64,000 bases of DNA from an uncultured Rhodospirillales bacterium (lineage in GTDB: Bacteria > Pseudomonadota > Alphaproteobacteria > Acetobacterales > Acetobacteraceae): positions 1 to 64,000 of the forward strand of contig CAILMF010000067.1 in assembly GCA_903835235.1 (NCBI GenBank), in the 5' to 3' direction. Position 1 is the first letter of the stretch; each line of letters opens with the position of its first letter. Positions 1-64,000 of this stretch are shown piece by piece. The notes below the pieces were generated by a model that saw only the letters and a list, made by a program, of their open reading frames with translations, did no database searches and was not told where the DNA came from. The translations under genes were made by a program, and so were the position numbers.

Positions 1-2
1 GC

Positions 3-350
3 GGCCTGGGTGGCGCGGCGGCCGGCGCCCTGGCGCCCTCCCCGCTTGGCGGCGGCTCCACGGCTGGTTCGCTTGGCGCGGCTGCCGGGCGCGGCAGCGG
101 CGCGGTCCCTGGCGGCGGCGGCCTAGGGGGCGCAGCGGCCGGCGCGCTGGCGCCCTCTCCGCTTGGCGGCGGCTCCACCGCGGGCGCGCTCGGTGCGGCT
201 GCCGGGCGTGGTGCCGCCCCTGCGCCCGCCCCGGGCGGATCGGTGGGTGCCCTGGGGGCGGCGGCAGTGGGGGGCGGCCATGGTGCGGCGGCTCCCTCGC
301 CCCTGGGCGGTGGCGCCGCCACGCTTGGCACCGGCCTCCTGCCCCGATAG
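3..350 (+). CDS. C-terminal part of a Gly/Ala-rich tandem repeat protein (partial)
   Basis: An open frame enters from the left edge and stops at TAG 348-350; it has no start in the window, so it is absent from the ORF track. The translation is almost entirely Gly, Ala, Leu, Pro and Ser. A 39-residue (117 bp) unit containing ALAPSPLGGGSTAG begins at base 3 and again at base 120, with a degenerate third copy before the stop. Codon third positions are strongly G/C, as in true genes here. There is no catalytic motif. A structural or surface repeat protein is possible, but function is unknown. It converges on the tRNA nucleotidyltransferase gene across an 84-bp gap containing GGGGCC simple repeats. 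Confidence 0.55.
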   Translation, partial: GLGGAAAGALAPSPLGGGSTAGSLGAAAGRGSGAVPGGGGLGGAAAGALAPSPLGGGSTAGALGAAAGRGAAPAPAPGGSVGALGAAAVGGGHGAAAPSPLGGGAATLGTGLLPR

Positions 351-434
351 CGCCAGCCCGGTACGGCGCCGGGGCCGGGGCCGGGGCCGCATCAAACCGG
401 GCAGGCGCCCCCCGGCGCAAGCGGTCCGGCCGGT

Positions 435-1694
435 CTATCCGCCCGCGGCCAGCGCCCGCAACCTGCCCAGGCAGGCCGCGTGGTCCGGCGTGCAGCCCTG
501 TTCCAGCCACCAGGCGCGCGTCGCCGCCAGCAGCCGGCCAAGTTCCGGGCCGGGGGCGATGCCCGCGGCCAGCCCATCCCGCCCCAGCAGTGGGAAGACC
601 GGCACCGGCATCTCGGCGACGCGGGCGCGGAAGCGGGCCGGCAGCGCCGGTTGTTCCAGCGGCGGCTGGCCCGGGCCGGGGTGGCTGAAGTAATCGGGGT
701 CGGCGGCGGCCACCAGGCTGGCCGCCTGGTCCAGCCAGGAGAAATCCAGCAGCCGTTGCCGGCCATGCAGCACCAGCGCCCGGCGCAGCTCGTCGTCGGA
801 GGCATCGAAGCCCGGCAGCGGCGCATTGGTCTGCGCCAGGCGCTGCAACTCCTCGCCGGAAGCCTTCAGCCGCCGCGCCGCCCGCACCGAGCCCGACCCC
901 ACCAGCGCGTCGAACCGCAGCAGCGGGTCCACCGGGGCGCCCACCCGCAGCATGGCCAGCAGCACGGTCGGCCGATGGCATTCCGGCAGCACCGCATGCA
1001 GCACCCCGGTCGCCTCCATCAGCGCCACCGCGGCACTGGGGTCGGGCGCCTCCAGCAGGCGCTTCAGCTCCATCCAGATGCGTTCCACCGAAAGCCGCGC
1101 CAGCCCCGGCACCGCGGCCGCAATGGCCGCCACCGCCGCTTCATCCGGCGCGCCCCGGCCATAGCGGGCCTGGAAGCGGAAGAACCGCAGCGCCCGCAGG
1201 TAGTCCTCGGCCAGCCTGGTCCCGGCATCGCCGACAAAGCGCACCAGCCCCGCCGCCAGGTCGGCTTCGCCGCCAAAATAATCCCACAGCCGGCCATCCG
1301 CGGCCATGGACATGGCATTGATGGTGAAGTCCCGCCGGGCCGCGTCTTCCCGCCAATCCGTGGTCCAGGCCACTTCGGCGTGGCGGCCATCGGTCACCAG
1401 GTCGCGGCGCAGGCTGGTCACCTCCACCGGCTGGTGGTCCAGCACCGCGGTCAGGGTGCCGTGCGCCAGGCCGGTTTCGAACACCTTTATTCGTGCAGCC
1501 TTCAGCCGGGCGGCCATTTCCTCCGGCGGAAACGGCGCGGCGATGTCGATGTCGTGCACGTCCCGACCCGCCAACACGTCCCGCACCGCGCCGCCGACCG
1601 CGCGGCTGCCGGGCAGCGCCGCCAGCACGGCGGCGGCGGCGCCACTGGCCAGCATGGCGGGGGGCGCGGCGATGCGGGTGGGCGCGTCGGTCAT
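435..1694 (-). CDS. cca: CCA tRNA nucleotidyltransferase / poly(A) polymerase family
   Basis: Predicted to add or repair the 3' CCA end of tRNAs from CTP and ATP in the cytoplasm. The start at 1694 (MTDAPTRIAA) is chosen over the longer 536-aa frame because it gives a 419-aa protein with the family N-terminus and a 4-bp ATGA overlap with the upstream gene. Visible motifs are the class II nucleotidyltransferase signature GGAVRD (about residues 34-39) with the metal-binding DID pair (Asp48 and Asp50), then RRDFTINAM and the EDYLRALRFFRF helix that helps position nucleotides. The C-terminal half is more divergent, as usual for alphaproteobacterial members. It is last in a run with the DUF6111-like and Nudix genes. 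The related poly(A) polymerase cannot be excluded by motif. Confidence 0.9.
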   Translation of the reverse strand: MTDAPTRIAAPPAMLASGAAAAVLAALPGSRAVGGAVRDVLAGRDVHDIDIAAPFPPEEMAARLKAARIKVFETGLAHGTLTAVLDHQPVEVTSLRRDLVTDGRHAEVAWTTDWREDAARRDFTINAMSMAADGRLWDYFGGEADLAAGLVRFVGDAGTRLAEDYLRALRFFRFQARYGRGAPDEAAVAAIAAAVPGLARLSVERIWMELKRLLEAPDPSAAVALMEATGVLHAVLPECHRPTVLLAMLRVGAPVDPLLRFDALVGSGSVRAARRLKASGEELQRLAQTNAPLPGFDASDDELRRALVLHGRQRLLDFSWLDQAASLVAAADPDYFSHPGPGQPPLEQPALPARFRARVAEMPVPVFPLLGRDGLAAGIAPGPELGRLLAATRAWWLEQGCTPDHAACLGRLRALAAGG

Positions 1695-1948
1695 GGCCGC
1701 GGGGCTTGCGGCCGTTCGGTATGGCCGGGGATGAGCTGGCCATTTTCCATGTGCGGCGGCACGTAGACGCCGCCCTCCAGGCTGCGGGACAGGCCGAACC
1801 AGAACAGCCCCGCCAGGGCCAGCACCACCCCGGCGGCGGCGGCCAGCACCAGGCGGGCGCCCGGCTCCACGCCGGGGTTCATCCGGCGCCAGGCCAGGTA
1901 GCCAAGCAGCGGCACCAGGAACAGCAGCGCCTCCAGCAGCCAGGCCAT
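1691..1948 (-). CDS. Small two-helix membrane protein, DUF6111-like
   Basis: An 85-residue protein with two hydrophobic stretches (about residues 4-20 and 33-52) flanking a short basic loop, followed by a polar Pro-rich tail with VYVPPHMENG. The pattern matches the small DUF6111 membrane proteins found beside tRNA nucleotidyltransferase in Acetobacteraceae; that assignment comes from memory of the family and context. Its start codon shares one base with the Nudix stop (TGATG), and its stop overlaps the cca start by 4 bp, so all three genes are probably translated in a coupled way. Function is unknown. Confidence 0.7.
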   Translation of the reverse strand: MAWLLEALLFLVPLLGYLAWRRMNPGVEPGARLVLAAAAGVVLALAGLFWFGLSRSLEGGVYVPPHMENGQLIPGHTERPQAPRP

Positions 1949-2562
1949 CAGTCGGCGGCCGTGCTGTGCACCAGGCCGGGGCGCAGCACCCGGGCCAGGT
2001 TGACCAGAATCCCCGCCGTGGCACCCCAGATGTAGTGTTTCTCATGCGGCCAGACCCAGAACTCCCGCATGCGGCCCTTGAACTCGGTGCGGCGGCGCTG
2101 CGGCGCCCTCGGGTCCAGCACCACGTGCAGCGGCAGCTCGAAGCATTCCGCCACCTCGCCGGGGTCGGCCACCAGGGCCAGCGGCGGGTCCACCAGCGCC
2201 ACCACGGGGGTGATGCGGTAGCCGGTGCCGGTCAGGTGGTCCGGCAGCCGGCCGAGCAGGCGCGGCAGGCCGGTGGCCAGCCCCACTTCCTCCTCGGCTT
2301 CGCGCAGCGCGGCCTGTTCGGCGGTCTCGCCATGCTCCATCCGGCCGCCGGGAAAGGCGACCTGGCCAGCATGGGCGTTCAGCCTGGCCGAGCGCAGCGT
2401 CAGCAGCACGCTGGGTTCGGGGTGCAGGATGATCGGCACCAGCACCGCGGCGCCGATGATCCGGGCGGGGTCCAGGCCCTCGGTGAAATTGCCGTGCACC
2501 GGGGCGCCGGGCGCCTGGGCTTGGGCTTCCGCCATGCGGGCGGCGATCTCGGCGGCGGTCAT
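1948..2562 (-). CDS. Nudix hydrolase, CoA pyrophosphatase type
   Basis: A 204-residue Nudix protein. The Nudix box reads GGRMEHGETAEQAALREAEE and fits GX5EX7REUXEEXGU. It is preceded by LLTLRSARLNAHAGQVAFPG, the extension typical of the NudL/CoA-hydrolase branch, which cleaves CoA or acyl-CoA diphosphate bonds to phosphopantetheine and ADP. The first Met of the frame is kept, although the upstream ribosome-binding site is weak. The gene heads a coupled trio with the DUF6111-like gene and cca, and lies 111 bp after DUF1285, with a short tandem repeat between them. Substrate assignment is by family only. Confidence 0.85.
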   Translation of the reverse strand: MTAAEIAARMAEAQAQAPGAPVHGNFTEGLDPARIIGAAVLVPIILHPEPSVLLTLRSARLNAHAGQVAFPGGRMEHGETAEQAALREAEEEVGLATGLPRLLGRLPDHLTGTGYRITPVVALVDPPLALVADPGEVAECFELPLHVVLDPRAPQRRRTEFKGRMREFWVWPHEKHYIWGATAGILVNLARVLRPGLVHSTAAD

Positions 2563-2590
2563 CCGTGCTTCATAGCACCGGAACGGCGAT

Positions 2591-2682
2591 CTGCGTCACT
2601 CCGCGCCCAGGGCGGGTTGCGTCACGCCGCGCCCAAGGCGCGAGGTTCCAGTCCGCGCCCAAGGCGCGAGGCATCACTCCGC
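2591..2682 (-). repeat. 26-bp tandem array starting at the DUF1285 stop codon
   Basis: Read on the minus strand, four copies begin with GCGGAGTGA or a close variant at 2682, 2656, 2630 and 2604, exactly 26 bp apart; the fourth is partial. The first copy contains the last two sense codons and the TGA of the DUF1285 gene, so the array extends the 3' end of that gene outward. Units carry CGCGCC-TTG-GGCGCG, a perfect 6-bp hairpin with a 3-nt loop, degraded in the third copy. Confidence 0.8.
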
Positions 2683-3318
2683 GGCGGCGTCCATCGCCGC
2701 GACCTCGTCGATCGGGAAGAACACGCCCTCGCTCCAAACGCCCAGCATCTCCCGGCCATCCACCATCTCGGGCTCGGCCAGGGCGCACAGCTCATAGAAC
2801 ACGGCGCGGTTGATCTTGGCCTCCAGGCCTTCCCGCACCAGCACATAGGGGCGCGGCTCCCGCGTCTGCGGGCACAGGTGCACGCGTATGGGATGCTCGG
2901 CGCCGGCGGTGATCATCTGGTCCAGGTTGGTGCGGAAGGTCAGGCATTGCCGCGGCTTGGCCTGGCCGCAATCACAATCCTTCCACCACATCTCCACCGC
3001 CATGAAGGGGGCGTCCTCCACGTCGATCCGGCCGCGCTCCACCGGGGTTTCCAGCCAGTAGCTGCCATCCGCCTCGCGCTTCAGCACGGTGGCGAACAGG
3101 CAGACCAGCTCCTTCCGGCCAATCGGGCTGCCGCGGTAGTACCACTGCCCGTTGCGGTCGATGCGGATGTCGAAATGCCCGCAATCGATCTTCGGCCGCC
3201 CAGAGGCTGGGCCGGGGCCCGCCTTCAACGCCGCCAAAGAAGGCAAATTGGGCGTTTTGCCACCATGGTCGTGGTCGGCATCCGCATTCATCGCTTTCAG
3301 AGCCTCCGGTGCGGTCAT
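2674..3318 (-). CDS. DUF1285 domain protein
   Basis: A 214-residue soluble protein starting at MTAPEALKAM (3318). The longer frame to 3441 was rejected because it would overlap the divergent MoxR start. The segment with HFDIRIDRNGQWYYRGSPIG and LKREADGSYWLETP followed by VEDAPFMAVEM is characteristic of DUF1285, a conserved alphaproteobacterial family of unknown biochemical role. A CDCG pair lies in the middle, but no catalytic set can be assigned. The family often neighbours MoxR and tRNA nucleotidyltransferase genes, as here. Its stop codon is embedded in the first copy of a 26-bp tandem array. Divergent transcription with the MoxR operon implies a promoter region in 3319-3407. Confidence 0.85.
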   Translation of the reverse strand: MTAPEALKAMNADADHDHGGKTPNLPSLAALKAGPGPASGRPKIDCGHFDIRIDRNGQWYYRGSPIGRKELVCLFATVLKREADGSYWLETPVERGRIDVEDAPFMAVEMWWKDCDCGQAKPRQCLTFRTNLDQMITAGAEHPIRVHLCPQTREPRPYVLVREGLEAKINRAVFYELCALAEPEMVDGREMLGVWSEGVFFPIDEVAAMDAAAE

Positions 3319-3407
3319 AGGCTGCTTCCCACACGTCCACTTCGCGCCACATGGAGCGGACACATCGAACACCGCCCTCGGCCCATTATATAGGGAGCAT
3401 GGCAGGC

Positions 3408-4412
<1,005 letters not shown>

Positions 4413-5297
4413 GTGCCAGCCCGCGCCGCCCCCGCTCAGCAAGCATTGGGTGCCGAGGCGCTCGGCGCCACCCTGCCGCCCCTGGTGGTGCAGGCGGAGC
4501 GTGTCGCCAGCACGGTGATGCAGGGCGTCCACGGCCGCCGCCGCTCCGGCCAGGGCGACGCCTTCTGGCAGTTCCGCCCCTTCCTGCAAGGGGACGCGGT
4601 CAACCGGGTGGATTGGCGCCAATCCGCCAAGGGCGACCGGCTCTTCGTGCGGGAAACCGAGTGGGAGGCGGCGCAGACCGTGCTGCTGTGGCGGGATGCC
4701 TCCGCCAGCATGCATGAGGGCAAGCGCGAGCGGGCCGAGCTGCTGCTGCTCGCCCTCTCCGGCCTGCTGCTGCGCGGCGGCGAGCGGGTGCGCCTGTTCG
4801 GCGATGCCGCGGCGCCGCGCCGCAGCTTTACCGGTCGCACCGGCTTGCCGGCCTTGGCCCAGGCTTTGTCGGGGGTCACCGGCGGCGCTGGCCTGCCGCT
4901 GCCCGACCCCTCCCTGCCCCGACACGGCCGCTGCGTGCTGTTGAGCGATTTCTACACGCCCGTCGAGGAGGTGCAGCACGCCGTCGCCGCCCTGGCCGGT
5001 CTGCCGCTGCGCGGCGTGCTGGTACAGATCGTCGCCCCCGGCGAGGAGGAACCGGCGCTGCAAGGCCGCGTCCACCTGCATGGGCTGGAAGGCGAGGCGC
5101 CGGTGCTGGTGGCCAATGCCGCCCCGGTGTTCGGCGCCGGCCAGCCCTTCCGCCAATGGTTCGCCGCGCATCGGGCGGCCTGCGCCGATGTCGCCCGCGC
5201 CGCCGGCTGGACCCTGCTGGCGCATCGCACCGACCATCGGCCGGAGACCGCGCTGATGGCCCTGTACCAGGCGCTGACGCAGGCGACGCTGGCATGA
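4413..5297 (+). CDS. DUF58 domain protein
   Basis: A 294-aa protein of the DUF58 family, which sits next to MoxR ATPases and has a degenerate VWA-like fold. The signature lies around residues 50-80: FRPFLQGDAVNRVDWRQSAK followed by LFVRETEWEAAQTVLLWRD. The DASASM just after this resembles a MIDAS-type DxSxS. GTG is the start, immediately adjacent to the MoxR stop. No membrane helix is apparent, unlike longer DUF58 proteins with two N-terminal helices. It probably couples the MoxR ATPase to the membrane proteins encoded downstream; that link is inferred from family context. Confidence 0.9.
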   Translation: MPARAAPAQQALGAEALGATLPPLVVQAERVASTVMQGVHGRRRSGQGDAFWQFRPFLQGDAVNRVDWRQSAKGDRLFVRETEWEAAQTVLLWRDASASMHEGKRERAELLLLALSGLLLRGGERVRLFGDAAAPRRSFTGRTGLPALAQALSGVTGGAGLPLPDPSLPRHGRCVLLSDFYTPVEEVQHAVAALAGLPLRGVLVQIVAPGEEEPALQGRVHLHGLEGEAPVLVANAAPVFGAGQPFRQWFAAHRAACADVARAAGWTLLAHRTDHRPETALMALYQALTQATLA

Positions 5298-5394
5298 GCT
5301 CGCCCAGCCTGCGCCAGCCCTGGTTTGAGCGAGCAGTTTACCCTGCGCGGGTGATGGCCCCCGCACAGGGTTTGCTCTTGGGCGGAGACTCCTG

Positions 5395-8085
5395 ATGCTC
5401 TCGCTCGGCTCCATCGGCTTCGCCGCCCCCTGGCTGCTGCTGGCCCTGCCGGCGCTGCCGATTCTGTACTGGCTGCTGCGGGTCACACCTCCAGCCCCAC
5501 GGCGAATTACCTTCGCGCCCGTCTTCCTGCTGCGGCTGCTGCCGCGCCTGCCGGAAACCCCGGCCCGCACCCCCTGGTGGCTGCTGGCGCTGCGCCTGCT
5601 GGCCGCCGCGCTGATCATTCTCGGCCTGGCCCGCCCGGTGCTCGGCCCCGGTGCCGCCGGCGGTGGCGAGGGCACCCTGCTGCTGGTGCTGGATGACGGC
5701 TGGGCCAGCGCGCCGGACTGGCCCGCCCGCATGGCCGCGCTGGATGCCGCGCTGCGCCGCGCCGGGCGCGAGGAACGCCCGGCCGCCCTGCTGGCCACCG
5801 CCCCCGGCCTCGGTGCCGAGCCGCCGCGCATCATCGGCCCGATGCCCGCCGCCGACATGGCCGCCCGCCTGGCCGCGCTGCGCCCCAAGCCCTGGGCGCC
5901 CGACCGCGCCGGGGCGCTGGCCGCCTTCACCACCTGGCGCGCCGCCAACCCGGGCGCGCTGGCCACGCTGTTCGTGCACGATGGCGTGGCCCATGCCGGC
6001 GATTCCCTGGCCGAAACCCTGGCCGCCGCCGGCACCCTGACCCTGGCCCGCGACGAGGCCCGCCCCGCCCGCCTGCTGGCGCCCCCCACCGCCGAGGCCG
6101 ACCGCCTGAAGCTGCTGGTGCAGCAGGCCCCGCACCCCGCCGCCACCCAGGCCACCGTGCTGGCCCGCACCGGCGATGGCCGCACCCTGGCCCGCGCGGT
6201 GGTGCCCCTGCCGGCCGGCGCCGCCCAGGGCGAGGCATCGCTGGACCTGCCGCTGGAACTCCGCAACCAGGTGGTGCGGCTGGAGATCGAGGACGAACCC
6301 GGCGCCGCCGCCGTGCAGTTGCTGGACGAACGCTTCCGCCGCCGCCCGCTGGGCCTGCTGCCGGGCAGCGAGGAAGCCGCCGACGCTCCCCTGATCGGCG
6401 ACCTGTTCTACCTCTCCCGCGCCATGCAGCCCTATGCCGAACTCCGCCGCGGCACGGTGGAGGAGCTGCTGAAGCGCCCCATCGCCGTGCTGGCCCTGGC
6501 CGACCGCCCGGTGGCCGAGGGCGCCGAGCGCGACGCCCTGACCCGCTGGGTGGAAGCCGGCGGCACGCTGGTCCGCTTTGCCGGCCCGCGCGTGGCGGAA
6601 AAGCCGGACGGACTGCTGCCGGTGCCACTGCGCGCCGAACGCCAGCTGGGCGGCGCCCTGTCCTGGGAGCAGCCGCAGCGGCTGGCGCCCTTCCTGCCCA
6701 CCTCGCCCTTCGCCGGGCTGGCGGTGCCGGAGGAAGTGACGGTGGAGCGCCAGGTGCTGGCCGAACCCGGCCCGCGCCTGACCGACCGCACCTGGGCGCG
6801 GCTGGCCGATGGCACCCCCTTGGTGACCGCCGAAGCCCGCGGCGCCGGCCGCGTGGTGCTGTTCCATGTGACGGCCACGGCCGACTGGTCCAACCTGCCG
6901 CTCTCCGGCCTGTTCGTGCAGATGCTGCGGCGGATCGTCGCGCTCTCGGCCGGCATCAACGGCGCCGAGGGCGAGCAGCCGCTGGCCCCGCTGGAAAGCC
7001 TGGACGGCTTCGGCCGCCTCGGCGCGCCGCCGCCCGCCGCCGCCGCCCTGGTGCCGGCGGAACTCGCCGCCACCGAACCAGGCCCGCGCCACCCGCCGGG
7101 CTGGTACGGCACCGCGGCCGAGGGCGGCTACCGCCGCGCGCTGAACCTCGGCGGCAACATCGCGCCGCCGGTTGCGGCCGGGCCGGCTCCGGAGGGCGCC
7201 TCGCTGCTCGGCATCGGCGGCGTGCCGGCGGAACAGGACCTCGGCCCCTGGCTGCTGGCCGCGGCGCTGCTGCTGCTGGCGGCGGACATGCTGCTCTCGC
7301 TCCGCCTGCGCGGGCTGCTGCTGGGCCGGGCGGTGGCCGCGGCGCTGCTGCTGGCGTTGGCTTTCCCGGCGCAGGCGCAGGACGGCGCCGCTGCCCTGGC
7401 CACCCGGCTGGCCTATGTCTCCACCGGCGACAGCCAGTTGGACGACATCCAGAAGGCCGGCCTGATCGGCCTGTCGGACTACGTCAACCGCCGCACCAAC
7501 GCCGCCCTGGCGGAGCCTGCGGCAGTACAGCCAGGCCAGAGCGACCTGAGCCTGTTCCCGCTGCTCTACTGGGTCATCACCGCGGAGGCGCCGCAGCCGG
7601 ACGCCACCGCCGTCGCCGCGCTCAACACCTTCATGCGCAATGGCGGGATCATCCTTTTTGACACGCGCGACGAAGGCTCCGGCGAAGGGTTCGCGCCGGG
7701 CGCCCGCGCGGCGCTGCGCCGCGTAACCCGCGACCTGGCCATCCCGCCGCTGGCCGTCATCGGCGACGACCACGTGCTGCGCCGCAGCTTCTACCTGCTG
7801 CCGGAACTGCCGGGCCGCTTCGCCGGCGGGCAGATCTGGGTGGCGCGGGAACAGGACCGCGCCAATGACAGCGTCTCCCCGGTCATCCTCGGCGGCCACG
7901 ACTGGGCCAGCGCCTGGGCGGTGGATGAGGCCGGCAACAACCCCTACGCCACCACCCCCGGCGGCGCCCGGCAGCGCACCCTGGCGTATCGGTTCGGCGT
8001 CAACCTGGTGATGTATGCGCTGACCGGCAACTACAAGGGCGACCAGGTCCACGTGCCGCAGATCCTGGAAAGGCTGGGCAACTGA
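5395..8085 (+). CDS. DUF4159 membrane protein with BatA-like N-terminus
   Basis: An 896-aa multidomain protein. The N-terminus (AAPWLLLALPALPILYWLLR, then a second helix near residue 65) is the double-helix module of BatA-type proteins. A VWA-like segment and a glutamine-amidotransferase-like central region follow. Helices lie near residues 615-660, and the C-terminal 200 residues carry the DUF4159 domain (LAYVSTGDSQLDDIQKAGL to HVPQILERLGN). GGAG sits 7 bases before the ATG. The 97-bp gap after the DUF58 gene holds no other gene. Likely part of a MoxR-centred cell envelope system; the biochemical role is not established for the family. Confidence 0.88.
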   Translation: MLSLGSIGFAAPWLLLALPALPILYWLLRVTPPAPRRITFAPVFLLRLLPRLPETPARTPWWLLALRLLAAALIILGLARPVLGPGAAGGGEGTLLLVLDDGWASAPDWPARMAALDAALRRAGREERPAALLATAPGLGAEPPRIIGPMPAADMAARLAALRPKPWAPDRAGALAAFTTWRAANPGALATLFVHDGVAHAGDSLAETLAAAGTLTLARDEARPARLLAPPTAEADRLKLLVQQAPHPAATQATVLARTGDGRTLARAVVPLPAGAAQGEASLDLPLELRNQVVRLEIEDEPGAAAVQLLDERFRRRPLGLLPGSEEAADAPLIGDLFYLSRAMQPYAELRRGTVEELLKRPIAVLALADRPVAEGAERDALTRWVEAGGTLVRFAGPRVAEKPDGLLPVPLRAERQLGGALSWEQPQRLAPFLPTSPFAGLAVPEEVTVERQVLAEPGPRLTDRTWARLADGTPLVTAEARGAGRVVLFHVTATADWSNLPLSGLFVQMLRRIVALSAGINGAEGEQPLAPLESLDGFGRLGAPPPAAAALVPAELAATEPGPRHPPGWYGTAAEGGYRRALNLGGNIAPPVAAGPAPEGASLLGIGGVPAEQDLGPWLLAAALLLLAADMLLSLRLRGLLLGRAVAAALLLALAFPAQAQDGAAALATRLAYVSTGDSQLDDIQKAGLIGLSDYVNRRTNAALAEPAAVQPGQSDLSLFPLLYWVITAEAPQPDATAVAALNTFMRNGGIILFDTRDEGSGEGFAPGARAALRRVTRDLAIPPLAVIGDDHVLRRSFYLLPELPGRFAGGQIWVAREQDRANDSVSPVILGGHDWASAWAVDEAGNNPYATTPGGARQRTLAYRFGVNLVMYALTGNYKGDQVHVPQILERLGN

Positions 8086-8342
8086 TGACCGACGAGGAAG
8101 CCGAGGCGCTGAAGGCGAAGGTCGAGCGCTTGGAGCGGGAGGCCGATGCGCTGCGTTCGGTGCTTCGCCGCAGTCTCGCATTGATGGTTGTCGCGTCCGG
8201 CGCGCTGCAGGCCACCATGATCGCGGTAGAGTCGGTGCAGACGGAAAAGGTTGCCAAGCAACTTGCGGAGAAGAGCGAGATGATCACGGAGCAGGTCGGC
8301 CTGCTCCTCGCCAGCGTTGAGGAGGCCGCCAATGCCGGCTGA
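8085..8342 (+). CDS. Small coiled-coil membrane protein of unknown function
   Basis: An 85-residue protein. Residues 3-27 are a charged heptad-like helix (EEAEALKAKVERLEREADAL), about 30-48 are hydrophobic (SLALMVVASGALQATMIAV), and the remainder is again amphipathic. Its ATG shares one base with the DUF4159 stop, so translation is coupled. I do not recognise a family. Its codon use looks less extremely GC-biased (ttg, gtt, gca, caa) than the large genes on either side, suggesting that it and its neighbour were inserted into an older operon. It could be a small signalling or holin-like protein; no evidence decides. Confidence 0.65.
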   Translation: MTDEEAEALKAKVERLEREADALRSVLRRSLALMVVASGALQATMIAVESVQTEKVAKQLAEKSEMITEQVGLLLASVEEAANAG

Positions 8343-8715
8343 AACCTACGCCGAAACCCTCCGCGAACTCCGCGCCCTGACCGCCGCCGGCAACATCCCG
8401 CCGGGCCAGCCACCTGTTGAACCGCCACGCGGTTCCGGCGATGATCCCGGCATGGAAGCCCGCGTCAAACGTCTGGAAGATGATGTTCGCGCCATCCGCG
8501 GCGACCTCACGGGCATCATGGGCAAGCTTGGCGGCATCGAGGGCCGGCTTGGCAGCGTCGAAGGCAAGCTCGACCTGCTGGTCACCCAGGTCGTGGCCAA
8601 GGTGCCGAGCGGCTGGCAGACCTTCCAAATCCTCGCCGCCACCATCGGCACTCTCATCGGCTTCCTGGTCGTGGCAGCCGCCGTGCTGAAGTGGCTGCGG
8701 TTGCTGCCGCAGTAG
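8332..8715 (+). CDS. Small coiled-coil protein with C-terminal membrane anchor
   Basis: A 127-residue protein starting at ATG 8332 (MPAETYAETL), preceded by GGAGG and overlapping the previous gene by 11 bp; the track's start at 8317 lacks this support. After a Pro-rich linker, residues about 45-85 form a heptad-type coiled coil (VKRLEDDVRAIRGDLTGIMG, then GIEGRLGSVEGKLDLL). A single C-terminal helix follows (LAATIGTLIGFLVVAAAVLK), ending in a short basic-hydrophobic tail. The layout resembles small membrane-anchored coiled-coil proteins common on phage and other accessory DNA, but no specific family is assigned. Together with the preceding gene it separates DUF4159 from the VWA-like partner. 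Confidence 0.65.
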   Translation: MPAETYAETLRELRALTAAGNIPPGQPPVEPPRGSGDDPGMEARVKRLEDDVRAIRGDLTGIMGKLGGIEGRLGSVEGKLDLLVTQVVAKVPSGWQTFQILAATIGTLIGFLVVAAAVLKWLRLLPQ

Positions 8716-8716
8716 C

Positions 8717-10819
8717 ATGCAGCACTCCCTCGCCGGCATCGACTTCGCCCCCGTCCTGCCCTGGTGGCTGCTGGCGGCGCTGGGCGCCGTGGCGCTGCTG
8801 GCGCTCGCACCCGCCTTCTGGCGCCGGGCCCGCGGCGCGCCCTTGCGCGCCCTGGCTTTCTCCCTGTTGCTGCTGGCCCTGGCCAACCCCCGCCTGGTGG
8901 AGGAAACCCGGGAGACCCGCCCGGACATCGCCATCCTGCTGGTGGACCGCAGCGACAGCGCCAGCCTCGGCCCCCGCGCCGCCCAGGTGGAAGCCGCCCG
9001 CCAGCTGCTGGAACAGCGCCTCGGCCGCCTGCCGGACCTGGAATTCCGCACCGTGGAGGCGCCGGAGGCCGGCAACCAGGGCACGCGGCTGTTCGCCGCC
9101 CTGACGCAGGCTCTCGCAGAAGTGCCGCGCAACCGCCTGGCCGGCGTGCTGGCGCTGACCGATGGCCAGGTCCACGACGTGCCGGTACCGCCGACGCTGG
9201 ACGCGCCGTTCCACGCCCTGCTGCCCGGCCGCGCCGGGGAAGTGGACCGGCGCCTCCGCGTGCTGGAGGCCCCGGGCTTCGGCATTGTCGGCCGCAGCGT
9301 GGAACTGCGCATTGCCGTGGACGACCTGGGCGCCCCCAACGCCGGCCAGGCCCGCCTGACCATCCGCCGCGACGGCGCCGCGCCCCTCACCCAAAGCGTC
9401 CCGGTCGGCCGCGAACAGCGCCTGACCATTCCCATCGAGCGCGGCGGCCCCAGCGTGATCGAGCTGATGGCCGAGCCCCGCCCCGGTGAGGTCTCGGACC
9501 TGAACAACCGCGCCGTGGTCACGGTGATGGGCGTGCGCGACCGCCTCCGCGTCCTCCTCGTCTCGGGCGAGCCGCATGCCGGCGAGCGCACCTGGCGCCG
9601 CCTGCTGAAGGCCGACCCGGGCGTGGACCTGGTCCACTTCACCATTCTCCGCCCGCCCGAGAAGGACGACCTGACGCCGCTGAACGAGCTGGCGCTGATC
9701 GCCTTTCCGGTGCGGGAGCTGTTCCAGCAGAAGCTGCGCGAATTCGACCTCATCGTCTTCGACCGCTTCGCCAATCGCGGCATCCTGCCGCCGGCCTATC
9801 TGCGCAACATCGCCGACTATGTCCGCGGCGGCGGCGCGCTGTTCATGTCGGTCGGGCCCGAATTCGCCGGCGCCGTGTCGCTCGCCAGCACGCCGCTGGG
9901 CCAGGTGCTGCCGGCGCGCCCGGTGGGCGGCCAGCGCAACGGCGTGCAGGAAGGCGCCTTCCGCCCCCAGGTCTCGCCCGAGGGCGCCCGCCACCCGGTG
10001 ACGGAAGGCCTGACCGGCGCCAACCCGGATGCATCGCGCGACGCCACCTGGGGCCGCTGGTACCGCAGCATCCGCGCCGAGCCGCGCGGCGGCGTGACGG
10101 TTATGCAGACGCCGGACGGCGCCCCCCTGCTGCAGCTGGACCGGGTCGGCGATGGCCGCGTGGCGCTGCTGCTCTCCGACCAGATCTGGCTGTGGTCCCG
10201 CGGCCATGACGGCGGCGGCCCGCAAGCAGAAATCCTGCGCCGCGCCGCGCATTGGCTGATGAAGGAGCCGGAGCTGGAGGAGGAGGACCTCTCCGCTCGG
10301 ATCGAGAATGGCCGCCTGCGCGCGGAGCGCCGCAGCGTCGCCCCCGGCACCCCGCCGGATTTCAGCGTGACCGCACCGGATGGCAGCGTGCAGCGCCTGG
10401 CGCCCACGCTGGGCGCCGGTGGCAAGGCAACGCTGGACCTGCCCGCCGCCGCCGCCGGGGTGTGGCAGGTGACCGATGGCCAGCGCACCGCCTTCGCTGC
10501 CGCCGCCGCGGTCAACCCGCTGGAGGTGGCCGACCTGCGCGCCGACCCGGCGCCGCTGGCCCCGGTGCTGGCCGCCACTGGCGGCAGCGCCCACTTCATG
10601 GGCCTGGGCGAGCCGGTGCTGCCGGAGCTGCGCCGCGTCTCCCCAGGGCGGGACATGCAGGGCGGCGGCTGGGTTGGGCTGCGCCGCAATGGCGACCACA
10701 CCGTCACCGGCATCTCGGCCCTGCCGCTGCTGCCGCCCTGGCTGGCGCTGCCGCTGGTGCTGGGGGTGGCGGTGCTGGCCTGGCGGCGTGAAGGAAAGGT
10801 TTCAAACGGCGGCGCTTAA
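8717..10819 (+). CDS. VWA-like / glutamine amidotransferase-like membrane protein
   Basis: A 700-aa protein that normally follows DUF4159 in alphaproteobacterial MoxR operons. Two N-terminal helices (LPWWLLAALGAVALLALAPA, then ALAFSLLLLALANP) precede a VWA-like domain with a MIDAS-type DRSDSAS near residue 78 and ALTDGQVHDV. A middle region (RLRVLLVSGEPHAGERTWRR to GGGALFMSVGPEF) resembles the class I glutamine-amidotransferase-like fold, without an obvious catalytic Cys-His-Glu triad. A terminal helix (LPPWLALPLVLGVAVLAW) ends the chain. It starts one base after the preceding stop. Most of the protein is probably periplasmic. It is the last gene of the operon. Confidence 0.82.
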   Translation: MQHSLAGIDFAPVLPWWLLAALGAVALLALAPAFWRRARGAPLRALAFSLLLLALANPRLVEETRETRPDIAILLVDRSDSASLGPRAAQVEAARQLLEQRLGRLPDLEFRTVEAPEAGNQGTRLFAALTQALAEVPRNRLAGVLALTDGQVHDVPVPPTLDAPFHALLPGRAGEVDRRLRVLEAPGFGIVGRSVELRIAVDDLGAPNAGQARLTIRRDGAAPLTQSVPVGREQRLTIPIERGGPSVIELMAEPRPGEVSDLNNRAVVTVMGVRDRLRVLLVSGEPHAGERTWRRLLKADPGVDLVHFTILRPPEKDDLTPLNELALIAFPVRELFQQKLREFDLIVFDRFANRGILPPAYLRNIADYVRGGGALFMSVGPEFAGAVSLASTPLGQVLPARPVGGQRNGVQEGAFRPQVSPEGARHPVTEGLTGANPDASRDATWGRWYRSIRAEPRGGVTVMQTPDGAPLLQLDRVGDGRVALLLSDQIWLWSRGHDGGGPQAEILRRAAHWLMKEPELEEEDLSARIENGRLRAERRSVAPGTPPDFSVTAPDGSVQRLAPTLGAGGKATLDLPAAAAGVWQVTDGQRTAFAAAAAVNPLEVADLRADPAPLAPVLAATGGSAHFMGLGEPVLPELRRVSPGRDMQGGGWVGLRRNGDHTVTGISALPLLPPWLALPLVLGVAVLAWRREGKVSNGGA

Positions 10820-10860
10820 GGCCGTTGAGGCGAAGCCGGGCAACGTATAGGTTCCCCGCC

Positions 10861-11568
10861 ATGCGCCATTCCCCCGCCCTGCTGCTTCCCTTGGCCGTGC
10901 TGGCCAGCCTCGCCCTGCTGCCGCGGGAAGCCCAGGCGCAGCGCTACACCGGTGGCCGCCCCGGCCAGGCGCTGGGCCCAGCGTCCGGCACGCTGGACTC
11001 GTCGCGCCGGCCGCCGCCGACCGCGCTGCCCGGCATGACCGCCCGCGGCAATATCGAGCCGATTCCCGCCGACCCCAACGCCAACCTGGCGCCGACCCCC
11101 GCCTTGTTCGACGCGATCAACCGCGGCGACCTGTTTGCGGCGCGCGACGCCGTGGCCCGTGGCGCCGACCCCGACGCAACCAACGTGCTGGGGCTGACGC
11201 CGCTGGACACCGCGGTCGACCAGGGCCGCAACGACATCATGTTCTTCCTGCTGAGCGTGCGCGGCGCCCGCCCCACCGGCGGCCCCAACGAAGCGACCGC
11301 GACCGCCTTCCGCAGCCAGCCCGCCGTGCCGCAGGCCCCGGCCCGTCCCGGCCGGCCGCCGCGCACGCCGAGCGACGCTTCCTCCACGGTGGCCGCGGTG
11401 CGCGCCCCGGTGGAAGTGGTGCCCGGCGGCCCGCGGCTCTGGGCCGGGGACGGTGGCGCTGCAAAGCCGGAGATCGGCTTCCTCGGTTTCGATGCCGGGC
11501 GCCCCGCCGGCGTCACCCCGCCACCCACCGCCACCGCCACGCCCACGCCGCGCCGAGCGCGCGGCTGA
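10861..11568 (+). CDS. Secreted ankyrin-repeat protein
   Basis: A 235-aa protein with a clear signal peptide (hydrophobic residues 5-20, cleavage likely after AQA) and one or two ankyrin repeats around residues 80-130: AINRGDLFAARDAVARGADP and GLTPLDTAVDQGRNDIMFFL. The C-terminal half is Pro/Ala/Arg-rich and disordered. Start 10861 is preferred over 10825 because it gives the signal peptide. A possible promoter (TTGAGG, 15-bp spacer, TATAGG at 10846-10851) would place transcription start almost on the ATG, so the mRNA may be leaderless; this is weak evidence. Probably periplasmic, with a protein-binding role. Confidence 0.8.
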   Translation: MRHSPALLLPLAVLASLALLPREAQAQRYTGGRPGQALGPASGTLDSSRRPPPTALPGMTARGNIEPIPADPNANLAPTPALFDAINRGDLFAARDAVARGADPDATNVLGLTPLDTAVDQGRNDIMFFLLSVRGARPTGGPNEATATAFRSQPAVPQAPARPGRPPRTPSDASSTVAAVRAPVEVVPGGPRLWAGDGGAAKPEIGFLGFDAGRPAGVTPPPTATATPTPRRARG

Positions 11569-11600
11569 TACCGCGGTACAGGCGCAGACAGCAGCGCCTG
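11569..11600. terminator. Candidate bidirectional terminator hairpins
   Basis: Directly after the ankyrin stop lies the palindrome TACCGCGGTA, followed by CAGGCGC-AGACAGCA-GCGCCTG, a perfect 7-bp stem with an 8-nt loop. No long T tract follows, but the site lies between convergent genes. Confidence 0.4.
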
Positions 11601-11668
11601 ACCGACGCCAGCTTCTGTTGTGTCGTGTGCTTCACGTCTCCGGCGATGCCGCCTGCGACGATCACGCT

Positions 11669-12640
11669 CTACTCCGGCGTGATCCCCTCGGCCCGCACCA
11701 GCTCGGCGATCACCGGACGGCGGGCGGCCAGGTAGGCGCCGAAGCTGGCGGCATCACCGCCCACCAGCACGGCGCCCATCGCGGCGATGCGCTGCCTCAC
11801 CACCTCATCGGCAATGGCATGGCGCACCGCGGCGTACAGCGCCGCCAGCGCCGGCGCGGGCGTGCCGGCGGGCAGGAACAGCCCGTTCCATTCATTCATC
11901 TCGAAGCCCGGAAAACCCTGTTCGGCCACGGTGCCGATCTCCGGCGCGGCGGAAACCCGCTGCAGGGAGGAAACGGCAACACCCCGCGCCGTGCCGGCCC
12001 TGACCAGCGGCATGGCCGAGGCAACGGTGGCGAAGACGAAGCCCAGCCGCCCCGCGATCAGGTCCTGCAAGGCCGGGCCGATGCCGCGATAGGGCGCGTT
12101 CAGCACCTGCAACCCCGCCCGCCGCGCCAGGATGACCGAGGCCAGGTGCCCCGCCGTGCCATTGCCCGACGTGCCGAAGGCGACCTCGCCGGGCTTGCCG
12201 CGCAGATAGGCCAGCAACCCCGCCAGGTCCGTCGCCGGGGAGGTATTGGGCACCAGCAGCACATGCGGCAGCTCCGTCACCAGGGAAAGCGGCGCGAAGG
12301 CAGTGGCGTAGTCCAGCGGCAGCCGCAGCATGGCCGGCGTCACCAGATGGGCCATGGCATCCATCATCAGCGTGTGGCCATCCGGCGCGCTGCGCGCCAC
12401 CTCGGCGGCGCCGATGCTGGCGCCGGCGCCCTGGCGGTTCTCCACCACCACATTCTGGCCCAGCACGGCGCCCATCGGCCCGGCCAGCAGCCGCGCGGTG
12501 GTATCGGCGCCGCCACCGGGGCCATAGGGCACCAGCAGGCGGATGGCATGCATCGGCGCCCAGCCTTGCGTCCCGGGGGCTTGGGCGCGGGCCAGCGCCG
12601 GCACCGCCAGCCCGGCCAGCAGGGTGCGGCGGCCGATCAT
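11669..12640 (-). CDS. Bug/TctC-family extracytoplasmic solute-binding protein
   Basis: A 323-aa periplasmic binding protein of the tripartite tricarboxylate transporter (Bug) family. It starts at MIGRRTLLAG (12640) with a twin-arginine-like signal peptide ending about ARAQA. Family marks are IRLLVPYGPGGGADTTARLL, VVVENRQGAGASIGAAEVAR and VAFGTSGNGTAGHLASVILA. Bug proteins bind carboxylates or other small organic acids. Its ATG overlaps the upstream Bug gene stop by 4 bp, so both are read with the CoA transferase. No TctA/TctB membrane subunits are nearby, as is common for Bug paralogues. The ligand is unknown. Confidence 0.9.
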   Translation of the reverse strand: MIGRRTLLAGLAVPALARAQAPGTQGWAPMHAIRLLVPYGPGGGADTTARLLAGPMGAVLGQNVVVENRQGAGASIGAAEVARSAPDGHTLMMDAMAHLVTPAMLRLPLDYATAFAPLSLVTELPHVLLVPNTSPATDLAGLLAYLRGKPGEVAFGTSGNGTAGHLASVILARRAGLQVLNAPYRGIGPALQDLIAGRLGFVFATVASAMPLVRAGTARGVAVSSLQRVSAAPEIGTVAEQGFPGFEMNEWNGLFLPAGTPAPALAALYAAVRHAIADEVVRQRIAAMGAVLVGGDAASFGAYLAARRPVIAELVRAEGITPE

Positions 12641-13596
12641 TCGGGCTTCATCCCCGCGCTGCGAACCACCTGGGCCCATTTGTCGATCTCCTGCGCGATG
12701 AAGGCGGTGGCGGCCTCGGGGTTCAGGTTCAGCACGCGCTGGCCCTGCTCGACATAGCTGCGCATGGTCTCCGGCCGGGCCAGTGCCGTGCTCAACGCGG
12801 CATGGATGCGGGCGACCCGGTCGCGCGGCGTGCCGGCCGGGGCCAGCAGGGCGTACCAGTTCTCCACCTCCACCCCGGGCAGGCCGGACTCCACCAGCGT
12901 GGGGTAGTCCGGCAGCGCGGCCAGGCGCTGCGGGCCGGTGACGGCCAGCGCCTTCATCCGGCCGTCGCGCACATGCGGCATCAGCACCGCGGGGTCCAGG
13001 AAGGTGGTGTCCACCTCCTGCGCGATGATCGCCGTCATCGCCGGCGCCGCGCCGCGATACGCCACCATGGTCAGTTCCACCCCGCCCTTCTGCCGCAACA
13101 ATTCCCCGGCCAGATGCGGCGCGCCGCCGGGGCCGGAGGTAGCGTAGGTGATGCTGTTGGGCGCGCGGCGGGCGCGCTGGATCGCGTCGGCCACGTCGCT
13201 CAGGCCAAGCCCGGTGCGCGCCACCATCAGCATCGGCACCGCCGAGACCACGGAAATGGCGGTGAGGTCCCGCCTGGTATCGTAGCTCAGGTTCGGCACC
13301 AGCGTCTGGTTGACCGCCAGCGAGCCGGTGCTGCCGAAATGCAGCGTATAGCCATCCGGCGCCGCCTTGGCCGCGGCCTCGGTGCCGATCGAGCCGCCAG
13401 CGCCCGAGCGGTTGTCGATGACCACGGGCTGGCCGAGCTGTTCCTGCAACACCTGGGCGACCACCCGCGCGCCGCCATCAACCGGGCCACCCGGCGGGAA
13501 GGGCACGATGATGCGGAGCGACCGCTCCGGCCAGGACTGCGCCAGCGCGGGGGTTGCGAGCAGGGGCGCGGCGAACAGGGCGCGACGGGCGATCAT
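12637..13596 (-). CDS. Bug/TctC-family extracytoplasmic solute-binding protein
   Basis: A 319-aa second Bug protein in tandem. The start at 13596 (MIARRALFAAPLLATPALAQ) gives a normal signal peptide and a 4-bp ATGA overlap with the CoA transferase stop; the 461-aa track frame is an artefact extended into that gene. Motifs are LRIIVPFPPGGPVDGGARVV, VVIDNRSGAGGSIGTEAAAK and ITYATSGPGGAPHLAGELLR. It clearly differs in sequence from the next Bug protein, so this is not a recent duplication. Probably captures an acid whose CoA ester is handled by the upstream transferase; that pairing is inferred from the operon only. Confidence 0.9.
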   Translation of the reverse strand: MIARRALFAAPLLATPALAQSWPERSLRIIVPFPPGGPVDGGARVVAQVLQEQLGQPVVIDNRSGAGGSIGTEAAAKAAPDGYTLHFGSTGSLAVNQTLVPNLSYDTRRDLTAISVVSAVPMLMVARTGLGLSDVADAIQRARRAPNSITYATSGPGGAPHLAGELLRQKGGVELTMVAYRGAAPAMTAIIAQEVDTTFLDPAVLMPHVRDGRMKALAVTGPQRLAALPDYPTLVESGLPGVEVENWYALLAPAGTPRDRVARIHAALSTALARPETMRSYVEQGQRVLNLNPEAATAFIAQEIDKWAQVVRSAGMKPE

Positions 13597-14777
13597 ACGG
13601 CTTGCTCCTGGCGCAGGGTGGCGATCTCGTCGGCGGTGAAGCCCAGCACCTCGCGCAGCACCTCGTCGGTATGCTCGCCCAAATCCGGCGGGCGGCCACC
13701 CGGCACCGGCGGCGTGGCGCTCATCTCGATCGGCACGTTGCACAGGCGCAGCGTGCCGCCGCGGCCGTCCGGCACTTCCTGCACCATGCCCAGCGCCTGC
13801 ACCTGCGGGTGGGCCAGCGCCTGCGCCACGTCCTGCACCGGGCTGCACGGCACCTTGGCGGCATCGAAGCCGGCCACCCACTCCTCGGTGCTGCGCCTCA
13901 GGAAATACGGCACCAGCCTGGCCACCAATTCCAGCCTGGCCTGGCTGCGGCCCAGGGTATTGGCATAGGCCGGGTCCTCTGCCAGTTCCACCGCGCCCAG
14001 CACGGTGGCCATGCGCTGCCACACCGCGTCATTGGTGGCGCCGGCCAAGATCCAGCCATCGGCGGTCTGGAAGCACTGGTACGGCACGATGTGCCACACC
14101 GCGGAACCGGTCCGCTGCGGCACCACGCCGGCCATGGTGTAGGCGGTGAAGTGGTAGCCCAGCTGAGACAGCGCGGTTTGCAGCAGCGAGCATTCGACAT
14201 GCTGCCCCTTCGCCCTGCCCTCGTTCCGCGCCAGCAGCGCGGCGCAGGCGGCGGCGAAGGCCAGCGCCCCGGTGCCCAGGTCGATCACGCTCGGGCCGAG
14301 GCGCGCCGGGCCGCGGTCGTGCTCGCCGGTCATCGCCATCATGCCGCTGAACGCCTGCAGCATGTTGTCGTAGCCCGGCCGGTCCTTCAGCGGCCCGCGG
14401 CTGCCATAGCCGGTGATGGAGACGTGGATCAGCCGCTCGTTGATCGCCTGCAGCGTCGGCCAGTCGAGGCCCAGGCGCTTCGCGGTCTCCGGCGGAAAGT
14501 TCTCGATCAGCACGTCGCTGCGGCGGACCAGCGCGGCCAGGATTTCCTGCCCCTTGGGCGACTTCAGGTTCAGCGTCATGCCGCGCTTGCCGCGATTGAC
14601 GCTCATGTAATTCGCGCCGCGCCCATCCACCACCGGCAGCCAGTTGCGGTTCTCGTCGCCGCCGCGATCCTCCACCTTGATGACCTCGGCGCCCATATCC
14701 GCGAACAACTGCCCGCAGGAGGGGCCGGCCAGCACGCGGCTGAGATCGAGCACCTTGATACCGACCAATGCCGACAT
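13593..14777 (-). CDS. CaiB/BaiF family CoA transferase (family III)
   Basis: A 394-aa class III CoA transferase moving CoA between acyl donors and carboxylic acids through an aspartyl-CoA intermediate. Features are the N-terminal VLDLSRVLAGPSCGQLFADM with GAEVIKVED, SVNRGKRGMTLNLKSPKG, VLIENFPP and YGSRGPLKDRPGYDNMLQAF. GPSVIDLGTG near residue 165 supplies the probable catalytic Asp. It is the first gene of a coupled minus-strand operon with two Bug proteins. The 46-bp divergent gap to the MFS gene must hold both promoters. The substrate cannot be deduced. Confidence 0.92.
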   Translation of the reverse strand: MSALVGIKVLDLSRVLAGPSCGQLFADMGAEVIKVEDRGGDENRNWLPVVDGRGANYMSVNRGKRGMTLNLKSPKGQEILAALVRRSDVLIENFPPETAKRLGLDWPTLQAINERLIHVSITGYGSRGPLKDRPGYDNMLQAFSGMMAMTGEHDRGPARLGPSVIDLGTGALAFAAACAALLARNEGRAKGQHVECSLLQTALSQLGYHFTAYTMAGVVPQRTGSAVWHIVPYQCFQTADGWILAGATNDAVWQRMATVLGAVELAEDPAYANTLGRSQARLELVARLVPYFLRRSTEEWVAGFDAAKVPCSPVQDVAQALAHPQVQALGMVQEVPDGRGGTLRLCNVPIEMSATPPVPGGRPPDLGEHTDEVLREVLGFTADEIATLRQEQAV

Positions 14778-14823
14778 GCCCGCGTTTCCCCCATGGCTGC
14801 GGCAAGGCTAGCATCGCGCCGGC

Positions 14824-16266
14824 ATGACCGAAACCGCACCCGCCTTCACCCGGCAGCAGATCCGCAGCATCATGTTCGGCCTGATGCTGGCGCTTTTCCT
14901 GTCCAGCCTGGACCAGACCATCGTTGCGACAGCGCTCAGCTCCATCGCCAGCGATTTGGGCGGCTGGGAGCGGTTGAGCTGGGTGGTCAGCGCCTACCTG
15001 ATCGCGTCGACCGTGACGACGCCGATCTACGGCCGGCTCAGCGACCTCTATGGCCGGCGGCCGGTACTGCTGGTCTCGGTCGCCGGCTTCGTCTTCGGCG
15101 CGCTGCTCTGCGCGGCGGCGCAGGACATGACGCAGCTGATTTTGGCCCGCGTGGTGCAGGGCCTGGGCGGCGGCGGGCTGCGCAGCGTCTCGCTGGCCGT
15201 GGTCGGCGACATCTTCGCCCCGCGCGAGCGCGCCAAGGTGCAGGGTTACCTCTCCAGCGTCTTCGCCAGCGCCAGCATCGGCGGGCCGATCCTCGGCGGG
15301 TTGTTCTCGGACTACCTCAGCTGGCACTGGATCTTTTTGATCGACGCGCCGCTGGGTGCCGCCGCCTTTGCGCTGACCTACTTCCAGTTGCGGCGCCTGC
15401 CCAAGCCGACACGCCGGCCCGTCATCGACTGGCTGGGCGCGCTGTTCATCCTGCTCTCGGCCACGCCCTTTCTGTTCGGCATTTCCGCGGCGCAGCGGGA
15501 TGGCAGCTTCCTCTCGCCGCTGGCGCTGGGCTGCTTCCTGATGGGCCTGGTCTTCCTGGTGCTGCTGATCAAGACCGAGAAGGTAGCGCCCGAGCCGATG
15601 CTGCCGCCACGGCTGTTCCGCAACCGCGAATTCGTGCTGTCCAACACCATTACCTGCCTGGCCAGCGTGGCCAATATCGGCCTGGTCATCCATATCCCCC
15701 TCGCCTTCCAGCTGATGGCCGGGCTCTCGGCCAAGGATGCCGGCCTCAGGATGATCGCGATCACCATCGGCAGCGTCACCGGCAGCTTCATCGGCGGGCA
15801 GCTGGTCGGGCGGCTCGGCCGCTATCGCTTCGCGCCCATCGTCGGCGCGGCCATCGCCGCCACCATGTGCTTCGTCATCGCCGCCGTCGGCCTCGGCCAC
15901 AACCTGGCCTTCGACATGGGCGCGACGCTGCTGCTGGGCCTGGCCTTCGGCGGCAGCTTCGCGCCGATGACGGTCGCCATCCAGAACGCGGTGGACCCGC
16001 GGGATGGCGGCATCGGCGTGGCCTGCATGATGTTCTTCCGCCTGCTGGGCGGCGCCTTCGGCGTGGCGGCGCTCTCCGCGCTGCTGTTCAACCGGTTGCA
16101 GGCGGCGGTGCCGGGCGGGCTGACCGGCCGCGCGCTGCTGGACGCGGCGGGGCCGCAGGCGCTGGCCGGCGCGTTCCAAGCGGTGTTCATCGCCGCCGGG
16201 CTGGTCATGCTGGTGAACCTGGCCGCCGCGGTTTCGCTGAAGGGGCTACCGCTGCGGACCAGGTAG
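14824..16266 (+). CDS. MFS transporter, DHA2 (14-helix) drug/proton antiporter type
   Basis: A 480-aa inner membrane protein with about 14 hydrophobic helices, fitting the DHA2/EmrB-QacA subfamily. LFLSSLDQTIVATALSSIAS is the typical first helix (motif D1-like), and GRLSDLYGRRPVLL is MFS motif A in the 2-3 loop. LARVVQGLGGGGLRSVSLAV matches motif B. Predicted to export lipophilic compounds against protons. No EmrA-like adaptor or regulator is adjacent. Its divergent placement relative to the CoA transferase operon hints at, but does not prove, export of a related metabolite. The stop is followed by a 56-bp tandem array. Confidence 0.92.
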   Translation: MTETAPAFTRQQIRSIMFGLMLALFLSSLDQTIVATALSSIASDLGGWERLSWVVSAYLIASTVTTPIYGRLSDLYGRRPVLLVSVAGFVFGALLCAAAQDMTQLILARVVQGLGGGGLRSVSLAVVGDIFAPRERAKVQGYLSSVFASASIGGPILGGLFSDYLSWHWIFLIDAPLGAAAFALTYFQLRRLPKPTRRPVIDWLGALFILLSATPFLFGISAAQRDGSFLSPLALGCFLMGLVFLVLLIKTEKVAPEPMLPPRLFRNREFVLSNTITCLASVANIGLVIHIPLAFQLMAGLSAKDAGLRMIAITIGSVTGSFIGGQLVGRLGRYRFAPIVGAAIAATMCFVIAAVGLGHNLAFDMGATLLLGLAFGGSFAPMTVAIQNAVDPRDGGIGVACMMFFRLLGGAFGVAALSALLFNRLQAAVPGGLTGRALLDAAGPQALAGAFQAVFIAAGLVMLVNLAAAVSLKGLPLRTR

Positions 16267-16273
16267 CTTGTCT

Positions 16274-16490
16274 GAGCGACTGATTCACCGCTCCGGCCGC
16301 TGCGCGCCTCCGCGGATCAGGCAATTTCCGAGCGACCGATTCACCGCTCCGGCCGCTGCGCGCCTCCGCGGATCAGGCAATTTCCGAGCGACTGATTCAC
16401 CGCTCCGGCCGCTGCGCGCCTTCGCGGATCAGGCAATTTCCGAGCGACTGATTCACCGCTCCGGCCGCTGCGCGCCTTCGCGGATCAGGC
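16274..16490. repeat. 56-bp tandem array filling a convergent intergenic gap
   Basis: Units begin GAGCGACTGATTCACCGCTC at 16274, 16330, 16386 and 16442, exactly 56 bp apart; the last is cut at 49 bp. Copies differ by one or a few bases (cgcctccgcgg versus cgccttcgcgg, gactg versus gaccg). Each holds GAGCG-N10-CGCTC. The array runs from 8 bases after the MFS stop to 2 bases before the oxygenase beta subunit stop. The unit length is not a multiple of three, so the 75-aa ORF across it is not a protein gene. Confidence 0.95.
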
Positions 16491-16491
16491 G

Positions 16492-16983
16492 CTAAAGGCT
16501 GTACACATCCAGCATGGTCGGCAGCCGGTCGTTCAGCAGCAGCGCGTGCCGCCGTGCGATCCGCCAGGCGCCGTCCTGGCGCACCAGCAGGTGTTCCACC
16601 CGGCTGAAGAACACATGCTGGTCCTGCCGCTTCACGTTGAACACATGGCTGGCCCAGACGCTCTTCACCCGCAGCGCCGCGTCGCTTTCCTCGGCCAGCA
16701 TGACGTTGCTGACCACATGCGCGGTGCGCGGCGGCGGCATGCTGGCCACGCTGCGCCCGCCGGTGATGCGCTGCACCCGCTCCGCCAGCTGCGCCCGGCC
16801 GCTGCAATGGATGATCGAGACCTCGCGCGTGGGGTCCTCGGTCGGCGTCACTTCGTCCCGCCAGGCCGGCACGTGGTACAGGCAGTCCGCCGTGAACAGC
16901 GCCAGCCAGTCGTCCCAGCGCCGCTCATCCAGCGCCGCGGCCTCGGCGTACAGCAGCGCGCTCGCCTCCAGCAGCGCGCTCAT
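16492..16983 (-). CDS. Aromatic ring-hydroxylating dioxygenase beta subunit
   Basis: A 163-aa small subunit with the SnoaL/NTF2-like cone fold of Rieske oxygenase beta chains; it stabilises the hexamer but is not catalytic. Recognisable stretches are EAAALDERRWDDWLALFTAD with CLYHVP, and the C-terminal SRVEHLLVRQDGAWRIARRH. Start 16983 (MSALLEASAL) overlaps the alpha subunit stop by 4 bp; the 232-aa track frame reads back into alpha. The stop lies 2 bases from the 56-bp repeat array. It forms a transcription unit with alpha and the VOC protein. Its presence indicates a two-component alpha/beta oxygenase. Confidence 0.9.
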   Translation of the reverse strand: MSALLEASALLYAEAAALDERRWDDWLALFTADCLYHVPAWRDEVTPTEDPTREVSIIHCSGRAQLAERVQRITGGRSVASMPPPRTAHVVSNVMLAEESDAALRVKSVWASHVFNVKRQDQHVFFSRVEHLLVRQDGAWRIARRHALLLNDRLPTMLDVYSL

Positions 16984-18302
16984 GCGCCGGCCACCAGGCG
17001 GTCCCGCCAGTAGCGGTACGGCCCGTGGAAGATGGTTTCGTCCCCCATCTCGAAGCCGCCATGCGCCGATGTCTGCGGCACCACGCCCAGTTCCTCCGCG
17101 TAGCGGTCGCCACCGCCCTGCACCACGGCCATGCCGCGCATGTAGCCCTGGTGCCAATCCACGCGCCCGGCCTGCATGCCGGCCTGGCAATCCTCATACG
17201 CCGTGGTGTCGTCCGGCGTGGCCAGGCCGGAGGGGTTGAAGAACTCCTCATACTGCCGAATGCGCCGCTCCCGCGCCGCCGGGCTCTCGCCCTTCGCTGC
17301 CAGGCAATAGCCGGTCATCTCCGTCAGGTCGGGCGCCAGCGGGCGGATGACGCGCATCTGCAAACTCGCATTCTCGGCGAACTGCACATTCGGGAAGACG
17401 GTGATGTTGCGCACGTACAGCATCCACCGCGCCCTTGCCTCACCGACGCGCGCCGCCACCTCGTCCAGGCTCTCATACAGCGGCCGCGCCTCGGGCGTCG
17501 GGTTGCTGCCCCACATGGCGCTGTGGCCACCGGCGAAGCACATACTGCCGCGCACCAGCTCCTTCTCGCGGAAGCGCGCATAGGTGGTGGTATCGGCCGC
17601 AGCGCCCTGCTGCGCCTTACGCCCGCTCAGCACGTCGATGTAGGACGGATGCGTCGAGGTGAAGTGGTAGACATCCCCGGTATTCTCCACCTGGAACTTC
17701 CAGTTGGCGCGGTAGGTGTAGGTCACCGTCCCCGGCAGCACCTCCATGCCCTGCGGTGACTGCTCGGCGATCAGGTCCAGGAAGGTCGCCATGCCGCCCA
17801 GGTGTTCGCGCAGCGGCGGCACGTCGCGGTTCAGGCTGACGAAGATTAAGCCCTGGTACACCTCGCACCGCGCCGCATGCAGGTCGTGGCTCTCGGCGTG
17901 GAAGGCCGGGGTGTATTCGCCTTGGCGCAGCAGCTTGATGCCGACATTGGCGCCGCTGCTGTCGTACGCCCAGCCATGATACTGGCAGCTATGCGTCTTC
18001 GCGTTGCCGCGTTGCAGGTGGCACACCAGCGCGCCCTTGTGCCGGCAGGCGTTGAGGAAGGCGCGCACCACACCATCCCCGCCGCGCTGCACCACCACCG
18101 GCTGGCGGCCGATCCGCGTGGTGAAGAAGTCGTGCGCATGCGGCACCTGGCAGTCCAGGCCCGCGAAGCACCAACCACCCTCAAAAATCGTCGCCATCTC
18201 CAGGTCGAAGACCTGGTGCGAGCGGAAGGCGTCCGCATGCACGCGGAACACGCCATCCGCCGGCCGGTCATCCACCAGGCCGGCGATATCCGCCCGACGC
18301 AT
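16980..18302 (-). CDS. Rieske aromatic ring-hydroxylating dioxygenase alpha subunit
   Basis: A 440-aa catalytic subunit. The Rieske [2Fe-2S] motif is CRH, 17 residues, CQYH, around residues 87-110. The mononuclear iron site is GDVYHFTSTH, fitting the canonical D-X2-H-X4-H, with the third ligand probably the Asp of TAYEDCQAG near the C-terminus. Such enzymes insert O2 into aromatic or related rings using electrons from a ferredoxin and reductase, neither of which is encoded in this operon. The start shares a base with the VOC gene stop. The substrate is unknown; benzoate/anthranilate-like or terephthalate-like relatives are possible. Confidence 0.93.
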   Translation of the reverse strand: MRRADIAGLVDDRPADGVFRVHADAFRSHQVFDLEMATIFEGGWCFAGLDCQVPHAHDFFTTRIGRQPVVVQRGGDGVVRAFLNACRHKGALVCHLQRGNAKTHSCQYHGWAYDSSGANVGIKLLRQGEYTPAFHAESHDLHAARCEVYQGLIFVSLNRDVPPLREHLGGMATFLDLIAEQSPQGMEVLPGTVTYTYRANWKFQVENTGDVYHFTSTHPSYIDVLSGRKAQQGAAADTTTYARFREKELVRGSMCFAGGHSAMWGSNPTPEARPLYESLDEVAARVGEARARWMLYVRNITVFPNVQFAENASLQMRVIRPLAPDLTEMTGYCLAAKGESPAARERRIRQYEEFFNPSGLATPDDTTAYEDCQAGMQAGRVDWHQGYMRGMAVVQGGGDRYAEELGVVPQTSAHGGFEMGDETIFHGPYRYWRDRLVAGA

Positions 18303-18739
18303 CAGGCCGCCTTGATGATCGGCTTGCCTTCCCAGCCCGCCGGCGGGGCTTCCTCGGGGGCGAAGTCCAGTTCCACCTCCTCGCCATTCGGGCCGGGGAA
18401 GAACATCTGCCAGATGTTGAACGGCTCCGGCGCGCGTTGCAGGCGGAAGGGAATGCCCTTGGCGCGGATCCAGTCCAGCGCGCGCTGCACATCCGTGCTG
18501 AAAAAGGCCATGTGGTCCAGCACGCCGCGGCGTGGCTCGGGCATGGTGGCGGTGTCGGTCTCGATCACGTGCAGGATCGGCCGGCCGGCGGCGGCGTAGA
18601 GCCAGAGGCCGTCGCGCGCGAAGGCCGGGCGCGGCCCGGGGTTCAGGCCAAGCTCGGCATAGAAGCTGCGGGTCTTGGCGATGTCGTCGGAGACGATGGT
18701 GAAGTGGTCCATCATCTGGACCTGCGGCGGGTTGGACAT
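18302..18739 (-). CDS. VOC-family (glyoxalase / extradiol dioxygenase fold) protein
   Basis: A 145-aa vicinal oxygen chelate protein. Start 18739 (MSNPPQVQMM) has GGGAG 7 bases upstream. The fold signature is MDHFTIVSDDIAKTRSFYAE, with a later DHMAFFSTDVQRALDWIRAK and a C-terminal PNGEEVELDF, giving two beta-alpha-beta-beta-beta modules. Candidate metal ligands are His29 of the first module, the DH pair of the second and the Glu near the end. Its position first in the Rieske operon suggests a ring-cleaving, isomerising or accessory role on the oxygenase product; that is context only. Confidence 0.82.
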   Translation of the reverse strand: MSNPPQVQMMDHFTIVSDDIAKTRSFYAELGLNPGPRPAFARDGLWLYAAAGRPILHVIETDTATMPEPRRGVLDHMAFFSTDVQRALDWIRAKGIPFRLQRAPEPFNIWQMFFPGPNGEEVELDFAPEEAPPAGWEGKPIIKAA

Positions 18740-18803
18740 GGGGCTGCTCCCTTGGACGTTGCCCGAAGGGTGGCGCGGATCGGCGCCCAACGGAAGGGGG
18801 CGT

Positions 18804-20024
18804 TCAGTCCGCCGCCGGCTGCGGCATCGCCTCGGCCGCGGCCATGTAGTCCCGCGTCAGCGGCAGCGCATCCGGCTGCCGCGCCAGCTGCATCTGCCAG
18901 TTCATGTGACCCATGCGGCGGAAGGCCAGCTCGCAGCCCGAGAGGTAGAATTCGAACATCCGGCAGAAGCGTTCGTCGTACAGGCTGGCAATGGCGTCCC
19001 GGTTGCCGGCGAAGCGGCGGCGCCAATGCGCGATGGTCTGGGCGTAGTGCAGCCGCAGCACCTCGATATCGGTCACCCAAAGCCCGGATTTCTCCGCCGC
19101 CGGCAATACCTCAGACAGCGCCGGGGCATAGCCACCGGGAAAGATGTACTTGGCCAGCCAGGCATTGGTGGCCCCCGGCCCATGCGCGCGGCCGATGCTG
19201 TGCACCAGCGCCACGCCATCCGGCTTCAGCGCGCCGGCGATGGCCTGGAAATAGCCGCGGAACTGCGCCAGCCCCACCGCCTCGAACATCGCCACCGAAA
19301 CCACGCGGTCCACCGGGCGGCGCCAGTCGCGGTAGTCCATCAGCTCGAAGCGCACCTGCCCGGCCAGCCCCGCGGCCTCGGCCCGGGCGCGGGCCACGCC
19401 CAGCTGTTCGGCGGAAAGCGTCAGCCCGGTGACGCGCGCGCCCCATTCGCGCGCCAGGTGCAGCGCCATGCCGCCCCAGCCGCAGCCGATCTCCAGAACC
19501 TCCAGGCCCGGGCGGTCCAACCGCAGCTTGGCGGCGATGTGCCGCAGCTTCAGCTGCTGCGCCTGCTCCAGCGTCTCCTGCCCGGTCGGGAACCAGGCGC
19601 AGGAGTATTGCATGTCGCGGTCGAGGAAGAGCCGGAACAGCCGCGAGTCCAGGTCGTAGTGGTGCGCCGCGTTGCGCCGGGCGCGGCCGGTGGGGTTGAA
19701 CTGGTCGAAGCGCCGCCTGGCGATGCGCCACAGTTCCACCGCCCGCTCGACGGGGTGGCTGCCGCCGGCCTCGCAAAGGTTCAGTAGCAGCAGGTCCAGC
19801 ACCTCATGGATGCCGCAGTCGATCGGCTCGATCTCGCCATCCATGTAGCTCTCCCCCAGGCTCAGCCCGGGATCCAGCACGAAGCGACGCTCGGCGCGCC
19901 GGGTCAGGAAGGCCAGGCCGGCGCTGGGGCCGGGGCCACCCTGGAAGCGGTGCAGGCTGCCATCCGGATACCGGACGGTCAGCGAGCCCTGGCGGATCAG
20001 CCGCGAGAGGATGGCATGCAGCAT
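18804..20024 (-). CDS. cfa: Cyclopropane-fatty-acyl-phospholipid synthase family methyltransferase
   Basis: A 406-aa SAM-dependent enzyme that transfers a methylene to unsaturated acyl chains of membrane phospholipids. Start 20024 (MLHAILSRLI) has GGAGGG 6-7 bases upstream. The SAM-binding loop is VLEIGCGWGGMALHLA, followed by GLTLSAEQLG, DYRDW, VSVAMFEAVG and WLAKYIFPGGYAPAL, all standard in the family. The N-terminal 150 residues hold the lipid-binding domain. The YAQTIAHWRRRF stretch and a Cys at FYLSGCELAFR also fit. Cyclopropane lipids are frequent in acid-tolerant alphaproteobacteria. A related mycolic/tuberculostearic-type methylase is less likely. Confidence 0.92.
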   Translation of the reverse strand: MLHAILSRLIRQGSLTVRYPDGSLHRFQGGPGPSAGLAFLTRRAERRFVLDPGLSLGESYMDGEIEPIDCGIHEVLDLLLLNLCEAGGSHPVERAVELWRIARRRFDQFNPTGRARRNAAHHYDLDSRLFRLFLDRDMQYSCAWFPTGQETLEQAQQLKLRHIAAKLRLDRPGLEVLEIGCGWGGMALHLAREWGARVTGLTLSAEQLGVARARAEAAGLAGQVRFELMDYRDWRRPVDRVVSVAMFEAVGLAQFRGYFQAIAGALKPDGVALVHSIGRAHGPGATNAWLAKYIFPGGYAPALSEVLPAAEKSGLWVTDIEVLRLHYAQTIAHWRRRFAGNRDAIASLYDERFCRMFEFYLSGCELAFRRMGHMNWQMQLARQPDALPLTRDYMAAAEAMPQPAAD

Positions 20025-20413
20025 GTGGGACCCTCCGTTGCCCGCCAGGCCCGCGCCGGCGTCATTGCCGAACGCGCGGCACCGCGCCGGGATGCCCGGG
20101 CGTTGCCGCCGGCCGGCATCCGCGCCCTTAGCCGCCACGCGGCGCCGGGCAGCACGGCGCCGATCCTGCGTCGGGGTACGCGGCTGCCGGGGTGCTGGTC
20201 ATGCGCATCCGCCCCGTCGTGGCGCGCATCATGGCCGCGCCGGCACCCGCGCCCTGGTTGCGTGCGCGTGAACTCAACCGCTCGTGATCCGCCGCGCCGC
20301 ACGCCCTCAGGCGGTTGTCCTCGCTGGACTGCGATGCAACGCCAGCGTTCGTGCGTTCAGCGCCAAGGCTGCGCCGCATAGTCTGGCGATCTTCCAGCAT
20401 GCATGGGCGACCA
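20025..20413. other. 389-bp divergent intergenic region
   Basis: Lies between cfa (minus) and the GT2 gene (plus). I see no supported gene, RNA, repeat array or strong promoter. Several GC-rich short palindromes (GCGCCGGGCAGCACGGCGC and similar) occur but none is distinctive. It must contain the two start regions. Confidence 0.5.
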
Positions 20414-21424
20414 ATGCCGTCACCTGAGCTTTCCGTCGTCATCCCGGTGTTCAACGAAGTCGCCAATATCGGCCCGCTGCTCGCCCGGCTCACGCCCGTG
20501 CTGCACCGATTGACGCCGGATTGGGAGGTGGTCTTCGTCGACGATGGCAGCGCCGACGACACCCTCCTCCGGCTCCGCGCCGCCCGCGCCGCGGATGACC
20601 GCATCGGCGTCGTCACCTTCAGCCGCAACTTCGGCAAGGAGATCGCCATCGCCGCCGGGCTGGACCACGCCCGCGGCGACGCCGTGGTCATCATGGACGC
20701 CGACCTGCAGCACCCGCCCGAGGTCATCGCCGACTTCGTCGCCCGCTGGCGCGAGGGCTTCGTCATGGTCTACGGCCAGCGCACCGACCGGATCGGCGAA
20801 ACCCCGCTGAAGCGCACCGCGGCGCGCGCCTTCTACCGCCTGTTCGAACGCTTCGGCGAAACCGGCCTGCCGCGCGGCGCCGGCGACTTCCGGCTGATCG
20901 ACCGGCGCGGCGTCGAAGCGCTCCGCGCGCTCGGCGAGCGTGCCCGCTTCTCCAAGGGGCTCTACGCCTGGATCGGCTTCCGCTCCATCGGCGTGCCCTT
21001 CACCGTGGAGCAGCGCCTGCACGGCAACACCAAGTTCAGCTACCGCAAGCTGTTCAGCTTCGCCTTCGACGGCATCACCTCCTTCACCACGGTGCCGCTG
21101 CGCGTCTGGACCTATATCGGCACGGTGATCTCGGTCTTCTCCATCCTCGCCGCCGCCTACTACCTGTTCCGCACGCTGCTGTTCGGCACCGACCTGCCGG
21201 GCTTCCCCAGCCAGATCGTCTCGGTGATGTTCTTCTCCGGTGTGCAGCTGATGTCGCTCGGCGTCATCGGCGAATATGTCGGCCGCATCTTCGCGGAGGT
21301 GAAGAGCCGCCCGCTCTACGTCGTCGCCGAGCGCCTGGGCGGCCCCGCCGCGGTGCCGCTGCCACCCGGCCCGCGCCGCGCGCCGGCGCCGCTGGCCAAT
21401 GCGCTGGTGCCCGCGGATGGTTGA
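20414..21424 (+). CDS. Polyprenyl-phosphate glycosyltransferase, GT2 (ArnC/GtrB-like)
   Basis: A 336-aa family 2 glycosyltransferase that moves a sugar from a nucleotide donor to a polyprenyl phosphate on the cytoplasmic face. Motifs are VVIPVFNEVANIGPL, EVVFVDDGSADDT, SRNFGKEIAIAAGLDHARGD, the metal-binding DADLQHPPE and GDFRLIDRR. The C-terminus has two membrane helices (about 235-260 and 275-300), as in GtrB and ArnC. Start 20414 (MPSPELSVVI) gives the standard family N-terminus. It overlaps the deacetylase gene by 8 bp and sits with a GT39-like transferase, the same trio of activities used for lipid A hexosamine decoration. Confidence 0.9.
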   Translation: MPSPELSVVIPVFNEVANIGPLLARLTPVLHRLTPDWEVVFVDDGSADDTLLRLRAARAADDRIGVVTFSRNFGKEIAIAAGLDHARGDAVVIMDADLQHPPEVIADFVARWREGFVMVYGQRTDRIGETPLKRTAARAFYRLFERFGETGLPRGAGDFRLIDRRGVEALRALGERARFSKGLYAWIGFRSIGVPFTVEQRLHGNTKFSYRKLFSFAFDGITSFTTVPLRVWTYIGTVISVFSILAAAYYLFRTLLFGTDLPGFPSQIVSVMFFSGVQLMSLGVIGEYVGRIFAEVKSRPLYVVAERLGGPAAVPLPPGPRRAPAPLANALVPADG

Positions 21425-22331
21425 GGCCGCGATCCTGGCGCCGCCACCGGCGCTGGCCCCACCCGTCTCCGCGCCCCCGCTGCCCGTGCGCCACCGCCTG
21501 GTGCTCTGCGCCGATGATTTCGGCCTGACCGAGGGTGTCAGCCGCGGCATCCTGGAACTTCTCGCGCAGGGCCGGCTCTCCGCGGTCGGCGCCATGGTCA
21601 ACATGCCGGCCTGGCCGCACCTGGCCGCCGCGCTGCGGGCCGCGCGCGGCCCGGCGGCCATCGGCCTGCACCTGAACCTGACCACCGGCCGGCCGCTCGG
21701 CGCCATGCCGCACCTGGCCCCCGGCGGCACCCTGCCGGCGCTCGGCCCCCTGCTGGCGCGGCTGCTGGCCGGCGGCGCGCCGGTGCAGGCCGACATCGCC
21801 GCCGAGATCGACCGCCAGCTGGACGCCTTCCAGGCTGCCTTCGGTGCCCCGCCGGAGTTCGTGGACGGCCACCAGCACGTGCATGTGCTGCCGGGCGTGC
21901 GGGGTGCGCTGCTGCGGTGCCTGCTGGCACGCCGGGCGCCAGGCGCCGCGCTGCCCTGGCTGCGCGACCCCGCGGATGCCCTGGGCGCCATCCTCCGCCG
22001 CCGGTTCTGCACCGACAAGGCGCTGGTCGTCGTCACCCTGGCGCGCGGCTTCCGCCAGGCGGCCAGCGCCGCGGGCTTCCACACCAACCAGGGCTTCTCC
22101 GGCTTCAGCCCGCTGCTGCCCGACACCTCGGCCCCGCTGGTGATGCAGCGGGCGTTGCTGCGCCCGGGCCCGCGGCCGCTGGTGATGTGCCATCCCGGCC
22201 ATGCCGATGCCGCGCTGCGCGCAATCGACCCCGCGGTGGAAAGCCGCCCGGCGGAACTCGCTTATCTCGCCTCCGCCGCCTTCGGCCACCTGCTGGAGCG
22301 GGAACGGATCGCACTTGTCCCGCGCCCCTGA
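21417..22331 (+). CDS. YdjC/ChbG/HpnK-family carbohydrate deacetylase (NaxD-like context)
   Basis: A 304-aa protein starting at MVEAAILAPP, inside the end of the GT2 gene. Metal-site features of the YdjC family are LVLCADDFGLTEGVSRGI (Asp33/Asp34), IGLHLNLTTGRPLG and FVDGHQHVHVLPGV. The latter two supply His ligands. A late VMCHPGHAD closes the active site. The family removes N-acetyl groups from sugars such as chitooligosaccharides (ChbG), hopanoid head groups (HpnK) or undecaprenyl-phosphate GalNAc (NaxD/LgmC). The partner GT2 and GT39-like genes favour the last type of role; this is inference. No signal peptide is obvious, consistent with a cytoplasmic lipid-linked substrate. Confidence 0.88.
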   Translation: MVEAAILAPPPALAPPVSAPPLPVRHRLVLCADDFGLTEGVSRGILELLAQGRLSAVGAMVNMPAWPHLAAALRAARGPAAIGLHLNLTTGRPLGAMPHLAPGGTLPALGPLLARLLAGGAPVQADIAAEIDRQLDAFQAAFGAPPEFVDGHQHVHVLPGVRGALLRCLLARRAPGAALPWLRDPADALGAILRRRFCTDKALVVVTLARGFRQAASAAGFHTNQGFSGFSPLLPDTSAPLVMQRALLRPGPRPLVMCHPGHADAALRAIDPAVESRPAELAYLASAAFGHLLERERIALVPRP

Positions 22332-22460
22332 CCCACGGCGCCAGGCGGGCCGCCGCGGCCTGGCCCCGCGCGCGGCAAAGGTTGGCGCGCAAGCCGGGCT
22401 GCATGGCCCACCACCGCCCGCCACCGGCGCCGGATCGCCCCCAGCCCTGAGCACGAACCC

Positions 22461-23948
22461 ATGAGCCTGACCGCCGAACCGACCGCCCCGCCGGGCCGCA
22501 GGCTGCGTGCCCGCGCCCTGGGCGCCCGTGTCCTGCGCACCATGGCCGCGCTGCGGCCGGGGCCGGTCTGGCCCAGCCTGCTGCTCGCCGGCCTGCTGGT
22601 GCTGCGCATGGCCCGCAAGATACCGCTGCTGCCGGAACCCACCGCCGACAGCGCCGCCTACCTGGCCCAGGCCGCCTATCGGCCACCGCTCTACGGCGCC
22701 CTGCTGCAGGCCTGGCAGGCCCTGTTCGGCGGGCTGGAACACCTGCCGATGGCGCAGCTGCTGCTGCTCGGCGCCGCGCTGGGCTGGTTCGGGGTGGAGC
22801 TGGCCCGCCTGCTGCGGCGCTGGTGGGCCGGCCCCGCCGCCATCCTGGTGACGCTGCTGCACACGGCGGTGCATGATTCCCCCACCTGGCTGCTGACCGA
22901 GGCGGTCTACCTCGCCATCATCCTGGCCGGGCTGGCGCTGCTGTGCCGCCATGCCCATCGGCCGCGACCGGGCGCGCTGCTCGGCGCCGCCGCCTGCTTC
23001 GGCCTGGCCACGCTGGCGCGCAGCACCGGCCTGGTCTTCGTGGTGCTGCCGCTGCTGCTGGCGCTGTTCGACCGCCGGCTGCCGCTATGGCCGGCGCTGA
23101 AGACGGCCCTGGCCGCCGCGCTGGTGGTGGCCGGCGTGCTGGCCGGCGGCATGGCCGCCACCTGGCAGCGCCATGGCCATTTCGAACTCGGCAGCTGGAG
23201 CGGCATTTCCCTGCTGGGCAAGGCGCTGCTGCTGGCCCAGCCGGAGGACGCCGCGCGGCTGCCGCCCCCGGTTGCCGCCACCCTGCCGATGGTGCTGCGC
23301 AACCGCGCCCTGCTGGCGGCGCAGCCGGACCTGGCGGCGCGGCTGCGGGCGCAGGTGCAATCCTCCGGCGATCTCCGCTTCGGCGCCTTCTGGCCCGCGG
23401 CCGAGGCGAGCTGGCCGGCCTGGCAGGCCGCCGACGACCGCGGCAAGGGCCAGCTGGCCCTGGCGCTGGACCGCGCGCTTATTGCGGCCCACCCCTGGGA
23501 ATACCTCACCCTCTGGGCGCATGACTGGCTCGCGCTGGTCATCCACCCCGGCTATTGGCCGGCCTGGGCCACCACGGAAGCCGCCGACCCCAGCGCCTTC
23601 GCGCTCTGCGGCACCGCCGGGAATTGCTGGGCGTTGCAGCGCTACGACCAACCGCTCGCCGGCTTCGTCGCGCTGTTCGGGGTCTCCATCCTCGGCACCG
23701 CGCTGGCCCTGGGGCTGGCGGTTGGGCTGGCGCGCCGCGTGCTGCGCCGCCGCGCCGCGCCGGATGTGGTGCTGGCCTGGGGCCTGGCGCTGGCGGTGCA
23801 CGCCTCGCTGCTCGGCAGTTCCGCCTTCGAATACGGCATGGTGCGCTACACCATCGCGCTGCACGTGCTGGACCTGGCGCTGCTGCTGTGGCTGGCGGCG
23901 CGGCTGCTGCCCCGGCCCGGCGGCGCAGCGGCGGCGCGCCCGGGCTGA
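22461..23948 (+). CDS. GT39-like (ArnT/PMT-type) polytopic membrane glycosyltransferase
   Basis: A 495-aa integral membrane protein with about 10-12 hydrophobic helices. After the first helix comes a periplasmic loop with EPTADSAAYLAQAAYRPPLY, resembling the acidic first-loop motif of GT-C enzymes that use polyprenyl-linked donors. Long hydrophobic runs and a C-terminal soluble-like loop around 265-345 follow. The protein is divergent, and specific ArnT residues cannot be verified by eye. It follows the deacetylase after 129 bp in the same direction. Likely transfers the processed sugar to a periplasmic acceptor such as lipid A; the acceptor is not determined. Confidence 0.7.
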   Translation: MSLTAEPTAPPGRRLRARALGARVLRTMAALRPGPVWPSLLLAGLLVLRMARKIPLLPEPTADSAAYLAQAAYRPPLYGALLQAWQALFGGLEHLPMAQLLLLGAALGWFGVELARLLRRWWAGPAAILVTLLHTAVHDSPTWLLTEAVYLAIILAGLALLCRHAHRPRPGALLGAAACFGLATLARSTGLVFVVLPLLLALFDRRLPLWPALKTALAAALVVAGVLAGGMAATWQRHGHFELGSWSGISLLGKALLLAQPEDAARLPPPVAATLPMVLRNRALLAAQPDLAARLRAQVQSSGDLRFGAFWPAAEASWPAWQAADDRGKGQLALALDRALIAAHPWEYLTLWAHDWLALVIHPGYWPAWATTEAADPSAFALCGTAGNCWALQRYDQPLAGFVALFGVSILGTALALGLAVGLARRVLRRRAAPDVVLAWGLALAVHASLLGSSAFEYGMVRYTIALHVLDLALLLWLAARLLPRPGGAAAARPG

Positions 23949-23964
23949 AGCCTGCCGACCGTCT

Positions 23965-24081
23965 CATACGGGCCATCAAACATGATGACCCGTATGCGTG
24001 TTCTTAGGCGCGCAGCCGCCGCACCAACCCTGCGCGGCTGATACCGGTCGACAGAAGTCAGGACTTCCGGCGCCCGGTATC
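23965..24081. terminator. Three consecutive inverted repeats between convergent genes
   Basis: First, 23965-23996: CATACGGG / CCCGTATG enclosing CATCA / TGATG around AACA, an 8 + 5 bp stem with one mismatch. Second, CAGCCGC (24013-24019) pairs with GCGGCTG (24034-24040). Third, GATACCGG (24040-24047) pairs with CCGGTATC (24074-24081), enclosing GAAGTC-AG-GACTTC. The last arm overlaps the stop codon of the BamB-like gene. Likely acts as a two-way terminator, although there is no long T run. Confidence 0.55.
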
Positions 24082-25423
24082 AGGCGCCGCGGATCGCCAC
24101 CAACTGGCCTTCCTCGGTCACCAGGTACATCGTGCCGCCGAACATGATCGGCGGCAGCAGTGTCGGCGCCGGCAGCTTGAGGCGGCTCAGCGGCTCGCCA
24201 TCGGCCGCCGCCAATTCCAGCATCTCGCCATTGTTGCCGGTGATCAGCACGCGGCCACCGGCCACCACCGGCCCACCCCACACGATGGCGTCGCGGCGCC
24301 GGGCCTCGTCCTTCCAGCGCGGCAGGGCGCGCAGCCAGCGCACCCGGCCATCGTTGCGGCCAATGCAGACCAGTTCCATGCTGGCGGTCAGCAGGAAGAT
24401 CCAGTCGCCCACGATCCAGGGGGTCTCGGCGCTGGCCACGTCGCGTTCCCACAGCCGGCGGCCGGAGCGCAGGTCGATCGCGACCGTGCTGCCGCCCTGG
24501 GCGGTGACATAGACCCGGCCATTGCTGATGACCGGCAGGCCGGAGATGCCGGCGATATCCGCCAGGCTGTTGCCACGCGAACCGCTGGCCAGCGATTCGG
24601 TCCATACCGGCCGGCCATCGGTGGCGCGCAGCGCGGCGATCTCGCCCGAGGCCATGCCGCAGACCACGATGTCGCCTTCCACCGCCGGGGCGGGCAGGCC
24701 CAGCGCCATCGCCACCACGGTGGCGCCGGCATAGGTCCACAGCTTCTCGCCATCCGCGGTCTTCAGCGCCACCACCTGGTTCTGGATGGTCGGCACGAAG
24801 ACCCGCCCGCCGGCGACGCTGGGCGCGCCGCGGGCCGGGGCCGGCAGCCGCACCCGCCAGGTCACGCTGCCATCGGCGGGGTTCAGCGCCATCGCCTCGG
24901 CCAGGCCATTGACCACGTACAGCACGCCATCGGCCAGGGCGCAGCCACCGCCCATCTGGCCGTCGCGGTCTTCCTTCGGCGTGGTGTCGAAGCGCCAGGC
25001 GCGGCGGCCGCTCGCGGCCTCGGTCGCCACCACCATGCCTTCGGCATCCACGCTGAAGATGGTGGTGCCATCCGACACCGGCTGGGCCACCATGCGGCGG
25101 CGATAGTTGGAGCTGGCGCCGATGGAGGTGCGCCAGGCTTCGGCCAGCGGGCTGCCCAGCGCGGGGTTGCCGGGCGCATGGCCCAGCCCGCCGCCAACCT
25201 GCTGCCAGTCGGCGCGGGCCACCGGCGGCGGCAGGGTCACCGCCACCAGCGGGCCCGAATCCACTTCAAGCGGGCGGTCGCTGGACAGCACCCGGCGGCG
25301 TTCCCCCGGCAGCGGCGGCTTGCTGTCGCCGAAGATGGAATTCGCCAGGTCGTCCGTGGCCTGACAGGCGGAGAGCAGGCCGGCGGCGCCCAGCAGGGCG
25401 GCGCGGCGGGTCAGGTTGTGCAT
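24080..25423 (-). CDS. PQQ-like beta-propeller lipoprotein, BamB-like
   Basis: A 447-aa protein starting at MHNLTRRAAL (25423). The N-terminus is a lipoprotein signal with lipobox LLSAC, so Cys20 is the probable acylation site. The rest is a beta-propeller with repeated VDAEGMVVATEAASGRRAWR, VALKTADGEKLW, ALRATDGRPVW, IDLRSGRRLWERDV and LELAAADGEPL blades, typical of BamB, the outer membrane assembly partner of BamA. It follows the YfgM-like gene by 25 bp, the conserved yfgM-bamB pair, but the usual third gene der is not present downstream. The role is inferred from domain and pairing; alcohol dehydrogenase PQQ enzymes lack the lipobox and are unlikely. Confidence 0.87.
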   Translation of the reverse strand: MHNLTRRAALLGAAGLLSACQATDDLANSIFGDSKPPLPGERRRVLSSDRPLEVDSGPLVAVTLPPPVARADWQQVGGGLGHAPGNPALGSPLAEAWRTSIGASSNYRRRMVAQPVSDGTTIFSVDAEGMVVATEAASGRRAWRFDTTPKEDRDGQMGGGCALADGVLYVVNGLAEAMALNPADGSVTWRVRLPAPARGAPSVAGGRVFVPTIQNQVVALKTADGEKLWTYAGATVVAMALGLPAPAVEGDIVVCGMASGEIAALRATDGRPVWTESLASGSRGNSLADIAGISGLPVISNGRVYVTAQGGSTVAIDLRSGRRLWERDVASAETPWIVGDWIFLLTASMELVCIGRNDGRVRWLRALPRWKDEARRRDAIVWGGPVVAGGRVLITGNNGEMLELAAADGEPLSRLKLPAPTLLPPIMFGGTMYLVTEEGQLVAIRGA

Positions 25424-25448
25424 GCCGATATCCGTCCTTGTCCGATCG

Positions 25449-26096
25449 TCAACCACCGAGGCCGGCGAGCAGCCGGCCGGCGCGCTCGCGCACGCCCTGG
25501 GGGGCGGTGACGTCGTTGGCCAGGGTCTCCAGACCCCGGCGCGCCGCCGCCGCGTCGCCCCGTTGCAGCGCGGCCAGCGCCCGCACTTCCTGGGCCGAGG
25601 CATGCCAGGGGTTGGTGGCCACCGCAAGCGGCGCCAGGCGGGATTCGATCTGCGCCGGCTCCGTCACCCCAAGCCCGTGCAGCCCCCACAGCAGGGTGGC
25701 CAGGTCGCGGTACAGGGCGGGCACGGCACTGTCCTTGCTCAGCTGGTCGTACTGCGCCAGGGCGGCCGGGGTGTCCTTGCCCACCAGCAGCGCGGCGGCG
25801 CGCAGCCGGGCGAGGGTGCGGTAGCCGGTCGGGGCATCGGCCGCCGTGCTGGTGAAGCGGCTGGCGATGGCGGCGGCATCGGCATTGGGCACCGCCGCGG
25901 CGGCGCTGGCGGCCAGGAAGCCCTCGGCCGCCTTGACCGCCTGGCGGTCCTGGTACCAGCGCCAGCCTTGCAAGGCCCCCACGCCGGCCACCACCAGCAG
26001 CATCGCCGCCGCAATCCAGGTGCCATAGCGCTTGAGGAAGCGCTGGGCCCGGTCGGCGCGAAGGTCCTCGTCGACCTCATCGAAAATATCGGACAC
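25449..26096 (-). CDS. YfgM-like membrane-anchored TPR protein
   Basis: A 215-aa protein: an acidic cytoplasmic N-terminus (MSDIFDEVDEDLRADRAQRF), one membrane helix (about 27-43, WIAAAMLLVVAGVGALQGW), then an Ala-rich helical TPR-like periplasmic domain. This is the YfgM/ancillary SecYEG translocon architecture (DUF2133/TPR_21). It lies 25 bp upstream of the BamB-like gene on the same strand. A candidate promoter on the minus strand (TTAACG, 17-bp spacer, TATAGG) lies about 60-100 bp upstream. The same interval holds a direct repeat of GACCTATAGC. Probably assists export or envelope protein quality control. Confidence 0.85.
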   Translation of the reverse strand: MSDIFDEVDEDLRADRAQRFLKRYGTWIAAAMLLVVAGVGALQGWRWYQDRQAVKAAEGFLAASAAAAVPNADAAAIASRFTSTAADAPTGYRTLARLRAAALLVGKDTPAALAQYDQLSKDSAVPALYRDLATLLWGLHGLGVTEPAQIESRLAPLAVATNPWHASAQEVRALAALQRGDAAAARRGLETLANDVTAPQGVRERAGRLLAGLGG

Positions 26097-26223
26097 GGCA
26101 TTCCCCAGCAGGAGCCCCCGCCCGGTGGGGCGGCGGCGTCGGTCGCGGGCGACCTATAGCGTTCGGCGATGGCGGACCTATAGCCCCGTGTTGGGGGGGC
26201 GTTAAGCCCGAAGGGCAATTGAT

Positions 26224-27024
26224 ATGCCCATGCGCCCACCTTGCCCCGCTTTCGCCCTGGTTCTGCTGCCGCTGGCGCTGCTGGGCTGCGCCGCCGCCAA
26301 GCCCGACAACCTGCTCTCGGCCGTGATGCAGCAGGAGTGTTCGATGCTGAACCTGGACCGCGGCCTGCCCTATTGCCGCCTGGTGCCGGCCGCGCCGGAG
26401 CCGCCGCCCTTCTGCACCCGCAGCCGGGGCGCGGTGGATTGCTGGCGCCAGCCGCCGGTGGCCAGCCCGCCCTATCGCGGCCTGGCGGATACCCCGGCCG
26501 GGCCGCCGGCGGAGCGCCAGACCAGGCCCTGGCCCCGACTGACCGAGGAGACCGCGCCCGGGGCGACCGGGGCGACTGTCGGTTCGACGTTGCCGGCCAC
26601 CATGACCGCCGTTCCGGTGGAGATCGGGCAGCCCGTGGTGCAGGGGATGGCTCAGCCGGTGCCGCCGGTGGCCCAGGCCGCGACCCAGGCGGTGGCGCAA
26701 CCCGGGCCGCCGGTGGTTCAGGCCGTGCCGCGGGCGGTCGCGCAACCAATGCCGCCGGTGGCCCAGGCCGCACCGCAGGCGGTGGCTCAGCCCATGCCGC
26801 CGGTGGTCCAGGCCGCACCACAGGCGGTGGCTCAGTCCCGCGCGCCGGTGGTCCAGCCCGCACCGCAGGCGGTGGCTCAGCCCGCGCCACCCGTGGCCCA
26901 GGCCGTGCCGCAGGCGGTGGCTCAACCCGTGCCGCCTTTGGTCCAGGCCGCTCCACAGGCGGTCGCCCAGCCCGCGGGGTCCACGCCCGCCCGCGTGGTG
27001 CCGGCCAGCCAGTCGGTGCCGTAG
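26224..27024 (+). CDS. Repeat-containing lipoprotein of unknown function
   Basis: A 266-aa protein with a lipoprotein signal (LVLLPLALLGC, acylated Cys22). Residues 25-80 are a small Cys-bearing module (Cys39, 51, 64, 73) with QQECSMLNLDRGLPYCR and FCTRSRGAVDCW, which looks like the conserved part; I cannot name a family. Residues 141-250 are 7.3 copies of a 15-residue Pro/Ala/Gln/Val unit, AVAQPMPPVVQAAPQ. The extended tail could cross the periplasm, as proline-rich spacers do. It is divergent from the YfgM gene and convergent with dihydroorotase. Four Cys could form two disulfides in the periplasm. Confidence 0.72.
   Translation: MPMRPPCPAFALVLLPLALLGCAAAKPDNLLSAVMQQECSMLNLDRGLPYCRLVPAAPEPPPFCTRSRGAVDCWRQPPVASPPYRGLADTPAGPPAERQTRPWPRLTEETAPGATGATVGSTLPATMTAVPVEIGQPVVQGMAQPVPPVAQAATQAVAQPGPPVVQAVPRAVAQPMPPVAQAAPQAVAQPMPPVVQAAPQAVAQSRAPVVQPAPQAVAQPAPPVAQAVPQAVAQPVPPLVQAAPQAVAQPAGSTPARVVPASQSVP
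26644..26973 (+). repeat. 45-bp in-frame repeats encoding a 15-aa Pro/Ala/Gln unit
   Basis: Seven full units plus a third of another, residues 141-250 of the lipoprotein. Copies vary at a few positions (PGPP, PMPP, SRAP, PAPP, PVPP), showing both expansion and divergence. The unit is a multiple of three, so copy number can change without breaking the frame. Confidence 0.9.
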
Positions 27025-27059
27025 CGGCCCCTGCTGCGGCACCATCGGGCGGCCCGGCC

Positions 27060-28379
27060 TCAGCCGCGGAAGCTGACCGCGGCGCCGACCGGGGCGCCGA
27101 GGACCTCGTCCTCGCGCATCACCAGCTTGCCGCGCACCACGGTCATCTTCGGCCAGCCGGTGCAGTGGTAGCCGTCGAACGGGGTCCAGCCGCAGGGCGA
27201 GACGATCCACTTCTCCTCGATGGTGCGGCTCTGCTTCATGTCCACCAGGGTGAAGTCGGCGTCGTAGCCCATGGCCAGGCGGCCCTTGTTCAGCGCGCCA
27301 TAAACCCGGGCCGGGCCGGCGCACATCAGGTCCACCAGGCGGGTCAGCGGCAGGCGGCCGGCGTTCACGTGGTCCAGCATGATCGGCACGATGGTCTGGA
27401 TGCCGGTCAGGCCCGCCGCGCCATCCGGCCAGGGGCGTTCCTTGGCGGCGCGGCTGTGCGGGGCGTGGTCGCTGCCGATGACGTCCACCGTGCCGTTCAG
27501 CACCGCGGCCCAGGCGGCGTCCTTGTGGCGCTGGTCGCGGATCGGCGGGTTCATCACCGCATAGCCGCCCAGGCGGTCATAGGCCTCGTCGGTTTGCGTG
27601 AGGTGGTTCAGCAGCACTTCCACCGTGCAGATGTCGCGGTAATCCGCCAGGAACGCCAGTTCCTCGGCGGTGGAGACGTGCAGGATATGGGCGGGGCGGC
27701 CGGTCTTGCGCGCTATCGCCATCAGCCGCCGGGTGCCGAGCAGGGCGCATTCGACATCGCGCCAGACCATGTGGTTCCGGTGCGGCATGCCGCTGGTGTA
27801 GTCGGGCTTGCGGGCCTGCAGGCGGTACTCGTCTTCCGAGTGGTAGCAGATGCGGCGGCGGCCGGAGCGCATGACCGCTTCCAGGCTTTCGTCATCCGCC
27901 ACCAGAAGGTCCCCGGTGGAGGAGCCGGCGAAGACCTTCACGGCGCAGACGTTGGCTTCCAGTTCCAGCGCGGCCAGCTCCGGGATGTTCTTCATGCTGG
28001 CGCCGACATACATGCCGACATCGCAGAAAGCGGTGCCGGTGATGTAGTCGCGCTTCCAGTCCAGCCGCGGCTTGTCGGTGATGGCGGGCGCGGTGTTCGG
28101 CATGTCGAACACGGTGGTCAGGCCGCCCAGGATGGCGCCGCGGGTGCCGTCCGAGAGGTTCTCCACCGCGGGGTCGCCGGGGTCGCGCAGGTGGACATGC
28201 GCGTCGATCAGGCCGGGCAGCACGTGCAGGCCGGCGGCGTCGATCACCTGCGGCGCGGTGGCCAGGCGCAGGTCGCCGATGGCGGCGATGCGGCCGGCGC
28301 GGACGCCGACATCGGTGGTCTCGATGCCCCAGGGCAGCACGCAGGCGCCGCCGCGCAGGATCAGGTCATATGCCGCCAT
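27060..28379 (-). CDS. pyrC: Dihydroorotase (class I-like amidohydrolase)
   Basis: A 439-aa cyclic amidohydrolase predicted to interconvert carbamoyl-aspartate and dihydroorotate in pyrimidine synthesis. Start 28379 (MAAYDLILRG) has GGAGG 7 bases upstream; the 591-aa frame runs into the tandem repeat array. Metal-site motifs are DAHVHLRDPG, CAVKVFAG (carbamylated Lys), RICYHSEDE, HILHVST and GSDHAPH. The C-terminal GALNKGRLAMGYDADFTLVD is common to dihydroorotases and allantoinases, so allantoinase or hydantoinase activity is the main alternative. No pyrB or other pyrimidine gene is adjacent. Confidence 0.85.
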   Translation of the reverse strand: MAAYDLILRGGACVLPWGIETTDVGVRAGRIAAIGDLRLATAPQVIDAAGLHVLPGLIDAHVHLRDPGDPAVENLSDGTRGAILGGLTTVFDMPNTAPAITDKPRLDWKRDYITGTAFCDVGMYVGASMKNIPELAALELEANVCAVKVFAGSSTGDLLVADDESLEAVMRSGRRRICYHSEDEYRLQARKPDYTSGMPHRNHMVWRDVECALLGTRRLMAIARKTGRPAHILHVSTAEELAFLADYRDICTVEVLLNHLTQTDEAYDRLGGYAVMNPPIRDQRHKDAAWAAVLNGTVDVIGSDHAPHSRAAKERPWPDGAAGLTGIQTIVPIMLDHVNAGRLPLTRLVDLMCAGPARVYGALNKGRLAMGYDADFTLVDMKQSRTIEEKWIVSPCGWTPFDGYHCTGWPKMTVVRGKLVMREDEVLGAPVGAAVSFRG

Positions 28380-28479
28380 CTTGGGCCTCCTTCGCCGGAA
28401 GCGGCCATGCTTGCCACTGGCGGGGCCGCGCGTGAAGGGCCGGCGCGGCGTGGGAAGGTTTGGGGGGAATGGGCGGGGC

Positions 28480-28727
28480 GGAGGGCGCCGGTTTCGGACA
28501 AATGCCGCGCCCGCGGCGAAGGGCGCCGGTTTCGGACAAATGCCGCGCCCGGGGCGAAGGCGTCGGTTTCGGACGAATGCCGCGCCCGGGGCGAAGGCGT
28601 CGGTTTCGGACGAATGCCACGCCCGGGGTGAAAGGCGCCGGTTCCGGACGAATGCCGCGCCCGGGGCGAAGGCGTCGGTTTCGGACGAATGCCACGCCCG
28701 GGGCGGAGGGCGCCGGTTTCGGACAAA
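28480..28727. repeat. 37/38-bp tandem array in a divergent intergenic region
   Basis: Seven units starting at 28480, 28518, 28556, 28593, 28630, 28668 and 28705 (steps 38, 38, 37, 37, 38, 37); the last is truncated at about 23 bp. The core is GCGCCGGTTTCGGACAAATG or GCGTCGGTTTCGGACGAATG, followed by CCGCGCCCGGGGCGAAGG. CGCCCCGGGCG inside the unit is self-complementary. Units alternate between two subtypes, indicating expansion after divergence. Frames across it are artefacts, since 37 and 38 are not multiples of three. Confidence 0.92.
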
Positions 28728-28842
28728 CCCGGCCTTCCCTCGTCCGGCCGGCCGCCAGCACCTGCCGGGCGGGTGCCCGGCGCAGGGTGCCAGGTGGGGG
28801 CGGCGGGGTGGAGGATGGCAGGGGCTCCGGCGCAAGGGGGTT

Positions 28843-28872
28843 TTGTGAACATATCACGAACACGCCTATAAG
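28843..28872 (+). promoter_or_regulatory. Sigma-70 promoter overlapped by a LexA-type box
   Basis: TTGTGA (28843-28848), an 18-bp spacer, then TATAAG (28867-28872). Within the spacer, GAAC-ATATCAC-GAAC (28847-28861) exactly matches the alphaproteobacterial LexA operator GAAC-N7-GAAC, placed where repressor would block RNA polymerase. The same bases include GTGA-ACATA-TCAC. The first gene downstream is the tyrosine phosphatase at 28934. Confidence 0.65.
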
Positions 28873-28933
28873 GCCAGCATCACGTGGGGGCGCCCCCTTC
28901 TCCCCCCGGCCCCTTTCCGCCATATGCGCCCGC

Positions 28934-29596
28934 ATGTCCGCTGCCCTGACGCCCCCTTCCGGTCGCACCGCCTGGCTGAACAGCCTGCTGGTGGACCACG
29001 CCATGCTGCGGGTTGGCTGGCGCAACTGGGGGGTGGTGGCGCCGGGGCGGCTGTATCGCAGCAACCACCCGCTGCCCTGGCAACTGCGGGAAGCGGCGCA
29101 GCGCCATGGGCTGCGCACCGTCATCAACCTGCGCGGCCACCGCGTGGCCTGCGGCAGCGACGCGCTGGGCCGGCGCGAGGCGCAGCGGCTGGGGCTGGCC
29201 TATATCGACGCCCCGCTGGAAAGCCGTGGCGCGCCGCACAAGGACCGGATCCTGCGCCTGGCCGGGATCTTCGCCGACGCGCCGGAGCCGGTGCTGCTGC
29301 ACTGCAAGTCCGGCGCCGACCGGGCCGGGCTGGCGGCGGGGCTGTGGCTGCTGCTGCAGGGCCGCCCGGCGGAGGAGGCGATGGCGCAGCTCTCCCTGCG
29401 GTTCGGCCATGTGAAGCAGGGCCGCACCGGCATCCTGGATGCCTTCTTTGCGCTGTATGCCAAGGCGGCGCCAAAGCCGTTTTTGGACTGGCTGCGCGAG
29501 GATTATGACGAGGCGAAGCTGCGGGCGGACTTCAACGCAATGAAGCGCACGCCCTGGGCCGATGTGCTGGTGGACAAGGTGCTGCGGCGGGAGTGA
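28934..29596 (+). CDS. Tyrosine / dual-specificity protein phosphatase family
   Basis: A 220-aa protein. The P-loop HCKSGADRAG (Cys about residue 121) fits the CX5R active site of cysteine phosphatases. An upstream LRTVINLRGHR and a general-acid loop region (YIDAPLESRGAPHKD) support the family. Such enzymes dephosphorylate Tyr residues or, in some relatives, lipid or sugar phosphates. Start 28934 (MSAALTPPSG) is chosen by homology length; the ribosome-binding site is weak. About 55 bases upstream is a strong promoter overlapped by a LexA-type box, suggesting damage-inducible expression. It is convergent with the AbrB-family gene. Confidence 0.82.
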   Translation: MSAALTPPSGRTAWLNSLLVDHAMLRVGWRNWGVVAPGRLYRSNHPLPWQLREAAQRHGLRTVINLRGHRVACGSDALGRREAQRLGLAYIDAPLESRGAPHKDRILRLAGIFADAPEPVLLHCKSGADRAGLAAGLWLLLQGRPAEEAMAQLSLRFGHVKQGRTGILDAFFALYAKAAPKPFLDWLREDYDEAKLRADFNAMKRTPWADVLVDKVLRRE

Positions 29597-29613
29597 GGCG
29601 GGGCTGGCCGGGC

Positions 29614-30663
29614 CTACAGCAGCTTCCAGCGCACCCCCAGGTTGAACAGTGGCTTCACCACCACGTTGCTCAGCAGGCTGCGCACCAGGTGGAAGCCCAG
29701 CACCAGCGGCACCGCCAGGTCCAGCGCCTTGGCGGTCAGGCTCATCTCCGGCATGCCGCCGGGCGCCATGCCCAGCACCACCGCCGGCCAGGGCAGCCCG
29801 GCCGCCCAGGCCAGCAGCAGCGCCATGGCCGAAAGCACCACCACCAGCACCACTGAGGACAAGAGCGAGGCCGCCAGCAGCCCGCGGGACGACATCAGGA
29901 AGCCCTTGGTCAGTCGCGCGCCCAGGGTCGCGCCCATGACGATCTGCGCCAGGCTGACCAGCCAGGACGGCATGCCCGTGAACCCGTAGCCGGAAGCGGC
30001 GATGGCGATGTTCAGCAGGCAGGGGCCGAACATCCAGGGATTGCCGAAGCCCAGGCGCATCAGCGGGTAGGCCGCCAGCGGGGCCACCGCCAGCAGGGCC
30101 AGCAGCCCCGGCCAGTCCACCGCGGTGGCGAAGGCGCTGTAGGCGCCGTATTCGCCATGCGGGGCGATCAGACCCAGGATCGGCGGGATGGTCAGCACCA
30201 CCGTCACCACCCGCATGGTCTGGCTGAGGGTGACCGGGGCGACCTGGGCCCCGGCCTCCTGCGCCAGCACCACCATGACGATGACGCCGCCGGGCACGCC
30301 GCAGAAGAAACCGGTGCGGGCATCCACCTTGGCCATGCGGGTGAACATGCGGGCCACCAGCAGGCCGGTCGCCAGGGTCAGCAACCCCGCCAAGGCCAGC
30401 CAGGGCGCGGCCGCGGTGACGGCGCCCAGCACCGGCCCGGTAAAACTCATGCCGAAGGCGGTGCCCAGCACCATCATGGCCATCGGCCGGCCGCGGTTGT
30501 GCACCGTGGTCGGGCGGAACCAGCCCAGCGCGGTGGTGCCGACCATGGCGCCGATCATCCAGGCCAGCGGAATGTGCAGCAGCGCGAAGATGGCGCCGCC
30601 GATGACCGCGACCACGGCGGTTTCGAGATGGGTGCGAAGCGGGACGGGGGGACGGGGCGCCAA
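29614..30663 (-). CDS. AbrB-family (ammonia monooxygenase-like) membrane protein
   Basis: A 349-aa polytopic membrane protein with about 10 helices arranged as an internal duplication, the AbrB membrane family (TIGR03082 type). Characteristic segments are HIPLAWMIGAMVGTTALGWF and the second-half WAAGLPWPAVVLGMAPGGMP; GMAPGGMPEM and CGVPGGVIVM are the duplicated Gly-Pro-Gly turns. Despite database names referring to ammonia monooxygenase or AbrB regulators, the family is better regarded as an uncharacterised transporter. It is transcribed away from the FlaG-like gene. The substrate is unknown. Confidence 0.85.
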   Translation of the reverse strand: MAPRPPVPLRTHLETAVVAVIGGAIFALLHIPLAWMIGAMVGTTALGWFRPTTVHNRGRPMAMMVLGTAFGMSFTGPVLGAVTAAAPWLALAGLLTLATGLLVARMFTRMAKVDARTGFFCGVPGGVIVMVVLAQEAGAQVAPVTLSQTMRVVTVVLTIPPILGLIAPHGEYGAYSAFATAVDWPGLLALLAVAPLAAYPLMRLGFGNPWMFGPCLLNIAIAASGYGFTGMPSWLVSLAQIVMGATLGARLTKGFLMSSRGLLAASLLSSVVLVVVLSAMALLLAWAAGLPWPAVVLGMAPGGMPEMSLTAKALDLAVPLVLGFHLVRSLLSNVVVKPLFNLGVRWKLL

Positions 30664-30820
30664 GCCGGGGACTCACTGGAACAAGGGCCGACCATCGCCC
30701 TCATGGTGCGGCGCGTCAAACCGGCGGCGGATTGGGGTCGCGGCCAAAGGCGCCGCTGGTGCAGTCCGCCGTTGGCGCTTTCTTCATGGTTGGGGCGCAT
30801 TCTGGGACGCAGGAGCCATC

Positions 30821-31069
30821 ATGCACCCGATCCCCTCGCTCGGCGCCCCGCCGCCCCTGGCTACCGGCCCCGCCCCCGCGGGCGCAGCCCCGGCCACGCC
30901 GACCCTGACGCCGCCGGCCGCGGTGCCGGAGCCGTCGCCGCGCATGCGGCTGGACCCGGCCCTGGGGCTGGTGGTGCTGGAGTTCCGCGACCACCAGGGC
31001 CAGGTGGTGCAGACCCTGCCGAGCGAGCGCCAACTGGCGGCCTATCGCAGCCACCCGCCGCATCGCTGA
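30821..31069 (+). CDS. Small FlaG-like protein
   Basis: An 82-aa protein starting at MHPIPSLGAP with AGGAG 7 bases upstream; the 293-aa track frame is an upstream extension with no support. The first 45 residues are a Pro/Ala-rich linker. The C-terminal RLDPALGLVVLEFRDHQGQV followed by VQTLPSERQLAAYR fits the short FlaG domain (beta hairpin with D.ETG.VV..IPSE..L). FlaG proteins influence filament length and lie near flagellin or fliD genes. Here the gene is at the edge of the flagellar block, which supports the assignment. The family match is by eye and moderate. Confidence 0.62.
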   Translation: MHPIPSLGAPPPLATGPAPAGAAPATPTLTPPAAVPEPSPRMRLDPALGLVVLEFRDHQGQVVQTLPSERQLAAYRSHPPHR

Positions 31070-31412
31070 GGCCGGCCGCGGAGGGTGGGCCGGGGTCTCA
31101 CCGGCCAGAGCATTCTCAAGGCCAGCGGATACGCTCGCCGACTCGGAACATGCGACCCTGCCAAAAGCTGGAGCCGTTTCATCGCGTAGGGTCGCGGTGA
31201 AACGGCTCCAGGCCACCCGAGGTGCAAGCAACCGCGCGACATGACCCGACCCGTCCGCATCGCTTCCGCCGGCGGCGCACGCGGTCCGCGGGCCGCGTTG
31301 GCGTTGGTGGCCAGCGCAGGCTGCGGCGGCCTCTACTCAGGCCGTGCCCCGAACTTCGCTGCGTGTAGGGCAAGACGTGCGTTCAGCCGATGCCATCTGA
31401 ACGCCTATCGCT
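31070..31412. other. Gene-free interval with competing stem-loops
   Basis: 343 bp between the FlaG-like gene and the flbT stop. TGGAGCCGTTTCA (31169-31181) and TGAAACGGCTCCA (31198-31210) form a perfect 13-bp stem with a 16-nt loop. GCGACCCT (31152-31159) pairs perfectly with AGGGTCGC (31188-31195), which lies in that loop, so the two stems interleave. The remainder shows no gene that I can support; GC-rich short frames exist but lack ribosome-binding sites. The element may be a terminator or an alphaproteobacterial dispersed intergenic repeat. Confidence 0.6.
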
Positions 31413-31865
31413 CTATTCGCCGGCCAATGCCGGCTCCGCGCGCAGCGGCTCCAGCCGGGCGCCGACCGCGGGGGCAATGCCCAGCACCTCGTCCTCATGC
31501 CGCATGACGCGGCGGGCGATCTTCAGCGCCTGGTAGCAGTCATCGCCCTCCGCCAGGTCCAGCGCCTGGCGCAGCATCTCCCGCGCCTGGCCGGAAGTGG
31601 TGGCCTGCTGGAATTCGCCGATCAGGTGGCGGGCGGCGGTCAGGCCGTCGCCACGCTCTTCCTCGGTGCCGATATAGGCGGTTTGCAGCGCGAAGTAGAT
31701 GCGCCGCGCCGGGGTGGTGGCGGCTTCCGGCGGCATGATCTGCTTGCCGAACAGGAAGCGGGCCTTGGCCGCGAGTTCGATCCGCGTGCGGTTGCGGAAG
31801 CGGATGGGGGCGCCATTGACGACCATCATGTCGCCTTGGCGAAGCTCCAGCACGAGCGTCGACAT
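31413..31865 (-). CDS. flbT: Flagellin synthesis regulator FlbT
   Basis: A 150-aa protein. FlbT in Caulobacter binds flagellin mRNA leader and limits its translation until the hook is complete. The family start LVLELRQGDMMVVNGAPIRF and the middle RFLFGKQIMPPEAATTPARR with IYFALQTAYIG are well conserved. Start 31865 (MSTLVLELRQ) has AGGA about 8 bases upstream; the longer track start adds an unsupported tail. It is last of the flgE-flgK-flgL-flbT minus-strand series, 95 bp after flgL. The usual partner flaF and the flagellin gene are not in the window. Confidence 0.9.
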   Translation of the reverse strand: MSTLVLELRQGDMMVVNGAPIRFRNRTRIELAAKARFLFGKQIMPPEAATTPARRIYFALQTAYIGTEEERGDGLTAARHLIGEFQQATTSGQAREMLRQALDLAEGDDCYQALKIARRVMRHEDEVLGIAPAVGARLEPLRAEPALAGE

Positions 31866-31960
31866 TTTTGTTCCTTTCGCAGCCTTTTTAGGCGTGCCCG
31901 CGAAGTCTGCGCCGGCGCCATTAACCGATGATGAATCCGCGCCCAAATCCGCGGGGCGGT

Positions 31961-33028
31961 TCACAGGAATTGCACCAGGCTCAGCGAACCGAGCTGGCTG
32001 ATGGCGCTGTAGCTGGCCTGCAATACGGTCTGCGCGCCTTGCAGCCGGGTGATCGTCTCGGCCATGTCGACCTCCTGCACGCCGGAGAGCTGCACCGTCA
32101 GCGCGGTGACGGTCTCCGCCTGGATGGTCTGCAGCTTGTCCAGCTGGGCCTGGGTCTGGCCCAGGGCGCCTGCTTCCTCACCAATGGTGGTGGAGGCGCC
32201 CTTCAGCCAGCCGGTCACGCCCTGCACCAGCTGGGTGAAGTCGGGCTGGGAGGCGGCATTGGCGGGGGTCATGTTGGCCAGCATGGCCAGCCCGCCCAGC
32301 AGGTCCCGCGCCCAGCTGCCGGTGGTGTTGGCGCCGGTGGAGGTGGCGGCGGCGTTGCGATTCGCCGAGACGCCATAGGGCAGCGTCAGGCCATCCGCGG
32401 TCGGCACCGCGCGGCGGGCCTCGTTCAGGCCGCTGGCGGGGTTGGACAGGAAGGCCGAGAACGGCGTGACCCCCGCGGCATTGGAACCGGCGGCGGTGAC
32501 CGCGCTGGTCATCACCGCCGCCGCATTGCCGCCGCCCAGCGTGCCCAATGCGGCGCCGATCTGGGTGGCGAAGCCGGCGGTGCCGATATTGGCGGCGTCC
32601 GGCACCGGCGGGTTGGCCAGGTCGGTGCCGCCGAACAGGTATTGCCCGCCCTGCTGGCTGTTCAGCAGGTTGGCCACCTGCACCAGCGCATCCCGGGCCG
32701 AGGTGGCGGCACGGACGATGCCCTGCGGGTCGTTCGGGTCCAGCTTGATCGCGACGCTGTCGGCGAAGTGGCTGGCGATGTCGTGCAGCTGGCTGAGCGC
32801 CGCCTGGGTGCCGGTGGCGCGGCCGCCGGCGGCGGAGATGGCGGCGGTATAGGTCTGCTGGCGGTGGATCGCCGCCTTCAGGTCCAGCGCCTGCGGCAGG
32901 TCCTGGCCCAGCCCGCCCAGCTGCTGGGACTTCAGCCCGGTGGTGGTCTGCTGCGTCAGCGTGGCCATGCGGGCACGCAGCACCGTCGTGTCCATGTTGA
33001 GGCGCGACAGCATGTCGATCACGGCCAT
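31961..33028 (-). CDS. flgL: Flagellar hook-filament junction protein FlgL
   Basis: A 355-aa flagellin-like hook-associated protein 3, exported by the flagellar type III system to join hook and filament. The N-terminus (LSRLNMDTTVLRARMATLTQ with QTTTGLKSQQLGG) and the C-terminal helix (GVQEVDMAETITRLQGAQTV with LQASYSAISQL) form the coiled-coil D0/D1 core. GGQYLFGGTDLANPPV is a recurrent FlgL stretch. It follows flgK by 14 bp. The length is normal for alphaproteobacteria, with a variable Ala/Thr/Asn-rich centre. Confidence 0.92.
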   Translation of the reverse strand: MAVIDMLSRLNMDTTVLRARMATLTQQTTTGLKSQQLGGLGQDLPQALDLKAAIHRQQTYTAAISAAGGRATGTQAALSQLHDIASHFADSVAIKLDPNDPQGIVRAATSARDALVQVANLLNSQQGGQYLFGGTDLANPPVPDAANIGTAGFATQIGAALGTLGGGNAAAVMTSAVTAAGSNAAGVTPFSAFLSNPASGLNEARRAVPTADGLTLPYGVSANRNAAATSTGANTTGSWARDLLGGLAMLANMTPANAASQPDFTQLVQGVTGWLKGASTTIGEEAGALGQTQAQLDKLQTIQAETVTALTVQLSGVQEVDMAETITRLQGAQTVLQASYSAISQLGSLSLVQFL

Positions 33029-33042
33029 GGCTCATTCGTCCC

Positions 33043-34581
33043 CTATTGTACCGTGCCCAGCAGGGCGTCCCACATGGACTGCACCGCGCCCACCACCTTG
33101 GCGTTGGCGGCATAGGCCTGCTGCAGCTGGATCATCACGGTCATCTCGTTGTCGACGCTGACGCCGCTTTGGGTGTTGAAGCGCTGCTGCAGCGTGGCCA
33201 GCAGGCCGGCGGCCAGGTCCTTGGCAGTGCCGGCGGCGGCGGCATCGGCGCTGTGCACCGATTCCACCGTGGCGGCGTAGTCCTGCACCGAGACGGCGGG
33301 GTTGATGGTGGAGCTGAGCGTGCCATCCGGCCCCAGCCCCGTGGTGGCGATGCTGGCCCAGCCGGTGCCGGTGGCGGCCTGGGTGCCGAAGGTGAAGTTC
33401 ACCACGTTGTCGATCAGCCCGGCGAAGGCGGCCGGGCCGCCCGGCGGGTTGGGGGTGAAGTTGGTGACGCCGCCGCCGGCGATGCTGACGCTGCGCGTGC
33501 CGTCCCGCACCAGGGTGGGGTTGCCGACCACCGCGGCATTGACCTGGATGGCGCTGGCGAAGCCGAGCTGCCCACCGATGGTATAGGGCTGCGCCATGTC
33601 CGGCACGGTGCCGGCGGGCGCGGTGAACAGCGTCAGGCCTTCCTGGTCGAAGCGGTAGGCCAGCTGGCCCGCGGCGCTGTCGGCCTCGGCCTGGGTGCGC
33701 GGCAGGGTGGTGTCGCGCAGCTCGATCGCGCTGCCCAGCGCGCCGCCGGTCATCTGCCGGGTCACGTCGACGCCGCCCATCATCACGCCGGGCAGGCTGC
33801 CGGCGGGGCCGTAATAGGCGTTGGGGCCGACGGTGGCAGGCGTGATCGCCAGCGTGTCCCTGTTCGGGTCGGTCGGCAGCATGGCGCCGCCCTGGCTCAG
33901 CACCAGCATGTTGCCGTCCGACTGGCGGATGACCTTGACCGCGATGCTGGCGGCCAGGGTCTGCACCGCCTGGTCGCGCTGGTCTTCCAGGTTGGCGGTG
34001 GACTGGCCCTGGATCTGCGCGTGCTGGATCTGCCGGTTCAGCCCACCGATGCTGCGCAGCGCCGCATTCGCCGCCGCGACCTGCTGCACCATGCCGTCCT
34101 GCGCCTGCTGGCGCGCCTTGGTGACGGCCTGGCCGACCTGGTTGAAATCCGTGGCGACGGCGCGGGCGGCGGTGATGGCGTTGCGCTGCGCGCCGGTATC
34201 CTGCGGGCTGCCCTGCAAGGTGATGAAGGCGCTGCGCAGCGTGTTGATGTCATCGGCCAGGGAGGAGTTGCTGTCGGCGCCGGAGACGGTGCCATAGGCG
34301 TCCTGCACGCCCTGCAACAGGCGTTCGCGCAGCGTGGCGGCGGCCTGGTCGGACGTGCTGGCGCCGATCTGCGCCACCACGGCCAGGTCCACCGCGCGCT
34401 GCGCCACGCCGGTGAGGACGCCGGCGGGCTGGCCGTCCAGCGAGCGCGCCTGCTGCTGCACCGTCTTGGCGGTATAGCCGGGGGTCTGCGCATTGCCGAC
34501 ATTGGCGGAGGCCTGCGCCAGCGCACGTTGGACGGCCATAAGACCGCTGCTGGCAATGCCGAGGGCTGCATCGAGGCTCAT
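33043..34581 (-). CDS. flgK: Flagellar hook-associated protein FlgK
   Basis: A 512-aa hook-associated protein 1. The N-terminal MSLDAALGIASSGLMAVQRA and NVGNAQTPGYTAKTV are the rod/hook/FlgK consensus, and the C-terminal GVSVDNEMTVMIQLQQAYAA and NAKVVGAVQSMWDALLG complete the helical D0 domain. It lies between flgE and flgL. The 317-bp gap after flgE contains the 42-bp repeat array and a 7-bp hairpin (GAACCGC-GTTTT-GCGGTTC, 34621-34639). A near match to a sigma-54 promoter in that gap has the wrong spacing, so the promoter is unresolved. Confidence 0.94.
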   Translation of the reverse strand: MSLDAALGIASSGLMAVQRALAQASANVGNAQTPGYTAKTVQQQARSLDGQPAGVLTGVAQRAVDLAVVAQIGASTSDQAAATLRERLLQGVQDAYGTVSGADSNSSLADDINTLRSAFITLQGSPQDTGAQRNAITAARAVATDFNQVGQAVTKARQQAQDGMVQQVAAANAALRSIGGLNRQIQHAQIQGQSTANLEDQRDQAVQTLAASIAVKVIRQSDGNMLVLSQGGAMLPTDPNRDTLAITPATVGPNAYYGPAGSLPGVMMGGVDVTRQMTGGALGSAIELRDTTLPRTQAEADSAAGQLAYRFDQEGLTLFTAPAGTVPDMAQPYTIGGQLGFASAIQVNAAVVGNPTLVRDGTRSVSIAGGGVTNFTPNPPGGPAAFAGLIDNVVNFTFGTQAATGTGWASIATTGLGPDGTLSSTINPAVSVQDYAATVESVHSADAAAAGTAKDLAAGLLATLQQRFNTQSGVSVDNEMTVMIQLQQAYAANAKVVGAVQSMWDALLGTVQ

Positions 34582-34898
34582 GACGTGTCCAGTTTATGGA
34601 AACGGCGGTTAAGGAAGCCTGAACCGCGTTTTGCGGTTCGTGCCGCTGGCCGCGGGCATCCTGCCCCGCCATCGGCCCGGTGGGCGTCGCTTCCTCGGCG
34701 GCGCCCATCGGCTTGTCTGTGCACCGCGGCGCGGCGGCCCGTGCTGCCCCCTTGGGCGCGGCACGCGTCGCGTCAGCGGCTCATGTTGCCCGCCGCGGAG
34801 CGGCACGAGGCGCGCCAGCGGCTCATGTTGCCCGCCGCGGAGCGGCACGAGGCGCGCCAGCGGCTCATGTTGCCCGCCGCGGAGCGGCACGAGGCGCG
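34582..34898. other. Intergenic flgE-flgK region with repeats and a hairpin
   Basis: 317 bp without a gene. 34743-34898 is occupied by the 42-bp array extending from the flgE 3' end. GAACCGC-GTTTT-GCGGTTC at 34621-34639 is a 7-bp hairpin 40 bp upstream of flgK. The remaining part is GC-rich sequence with no recognised signal. Confidence 0.6.
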
Positions 34899-34910
34899 CT
34901 AGCGGCTCAT
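34743..34910 (-). repeat. 42-bp tandem array derived from the 3' end of flgE
   Basis: On the minus strand, units start with ATGAGCCGCT at 34910, 34868, 34826 and 34784, exactly 42 bp apart; three are nearly identical and the fourth is degenerate. The first unit supplies the last codons of flgE, ATG AGC CGC TAG; the second and third read TGG in place of TAG, and the fourth TGA. Each good unit contains GCCGC-TCC-GCGGC, a 5-bp hairpin with a 3-nt loop. Confidence 0.92.
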
Positions 34911-36203
34911 ATTTATCGTGTCCTGCAGCATCTGGTCGGTGGTGGTGACGATCTTGGTGTTGGCGCTGTAGGCGCGCTGGGCCACGATCAGCTTGCTGAA
35001 CTCGGTGGCGATGTCGACATTCGACGCCTCCGTGCTGCCGACCACCAGCTTGCCGGCACCGTTTGAGGAGGCATCGTAGGTCCGCGCGCTGCCGCTCAGG
35101 CTGGTGGCCATGAAGGCCTGGCCGTCCAGCCGTTGCAGCTGGTCGGGCTCGTTGAAGGTCACCAGCGGCACGCGGGCGATCAGCCGGCTCTGGCCGTTGT
35201 CGTAGTTGACCATCACGTTGCCATTGTCCTGGATGGCGATGCCGGCATAGGCGCCCTGCGGCACGCCGTTCTGCACCAGGTTGGTGACGTTCAGCGTGGT
35301 GCCGGCGAACTGGGTCAGCCCGTTGGACTGGCCGAAGGTGCCCAGGTTCATCGTCACGGTCTGCGCGCCCTGGCCGAAATCCGCGGTGAAGGTGAAGTTG
35401 GCGGGATTGCCCGCGCCCGGCGTGGCGGTGGGGGTGATGCTGCCGGTGGCGGCGGCCAGGTCGCCGACCGTGCCATCCGTGACCGCCGGCGTGGCGCCGA
35501 TGCCGAAATCCACCTTCACCGTGCCGCGGCCGGCGGCGGCCACGTCGTCCGGCACGTTCACCGCCAGGGTCCAGCTGTTGGCGGCGCCGGGGGTGAAGTT
35601 GAGGGTGACCGTGTGCTGCCGGCCCAGCGTGTCGTAGACCTGGACCTGGGTGGTGACCGGGTTGGTGGTGGCATCCGCCGGCAGGTTGGCCTGCAGGTCC
35701 ATGGTGCTGGTGGCGATGGGGTTGAAGGTTTGCTGCGAAACCTGGATCGGCGCGATGCCGGTGCGGTTCAGCACGCCGGCGCTGTCGGCGGTCCAGCCTT
35801 GCAGGTAGTAGCCGCTGCCATTGACCAGGTAGCCGTCCTTGTCCTGCGAGAAGTTGCCGGACCGGGTGTAGAATTGGCGCTGGTCGAAGGTGGGCTGGCC
35901 GTTGGCGGTGCCGTTGCTGGCCGCCACCGCGAAGAAGCCCTGGCCGCCAATGGCCAGCGCCAGCGGGTTCTGGCTTTGCTGCAAGGTGCCTTGCAGACTG
36001 TTCTGGTAGTCTGGCCGGGCCAGCACCGCGCCGCTTTCGCTGGTGGTCCGGGTGGACTGGGTGATGTAGTCGATGAAGTTGGCGTCCACGCGCTTGAAGC
36101 CGGTGGTCTGGCTGTTGGCGACGTTGTCCGAGATGTAGCCCAAGGCCGCGCTTTGGGCGTTGAGGCCGCTGATGGCGGTGGTGAGCGCGCCGAACAAGGA
36201 CAT
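34899..36203 (-). CDS. flgE: Flagellar hook protein FlgE
   Basis: A 434-aa hook subunit. Start 36203 (MSLFGALTTAISGLNAQSAA) has GGAG 8 bases upstream; the 1714-aa track frame is this gene read back through antisense sequence. NVANSQTTGFKRVDANFIDY is the conserved N-terminal D0 motif, LALAIGGQGFFAV the core, and NVDIATEFSKLIVAQRAYSA with TKIVTTTDQMLQDTI the C-terminal D0 helix. The final MSR and the stop lie in the first copy of a 42-bp repeat. A sigma-54-type promoter match (36240-36255) ends about 26 bp before the expected transcript leader. It is divergent from fliK. Confidence 0.95.
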   Translation of the reverse strand: MSLFGALTTAISGLNAQSAALGYISDNVANSQTTGFKRVDANFIDYITQSTRTTSESGAVLARPDYQNSLQGTLQQSQNPLALAIGGQGFFAVAASNGTANGQPTFDQRQFYTRSGNFSQDKDGYLVNGSGYYLQGWTADSAGVLNRTGIAPIQVSQQTFNPIATSTMDLQANLPADATTNPVTTQVQVYDTLGRQHTVTLNFTPGAANSWTLAVNVPDDVAAAGRGTVKVDFGIGATPAVTDGTVGDLAAATGSITPTATPGAGNPANFTFTADFGQGAQTVTMNLGTFGQSNGLTQFAGTTLNVTNLVQNGVPQGAYAGIAIQDNGNVMVNYDNGQSRLIARVPLVTFNEPDQLQRLDGQAFMATSLSGSARTYDASSNGAGKLVVGSTEASNVDIATEFSKLIVAQRAYSANTKIVTTTDQMLQDTINMSR

Positions 36204-36239
36204 GTCGAAGGCTCCGCAGGAGTTGGTTCGCCGGGGATG

Positions 36240-36255
36240 TGCAGGCGGCGTGCCA
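36240..36255 (-). promoter_or_regulatory. Sigma-54 promoter match for flgE
   Basis: On the minus strand TGGCACGCCGCCTGCA fits TGGCACG-N4-TTGCA with GG and GC exactly 10 bases apart and one mismatch in the -12 element. Expected transcription start is near 36229, 26 bp before the flgE ATG. Confidence 0.72.
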
Positions 36256-36295
36256 GCGGAATCGCGGGGTTTGGCGGTGCTTCCGTGCCGGGTGG

Positions 36296-36310
36296 CGGCA
36301 GTTGTTGCCG
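36296..36310. promoter_or_regulatory. Central palindrome, candidate FlbD enhancer
   Basis: CGGCA-GTTGT-TGCCG lies about 40 bp from each of the two outward-facing sigma-54 promoter matches. A shared upstream activator site is expected in such an arrangement, and the cluster encodes FlbD. The site identity is inference. Confidence 0.4.
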
Positions 36311-36351
36311 GGCGGGCGGCAAGCCTGGCCGACCTGGGGCGGCAAAACCGC

Positions 36352-36367
36352 TGGCACGGGGCGTGCA
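36352..36367 (+). promoter_or_regulatory. Sigma-54 promoter match for the fliK operon
   Basis: TGGCACGGGGCGTGCA matches TGGCACG-N4-TTGCA with one mismatch and the required 10-base GG-to-GC spacing. Expected transcription start is near 36378, 18 bp before the fliK ATG. Confidence 0.75.
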
Positions 36368-36395
36368 GTGCCCTGGCTGACCGGATGGAATCGCC

Positions 36396-37652
36396 ATGGC
36401 AGCCGCCGCAACACCGCCCACCCCCGCCCAGAATGGGCCCTCGCCGGGAAATGCCCGGGCCGCCGCAGCAACGCGGCCGGCGGGTGAACATCGGTTCGCG
36501 GCGCTGCTGACCAAAGGCGACGCCCCTGCCCCGCCCGCCAATATGGCGGCGGGCCAGGTGCCGCCGGTTGCCGAAGCCACGCCCGGCACCGGGCCGGCCC
36601 CGCAGGACGCGGCGCCGGCGGTGCTGGCGGCACGGCTGGACGCGGGCAAGGTGGCGGCACCCTCGGGCGCCACGGCCGCAACGGCCGCAGCGGCTGCCAC
36701 GGCCGCAGCGGCCGAGGCCGCGACCACCGAGGGCGCGCCGGCAGCGGCCGAGCCCGGCGCCCTGGCTGCCGCGCTGGCGGCAGGGCCGCTGGGGGCCAAG
36801 CTGGCCAAGGCAGCGCCACGCAACGGCAAAGCCGAGGCCGATGCCACCGACGGTGCCGAGACCACGCTGGCCACCGTCAGCCCCGATGCGGCCATGCCAA
36901 CCCCGTTGCCGGCCACCGCGCCGCCACCACCCCCGCCTCCTCAGACGACCCACCCGGCACAGGCTGCGGGCGAGGCCGCCGCGCCCGCCAGGTCCGGTGG
37001 CCTGGAGCGGCCCGAGCCTCGGCCGGCCGTGACCATGGCGGAAAAGCCCGCCGCCCGCGCGCCGCGTGCCGTCGAGGCCGCCCCGCCAATCGAAGCCCCG
37101 GCCGCCCCGGCCGCGGCATCCGCGCGGGAGGCAGCGCCGCCGCCGCCTGCCCCGGCCCCGCCGGCCCCGCCCGAGGCGACCCAGGCCGCCGCCCCGGCCC
37201 GGCATGCGCCCATGGCCTCGCCGGCGCACCAGGTGGCGCCGGTGGTGGTGGCCGTGGCGCTGGGCCAGGGCAGCGGCTCCACCCTGACGGTGCGGCTGAC
37301 GCCCGGCGAATTGGGCCAGGTGGAGGTGCGGATCGAGCGCCCGGCCGATGGCAGCGCGGCGCAGGTGAAGGTGGTGGCGGAACGGCCGGAGACGCTGGCG
37401 CTGCTGCAACGGGACGCGCCGGAGCTGGGCCGCGCGCTGCAACAGGCCGGCATCGCGCAGGATAATTGCCGGCTCAGCTTCAGCCTGGGCGGCGACCAGG
37501 GTAGCGGCGCCGGCGACGGCAGCGCCCGCAACCAGGGCGCGCCGCAGCAACAGGGTGGCGGCCAGGGCTGGGGCGGCCGTCAGGGCCGCCTTGCCAGCGC
37601 CGAACTGCCACCACCGCGCCAGGCGCTGAGCCTGCTCGACATGTCCATCTGA
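36396..37652 (+). CDS. fliK: Flagellar hook-length control protein FliK
   Basis: A 418-aa protein. The long N-terminal two thirds is Ala/Pro-rich and disordered, as expected for the exported ruler segment. The C-terminal domain holds GSTLTVRLTPGELGQVEVRI and VKVVAERPETLALLQRDAPE with LGRALQQAGI, the Flg_hook (FliK_C) signature that switches export specificity through FlhB. The tail is Gly/Gln-rich. It is first of the plus-strand flagellar operon behind a sigma-54-type promoter, followed by flgD after 18 bp, consistent with a joint role in hook assembly. Confidence 0.88.
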   Translation: MAAAATPPTPAQNGPSPGNARAAAATRPAGEHRFAALLTKGDAPAPPANMAAGQVPPVAEATPGTGPAPQDAAPAVLAARLDAGKVAAPSGATAATAAAAATAAAAEAATTEGAPAAAEPGALAAALAAGPLGAKLAKAAPRNGKAEADATDGAETTLATVSPDAAMPTPLPATAPPPPPPPQTTHPAQAAGEAAAPARSGGLERPEPRPAVTMAEKPAARAPRAVEAAPPIEAPAAPAAASAREAAPPPPAPAPPAPPEATQAAAPARHAPMASPAHQVAPVVVAVALGQGSGSTLTVRLTPGELGQVEVRIERPADGSAAQVKVVAERPETLALLQRDAPELGRALQQAGIAQDNCRLSFSLGGDQGSGAGDGSARNQGAPQQQGGGQGWGGRQGRLASAELPPPRQALSLLDMSI

Positions 37653-37670
37653 CGCCGAAGGGATCGACCG

Positions 37671-38333
37671 ATGACCAGCATCGCCACTGCCGCCAGCACG
37701 GCCGCCACCACGGGCACCAGCGCCACCGCAACGGCGTCCACCAAGATCGCCGGGGACTTCAACACCTTCCTGAAGATGCTGACGACGCAGTTGCAGAACC
37801 AGGACCCGACCAACGCCATGGACCCGACCGAGATGACCAACCAGCTGGTCGCCTTCTCCCAGGTCGAGCAGCAGATCGCGATGAACACCAACCTGAACTC
37901 GCTGATCAGCCTGCAACAGGCGCAGTCGCTGACCACCTCGGCCGACCTGGTGGGGCGCACGGTGGAGCTTTCCGGCAGCACGCTGCCGCTGCAATCGGGG
38001 CAAGCGCAGGTGAAGCTGCCGGTGGCCGGCACCGCCAGGGCGGCGCAGGTGCAGGTGCTGGACAACAACGGCACGGTGCTGCGGAGCCAGGTGGCGCCGT
38101 TGGGCAGGTCCACGACGACCTGGAGCTGGGACGGCCGCACCGATGCCGGGGCGAAGCTGCCGGACGGCGCCTATACCTACAGCGTCAGCGGCATGGGCCC
38201 GGGCGGCTCGGCGCTGCCGCTGGCCACCACGGTGGTGGCCACCGCCACCGGCGTGCAGCGGCAGAACAACGCGCTGAAGCTGATGTTCGGGCCGACCGGG
38301 CTGGGCATGGACCAGGTGGTCAGCGTCGATTGA
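37671..38333 (+). CDS. flgD: Flagellar hook-capping protein FlgD
   Basis: A 220-aa scaffold exported to cap the growing hook. FNTFLKMLTTQLQNQDPTNA followed by MDPTEMTNQLVAFSQVEQQI is the diagnostic N-terminal motif. The C-terminal TTTWSWDGRTDAGAKLPDGA with YTYSV matches the FlgD Ig-like (FlgD_ig) domain. AAGGGA lies 8-9 bases before the ATG. It is located between fliK and fliF; the 102-bp gap to fliF has no convincing promoter. Confidence 0.95.
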   Translation: MTSIATAASTAATTGTSATATASTKIAGDFNTFLKMLTTQLQNQDPTNAMDPTEMTNQLVAFSQVEQQIAMNTNLNSLISLQQAQSLTTSADLVGRTVELSGSTLPLQSGQAQVKLPVAGTARAAQVQVLDNNGTVLRSQVAPLGRSTTTWSWDGRTDAGAKLPDGAYTYSVSGMGPGGSALPLATTVVATATGVQRQNNALKLMFGPTGLGMDQVVSVD

Positions 38334-38435
38334 TCCGCCTGCGTCCGCCCCGGGCTTAACGCCGCTTAAAGCCCGCGCCCGGCAGTATTTGCCCATGGCT
38401 GGCAGGGCAGGACGCATGCGGGCGCGGGGCAACAC

Positions 38436-40100
38436 ATGGGCGGGCTGATCGCGGGGCTGAAGGCCCTGGGCGTGGTGCGGCTGGCGGCCATGGGTGGCGT
38501 GGCCGTGGCCGTGCTGGGCCTGCTGGCGGCGCTGGGCATGCGCGCCAATGAACCGCAGATGGCGCCGCTGTTCGGCGAGTTGGAAAGCCGCGACGCCGGC
38601 GCCGTCGTCGCCGCGCTGGACCGCGCCCGGGTGCCCTACAAACTGAGCGGCGGCGGCAGCACCATCCTGGCGCCGGTGGACCAGATTCCGCGGCTGCGGC
38701 TGATGCTGGCGCGGGAAGGCCTGCCGGCCGGTGGCGCGGTTGGCTGGGAAATCTTCGACCGCGGCGACAGCCTGACCACCACGCCGTTCCAGCAGGACCT
38801 GAACCGGCTGCGGGCGATGGAAGGCGAGTTGGCGCGCAGCATCCGCACCATCCAGGGCGTGCGCGGCGCGCGCGTTCACCTGGTGCTGCCGCGGCGGGAA
38901 CCGTTCAGCCGCTCCCAGGGCGAGGCACAGGCCAGCGTGGTGCTGACCATGGCCGGCGCGCAGCGGTTGGACCGCGAGGGCGTGCAGGCGGTGCTGCACC
39001 TGGTGGCCACCGGCGTGCCCGGGCTGCGGCCGGCCAGTATCAGCATCGTGGACAGCCGGGGCGAGTTGCTGGCGCGCGGCGGCCAGGCGCTGAGCGGGCC
39101 GGCCGGCGCGGCGACGCAGGACGAGCTGCGGCGGGTGCAGGAAGTCAGGCTTTCCCGCGCGGTGGAGGAGATGCTGGAGCGCAGCCTGGGCCTGGGGCGC
39201 GTCCGGGTCGAGACCACGGTGGAGATGGATTTCGACCGGGTGGAGACGCGCGAGGAGCGCTTCGACCCCGAGAACCAGGTGGCGCGCAGCACGCAGAGCA
39301 CGCAGGAACAGAGCCGTGGCGCCGAGCCGGCCCCGACCACCGTGGCCGGCAACCTGCCGGGCACCGAGCCGGCGACGCCGGGCGGCGCCAGCACCGAGAG
39401 CAAGACCGAGGAAACCACCAACTACGAGATCGGCCGCACCACCCGCAACGTGGTGCGCGACCAGCCGGTGCTGAAGCGCGTCTCGGTGGCGGTGCTGGTG
39501 GATGGCGTCAGCGAGCCGGGCGAAGGCGGTGCCCTGCGCTGGCGCGACCGCACGCCGGAGGAATTGGCGCGGCTGACCTCTCTGGTGAAGAGCGCGGTCG
39601 GCTTCAATGAACAGCGCGGCGACCGGGTGGAGGTGGTTTCCATGCGCTTCGCCGCGCCGCCGGAAGGCGGCAGCGACGCGCCGGCCAGCTTCATGGGGCT
39701 GGATTTCTCGGCGCCGATGATCACCCGCCTGGCCGAGAGCGCGCTGCTGGCACTGGTGGCGCTGGCCGCCATTCTGCTGCTGGGCAAGCCGATGGTCGGG
39801 CGGCTGACCGCGACACTGGTGCCGGCCCCGGCCGGGGCGCTGGCGGAGGGCGGTGGCACGGCCGGCGTGGCCGGCGCCCTGCCCGGCAGCACCGCGCGCG
39901 CCGAGGGCCAGGCCGCGCTGCCCGGGCAGGGCGGGGGCGCCGCGGCGCTGGCGGGGGCCGAGGAGATGATCTCGCTGTCGCATGTCGAGGGCCAGCTGAA
40001 GGCGTCCTCGATTGCGGCGCTGGCGGAAATGGTCAGCAAGCACCCTGAGGAATCCGTCGGCGTGATGCGGCGCTGGCTGACCCCGGCGGAGGCGTCGTGA
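38436..40100 (+). CDS. fliF: Flagellar MS-ring protein FliF
   Basis: A 554-aa inner membrane ring protein with helices near residues 15-35 and 432-450. Conserved segments are [58 protein letters not shown] and [17 protein letters not shown]. The cytoplasmic C-terminal end ([20 protein letters not shown] onward) carries the FliG-binding segment. The fliG GTG start overlaps its stop by 3 bases, matching the fixed FliF:FliG pairing. The usual fliE partner is elsewhere. Confidence 0.95.
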
Positions 40101-41110
40101 GCGGCTCCTCCGCCTTCCGCAAGCTGACGGGACCGCAGAAGGCGGCGACGCTGCTGCTGGCGCTGGGCGAGGACCACGCCTCGGCGCTGTTCTCCCGCAT
40201 GCATGAGGACGAGATCCGCGACATCTCCGCCGCCATGGCGCAGCTGGGTTCGGTACCCGCGCCGATGGTGGAGGAGCTGTGCCGCGAATTCGCCGAGCAG
40301 ATGGGCCAGGCCGGCACGCTGATCGGCAGCTTCGAGAGCACCGAGCGGCTGCTGCTGAAGACCCTGCCGCCCGACCGCGTGGCGCAGATCATGGAGGAAA
40401 TCCGCGGCCCCGCCGGGCGTACCATGTGGGACAAGCTGGGCAACGTGAACGAGGCGGTGCTGGCGAACTACCTGAAGAACGAATACCCGCAGACCGTCGC
40501 GGTGGTGCTGACCAAGGTGCGGCCGGAACATGCGGCGCGCGTGCTGACCCTGCTGCCCGAGGGCTTCAGCATGGAGGTGGTGATGCGCATGCTGCGGATG
40601 GAGACGGTGCAGAAGGAAGCGCTGGACGGCGTGGAGCGCACGCTGAAGGCGGAGTTCATGTCCAACCTGGCGCGCGCCCAGCGCCGCGACGCGCACGAGA
40701 TGATGGCGGAGATCTTCAACAACCTGGACCGCCAGGCGGAAGGCCGCATCCTGGGCGCGCTGGAGGAACGCAACCGCGACAGCGCCGAGAAGATCCGCAG
40801 CCTGATGTTCACCTTCGAGGATCTGCAACGGCTCGACGCGGCGGGGCTGCAGGTGCTGCTGCGCGCGGTGGAGAAGGACAAGCTGGCGCTGGCGCTGAAG
40901 GGCGCGTCCGACGCGCTGCGCGACCTGTTCATGAAGAACCTGACGGAGCGCGCGGCCAAGCTGCTGAAGGACGACATCGCCGGCATCGGCCCGGTGCGGC
41001 TGAAGGACGTGGACGAGGCGCAGGCCGCGATCGTCATCATGGCCAAGGACATGGCGGCGCAGGGCCAGATCGTCATGCAGGACGGCCGCGAGGAAGAGAT
41101 GGTGTACTGA
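40097..41110 (+). CDS. fliG: Flagellar motor switch protein FliG
   Basis: A 337-aa switch protein mounted on FliF that contacts the stator. GTG start at 40097 is inside the fliF stop. The order is an N-terminal FliF-binding helix bundle, the ARM-M domain with the EHPQ-like [20 protein letters not shown], and a C-terminal domain with [20 protein letters not shown]. That domain bears the torque-generating charged residues, followed by [20 protein letters not shown]. Length and domains are complete. Part of the fliF-G-H-N-flbD-flhA block. Confidence 0.95.
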
Positions 41111-41111
41111 G

Positions 41112-41759
41112 ATGGACGCATTCCTGCCCTACCAGCCCGGCCGCGCCGCCGCCTCGGCGCCGATGCGCGTGCTGCGCGGCCTGAAGGTGCGCGACTTCGA
41201 CGCGCCGCCGGCGGCAGCCGATGCCGGCCTGGCGGAGATGGAAGCGGCCGAGCACGCCGCCATGCTGAACGCGGCGCGGGCCGAGGGCCAGGCCGCCGGG
41301 GTGGCGGAAGGCCAGCGGCAGGCAGCGGAAACCCAGGCGGCGCAGCAGGCCGCCGCGTTGCAGGCGGTGGCGGTGGCGATGCAGCAGGCGACGACCGCGG
41401 CGGCGACGGCGGTGGAGCATGCCAGCGACGCGCTGGCGCGGCTGGTGCTGGCGGCGCTGGATACCGCCCTGCCCGCGGCCAGCGCCCGGCTGGCGGCGGA
41501 TACCGCCGCGCTGCTGGCGCGCACGCTGCGCCCGGTGCTGGAGGAGTGCGGCGGGCTGCACCTCAGCGTGGCCGCGGGGCTGGGCGAGGCCTGCGTGGCG
41601 GCGCTGGACGATGCGCGGATTGTGGTGACCGAGGATGCGTCGCTGGCGCCGGGCGATGCGCGCGCGGAATGGCGCGGCGGCGAAGCGGCGATGGAACTGG
41701 CGCGGCAGCGTGGAATGGTCGCCGAGGTGCTGCACGCCCTCGGCCTGCAAGGACAGTAG
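41112..41759 (+). CDS. fliH: Flagellar export ATPase regulator FliH
   Basis: A 215-aa FliH-family protein. An Ala/Gln/Glu-rich helical centre ([20 protein letters not shown] and onward to HASDALARLVLAAL) forms the dimeric stalk. The C-terminal VVTEDASLAPGDARAEWRGG with EAAMELARQRG resembles the FliI-binding domain found in this group. It sits between fliG and fliN, the alphaproteobacterial order; fliI itself is not in the window. Sequence conservation is low, so the call rests partly on context. Confidence 0.82.
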   Translation: MDAFLPYQPGRAAASAPMRVLRGLKVRDFDAPPAAADAGLAEMEAAEHAAMLNAARAEGQAAGVAEGQRQAAETQAAQQAAALQAVAVAMQQATTAAATAVEHASDALARLVLAALDTALPAASARLAADTAALLARTLRPVLEECGGLHLSVAAGLGEACVAALDDARIVVTEDASLAPGDARAEWRGGEAAMELARQRGMVAEVLHALGLQGQ

Positions 41760-41762
41760 TAC

Positions 41763-42083
41763 ATGGCAGACGAATTCGAAGCGCTGGGCGCCGCCGAAGC
41801 CGCGGGGATGCGGCCGCAGATGGGCGCGGCGGCGCGCGACCTGGAGGCGGTCTACGACATTCCCGTGCAGGTCAGCGCGGTGCTGGGGCGGGCGACGATG
41901 CAGGTTTCGCAACTGCTGAAACTGGGCCGCGGCGCGGTGGTGGAACTGGACCGCAAGTTGGGCGAGGCGGTGGACATCTACGTCAACAATCGCCTGGTGG
42001 CGCGCGGCGAGGTGGTGATGGTGGACGACAACCGGCTGGGGGTGACCATGACCGAGATTGTCAAAGCGGACCGCATGGGATGA
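41763..42083 (+). CDS. fliN: Flagellar motor switch protein FliN
   Basis: A 106-aa C-ring protein. The SpoA/SurA domain reads VYDIPVQVSAVLGRATMQVS with LLKLGRGAVVELDRKLGEAV and DIYVNNRLVARGEVVMVDDN, a near-consensus FliN core. The N-terminal 35 residues are variable and slightly acidic. The stop overlaps the flbD ATG by 4 bp. FliM is not encoded here. Confidence 0.95.
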   Translation: MADEFEALGAAEAAGMRPQMGAAARDLEAVYDIPVQVSAVLGRATMQVSQLLKLGRGAVVELDRKLGEAVDIYVNNRLVARGEVVMVDDNRLGVTMTEIVKADRMG

Positions 42084-43468
42084 CCCGGGTTCTCGTCATC
42101 GGCTCCTTGGGCGGGGAGCTGGGCCAGGCGGCGCGCATGGCGCAGGTGCGCGGCGCGCACCTGATGCACGCGGAAGGCGTGGCCGCGGCCATGGTGCGGC
42201 TGCGCGTGGATGGCGCCGACCTGGCGCTGTGCGAGCTGGCGCATGATGTCGGCTGGCTGGTCTCCCAGTTGGCGGAGGAGCGCATCCACTGCCCCGTCAT
42301 CGCCTGCGGCCGCAACGCGGATGCGGCGGCGGCGGTGCGGGCGATAAGGGCGGGGGCGCGGGAGTTCCTGCCGCTGCCGCCGGATGCGGATTTGATCGTG
42401 GCGCTGTTGCAGGCGGTGGCCGGGGAGCCGGAAGGCCCGGTGCATGCCGACCCCGCCATGGCCGCGGTACTGGAGCGCGCGGCGCAGATTGCCCGCGCGG
42501 AGGCGAGCGTGCTGATCACCGGCGAGAGCGGCACCGGCAAGGAGGTGCTGGCGCGGCACATCCACAAGCTGAGCAAGCGCGGCGCCGGCCCCTTCGTGGC
42601 GCTGAACTGCGCGGCGCTGCCGGAGACGCTGATGGAGAGCGAGTTGTTCGGCCATGAGAAGGGCGCCTTCTCCGGCGCCGTGGCCGCGCGCAAGGGCAAG
42701 TTCGAACAGGCCGAGGGCGGTACGCTGCTGCTGGATGAGATCGGCGAGATGGACCCGCGGCTGCAAGCGAAACTGCTGCGCGCGTTGCAGGAAAAGGAAG
42801 TGGACAAGCTGGGCGGCAATGCGCCGGTGAAGGTGAACTGCCGTATCCTGGCCGCGACCAACCGCGACCTGGCGGGCGAGGTGCGCGCCGGCCGCTTCCG
42901 TGAAGATTTGTACTTCCGGCTCAACGTCATCACGCTGAGGATTCCGCCGCTGCGGGAAAGGCCGGGCGATATCCAGCTGCTGGCGGAGCATTTTGCGGTG
43001 CGCTTCGCCAAGGCGAATGGGCTGCCGAAGCGGGCGCTGAACGGCGAGGCGCGGCTGAAGCTGGCGCAGCATGCCTGGCCCGGCAATGTCCGGGAAATGG
43101 AGAACACCATGCATCGCGCCGTGCTGCTGGCGCAGGGCGAGATGATCGGCGCCGAGGCGATTGAGTTGCCGGTGGTGCCAAGTGCCGCCGCTCCGCTGGA
43201 AGCAGCGCCCGCCACGGCCACCGCCGCGCCGGCCAGCACCGCCAAGCCGGTGACGCAGCTGGTGGGGCAGAAGATGGAGGTGGTGGAGCGCGACCTGATC
43301 CTGGAGACGCTGACGCATTGCCTGGGCAATCGCACGCGGGCGGCGGAGATTCTCGGCATTTCCATCCGCACGCTGCGCAACAAGCTGCATGACTATCGCG
43401 CCCAGGGCGTGGCCGTGCCGGGCGTGCCCGGCATGCTGCCGCCGGGGTTCTACGCGCAGGGGTTCTAG
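42080..43468 (+). CDS. flbD: Sigma-54-dependent flagellar regulator FlbD
   Basis: A 462-aa NtrC-family activator. The N-terminal receiver-like domain (about 1-115) lacks the usual acidic pocket and phospho-acceptor Asp, as in FlbD. The AAA+ domain has Walker A GESGTGKE, Walker B GGTLLLDEIGEMD and the arginine finger region GRFREDLYFRLNV. The sigma-54 contact loop is GAFSGA rather than GAFTGA. A C-terminal Fis-type helix-turn-helix is in NRTRAAEILGISIRTLRNKL. Start 42080 overlaps fliN by 4 bp; the longer track frame runs back into fliN. Predicted to activate the divergent flgE and fliK promoters. Confidence 0.93.
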   Translation: MTRVLVIGSLGGELGQAARMAQVRGAHLMHAEGVAAAMVRLRVDGADLALCELAHDVGWLVSQLAEERIHCPVIACGRNADAAAAVRAIRAGAREFLPLPPDADLIVALLQAVAGEPEGPVHADPAMAAVLERAAQIARAEASVLITGESGTGKEVLARHIHKLSKRGAGPFVALNCAALPETLMESELFGHEKGAFSGAVAARKGKFEQAEGGTLLLDEIGEMDPRLQAKLLRALQEKEVDKLGGNAPVKVNCRILAATNRDLAGEVRAGRFREDLYFRLNVITLRIPPLRERPGDIQLLAEHFAVRFAKANGLPKRALNGEARLKLAQHAWPGNVREMENTMHRAVLLAQGEMIGAEAIELPVVPSAAAPLEAAPATATAAPASTAKPVTQLVGQKMEVVERDLILETLTHCLGNRTRAAEILGISIRTLRNKLHDYRAQGVAVPGVPGMLPPGFYAQGF

Positions 43469-43471
43469 CCC

Positions 43472-45535
43472 ATGCAGGGTCTGGTGCTGCCCACCTGGCT
43501 GACCCGCGCCAAGCCCGGCAGCGACGTGGCGCTGGCGCTGGGCGTGACTATGCTGCTGGCGGTGCTGGTGGTGCCGCTGCCGGCGGTGCTGCTGGACATC
43601 GGCCTGGCGCTGTCCATCACCATGGCAGTGCTGATCCTGATGGTGTCGCTGTTCCTGGAACGGCCGCTGGACTTCACCAGCTTTCCGCAGGTGCTGCTGC
43701 TGACCACGCTGCTGCGGCTTTCGTTGAACGTCGCGACCACGCGCATCATCCTGACCCATGGGCATGAGGGGCAGCAGGCCGCCGGGCATGTGGTGCAGGC
43801 CTTCGGCGGCTTCCTGATGGGCGGCGACGTCGTCGTCGGCCTCATCGTCTTCGCCATCCTGCTCGTCATCAACTTCATGGTCATCACCAAGGGTAGCGGG
43901 CGCATCGCGGAAGTGGCGGCGCGCTTCAGCCTGGATGCGATGCCCGGCAAGCAGATGGCGATCGATGCCGACCTCTCCGCCGGGTTGATCGACGAGAATG
44001 CCGCGCGCAAGCGGCGCAGCGAATTGGAGCAGGAAAGCGCCTTTCATGGCGCCATGGATGGTGCCGCGAAGTTCGTGCGCGGCGACGCCATTGCCGGGTT
44101 GATCATCACCTTCATCAACCTGATCGGCGGGCTGGCCATCGGCGTGGCCCGCAACGGGCTGAGCTTCTCGGAAGCCGCGACGACCTTCACCGCGCTGACG
44201 GTGGGCGACGGCCTGGTCAGCCAGATACCCGCGCTGGTGATCTCGGTGGCGGCGGGCATCGTCGTCACCAAGGGCAATGGCGAGGGCACCGTCGACAAGG
44301 CCATGCTGCGGCAGCTGGGCGGTGGCTGGAAGCCGTTGGCGCTGGCGGCGGGCATGGCCGTGGTGCTGGCGTTGCTGCCGGGCATGCCGCTGCTGCCCTT
44401 CCTGGCGCTGGCGGGCATTGCCGGCGGCGCCGCCTGGTACAAGCGCAAGGCGGAGCGGCTGGTGACGCATGCGCCGCCGCCGCCGATTCCGGAGCCGGGA
44501 GAGCCGCCGATCTCGGATACGCTGCGGATGGATTTGCTGCGGCTGGAGCTGGGCTACGGCCTGCTCTCGCTGGCCGCCGGCGATGCGCCGAAGCTGACCG
44601 AACAGATAAAAGCGCTGCGGCGGAGCATGGCGCAGGAGATGGGCTTCGTGCTGCCCAGCGTGCGCATTCAGGACAACATGGAGTTGCCGCCGGATACCTA
44701 TGTACTTCGCGTGAAGGAGATCGAGGCCGGGCGCGGCACGCTGCGGCCGCCGAAGCTGCTGGCGATCGACCCCAGCGGCAATGCGCCGACCATGGCCGGC
44801 GAGCGCACGACGGAGCCGACCTTCGGCCTGCCGGCGCTGTGGGTGGAGGAAGCGCTGCGCGACGAGGCCTTGGCCCGCGGCTGCACCGTGGTGGACTGCC
44901 CCGGCGTGGTGGCAACCCACCTGACCGAGCTGGTGCGCGAGAACATGGCGGAACTGCTCAGCTTCGCCGAAACACAGAAGCTGCTGGATGAGTTGGGCGC
45001 CGAGCAGCAGAAGCTGGTGGCCGACCTGGTGCCGCAGCAGGTGACCATGGGCGGGCTGCAACGGCTGCTGCAATCCCTGCTGGCGGAACGCGTTTCCATC
45101 CGCGACCTGCCGACGATTCTGGAAGGCGTGCAGGAGGCGGTGGCAGGTGGCCAGCGCAGCCTGCCTTCCATGTTGGGCGTAGTGCGGGCGCGGCTGGCGC
45201 GGCAGCTTTCGGAAGCCGCCAAAAGCCCGGCCGGCTATGTGCCGATCATCGCGCTGTCCAGCGATTGGGAGCTGGCCTTCGCCGAGAGCCTGGCCGGCCC
45301 GCCGGAGGATCGGCAGCTGGCGATGGCGCCCTCGCGCCTGCAGGAGTTCATGCATCGGCTGCGCGATGCGCTGGACGCCGCGGCCAATGCCGGCGAGGCG
45401 CCGGTGCTGGTCTGCTCCGGCGGTATCCGCAACCATGTGCGCGCCATTGTCGAGCGGTTCCGCCCGAGCACGGTGGTATTGGCGCAACAGGAAATACATC
45501 CGCGCGCACGCATCCGTTCAGTCGGCTCTCTTTAA
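43472..45535 (+). CDS. flhA: Flagellar export gate protein FlhA
   Basis: A 687-aa type III export gate. About eight N-terminal helices, including VALALGVTMLLAVLVVPLPA, precede the FHIPEP region (FPQVLLLTTLLRLSLNVATT and RFSLDAMPGKQMAIDADLSA). The cytoplasmic domain has MAQEMGFVLPSVRIQDNMEL and GYVPIIALSSDWELAFAESL. Size and order are standard. It begins 3 bases after flbD. Other gate proteins (FlhB, FliPQR) are not in the window. Confidence 0.96.
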   Translation: MQGLVLPTWLTRAKPGSDVALALGVTMLLAVLVVPLPAVLLDIGLALSITMAVLILMVSLFLERPLDFTSFPQVLLLTTLLRLSLNVATTRIILTHGHEGQQAAGHVVQAFGGFLMGGDVVVGLIVFAILLVINFMVITKGSGRIAEVAARFSLDAMPGKQMAIDADLSAGLIDENAARKRRSELEQESAFHGAMDGAAKFVRGDAIAGLIITFINLIGGLAIGVARNGLSFSEAATTFTALTVGDGLVSQIPALVISVAAGIVVTKGNGEGTVDKAMLRQLGGGWKPLALAAGMAVVLALLPGMPLLPFLALAGIAGGAAWYKRKAERLVTHAPPPPIPEPGEPPISDTLRMDLLRLELGYGLLSLAAGDAPKLTEQIKALRRSMAQEMGFVLPSVRIQDNMELPPDTYVLRVKEIEAGRGTLRPPKLLAIDPSGNAPTMAGERTTEPTFGLPALWVEEALRDEALARGCTVVDCPGVVATHLTELVRENMAELLSFAETQKLLDELGAEQQKLVADLVPQQVTMGGLQRLLQSLLAERVSIRDLPTILEGVQEAVAGGQRSLPSMLGVVRARLARQLSEAAKSPAGYVPIIALSSDWELAFAESLAGPPEDRQLAMAPSRLQEFMHRLRDALDAAANAGEAPVLVCSGGIRNHVRAIVERFRPSTVVLAQQEIHPRARIRSVGSL

Positions 45536-45559
45536 GTATTCAACCCGTAGTTTCGCGCC

Positions 45560-46483
45560 ATGAGGCTCAGGCTCTTCCGCGCATCCAGCATGGCCGAGGC
45601 AATGGCGATGGTCCGCGCCGAACTCGGCGAGGACGCGGTCATCCTCGGCAGCCGTCGCGTGGCCGGCGGCATGGAAGTGACCGCGGCGCTGGAGCCGGCC
45701 GACCCCATCCTGATCCCGCCGGTGCCCTCGGCCGCCATTCGCCCGGCGGCGGCGGTGGCGGCGGAGCGCGCCGGGCGGTTGGCGCTGCTGACCCGGCACA
45801 ACATGCCGCCGGCCATGGCGGAGGAGCTGGCCGATGGCGTGCTGGCGGAGCGGCTGGGGGCGATGCTGAACTTCGCGGAGATGCCGCTGGGGCCGCGCAA
45901 GCCGCTGCTGCTGGCGGGACCACCGGGCGCCGGCAAGACCGTGAGTTGCGCCAAGCTGGCGACGCGGGCTGTGATGGCCGGGTTTGCGCCGCTGGTCATC
46001 ACCACCGATGGCGCCCGCGCCGGCGCGGTGGAGCAATTGGCGGCCTATACCCGCCTGCTGGGGCTGACCCTGGCGGTGGCGCCGGGGCCGGGGACGCTGG
46101 GCAAGGCCATGGCGCATCGGCAGCCGGGCCAGCCCGTGCTGATCGACACCGCGGGCTGCGACCCTTTCGATAGCGCCCAGGCCACCGAGGTGCATGCGCT
46201 GGCGCGTGCGGTGGAAGCCGAGATGGTGCTGGTGCTGCCGGCGGGCCTCGACGTGTGCGAGAGCGCCGAGCTGGCCCAGGCCTTCACCGCGCTGGGCGCG
46301 CGGCATCTGCTGCCGACCAGGCTTGATTTGGCACGGCGGCTGGGCGGCGTGCTGGCGGCGGCGGCGGGTGGGCTGGCCTTCACCTCGGCCGGCATTGGGC
46401 CAGGCGCGGCGGATGGACTCGCAGAGATGTCGCCGGAATGGCTGGCGGCCTGCCTTGAAGGCCGCAGGGAGGGCGCGCAATGA
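45560..46483 (+). CDS. flhF: Flagellar SRP-type GTPase FlhF
   Basis: A 307-aa FlhF-like GTPase that sets flagellar position or number together with FlhG. The N-terminal MRLRLFRASSMAEAMAMVRA with ELGEDAVILGSRRV is typical. G1 is GPPGAGKT. G2 reads DGARAGAVEQL instead of the usual DTYRIGAVEQL. G3 is DTAG and G4 is TRLD. The B domain is short, so the protein is smaller than the roughly 400-aa gamma-proteobacterial form. The stop overlaps flhG by 4 bp. The altered G2 may weaken nucleotide handling. Confidence 0.85.
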   Translation: MRLRLFRASSMAEAMAMVRAELGEDAVILGSRRVAGGMEVTAALEPADPILIPPVPSAAIRPAAAVAAERAGRLALLTRHNMPPAMAEELADGVLAERLGAMLNFAEMPLGPRKPLLLAGPPGAGKTVSCAKLATRAVMAGFAPLVITTDGARAGAVEQLAAYTRLLGLTLAVAPGPGTLGKAMAHRQPGQPVLIDTAGCDPFDSAQATEVHALARAVEAEMVLVLPAGLDVCESAELAQAFTALGARHLLPTRLDLARRLGGVLAAAAGGLAFTSAGIGPGAADGLAEMSPEWLAACLEGRREGAQ

Positions 46484-47223
46484 GCGGACGCATCATCGCC
46501 ATCGCCTCCGGCAAGGGGGGCGTGGGCAAGACCTGGCTGGCGATCTCGCTGAGCCAGGCGCTGGCGCGCGAGGGCGAGCGCGTGCTGCTGGTGGATGGCG
46601 ATTTCGGCCTGGCCAATGCCGATGTGCAGCTGGGGCTGGACCCCAGGCGCGACCTGGCGGACGTGCTGACCGGCCGGGCGACGGTGGCCGAGGCGGCGGT
46701 GGCGCATGCGGCGGGGTTCGATGTGCTGCCCGGCCGCAGCGGCAGTGGCGCGCTGGCGGCGCTGGACGGCGCCGGGCTGAACCGGCTGCTGGTGGCGCTG
46801 GCGGAAGCGCGGCTGGGCTGGCCGCTGGTGGTGCTGGACCTGGGCGCGGGGCTGGACCCCAGCGTGCGGCGGCTGGCGGCGGCGGCCGAGACCCTGCTGG
46901 TGGTGGCCACCGACGAACCGACCAGCCTGACCGACGCCTATGCGGTGCTGAAGCTGCATCGGCGGGACGCGCCGGGCGCCGATGCGCGACTGGTGGTGAA
47001 CCAGGCGCAGGACCGCGCCAGCGGGGAGCGCACCTGGGCCACGCTGAACCGGGCCTGCGAGGGGTTTCTGGGCGCGGGCGTGGCGCTGGCGGGCGTGATC
47101 CGGCGGGATGCGAAGGTGCCGGAAAGCATCCGCCGGCAGACGCCGCTGCTGACGCGCCACCCCGGCTGCACCGCGGCGCAGGATGTGGAGGCACTGGCGC
47201 GGGGGTTGCTGGTGGCGGCCTAA
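46480..47223 (+). CDS. flhG: FlhG/MinD-like ATPase
   Basis: A 247-aa ParA/MinD-type ATPase controlling flagellar number by stimulating FlhF GTPase. The deviant Walker A is ASGKGGVGKTW, followed by switch I-like LVDGDFGLANADVQLGLD and Walker B VVLDLGAG. The N-terminal DQAxxLR-type FlhF activator is not evident, which is common in shorter homologues. Last gene of the flagellar operon. Its TAA overlaps the stop of the convergent dioxygenase gene, leaving no intergenic space for a terminator. Confidence 0.9.
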   Translation: MSGRIIAIASGKGGVGKTWLAISLSQALAREGERVLLVDGDFGLANADVQLGLDPRRDLADVLTGRATVAEAAVAHAAGFDVLPGRSGSGALAALDGAGLNRLLVALAEARLGWPLVVLDLGAGLDPSVRRLAAAAETLLVVATDEPTSLTDAYAVLKLHRRDAPGADARLVVNQAQDRASGERTWATLNRACEGFLGAGVALAGVIRRDAKVPESIRRQTPLLTRHPGCTAAQDVEALARGLLVAA

Positions 47224-48053
47224 GCCGGCGTATCGCCCGCCAGGGTTACCCGGTGCAGCAGCCGCTTGTACCCGTGGTAGTCGTTGACCGGGTTGTGCAG
47301 CGCGCAGCGATTGTCCCAGAACGCCATGCTGCCGGGCTCCCACTGGAAGCGGCAGGTATATTCCGGCTTCACCTGGTGGGCGAAGAGCCAGTCCAGCAGA
47401 CCCGCGCTCTCCGCCACGCTCATGTCCTTGAAGCGGAGCGTGTGGCCGAAGTTCACGTACAGCGACTTGCGGCCGGTTTCCGGATGGGTGCGGATGACCG
47501 GGTGCTCGGCCTCGCTCTTGCCGCGGCCGCTGCCGGGGGCCTGGTCTTCCCGGGTGCGGGAGAACTCGGCCTTCACGCTGCTGAACACCGCGCGCAGCGG
47601 CGCCAGCAGGCGCTGCATGCCCTCGGACAGGCCCTCATACGCCGCGTAGCCGCTGGCGAAGAGCGTGTCGCCGCCCTGCGGCGGCAGCTCGCGGGCAATC
47701 AGCATGGTCGCCATGGGCGGTTGCGGCAGATAGGTGGTGTCGGCGTGCCAGAGACCGCCGAAATTCTGCGTCTCGTTCTCCAGCTTCACCACCGGGATCA
47801 CTTCCGGCGCTTCCTCCAGCCCCTTCAGGAAGGGGTAGTGGATCACCTCGCCGAAGCGGTGGGCGAAGGCAGCCAGTTCCGGCGCCGTCAGCTCCTGGTC
47901 GCGGAAGAACACCACGGAATGCGCCAGCCAGATGCGGCGCAGCGCGGCGATGGTCTCGGCGGGCATGTCTGGCCGCAGGCGGATGCCGCGGATTTCGGCG
48001 CCGATGCTGCCGGACAGGCGCTTGACCTGCAGGCCGGGGATGCTGCCATCCAT
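47220..48053 (-). CDS. TauD/TfdA-family Fe(II)/2-oxoglutarate dioxygenase
   Basis: A 277-aa oxygenase of the TauD/TfdA family, which hydroxylates compounds such as taurine or phenoxyacetates using Fe(II) and 2-oxoglutarate. The iron ligands are the HxD in GLWHADTTYLPQPP and the distal His in LHRVTLAGDTP, with a 2-oxoglutarate-binding Arg nearby. GAEIRGIRL and the later MAFWDNRCALHNPVNDY complete the signature. The stop overlaps that of flhG. Its start is close to, and divergent from, a Bug protein gene, hinting at uptake of its substrate. Substrate unknown. Confidence 0.9.
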   Translation of the reverse strand: MDGSIPGLQVKRLSGSIGAEIRGIRLRPDMPAETIAALRRIWLAHSVVFFRDQELTAPELAAFAHRFGEVIHYPFLKGLEEAPEVIPVVKLENETQNFGGLWHADTTYLPQPPMATMLIARELPPQGGDTLFASGYAAYEGLSEGMQRLLAPLRAVFSSVKAEFSRTREDQAPGSGRGKSEAEHPVIRTHPETGRKSLYVNFGHTLRFKDMSVAESAGLLDWLFAHQVKPEYTCRFQWEPGSMAFWDNRCALHNPVNDYHGYKRLLHRVTLAGDTPA

Positions 48054-48139
48054 TGTTCAGTGCTCCTGGAACGTCCCGTTGGGGCGAAGGGTACAGCCGC
48101 GCGGCATTCCCGGCTAGAAGCGGCGCAGAGGAACCCGCC

Positions 48140-49096
48140 ATGCACCTGACCCGTCGCGCCCTGCTGGGCACCGCCATCGCCACACCCGCGCTTGCCCAGG
48201 CCTGGCCGACACATTCCATCCGTCTGATCGTGCCCTTCGCCGCCGGCGGCGCGGCCGACAGCGCGGCGCGCGCGATCACGCCGAAAATGGCGGAGCGGCT
48301 GGGCCAGGGCTTCGTGGTGGAAAACCGCACCGGCGCCGGCGGCAGCCTGGGCGGTGCCGCGGTGGCGGCCAGCGCGGCGGATGGCTACACGCTGCTGTGG
48401 GACGCTTCCTCCCATTTGGTGAACCCGGCGGTGATGAAGGGTCTGGCCTTCGACTACGCCACGGCCTTCACGCCAATTTCCCAGGTGGTGACCTTCCCGG
48501 GTGTGCTGGCGGTGAAGAGCGACTTCCCGGCGCGGTCGGTGGCCGAGTTCATCGCGCTGGCAAAGGCACGGCCAGGGGCGATCAGCGTGGGCACCCAGGG
48601 CAATGCCACGGCCGGGCATCTGGGCCTGCTGCAATTCAGCCGCCTGGCGGGGATCGAGGTGATCCACGTGCCGTATCGGGGCGGCGCCGATGCGGCGCGC
48701 GACCTGGCGGCGGGCAGCGTGGATGGCGTCTTCATCACCACCGTCAGCTCCGGCCCGGTGGTGGATGCCGGGCGCGGGCGCTTCCTGGCGGTGACCACGC
48801 TTGCCCGGGTGCCGAGCCGGCCCACCGTGCCGACCCTGGCCGAAAGCGGTTTTCCCGGTTTCGATTCCAATGAATGGGCGGCGCTGTTCGCCCCCGCCGG
48901 GCTGGACCCGGCCATCCGCGCCCGGCTGTTCGAGGCGCTGAGCTTCGCCCTGGCCGATGCAGGGGTGCAGCAGCGCCTGGCGCAGATCGGCGCCGTGCCG
49001 GTGGGCAGCGACCCCGAGCGCTTCGCCCGCTTCTGCGCCGAGGGCCGGGTGGCCATGGCCCAGCTGGTGCGCGAAGCCAACATCCGCCTGGAATAG
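48140..49096 (+). CDS. Bug/TctC-family extracytoplasmic solute-binding protein
   Basis: A 318-aa periplasmic binding protein. Start 48140 (MHLTRRALLGTAIATPALAQ) gives a signal peptide and has GAGG 8 bases upstream. Family markers are IRLIVPFAAGGAADSAARAI, VVENRTGAGGSLGGAAVAAS and VGTQGNATAGHLGLLQFSRL. It is the third Bug protein of the window and distinct from the tandem pair at 11.7-13.6 kb. The divergent TauD-type dioxygenase suggests a shared organic acid substrate, which is speculative. Confidence 0.9.
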   Translation: MHLTRRALLGTAIATPALAQAWPTHSIRLIVPFAAGGAADSAARAITPKMAERLGQGFVVENRTGAGGSLGGAAVAASAADGYTLLWDASSHLVNPAVMKGLAFDYATAFTPISQVVTFPGVLAVKSDFPARSVAEFIALAKARPGAISVGTQGNATAGHLGLLQFSRLAGIEVIHVPYRGGADAARDLAAGSVDGVFITTVSSGPVVDAGRGRFLAVTTLARVPSRPTVPTLAESGFPGFDSNEWAALFAPAGLDPAIRARLFEALSFALADAGVQQRLAQIGAVPVGSDPERFARFCAEGRVAMAQLVREANIRLE

Positions 49097-49180
49097 TCGC
49101 CGCTGCCGGCCTTGCCGCTGGTGGCGCTGCGGAGTTTCGGCAACACTGTGGCCCGGGAATAACGGATACCGGGGGGCGCC

Positions 49181-49816
49181 ATGAGCTTCGCACAGTTCCT
49201 GACGCTGCTGGTCTGCGCCTGCCTGGTGCTGCTCTCGCCCGTGCCCAGCCTGATCGGCCTGGCCTTCGCGGTGGAGGAGCTGGGCCAGCTCTCCGCCACG
49301 CTGTTCGCCATTGCCGTGGTGGTGCGCCGGCGCGGGGTGGCGCCATGGCTGCCGCTGGTCGGCTGGCTGGCGCTCGGCGCGCTGATGGCCAACCTGGTGT
49401 TGCCGACGCTGGGCGTGCACCCGGCCTTCCAGGCGGAAACCCCGGGGCTGGGTTGGGCGGAGATCGGCTGGCGGCTGGTCTTCCTGGCGCTGCTGCTGCG
49501 CGGCCAGGGCGGCTGGGGCGATGGCGCGCTGCTGGCGCTGTGCGTTGCCACCAGCCATGCCGGCAGCCTGGCGCTGGTGCTGGGCATGCCGTTCGAGGCC
49601 GCTGGCCCCGGCGCAAGCTGGCAATTCGACTGGGCCGATACCCTGGCGGCACTGGCCGCGGTGCTGGCGGGGCTGCTGGCCTTGCTGGCCAGCGGCCTGG
49701 CCCTGGGATACGCGGCGCGCTGGCCCTGGCCACGCCGGCGTAACCTGCTGGCCTGGCTCGGCGCCATCGCCTGCCTGGTGCAGGCCGCCGCGCTGGTTCA
49801 GCCATGGTTAGGATGA
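49181..49816 (+). CDS. Polytopic membrane protein of unknown function
   Basis: A 211-aa protein with about six hydrophobic segments, including FLTLLVCACLVLLSPVPSLI and WADTLAALAAVLAGLLALLA. A central AGSLALVLGMPFEAAGPGAS loop is present. No motif gives a function. G-rich sequence (GGGGGG) precedes the ATG by about 5 bases. It is transcribed in the same direction as the Bug and FkbM genes but with long gaps, so an operon is uncertain. Confidence 0.65.
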   Translation: MSFAQFLTLLVCACLVLLSPVPSLIGLAFAVEELGQLSATLFAIAVVVRRRGVAPWLPLVGWLALGALMANLVLPTLGVHPAFQAETPGLGWAEIGWRLVFLALLLRGQGGWGDGALLALCVATSHAGSLALVLGMPFEAAGPGASWQFDWADTLAALAAVLAGLLALLASGLALGYAARWPWPRRRNLLAWLGAIACLVQAAALVQPWLG

Positions 49817-49915
49817 ACCTGACAGGTTGAGACAGCAGCACGCTTGTCCCGTGGTGGCTGGTAGTGGCAAATGCCGCGGGGGGCCCTTGCTGCGGCCCAA
49901 CTTGGCAGGATCGCA

Positions 49916-50866
49916 ATGGCGACGACGGTGAAGCGTATCGGACCGATGGCTGTCGGCAGCGTGCAGCGCCAGGGGAATGCCCCCATGGTGGCCACGCCGG
50001 GGCCGCTGCGGCTGGCTGGCCTGGCGGTGCGGCGGCTGTTCGGGGGGCTGGGACGGCCCCGCACCCCACCGGCTCCGCCGCGCAGCACCTTCTGCTACCT
50101 GGGCGATGACCGCGCCCTGACGCTGACCCATCGCGGGCACAAGATCTACCTGGACACCCGCGACCTCGGCATGACCCCGCACATCGCGCTGAACGGCACC
50201 TGGGAGACCGAGGTCGAGGCCGCCCTGGTCCGCCTGGTGAAGCCACGGCAGCGGATCATCGAGGTGGGCGCCAACATGGGCTACCACACGGTCGCCATGG
50301 CGCAGATCATCAGCCCGGGCGGCGAGCTGCACGCCATAGAGGCCAATCCGCGCGCGCTGGCGCTGCTGCGCGCGACCCTGACGGTGAACGGCCTGGACAA
50401 GGTCACCACCGTGCATGGCGTGGCGGCGCTGGACCAGCCGGGCGAGGTGGAGTTCGACGCCGACCCCAACCATATCGGCAGCGGGCATTGGGCGCTGCCG
50501 GCTGGCGAGGCCCGCGGCTACACCACCCGCTTCACCGTACCGGCGGTGACGCTGGACGCGCTGCTGCTGGAGCGGCTGGGCCGGGTGGACCTGCTGCGCA
50601 TGGACGCCGAGGGCAGCGAGCCGCAGGTGCTGCGCGGTGCCGAACAGCTGATTGCCAATTCGCCCAACCTGCGCATCGTGACCGAATGGTCGCCGGGCAT
50701 GATGGTGGTGCGCACCGACATCGCCGGCCTGGTCGCCTGGCTGGAGAGCATGGACTTCCGCTTCTGGCGGATCGGCCCGCTCGGCCGGCTGGACCCGGTG
50801 CCGGGGCGGCACCTGGTGGCGCTTTCCCATTGCGACCTGGTGATGAGCCGGCAGGATCCGGGCTGA
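49916..50866 (+). CDS. FkbM-family methyltransferase
   Basis: A 316-aa SAM-dependent methyltransferase. The SAM loop is IIEVGANMGYHTVAMAQIIS, followed by ELHAIEANPRALALLRATL. The FkbM hallmark LLRMDAEGSEPQVLRGAEQL is also present. The family methylates oxygen atoms on sugars, polyketides or peptides and is common in polysaccharide clusters; here no such cluster is adjacent. Start 49916 (MATTVKRIGP) is preferred over 49871 because AGGA precedes it at a usable distance. A strong terminator lies about 90 bp after the stop, on the other side of which is rplQ. Confidence 0.85.
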   Translation: MATTVKRIGPMAVGSVQRQGNAPMVATPGPLRLAGLAVRRLFGGLGRPRTPPAPPRSTFCYLGDDRALTLTHRGHKIYLDTRDLGMTPHIALNGTWETEVEAALVRLVKPRQRIIEVGANMGYHTVAMAQIISPGGELHAIEANPRALALLRATLTVNGLDKVTTVHGVAALDQPGEVEFDADPNHIGSGHWALPAGEARGYTTRFTVPAVTLDALLLERLGRVDLLRMDAEGSEPQVLRGAEQLIANSPNLRIVTEWSPGMMVVRTDIAGLVAWLESMDFRFWRIGPLGRLDPVPGRHLVALSHCDLVMSRQDPG

Positions 50867-50956
50867 AACAAGGGGGCTGGCTTCAAGCGCCCAGGATCGG
50901 CCGCGCCGGCCCGGCCTGGCCGGTCACGCCGGCGCACCCGGCCAGCGCAAACGCGA

Positions 50957-51010
50957 AAGGGCGGAGAGGTTGCCCCCTCCGCCCTTGCCTGCTGCGCCTG
51001 AGGGCGCAGC
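50957..51010 (-). terminator. Terminator of the ribosomal protein super-operon
   Basis: AAGGGCGGAG (50957-50966) and CTCCGCCCTT (50977-50986) form a perfect 10-bp stem with a 10-nt loop; on the minus strand it is followed by TTTCGCGTTTGC. Directly next to the rplQ stop is a second hairpin, GCTGCGC-CTGAGG-GCGCAGC (50991-51010). It may also stop plus-strand transcription from the FkbM gene. Confidence 0.8.
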
Positions 51011-51439
51011 TTATTCCTGGCCGGCTTCGGCGTCCTCGGCCGCTTCCGGCTTCGGGCCGCTGTCCAGGCCCTTGGCCGCGGGATCGCGGTCGACCAGCTC
51101 GATCACGGCCATGTCGGCGGCGTCGCCATAGCGCACGCCAGCCTTCAGCACGCGGGTGTAGCCGCCGCTGCGGGTCTTGTAGCGGTCCGCGATGGTGGTG
51201 AAGAGCTTGTCCACCACCTTCTGGTCCATGATCTGCGCATAGGCCTGGCGCCGCGCATGCAGGCCGCCACGCTTGCCCAGCGAGATGATGCGCTCCACGT
51301 AGGGGCGCAGCTCCTTCGCCTTGGGCAGGGTGGTGGTGATCTGCTCGTGCTTCAGCAGGCTGGTCGCCATGTTGCGGAACATGGCGAGGCGATGGGTGGA
51401 GGTGACGTTGAGCTTCCGCCCGGCCATTCCGTGACGCAT
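51011..51439 (-). CDS. rplQ: 50S ribosomal protein L17
   Basis: A 142-aa large-subunit protein. The N-terminal [20 protein letters not shown] and [20 protein letters not shown] are near invariant, as is [20 protein letters not shown]. The C-terminus is extended by about 20 acidic and Ala residues ([12 protein letters not shown]) beyond the E. coli form, as in many alphaproteobacteria. Last gene of the operon, 28 bp after rpoA and followed by paired hairpins. Confidence 0.97.
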
Positions 51440-51467
51440 GGTAAGTGATCCCTAGATTAGCGGAGCG

Positions 51468-52484
51468 TTAGAACGGCTCTTCCAGCTTCTTCGCGAGGTC
51501 CTCGATGTTCTCCGGGGGCCAGCCCGACACGGTCATGCCGAGGGCCAGGCCCATGGAGGTGAGGACTTCCTTGATCTCGTTCAGCGACTTGCGGCCGAAG
51601 TTCGGCGTGCGCAGCATTTCCTGTTCGGTCTTCTGCACCAGGTCGCCGATATAGACGATGTTGTCGTTCTTCAGGCAATTCGCCGAGCGGACGCTGAGCT
51701 CAAGCTCATCGACCTTGCGCAGCAGGTTGCGGTTGAACGGCAGGTCGTCGCGCTCTTCCTCGATCTTGCGCTCGCGCGGCTCGTCGAAGTTGATGAACAG
51801 TTGCAGCTGGTCCTGCAGGATGCGGGCGGCGAGCGCCAGCGCGTCCTCGGGCTGCACGGTGCCGTCCGTCTCCAGGTCCAGCACCAGCTTGTCGTAGTCG
51901 GTGCGCTGGCCGACGCGGGTCGGCTCCACGCGGTAGGCCACGCGGCGCACCGGGCTGTAGATGCTGTCGATCGGGATCAGGCCGATCGGCGCGTCTTCCG
52001 GGCGGTTTTCGCTGGCGGGGACATAGCCCTTGCCGGTCGCAACCGTCAGCTCCATCGACAGCTTGGCGCCGTCGTCGAGCGTGCAGATCACCAGGTCCGG
52101 ATTGGCGATCTCGATGTCGCCGGTGGTCTGGATCTGGCCGGCGGTAACCTCGCCGGGGCCGGTCGCGGTCAGCTGAAGGCGCTTCACGCCCTCACCCTGC
52201 ATGCGAATGGCCATCTGCTTCACGTTGAGGACGATGTCGGTGACGTCCTCACGCACGCCCTGGATGCTGCTGAACTCATGCAGCACGCCGTCGATCCGCA
52301 GCGCGGTCACGGCCGCCCCCTGCAGGGAGGACAGCAGCACGCGGCGCAGCGCATTGCCCAGCGTCATGCCGAAGCCGCGCTCCAGCGGCTCGGCCACGAT
52401 GGTCGCCTTGCGATGCGGGTCCGACCCCAGCTCGACCTCGAGCTTTTCGGGACGGATCAGCGAACGCCAGTTACGTTCAATCAC
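51468..52484 (-). CDS. rpoA: DNA-directed RNA polymerase alpha subunit
   Basis: A 338-aa alpha subunit. The N-terminal domain has [20 protein letters not shown], and the C-terminal domain has [20 protein letters not shown] with [20 protein letters not shown], the DNA- and activator-binding face. Complete and normal in length. It lies between rpsK and rplQ in the alpha operon and shares their promoter upstream of rpsM. Confidence 0.98.
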
Positions 52485-52527
52485 CAGCAGTCTCCTTCGT
52501 CGTTACGGCCAAGAACCAGGTAGGTTC

Positions 52528-52932
52528 TCAGACGCGACGACGCTTGCGCGGACGGCAGCCATTGTGCGGGATCGGCGTCACGTCCCGGATGGCGGTGACA
52601 TAGAAGCCAACCGCCTGCAGGGCGCGCAGCGCGCTCTCGCGGCCCGAACCAGGCCCGCTCACCATGATTTCCAACGTCTCCATGCCGTGTTCGCGGGCCT
52701 TGCGGCCGGCGTCCTCGGCCGCGACCTGCGCGGCATACGGCGTGGACTTGCGGCTGCCCTTGAAGCCCTGGCTGCCGGAGGACGACCAGGCAATGGCATT
52801 GCCCTGGGCGTCCGTGATCGTCACGATGGTGTTGTTGAAGCTGGCCAGCACGTGGGCCACACCGGAAGAGATGTTCTTCCGTTCCTTCTTGCGCGGGCTG
52901 CGGCCGGCGCCGGCGCGGGGTTCGCGTGCCAT
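52528..52932 (-). CDS. rpsK: 30S ribosomal protein S11
   Basis: A 134-aa platform protein contacting the 3' domain of 16S r[43 protein letters not shown] and the C-terminal [17 protein letters not shown] are the family consensus. The short basic N-terminal extension ([12 protein letters not shown]) is typical of alphaproteobacteria. It directly abuts rpsM with no spacer. Confidence 0.98.
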
Positions 52933-53310
52933 TTACTTCGTCACCTTCTTCTTGCCGGCAATCGCCACCGCCTTGCCCTTGCGGGTACGGGCGTTGGTGT
53001 GCGTGCGCTGACCGCGGACCGGCAGGCCACGGCGATGACGGAGGCCGCGATAGCAGGCCATGTCCATCAGACGCTTGATGTTCATCGCGACTTCACGACG
53101 GAGGTCGCCTTCGACGCGGTATTCCCGGTCGATCAGCTCACGGATGCGGAGGACTTCCTCATCCGTCAGCTGGTTGACGCGGCGCTCCAGCGGGATCGAA
53201 AGCTTCTCGCAGATCTCGACCGCGTTCTGCGGCCCGATCCCGTAGATGTAGCGGAGCGAAATCGCCACCCGCTTGTTGGTCGGAATGTTCACACCGGCGA
53301 TGCGCGCCAC
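52933..53310 (-). CDS. rpsM: 30S ribosomal protein S13
   Basis: A 125-aa head protein contacting tRNA and S19. [20 protein letters not shown] with YIYGIG, and the C-terminal [20 protein letters not shown] are diagnostic. It is the first gene after adk. A promoter (TTGACG-N16-TATAGT) lies in the 190-bp gap, so rpsM-rpsK-rpoA-rplQ can be transcribed independently, with a roughly 150-nt structured leader. Confidence 0.98.
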
Positions 53311-53412
53311 GTCTCAGCTCCTGGAGCCTAGAGCTCCTGCTCGCGCCAGCGCGGCCACGGGGGTGACCAGCCAGCAAAATGTTCAAAACACCTACTTAGT
53401 GCAACGGCTGAA

Positions 53413-53454
53413 CGCGACCACAGGGGAACCCTTGAGGGTAAACCCCTGGCCGCG
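53413..53454 (-). promoter_or_regulatory. 5' leader hairpin of the rpsM operon
   Basis: In minus-strand RNA, CGCG-G-CCA-GGGG-TTTA-CCC-TCAA-GGG-TT-CCCC-TG-TGG-T-CGCG folds into a 42-nt nested stem. It begins only a few bases after the predicted transcription start. It could stabilise the 5' end or serve ribosomal-protein autoregulation. Confidence 0.55.
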
Positions 53455-53464
53455 AGAGGCGCGG

Positions 53465-53492
53465 ACTATACTGGCAAGCCCCCCGCCGTCAA
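53465..53492 (-). promoter_or_regulatory. Sigma-70 promoter for rpsM-rpsK-rpoA-rplQ
   Basis: On the minus strand TTGACG (53492-53487), a 16-bp spacer and TATAGT (53470-53465) lie just after the adk stop. Predicted transcription start is about 53458. Both hexamers have five of six consensus bases. Confidence 0.75.
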
Positions 53493-53500
53493 TAGTCGAA

Positions 53501-54169
53501 TCATGAGTTCGACGCGCCAGGGGGCGCACCGAGAATGGCCTCGATCTGCCGGGCCACCTCGGCCATCTCTGCCATGCCATCCACCACCCGGAGCGTGCCC
53601 TGGGCGGCGTAGTATGGCAGCAACGGCGCGGTTTGGCGGTGATAGGCCTCCAGCCGCGCACCCACCGTGGTGGCGTTGTCGTCGGCGCGGCGGATGAACT
53701 CGGTTCCGCCGCATTTGTCGCAGATTCCCGCGGTGGCCGGCTGCTTGAAACTGTCGTGATAACCCTCGCCGCACTCGGCGCAGGTGAAGCGGCCGGCGAT
53801 GCGGTCGACCAGCGCGGCGTCGTTGACCTGCAGCTCGATCACATGGCTGAGCGGCATGGCCTTCTGCGCCAGCAGCACGTCCAACGCCTCGGCCTGCGGC
53901 ACGGTACGCGGGAAGCCGTCCAGGATGAAGCCGCTGACGGCATCAGGCTGGGAGACGCGGGCGCCAAGCATGGCGATGACCAGCGCATCCGGCACCAGCT
54001 CGCCGCGCTCCATGATGCCCTTGGCCTTCTGGCCAAGGTCGCTGCCGCTCTTCACCTCGGCGCGCAGCATGTCGCCGGTGGAGATCTGCACCAGGCCGTA
54101 GCGCTCCTCAAGCCGCTTGGCCTGGGTACCTTTGCCGGCCCCGGGCGGGCCGAGCAGGATCAGGTTCAT
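53501..54169 (-). CDS. adk: Adenylate kinase
   Basis: A 222-aa enzyme interconverting ATP + AMP and 2 ADP. The P-loop is GPPGAGKGT (residues 7-15), with GFILDGFPRTVPQAEAL as the AMP-binding segment. The long LID domain contains CAECGEGYHDSF and ICDKCGG, four Cys consistent with structural zinc, as in Gram-positive and many alphaproteobacterial enzymes. It lies 25 bp after secY in the usual secY-adk order. Confidence 0.97.
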   Translation of the reverse strand: MNLILLGPPGAGKGTQAKRLEERYGLVQISTGDMLRAEVKSGSDLGQKAKGIMERGELVPDALVIAMLGARVSQPDAVSGFILDGFPRTVPQAEALDVLLAQKAMPLSHVIELQVNDAALVDRIAGRFTCAECGEGYHDSFKQPATAGICDKCGGTEFIRRADDNATTVGARLEAYHRQTAPLLPYYAAQGTLRVVDGMAEMAEVARQIEAILGAPPGASNS

Positions 54170-54194
54170 GGTCTTGATGCCCCTCTTTCCCCGT

Positions 54195-55553
54195 TCAGCG
54201 CGGCCGTGGCGACCCGCGGCCGCCCAGGCGTGCCTTCTTGATCAGCCCCTCATACTGATGGGCGAACAAGTGTGACTGCACCTGGGCCACCGTGTCCATG
54301 GTGACGGAGACGATGATCAGCAGGCTGGTGCCGCCGAAGTAGAAGGGCACGCCGTAGTTCGAGATCAGGATCTCCGGCAGCATGCAGACCACGCAGAGGT
54401 AGATCGCCCCCACCGCGGTCAGCCTGGTCAACACCCGGTCGAAATAGTCCGACGTGCTCTGGCCAGGCCGGATGCCCGGGATGAAGCCGCCATACTTCTT
54501 CAGGTTGTCGGCCGTCTCGGTCGGGTTGAACACCACGGCCGTGTAGAAGAAGGCGAAGAAGATGATCAGCGCCATGTACAGCGCCATGTACAGCGGCTGG
54601 CCATGCGCCAGGGCATTGGTGATGTGCGTGAGCCAGCTGTCGTCGGCGGCATCGGCCGAGAAGCCCGCGATGGTCGCCGGCAGCAGCAGCAGCGAGGAGG
54701 CGAAGATCGGCGGGATTACGCCGGCGGTGTTCAGCTTCAGCGGCAGGTGGGTGGCTTCGCCGCCGAACATGCGGTTGCCGACCTGGCGCTTGGGGTACTG
54801 CACGGGGATGCGGCGCTGGGCACGCTCGATGAAGACCACCAGCGCGATCACCGCCAGGGCGATGAAGATGAAGGCGATGATGAAGAAGGTCGACAGCGCG
54901 CCGGTGCGGCCGAGTTCCAGCAGGGTGGCCAGCGCCGAGGGCAGGTTGGCGACGATGCCGGTGAAGATGATCAGCGAGGTGCCGTTGCCGATGCCCCGCG
55001 CGGTGACCTGCTCGCCCAGCCACATCAGGAACAGGGTGCCGCCGGTCAGGGTGATGACGCAGGAGACGCGGAAGAACAGGCCGGGGTCGGAGACCGCCGG
55101 GCCGAAGCTGCCGCGCATGCTCTCCAGCCCCACCGAAATGCCCCAGGCCTGGAACAGCGCGATCACCACCGTGAGGTAGCGGGTGTACTGATTGAGCTTC
55201 TTGCGGCCCGACTCGCCTTCCTTCTTCAGCGCCTCCAGCTGCGGCACCGCGGCCGTCATCAGCTGGATGATGATGCTGGCGCTGATGTAGGGCATGATGT
55301 TGAGCGCGAACACGGTCATGCGCCCGAGCGCACCGCCGGTGAACATGTCGAACATGCCGAGGATCCCGCCGCCATGCTGGCGCAGGATCTCACCCATCAC
55401 GGAGGCGTCGACCCCGGGGACCGGGATATAGGTGCCCAGCCGGAACACGATCAACGCGCCCAGGGTGAACCAGAGCCGCTTCTTCAGCTCGGTGGCCTTG
55501 GAAAGCACGCCAAGGTTCATGTTGGACGCCAGCTGCTCGGCGGCGGAAGCCAT
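54195..55553 (-). CDS. secY: Protein translocase subunit SecY
   Basis: A 452-aa channel protein with ten membrane helices. IPVPGVDASVM, FDMFTGGALGRMTVFALNIM, the plug region and RVPVQYP-like RRIPVQYPKRQVGNRMFGGE are consensus features. The C-terminal GTSLLIIVSVTMDTVAQVQS, followed by QYEGLIKKARLGGRG, is also conserved. The gene is preceded by a 48-nt perfect hairpin in the 133-bp gap after rplO. No rpmJ follows, as is usual for alphaproteobacteria. Confidence 0.98.
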   Translation of the reverse strand: MASAAEQLASNMNLGVLSKATELKKRLWFTLGALIVFRLGTYIPVPGVDASVMGEILRQHGGGILGMFDMFTGGALGRMTVFALNIMPYISASIIIQLMTAAVPQLEALKKEGESGRKKLNQYTRYLTVVIALFQAWGISVGLESMRGSFGPAVSDPGLFFRVSCVITLTGGTLFLMWLGEQVTARGIGNGTSLIIFTGIVANLPSALATLLELGRTGALSTFFIIAFIFIALAVIALVVFIERAQRRIPVQYPKRQVGNRMFGGEATHLPLKLNTAGVIPPIFASSLLLLPATIAGFSADAADDSWLTHITNALAHGQPLYMALYMALIIFFAFFYTAVVFNPTETADNLKKYGGFIPGIRPGQSTSDYFDRVLTRLTAVGAIYLCVVCMLPEILISNYGVPFYFGGTSLLIIVSVTMDTVAQVQSHLFAHQYEGLIKKARLGGRGSPRPR

Positions 55554-55574
55554 ATGTTCGGGCCCTTTTCACGA

Positions 55575-55622
55575 CTATGGCGCCCGCAACCGGGAACCAG
55601 GTTCCCGGCGGTGGCGCCATAG
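55575..55622 (-). promoter_or_regulatory. Large leader hairpin upstream of secY
   Basis: CTATGGCGCC (55575-55584) pairs with GGCGCCATAG (55613-55622), and inside it CCGGGAACC pairs with GGTTCCCGG around a single A. The structure lies 22 bases before the secY ATG, with no U-tract. Likely a translational control or RNA-processing element rather than a terminator. Confidence 0.7.
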
Positions 55623-55686
55623 CCACGCGATCCAGACTAGGTAGCGGCCCGACCCCCGACTAGCAAGCCGGGGTGGGCAGCAAGCG

Positions 55687-56178
55687 TCAGGCCGAAGCTT
55701 CCGCCTCGACCTTGGCGACCAGCACCGTGACGGTGCCGCCCGCCGCTTCCACCGCCGCGACCGCCGCGGCCGAGGCGCGCGAGACCGTGATGGTGATGGG
55801 ACGGGTGATCTCGCCCCGCGCCAGCAGGCTGATGCCGGCCAGCTTGGCGCCGGTGCGGACGATGCCCGAGGCCAGCAGCGCCGCTTCATCCAGCGGACCG
55901 GCCGGCACGGTGCCGGCTTCGATCGCCGCATTCAGCGTGCCAATGTTGAGGGGCGCATATTCCTTGCGGAAGATGTTGACGAAGCCCCGCTTCGGGAAGC
56001 GCCGATAGATCGGCAGCTGGCCGCCTTCGAAGCCGTTGATGGCAACGCCTTCGCGCGCCTTCTGGCCCTTGACGCCCTTGCCCGAGGTCTTGCCCTTGCC
56101 CGAGCCGATGCCGCGCCCAAGCCGCTTGGACTTGTAGCGGGCGCCGTCGTTGTCGCGCAGTTCGTTCAGCTTGACCAT
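55687..56178 (-). CDS. rplO: 50S ribosomal protein L15
   Basis: A 163-aa protein. [20 protein letters not shown] with [38 protein letters not shown] and the C-terminal [20 protein letters not shown] are standard. It directly abuts rpmD; 133 bp separate it from secY. Confidence 0.98.
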
Positions 56179-56359
56179 TTAGCCCTCCACCTTCACCAGG
56201 TGAGCGACCTTGGCGATCATGCCGCGCACGGAGGGGGTATCCTCCAGCGTGCGGGTGCGACGGATCTTGTTCAGACCCAGGCCGATCAGCGTTTCCTTCT
56301 GGCCCGGCTTGCGGCCCAGAACGGATTTCAGCTGGGTGACCGTGACGGTCTTCTTCTCG

Positions 56360-56367
<8 letters not shown>
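56179..56367 (-). CDS. rpmD: 50S ribosomal protein L30
   Basis: A 62-aa protein starting at [10 protein letters not shown] (56367); the track start at 56415 reads back into rps[21 protein letters not shown] with [20 protein letters not shown] is the full L30 fold. It overlaps the end of rpsE by 8 bp, indicating coupled translation. Confidence 0.96.
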
Positions 56368-57001
<634 letters not shown>

Positions 57002-57015
57002 GATGCCCTATCCCC

Positions 57016-57381
57016 TCAGAACGACAGCCCGCCCTCGCGGGCGGCTTCGGCCAGCGCCTTGACGCGGCCGTGGTAAATGTAGGGCCCGCGGTCGAAGACC
57101 ACCGCGGTGACGCCGGCGGCCAGGGCGCGTTCCGCCACCAGCTTGCCAATCGCCGTCGCGGCGTCCTTGTCGGCGCCGGTCTTCAGGCTCTCGCGCAGGT
57201 CCTTCTCGATCGAGGAGGCAGCGGCCAGCGTGCGGCCCTGCTTGTCGTCGATGACCTGGGCGTAGATGTGCTTGCCGGAGCGGAACACCGAGAGCCGCGG
57301 ACGGCCACCGGACTTCTGCTTCAGCTGGTAGCGCAGGCGCGCACGCCGGCGCACCTGGAGGTCGAGCTTGTTGGCAGCCAT
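57016..57381 (-). CDS. rplR: 50S ribosomal protein L18
   Basis: A 121-aa 5S rRNA-binding protein. [20 protein letters not shown] with [20 protein letters not shown], and the C-terminal [20 protein letters not shown] with REGGLSF match the family. Its start overlaps the rplF stop by one base. Confidence 0.98.
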
Positions 57382-57914
57382 TACTTCTTCTTACCCTCCT
57401 TCCGGAGGATCTGCTCGTTGTCGTACTTCACGCCCTTGCCCTTGTAGGGCTCGGGGCCGCGATAGCCACGGATCTCGGCGGCAACCTGGCCAACCTGGCG
57501 CTTGTCGGCGCCGCTGACCTTGATCGCCGTCGGCTTCTCGCAGACGATGGTGATGCCGGCCGGGATCGTGTAGCGGATCTCGTGGCTGTAGCCGAGGTTC
57601 AGGACCAGGTCCTTGCCCGCGACCGCCGCCTTGTAGCCGGTGCCGTTGATTTCCATCGACTTGGTGAAGCCGCTGGAAACCCCGATGCACATGCCGTTGA
57701 TCAGGCTGCGGGTGGTGCCCCACATGGTGCGGGCGCGCCGGTCATCCCCGCGCGGCTTCACCGCCACGAGGTTGCCGTCGATCTCCACATCGACCTGGTC
57801 GGTGAGGTCGAGCTTCAGCTCTCCGAGCTTGCCCTTCGCCACCACGGTGCGACCCTGGAGCGCCACCTGGACGCCCGCCGGGACAGGGACCGGATATTTG
57901 CCAACGCGTGACAT
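57381..57914 (-). CDS. rplF: 50S ribosomal protein L6
   Basis: A 177-aa protein. [40 protein letters not shown] and [20 protein letters not shown] with RKEGKKK are diagnostic. Both internal repeats are present. It is 12 bp after rpsH and shares a base with rplR. Confidence 0.98.
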
Positions 57915-57926
57915 GTCATCCTCCCC

Positions 57927-58325
57927 TTAGAACACGCGGCAGAGGACTTCGCCGCCAACATTGGCAGCGCGGGCCTCATTGTCGCTCATGACGCCACGCG
58001 GCGTCGACAGGATCTGGATGCCAAGTCCGTTGTAGAACTTCGGCAGTTCCTTGATCTTCGAATAGACGCGCCGGCCCGGCTTGGAGATACGGGCGATCTC
58101 CTTGATGGCGGGCTCGCCTTCCGAATACTTCAGCTCGATCTCGATCTGGCTGATGCCAGGGCGGAGTTCAGCCACCTTCCAGGCGCGGATGAAGCCTTCA
58201 CGCTTCAGCACCTCGAGTACATCCGTACGCAGCCGGCTGGCCGGCGCGACGCAGCGCGACTGGCGCGACTTCTGCGCGTTGCGGATGCGGGTGAGCATGT
58301 CCCCGAGCGGGTCGGACAACGACAT
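57927..58325 (-). CDS. rpsH: 30S ribosomal protein S8
   Basis: A 132-aa 16S-binding protein. MSLSDPLGDMLTRIRNAQKS, SKPGRRVYSKIKELPKFYNG with LGIQILSTPRGVMSD and the C-terminal GGEVLCRVF are conserved. In other bacteria S8 represses the spc operon by binding its mRNA; no equivalent site was identified here. Confidence 0.98.
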   Translation of the reverse strand: MSLSDPLGDMLTRIRNAQKSRQSRCVAPASRLRTDVLEVLKREGFIRAWKVAELRPGISQIEIELKYSEGEPAIKEIARISKPGRRVYSKIKELPKFYNGLGIQILSTPRGVMSDNEARAANVGGEVLCRVF

Positions 58326-58334
58326 GCGGCCCTC

Positions 58335-58640
58335 CTACCAGCTCGCCTTGACCACACCGGGGATCTGGCCAGAATTGGCCAGCTCCCGCAGCTGGTTACG
58401 GCAGAGCTTGAACTTCTGATAATTGCCACGCGGACGACCCGTGACTTCGCAACGCAGCCGGACGCGGTTGACCGCCCCGTTGCGCGGAAGCTGCGCCAGC
58501 TTGAGGCTCGCTTCGAAGCGCTCCTCAACGGGCAGTTCACGGTCCATCACCACTGCCTTCAGCGCCGCGCGCTTGGGCGCATGGAGCTTGGACAGCTTCT
58601 CACGGCGCTTGTTCTTCATGATGGAAGAAGTCTTGGCCAT
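58335..58640 (-). CDS. rpsN: 30S ribosomal protein S14 (zinc-independent type)
   Basis: A 101-aa protein of the long, zinc-free type: it lacks the CXXC-X12-CXXC ribbon and has only two isolated Cys. [20 protein letters not shown] and [20 protein letters not shown] followed by [18 protein letters not shown] are characteristic. The start is an ATG at 58640, 51 bp after rplE. Confidence 0.97.
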
Positions 58641-58691
58641 ACGGTCTATATCCTCCGGAACCTGCCGGGATCACCCGGCGGTTTTCCAAGA

Positions 58692-59354
58692 TCAGTTGGT
58701 GAACGGAAGGTCGAACGCCTTGAGCAGCGCCTTCGCTTCCTTGTCGGTCTTCGCCGTGGTCACGAACTGGATGTCCATGCCGCGCACCGCGTCCACCTTG
58801 TCGTAGTTGATTTCCGGGAACACGATCTGCTCCTTCATGCCCATGGCATAGTTGCCACGGCCGTCGAAGCCCTTCGTCCCCGGCAAACCGCGGAAGTCAC
58901 GGACCCGGGGCATGGCGATGGTCACCAGGCGGTCCAGGAACTCGTACATCCGCGCCTTGCGCAGCGTCACCTTGCAGCCGATCAGCTGACCCTTGCGGAT
59001 CTTGAAGCCGGCGATCGCCTTCTTGGCCACGGTCTTGACCGGCTTCTGGCCGGAGATCGCGGTCAGGTCGGCCACCGCGGCGTCCAGCTTCTTGCCATCA
59101 GCCGCCGCTTCACCAACGCCCATGTTGATGACGATCTTGGTGAGCTTGGGAACCTGCATCGGGTTCTCGTAGCCCAGCTCGGCGGTCAGCGCCTTGCGGA
59201 TCTCATCCTGGTACCGCCGCTGCATGCGCGGCAGTTCCTTCGGCGACGCGACGGCAGCGCCGGCGGCGGCGGAGATCGCCGTGCCCTTGCCCTGCTCCTC
59301 GCCGGCCTTTTTCTTCGGTGCGGCCTTGGCCCCACCCTTCTTGCTGTCGCTCAT
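58692..59354 (-). CDS. rplE: 50S ribosomal protein L5 with N-terminal extension
   Basis: A 220-aa protein. The L5 core starts around residue 44 ([20 protein letters not shown]) and continues with [40 protein letters not shown] and [20 protein letters not shown]. An additional roughly 40 residues, Lys/Ala/Gly-rich, precede it. I keep the long start because its ATG overlaps the rplX stop by 4 bp in ATGA form, the usual coupling in this operon; an internal start at Met44 is the alternative. Typical L5 is about 180 aa. Confidence 0.93.
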
Positions 59355-59671
59355 GCGTCAAGCACCTCGCCAGACGGACGGGCCACGCGCACCTTCTTGC
59401 CGTCCGCGAGGACGGAGAAGCCGACGCGCGTCGGCTTGCCGGACTTGGGGTCGATCAGCGCCAGGTTGGACAGCTGGATCGGAGCCTCTTTCTCGATGAT
59501 GCCGCCCGGCTGGTTCATGCCGGTCGGCTTCTGGTGGCGCTTCACCATCTGGACGCCGCGCACCAGGGCGCGGCCTTCCTCGGGGTTCACGGACAGCACT
59601 TCGCCGCGCTTGCCCTTGTCGCGCCCGGTCAACACGGCAACCGTGTCGCCCTTACGGATCTTGGCGGCCAT
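59351..59671 (-). CDS. rplX: 50S ribosomal protein L24
   Basis: A 106-aa assembly-initiator protein. The KOW motif is [20 protein letters not shown] with [10 protein letters not shown], followed by [20 protein letters not shown] and [20 protein letters not shown]. It is located 2 bp after rplN and overlaps rplE. Confidence 0.98.
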
Positions 59672-59673
59672 GG

Positions 59674-60042
59674 TTACAGGACCTCCGGCGCCAGGCTGAT
59701 GATCTTCATGAACTTGCGCGCACGCAGCTCACGCACCACCGGCCCAAAGATACGCGTGCCGATCGGCTCCATCTGCTTGTTGATGAGAACCGCGGCGTTG
59801 CTGTCGAAGCGGATCGCCGTGCCGTCGTTGCGGCGCACCGGGTAGCTGGTGCGGACGATGACGGCGCGATGCACCTCGCCCTTCTTCACCTTCGCCCGGG
59901 GAATCGCTTCCTGGATGGCGACCACGATGACGTCGCCGACCGAAGCGGTCTTCCGCTTCGAGCCACCGAGCACCTTGATGCACTGGACCCGGCGGGCGCC
60001 GCTGTTGTCGGCGACCTCCAGGTTGGATTCGGGATGAATCAT
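59674..60042 (-). CDS. rplN: 50S ribosomal protein L14
   Basis: A 122-aa, highly conserved protein: [20 protein letters not shown] with [20 protein letters not shown], then [20 protein letters not shown] and the C-terminal [20 protein letters not shown]. It contacts L19 and 16S helix 44 at a subunit bridge. Confidence 0.98.
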
Positions 60043-60054
60043 CTCGCCTGCCCC

Positions 60055-60330
60055 TTACGCGGCAGCGGACGCGACGGGCATTTCTGCCAGGGGCGTGCCG
60101 TTGCGATTGATGACCTGCCAGGTCTTGCGCTTGGAGATCGGCGGGCATTCCTCGATCTGAACGAGGTCGCCTTCCTTGCACATGTTGGCTTCGTCATGCG
60201 CGGCGTACTTCTTCGAACGCCGGATGAACTTCTTGTAGAGCGGATGCATGACGCGACGTTCGACAAGGACGGTAACCGTCTTGTCCATCTTGTCGCTGGT
60301 CACCCGGCCCGTGAGGACGCGCTTCGGCAT
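60055..60330 (-). CDS. rpsQ: 30S ribosomal protein S17
   Basis: A 91-aa protein starting at [10 protein letters not shown] (60330); the 162-aa track frame reads back into rpmC and rpl[41 protein letters not shown] and [20 protein letters not shown] are the family consensus. Confidence 0.97.
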
Positions 60331-60346
60331 TGCCGCTGGTCTCCTC

Positions 60347-60556
60347 TCAGTTGGAGGTGGGGGCGGTGCGCTTGCGCTCCGCCTGGATGGTCTTGATCTT
60401 GGCGATGTCACGGCGAACCACACGAATGCGGCCCGTCGCCTCCAGCTGGCCAGTGGCCCGCTGGAAGCGCAGGTTGAACTGCTCCTTCCGGAGGTCCAGC
60501 AGCTGAGCCTGCAGTTCGTCCGCGGTCTTCGCGCGGATATCAACGATCTTGGTCAT
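60347..60556 (-). CDS. rpmC: 50S ribosomal protein L29
   Basis: A 69-aa two-helix protein near the exit tunnel. The start at [10 protein letters not shown] (60556) lies 4 bases after the rplP stop; the track start lies within rpl[21 protein letters not shown] with [20 protein letters not shown] is diagnostic. Confidence 0.96.
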
Positions 60557-60560
60557 GGCC

Positions 60561-60980
60561 TCAGGCCTCCGCGCCCAGGCGCTGCACGATCTTGGTCTTG
60601 ATCGGCAGCTTGGCGGCACCCAGGGACAGCGCTTCCTTTGCGACGTCCAGGGCGACACCGTCCAGCTCAAACATGATGCGGCCCGGCTTCACGCGCGCCA
60701 CCCAATATTCGGGGGCGCCCTTGCCGGAACCCATGCGGACTTCGGCCGGCTTGGTCGAAACCGGCACGTCCGGGAAGATACGGATCCAGACGCGGCCCTG
60801 ACGCTTCATCGCACGGGTGATCGCGCGGCGAGCCGCTTCGATCTGCCGCGCGGTGACCCGCTCGGGTTCCAACGCCTTCAGGCCAAAGCCGCCGAACGCC
60901 AGGGTGAAGCCACCCTTGGCCACGCCCTTGATGCGGCCCTTGTGGGCCTTGCGGAACTTGGTGCGCTTAGGTTGCAGCAT
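60561..60980 (-). CDS. rplP: 50S ribosomal protein L16
   Basis: A 139-aa protein at the A-site/peptidyltransferase region. [60 protein letters not shown] with [20 protein letters not shown] are conserved throughout. Confidence 0.98.
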
Positions 60981-60992
60981 GTCTCGTCACCT

Positions 60993-61670
60993 TCAGCGCT
61001 GCGGCGCCTGGTCGGCGGCGCGCTTGTCCTGCGCAAGCGGATCATGAGCCATGATCTCGCCCTTGAAGACCCACACCTTGACACCGCAGGTGCCGTAGGT
61101 GGTCTTCGCCGTCGCCACGCCATAATCAATGTCGGCACGCAGGGTGTGCAGCGGCACGCGACCTTCGCGGTACCACTCCATGCGCGCAATCTCCGCCCCG
61201 CCCAAACGGCCGGAGCAGTTGATGCGGATGCCGCCGGCGCCGAGGCGCATGGCGGACTGCACCGCACGCTTCATCGCCCGACGGAAGGCCACGCGGCGTT
61301 CCAGCTGTTGCGCGATGTTCTCGGCCACCAGGGTCGCGTCGATTTCCGGCTTGCGGATTTCGACGATGTTCAGCGTCACTTCGGCGCCGGCCATCCGCAT
61401 CATGTCCTTGCGCAGGACCTCGATGTCCGCACCCTTCTTGCCGATGACGACACCGGGGCGCGCGGCATGGATGGTGATGCGCGGCTTCTTCGCCGGGCGC
61501 TCGATCACCACGCGGGACACGCCCGCGCCCTTCAGGCGGTCGCGCAGCTTCTCGCGCAGCGCCAGGTCTTCATGCAGCAGCTTGGCGTAGTCGCGGCCGG
61601 CGAACCAGCGGCTGTCCCAGGTACGGTTGATACCCAGGCGCAGGCCAATCGGATTGACTTTGTGACCCAT
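60993..61670 (-). CDS. rpsC: 30S ribosomal protein S3
   Basis: A 225-aa protein at the mRNA entry site. Start 61670 ([20 protein letters not shown]) is the universal S3 start; the track's 61712 start adds 14 residues from rplV. The KH domain is [19 protein letters not shown], and the C-terminal domain has [20 protein letters not shown] with [13 protein letters not shown]. Confidence 0.98.
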
Positions 61671-61671
61671 G

Positions 61672-62061
61672 TTACGCCGCGTCCTGCTGCTGTGCCTGTT
61701 CGGCGACGACAATCTTCAGGTTGCTGAACCACTTCTCCACGCGCGCCGCACGGCCGCGGCCACGGGCGGAGAAACGCTTCATCACCATCGCGCGGCCAAC
61801 TTCGGCCTTGGAGACGACCAGGCGGTCGACGTCCAGCTGGTGGTTGTTCTCGGCGTTGGCGATGGCGCTTTCCAGCGTCTTCTTCACGGTCACCGCGATG
61901 CGGCGCTTGGAGAAGGTCAGGGTCGCAACCGCTTCGGCAGCGCGACGGCCACGGATCAGGCCAGCCACCAGGTTCAGCTTGCGCGGGCTGACGCGGATAT
62001 TCCACGTCACCGCCTGCGCTTCGGTCTCCGCGAGGGAGCGGGGGTGCTTCGGCTTGCTCAT
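61672..62061 (-). CDS. rplV: 50S ribosomal protein L22
   Basis: A 129-aa protein lining the exit tunnel. [40 protein letters not shown] with [17 protein letters not shown] and [20 protein letters not shown], a tunnel-hairpin-like segment, support the call. The stop is 1 base before the rpsC start codon. Confidence 0.97.
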
Positions 62062-62066
62062 CTACA

Positions 62067-62345
62067 TCAGCCCCGCTTCGCCTTCTTGTCGGACGAATGT
62101 CCGCCGAAGGTGCGCGTCGGCGAGAATTCGCCGAACTTGTGGCCGACCATGTTCTCGGAGACCTGCACCGGGATGAACTTCTTCCCGTTGTAGACCCCGA
62201 AGACCAGGCCGACGAACTGCGGCAGGATCGTGCTGCGGCGCGACCAGATCTTGATGATCTCGTTGCGGCCCGAAGCCCGGCTGACTTCCGCCTTGTTGAG
62301 CAGGTAGCCGTCGACGAACGGCCCCTTCCATACGCTGCGCGGCAT
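62067..62345 (-). CDS. rpsS: 30S ribosomal protein S19
   Basis: A 92-aa head protein. [40 protein letters not shown] with [20 protein letters not shown] and [20 protein letters not shown] cover the complete consensus. It lies 5 bp after rplB. Confidence 0.98.
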
Positions 62346-62350
62346 CGCGA

Positions 62351-63187
62351 TCAGCCCTTCTTCGCGGTGCGGCGACGAACGATAAGCCGGTCCGTCCGCT
62401 TGTTGTTACGCGTCTTGGCGCCCTTGGTCGGCTTGCCCCAGGGAGTCACGGGATGACGGCCGCCCGAGGTACGGCCTTCGCCGCCGCCGTGCGGGTGATC
62501 GACCGGGTTCATGACGACACCGCGGACATGCGGGCGACGACCCATCCAGCGAGAGCGGCCAGCCTTGCCCATCTCCTGGTTGCTGTTGTCCGGGTTGGAC
62601 ACGGCACCGATGGTGGCCATGCACTCGGCGCGCACGGTGCGCACTTCGCCAGAGGCCAGCTTGACCTGGGCGTAGCCGCTATCCTTGCCGACCAGCTGCA
62701 CATAGGTGCCGGCCGAACGCGCAACCTTCGCACCGGCGCCGGGCTTCAGCTCGACGTTGTGCACGATGGTGCCGACCGGAATCGCCGCCAGCGGCATGCA
62801 GTTGCCGGGCTTGATGTCGGCCTTCTCGGCCGAGATCACCTGGTCGCCCGCCTTCAGGCGCTGCGGCGCGATGATGTAGCTCAGCTCGCCGTCCGCGTAC
62901 TTGATAAGCGCGATCCAGGCGGTGCGGTTGGGGTCGTACTCCAGCCGCTCGACGGTCGCGGCCACACCCAGCTTGGTGTTCCGCTTGAAGTCGACGTAAC
63001 GGTAGGACTGCTTGTGTCCACCGCCGCGGAACCGGACCGTGGTGCGCCCGTGGTTGTTGCGGCCGCCCGAGTGGCTCTTGCCCTCGGTCAGCGCCTTGAG
63101 GGGCTTGCCCTTCCACAGGTCGTCACGCTTCACCAGGATGGTGTTGCGCAGGCTCGGAGAAACCGGATTGAAACTCTTGAGTGCCAT
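62351..63187 (-). CDS. rplB: 50S ribosomal protein L2
   Basis: A 278-aa protein near the peptidyltransferase centre. [20 protein letters not shown] with HKQSYR, the central [20 protein letters not shown] and [20 protein letters not shown], with the functionally important His, are present. Complete and normal in length. Confidence 0.98.
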
Positions 63188-63190
63188 GGC

Positions 63191-63514
63191 TCAGGCAAGC
63201 CCCGTCGTCAGGTCGATGCTCTGGCCTTCGGCCAGGCGCACCATCGCCTTCTTCCAATCAGACCGCTGACCAGGCCGGTTCTTGAAGCGCTTCGTCTTGC
63301 CCTTCACCACCAGCGTGTTCACGGCTTCCACCTTCACGTTGAACAGGGCTTCGATCGAAGCCTTGATCTCCGGCTTGGTGGCCGTCATTGCGACCTTGAA
63401 GACCACTTGCCCGCTTTCGTTCAGCAGGGTGGCTTTTTCCGTCACCAGCGGCGACAGAATGGTCAGGTACATCCGCTCCTTGCTGAGGAGCGGCTTGGCG
63501 GCCGTCGCGCTCAC
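63191..63514 (-). CDS. rplW: 50S ribosomal protein L23
   Basis: A 107-aa exit-tunnel protein that docks SRP and trigger factor. [20 protein letters not shown] with [40 protein letters not shown] are the core. About 10 additional N-terminal residues are supported by a 4-bp ATGA overlap with rplD. Confidence 0.96.
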
Positions 63515-64000
63515 TGCAGGCGCTCCTTCAGGGCTTCGACGCCGGCGCGGGTCAGCACCAGCATGTCGTGGTTCAGGATGTCGTAGACGTTGGCGCCGAT
63601 GGTCGGCAGCGCCTGCACGTGCGGCAGGTTGGAGATCGAGCGGCCGAAGCCCTCGTCGACCACCGCATCCACCACCAGCGCCGACTTCCAGCCGAGCTGC
63701 TTGAGCTGGCGGGCCATCGCGGAGGTCTTGGTCTCCGCACCAGGCACCGCGGCTTCAAGCACCACCAGCTTGCCGTCGCGCACCTTCTGGCTCAGCGCGC
63801 TGATCAGGCCCAGGCGACGGACCTTCTTGTTCAGGCTGTAGCCGTGGTCGCGCACGACCGGGCCGTGCACCACGCCACCCTTGCGGTACTGCGGCGCGCG
63901 CAGCGAGCCCTGACGGGCGTTACCCGTGCCCTTCTGGCGATAGGGCTTCTTGGTCGTGCCGCTGACCTCGCCCATGCCCTTGGCCTTGTGCGTGCCAGCG
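63511..64000 (-). CDS. rplD: 50S ribosomal protein L4 (partial, N-terminus outside window)
   Basis: The C-terminal 163 residues are visible. The frame is open past the track start at Met 63975, reading [20 protein letters not shown] towards the right edge, so that Met is internal. [20 protein letters not shown], followed by [20 protein letters not shown], is the tunnel loop, and [15 protein letters not shown] is the C-terminus. In E. coli L4 represses its own operon; the leader is not in the window. Confidence 0.96.

Follow-up and report, generated by a model that had tools for sequence, protein, structure and literature searches.

The site at 28847-28861 of the window (the whole 64,000-nucleotide stretch of DNA analysed here) is probably the LexA-type operator and promoter of a leftward-reading, SOS-linked repeat-array element; LexA binding, the RNA and its direction at this locus are what we infer from the DNA letters. 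In the proposed arrangement the operator sits on the -10 region of a leftward promoter, which LexA would block until the DNA is damaged. The transcript would then start near 28840, cross an array of TTTGTCCGAAA motifs from 28727 to 28474, and might read on into the dihydroorotase gene beyond. The locus is one of many such operator-promoter-array units, which occur in this genus and among related Roseomonas-group Acetobacteraceae and share both a promoter class and a motif with a multicopy family of genes encoding a DUF4096 domain and a conserved tail (the DUF4096-tail genes). This corrects an earlier, sequence-only reading, in which a tyrosine phosphatase gene to the right of the site was placed in the SOS regulon, and offers a testable replacement: LexA-type operator-promoters that point strand-specifically into arrays of a short motif and into a gene family under the same control that carries it. 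Were LexA control borne out, SOS would here have a noncoding, repetitive output, and one could look for a specific nucleic-acid partner.

The box itself is present as first described, an exact match to GAACATATCACGAAC, that is, GAAC-ATATCAC-GAAC on the forward strand. It had been said to lie exactly between the hexamers TTGTGA (28843-28848, forward strand) and TATAAG (28867-28872, forward strand); the 18-bp gap between these is correct, but the box shares the last two bases of TTGTGA. Taken alone, a single exact box in 64 kb is close to chance level: the window holds two exact GAAC-N7-GAAC matches against a shuffle mean of 0.58, and at least two were found in 7 of 100 shuffles. Genome-wide, GTTC-N7-GTTC occurs at 84 sites and the reversed pattern at 55, so that many of these sites are background. 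What lifts the window box above chance is its spacer. On the minus strand it reads GTTC-GTGATAT-GTTC, or GTTC-GTGA-TATGTTC, placing it in a GTTC-N4-TATGTTC subclass that has 21 copies in the genome and none for the reversed-pattern control, and G003 and G005, both congeners, keep its register with the -10 element TGATATGTT at the orthologous position. The second exact match in the window, at 60215-60229, has a GC-rich spacer and lies within an apparent ribosomal protein S17 coding sequence; it looks like a chance occurrence.

Many members of this subclass have CTTG(C/A) upstream, giving TTGCNN-N17-TATGTT, apparently a sigma-70-like promoter with the operator over its spacer and -10. When CTTG-N20-TATGTTC was searched for with the upstream GTTC not required, GTTC stood in exact register at 9 of 10 sites in this genome (G000) and at 15 of 19 in four genomes of the genus, three of the four sites lacking it looking like one orthologous site; these counts argue for selection of the operator inside these promoters. 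The GTTC-N4-TATGTTC promoters are followed by (A)TTTGTCCGAAA(CC) repeats or DUF4096 genes. Counted with exact coordinates in five genomes (G000, G001, G002, G004 and G005, with G003 left out because its motif list was incomplete), 28 of 68 sites are followed by TTTGTCCGAAA on the same strand, no more than 600 bp downstream, against 0 in any other orientation; two of these 28 motifs sit inside DUF4096-tail genes. The binomial P values for the same-strand association (about 1e-20 in G000, 7e-11 in G001, 1e-14 in G004 and 2e-21 in G005) treat sites as independent and are overstated because congeners share loci, but the zero in the other orientations stands. The sites thus appear to behave as one-directional promoters, and on this count the window copy would be expected to read leftward.

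At the window locus the predicted leftward extended -10 TGATATGTT (28848-28856, minus strand, with TATGTT at 28848-28853) overlaps the operator and is invariant in three congeners; both GTTC halves are likewise kept in the alignment with G003 and G005. Other members of the class have CTTG(C/A) at a 17-bp spacer (CTTG-N20-TATGTTC), whereas the CTTATA/CTTGC element of the window copy is 5 bp too close, which makes a weak -35, so that the leftward promoter would have to rely on its extended -10. A strict sigma-70 consensus scan of the window locus returned no promoter on either strand. The strong rightward promoter that had been proposed is not supported: its TATAAG is found only in this genome, G003 and G005 having CGCAAG or TGCAAG instead.

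Left of the box, away from the phosphatase and on the strand expected from the box class, lies a tandem array of seven (A)TTTGTCCGAAA(CC) motifs with a period of 37-38 bp (28474-28727, minus strand; units at 28492, 28530, 28567, 28604, 28642, 28679 and 28717), which begins about 130 bp downstream of the operator. This genome has 61 exact copies of TTTGTCCGAAA and 0 of the reversed control; three congeners have 23-38, G001 has 10, G002 has 3 and other relatives have 0-7; matches in other phyla look like chance. Arrays are present in Dankookia, Falsiroseomonas, Neoroseomonas, Roseomonas, Belnapia and related MAGs, and exact boxes stand ahead of arrays also in Belnapia mucosa, Falsiroseomonas oryziterrae and Dankookia. 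Many arrays in other genera have an AGGA-N6-TCCT-type promoter motif in place of the LexA box and some have no recognised operator, so that the array is not tied to LexA alone. A motif array follows lexA, on its transcribed side, in four of six congeners. Individual examples include one directly downstream of lexA (L207:2125-2376, minus strand) and, in this genome, one between imuA and the next, dnaE-like gene (L203:2141-2327, plus strand), both on the transcribed side.

Several other readings of the array were tried and set aside. A structured RNA was rejected, as folding of the array gave no structure above shuffles (mean z about 0) and Rfam covariance models searched over 28300-29000 at E up to 1 gave 0 matches. 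CRISPR arrays have repeats of about 23-50 bp and unique spacers; here the conserved unit is 11-13 bp, and the intervening DNA in the window is GC-rich and mutually similar. A coding array does not agree with the spacings, which overall are not multiples of three (33, 15 and 15 over the three phases), nor with the window period of 37-38 bp. An AbiEi-type antitoxin operator was dismissed, no homolog having been found in this genus; in three sequences from outside the Acetobacteraceae (L121, L139 and L143) the 11-mer TTTGTCCGAAA occurs with inverted TTCGGAC partners upstream of genes that we take, from their sequence, to be AbiEi-like. Isolated motif matches in parC (as Leu-Ser-Glu codons) and in reading frames of L206 and L208 were regarded as background. 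In the literature the motif appears only in unrelated papers, and we found no description of operator-plus-repeat units or of their gene family. CsrB and RsmZ are multi-site decoy RNAs, and the arrangement resembles them in that a short motif is repeated many times downstream of a single regulated promoter and, as predicted here, recurs inside a co-regulated mRNA; unlike them, the array has no RNA structure signal and no known binding partner, and its motif is unrelated to GGA, so this is an analogy only.

The box also stands shortly before the ATG of five genes in this genome that were first taken for transposases. Their products, of about 195-217 residues, consist of a DUF4096 domain, as in IS4/IS5 transposases, and a conserved tail (genes at L033:2049-2633, L011:1541-2122 and L028:816-1466, the last on the minus strand; paralogs in L284-L320). 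Assignment as IS5-family transposases was rejected: only the 76-residue N-terminal DUF4096 matched, the NCBIfam IS5 model reached 57 bits against a cut-off of 110, and no catalytic domain was matched. Multiple copies of these genes occur in this genus, as they do in G008, G010 and G016. Thirteen of 24 further copies from the genus have an exact box, while most of those without it have another promoter motif with a TTCCTA-like core. Asp-Leu-Ser in the tail is encoded by GAT TTG TCC in all 35 of the 35 genes that have it (related paralogs, not independent, but reaching about 40% protein identity), in genes that use TTG for 8% of their leucines and GAT for 36% of their aspartates; TTTTGTCCGAA is also retained by five homologs in which the residues are Leu/Ile-Leu-Ser. 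The codons indicate that the array motif TTTGTCCGAA is conserved at the nucleotide level inside the DUF4096-tail coding sequence. A literature search for DUF4096 together with LexA found nothing. SOS-controlled transposases, ISCR among them, are reported (PMC13393415); set beside these, the DUF4096 ('IS5-like') genes of this group are alike in having LexA-type boxes close upstream and unlike in that the match of their proteins is confined to the 76-residue N-terminal domain.

Either DNA or RNA could be the form in which the motif is read. Our guess is that it may be a nucleic-acid site recognised, for instance, by the DUF4096-tail proteins or by an RNA-binding factor, and that the arrays may act as binding platforms or decoys. 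Put together, and only tentatively, Roseomonas-group Acetobacteraceae may possess an undescribed SOS-linked module in which LexA-repressed promoters transcribe TTTGTCCGAA(A) arrays along with a DUF4096-tail family carrying the nucleotide-selected motif, the motif being the recognition site of a DUF4096-tail protein or some other factor and the arrays its platforms or decoys. The array and box might instead be what is left of a decayed mobile element, a dispersed repeat that has brought an SOS-type promoter into an intergenic region and has no function for the host. We consider this rather doubtful. The same gene neighbourhood in G002 has neither box nor array, array length and spacer vary, and the promoter is common to the IS5-like DUF4096 genes, all of which would suit a dispersed repeat; but box, -10 and motif are kept over three species while the flanks have diverged, the motif is held at the nucleotide level in DUF4096-tail genes down to about 40% protein identity, and arrays follow lexA in four congeners.

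The next gene downstream of the array, at 27060-28379 on the minus strand, encodes a dihydroorotase of the PRK09060 type (NCBIfam NF006559, 660 bits against a cut-off of 482) and is a possible read-through target; it is adjacent to the phosphatase gene in G002, G003 and G005 as well. Being co-directional and starting about 95 bp past the array, it raises the alternative that the leftward RNA is for the most part a long 5' leader of this gene, inducible by the SOS response. This seems unlikely to us, as in G002 the gene is there but the box is not, the genes that follow other arrays are unrelated, and several arrays appear, on inspection of the sequence, to face the ends of convergent genes.

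The alphaproteobacterial LexA operator motif is GTTC-N7-GTTC (PMC3323433), and the earlier identification of the window box as LexA-type is supported by its relatives. An exact GTTC-N7-GTTC lies upstream of lexA in 29 of 30 relatives, the remaining one (L231) having a single mismatch, and the lexA box is related to that of the window. In this genome imuA has a box of the same class, GAACATATGCAGAAC, 103 bp upstream, and an ssb-like gene also has a box upstream. In the recA upstream region read in this genome no exact box was found. The window box is supported as a good LexA-type operator at which LexA binding is predicted. Compared with alphaproteobacterial LexA operators in general, it is alike in its exact half-sites and spacing, in overlapping a putative -10, and in having the motif found at lexA and imuA of the same genome; it is unlike them in that its target would be a noncoding motif array and not a repair gene, and in that TAT recurs ahead of the second GTTC throughout its class. 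An operator for a different repressor, such as a conserved XRE/S24 LexA-like protein, strikes us as quite unlikely. In other genera, and in some cases in this one, arrays and DUF4096-tail genes do use an operator-like motif with TTCCTA/TAGGA cores, and similar cores occur upstream of an S24 repressor gene; in the GTTC class, however, both GTTC halves are fixed while the spacer is free to vary, the upstream half turns up even in searches that do not require it, and the same halves are those found at lexA in 29 of 30 relatives.

Two observations may be recorded next to the LexA-type reading. The XRE/S24 (LexA-like) repressor gene is conserved (L324-L335) and in several genomes has a GAAC-N7-GAAC box upstream, which in L324 lies at about 458-472 with the gene start at about 608; the TTCCTA/TAGGA cores near the gene start resemble the second operator-like motif of the arrays and DUF4096-tail genes. 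In L030, GTTCATGTCTTGTTC at 1501-1515 stands a few bases ahead of an apparent parE (topoisomerase IV), identified by eye in a different frame.

There remains the gene on the right, at 28934-29596 on the plus strand, whose 220-residue product was correctly named a CX5R dual-specificity/tyrosine phosphatase: it contains HCKSGADR and matches the Pfam families Y_phosphatase3, PTP-NADK and BLH_phosphatase above their cut-offs, and among solved structures the nearest chains, those of dual-specificity phosphatases, match it weakly. That this gene is the target of the box is not supported. Orthologs are found in all five congeners, with the box present in G003 and G005 and absent in G001, G002 and G004, the second of which keeps the dihydroorotase-phosphatase neighbourhood without box or array; 24 more distant orthologs have no upstream box of the GTTC-N4-TATGTTC class. 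CCATAT stands directly ahead of the ATG in six of six congeneric phosphatase genes, with or without the box, and may be the phosphatase's own promoter; here CATATG (28921-28926, plus strand), 7 bp before the ATG, is the candidate -10. That the box represses a rightward TTGTGA-N18-TATAAG promoter and so makes the phosphatase SOS-inducible is very improbable, even though both hexamers occur in this genome at 18-bp spacing with the gene start 72 bp downstream, and bound LexA could influence rightward initiation too, since TATAAG is missing in both congeners that keep the box, the other three congeners and the more distant orthologs have the phosphatase without the box, the class elsewhere is strictly one-directional the opposite way, and CCATAT is conserved before the ATG in all six congeners. 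One of the more distant orthologs, in L068, has a single exact GTTC-N7-GTTC upstream, with a different spacer.
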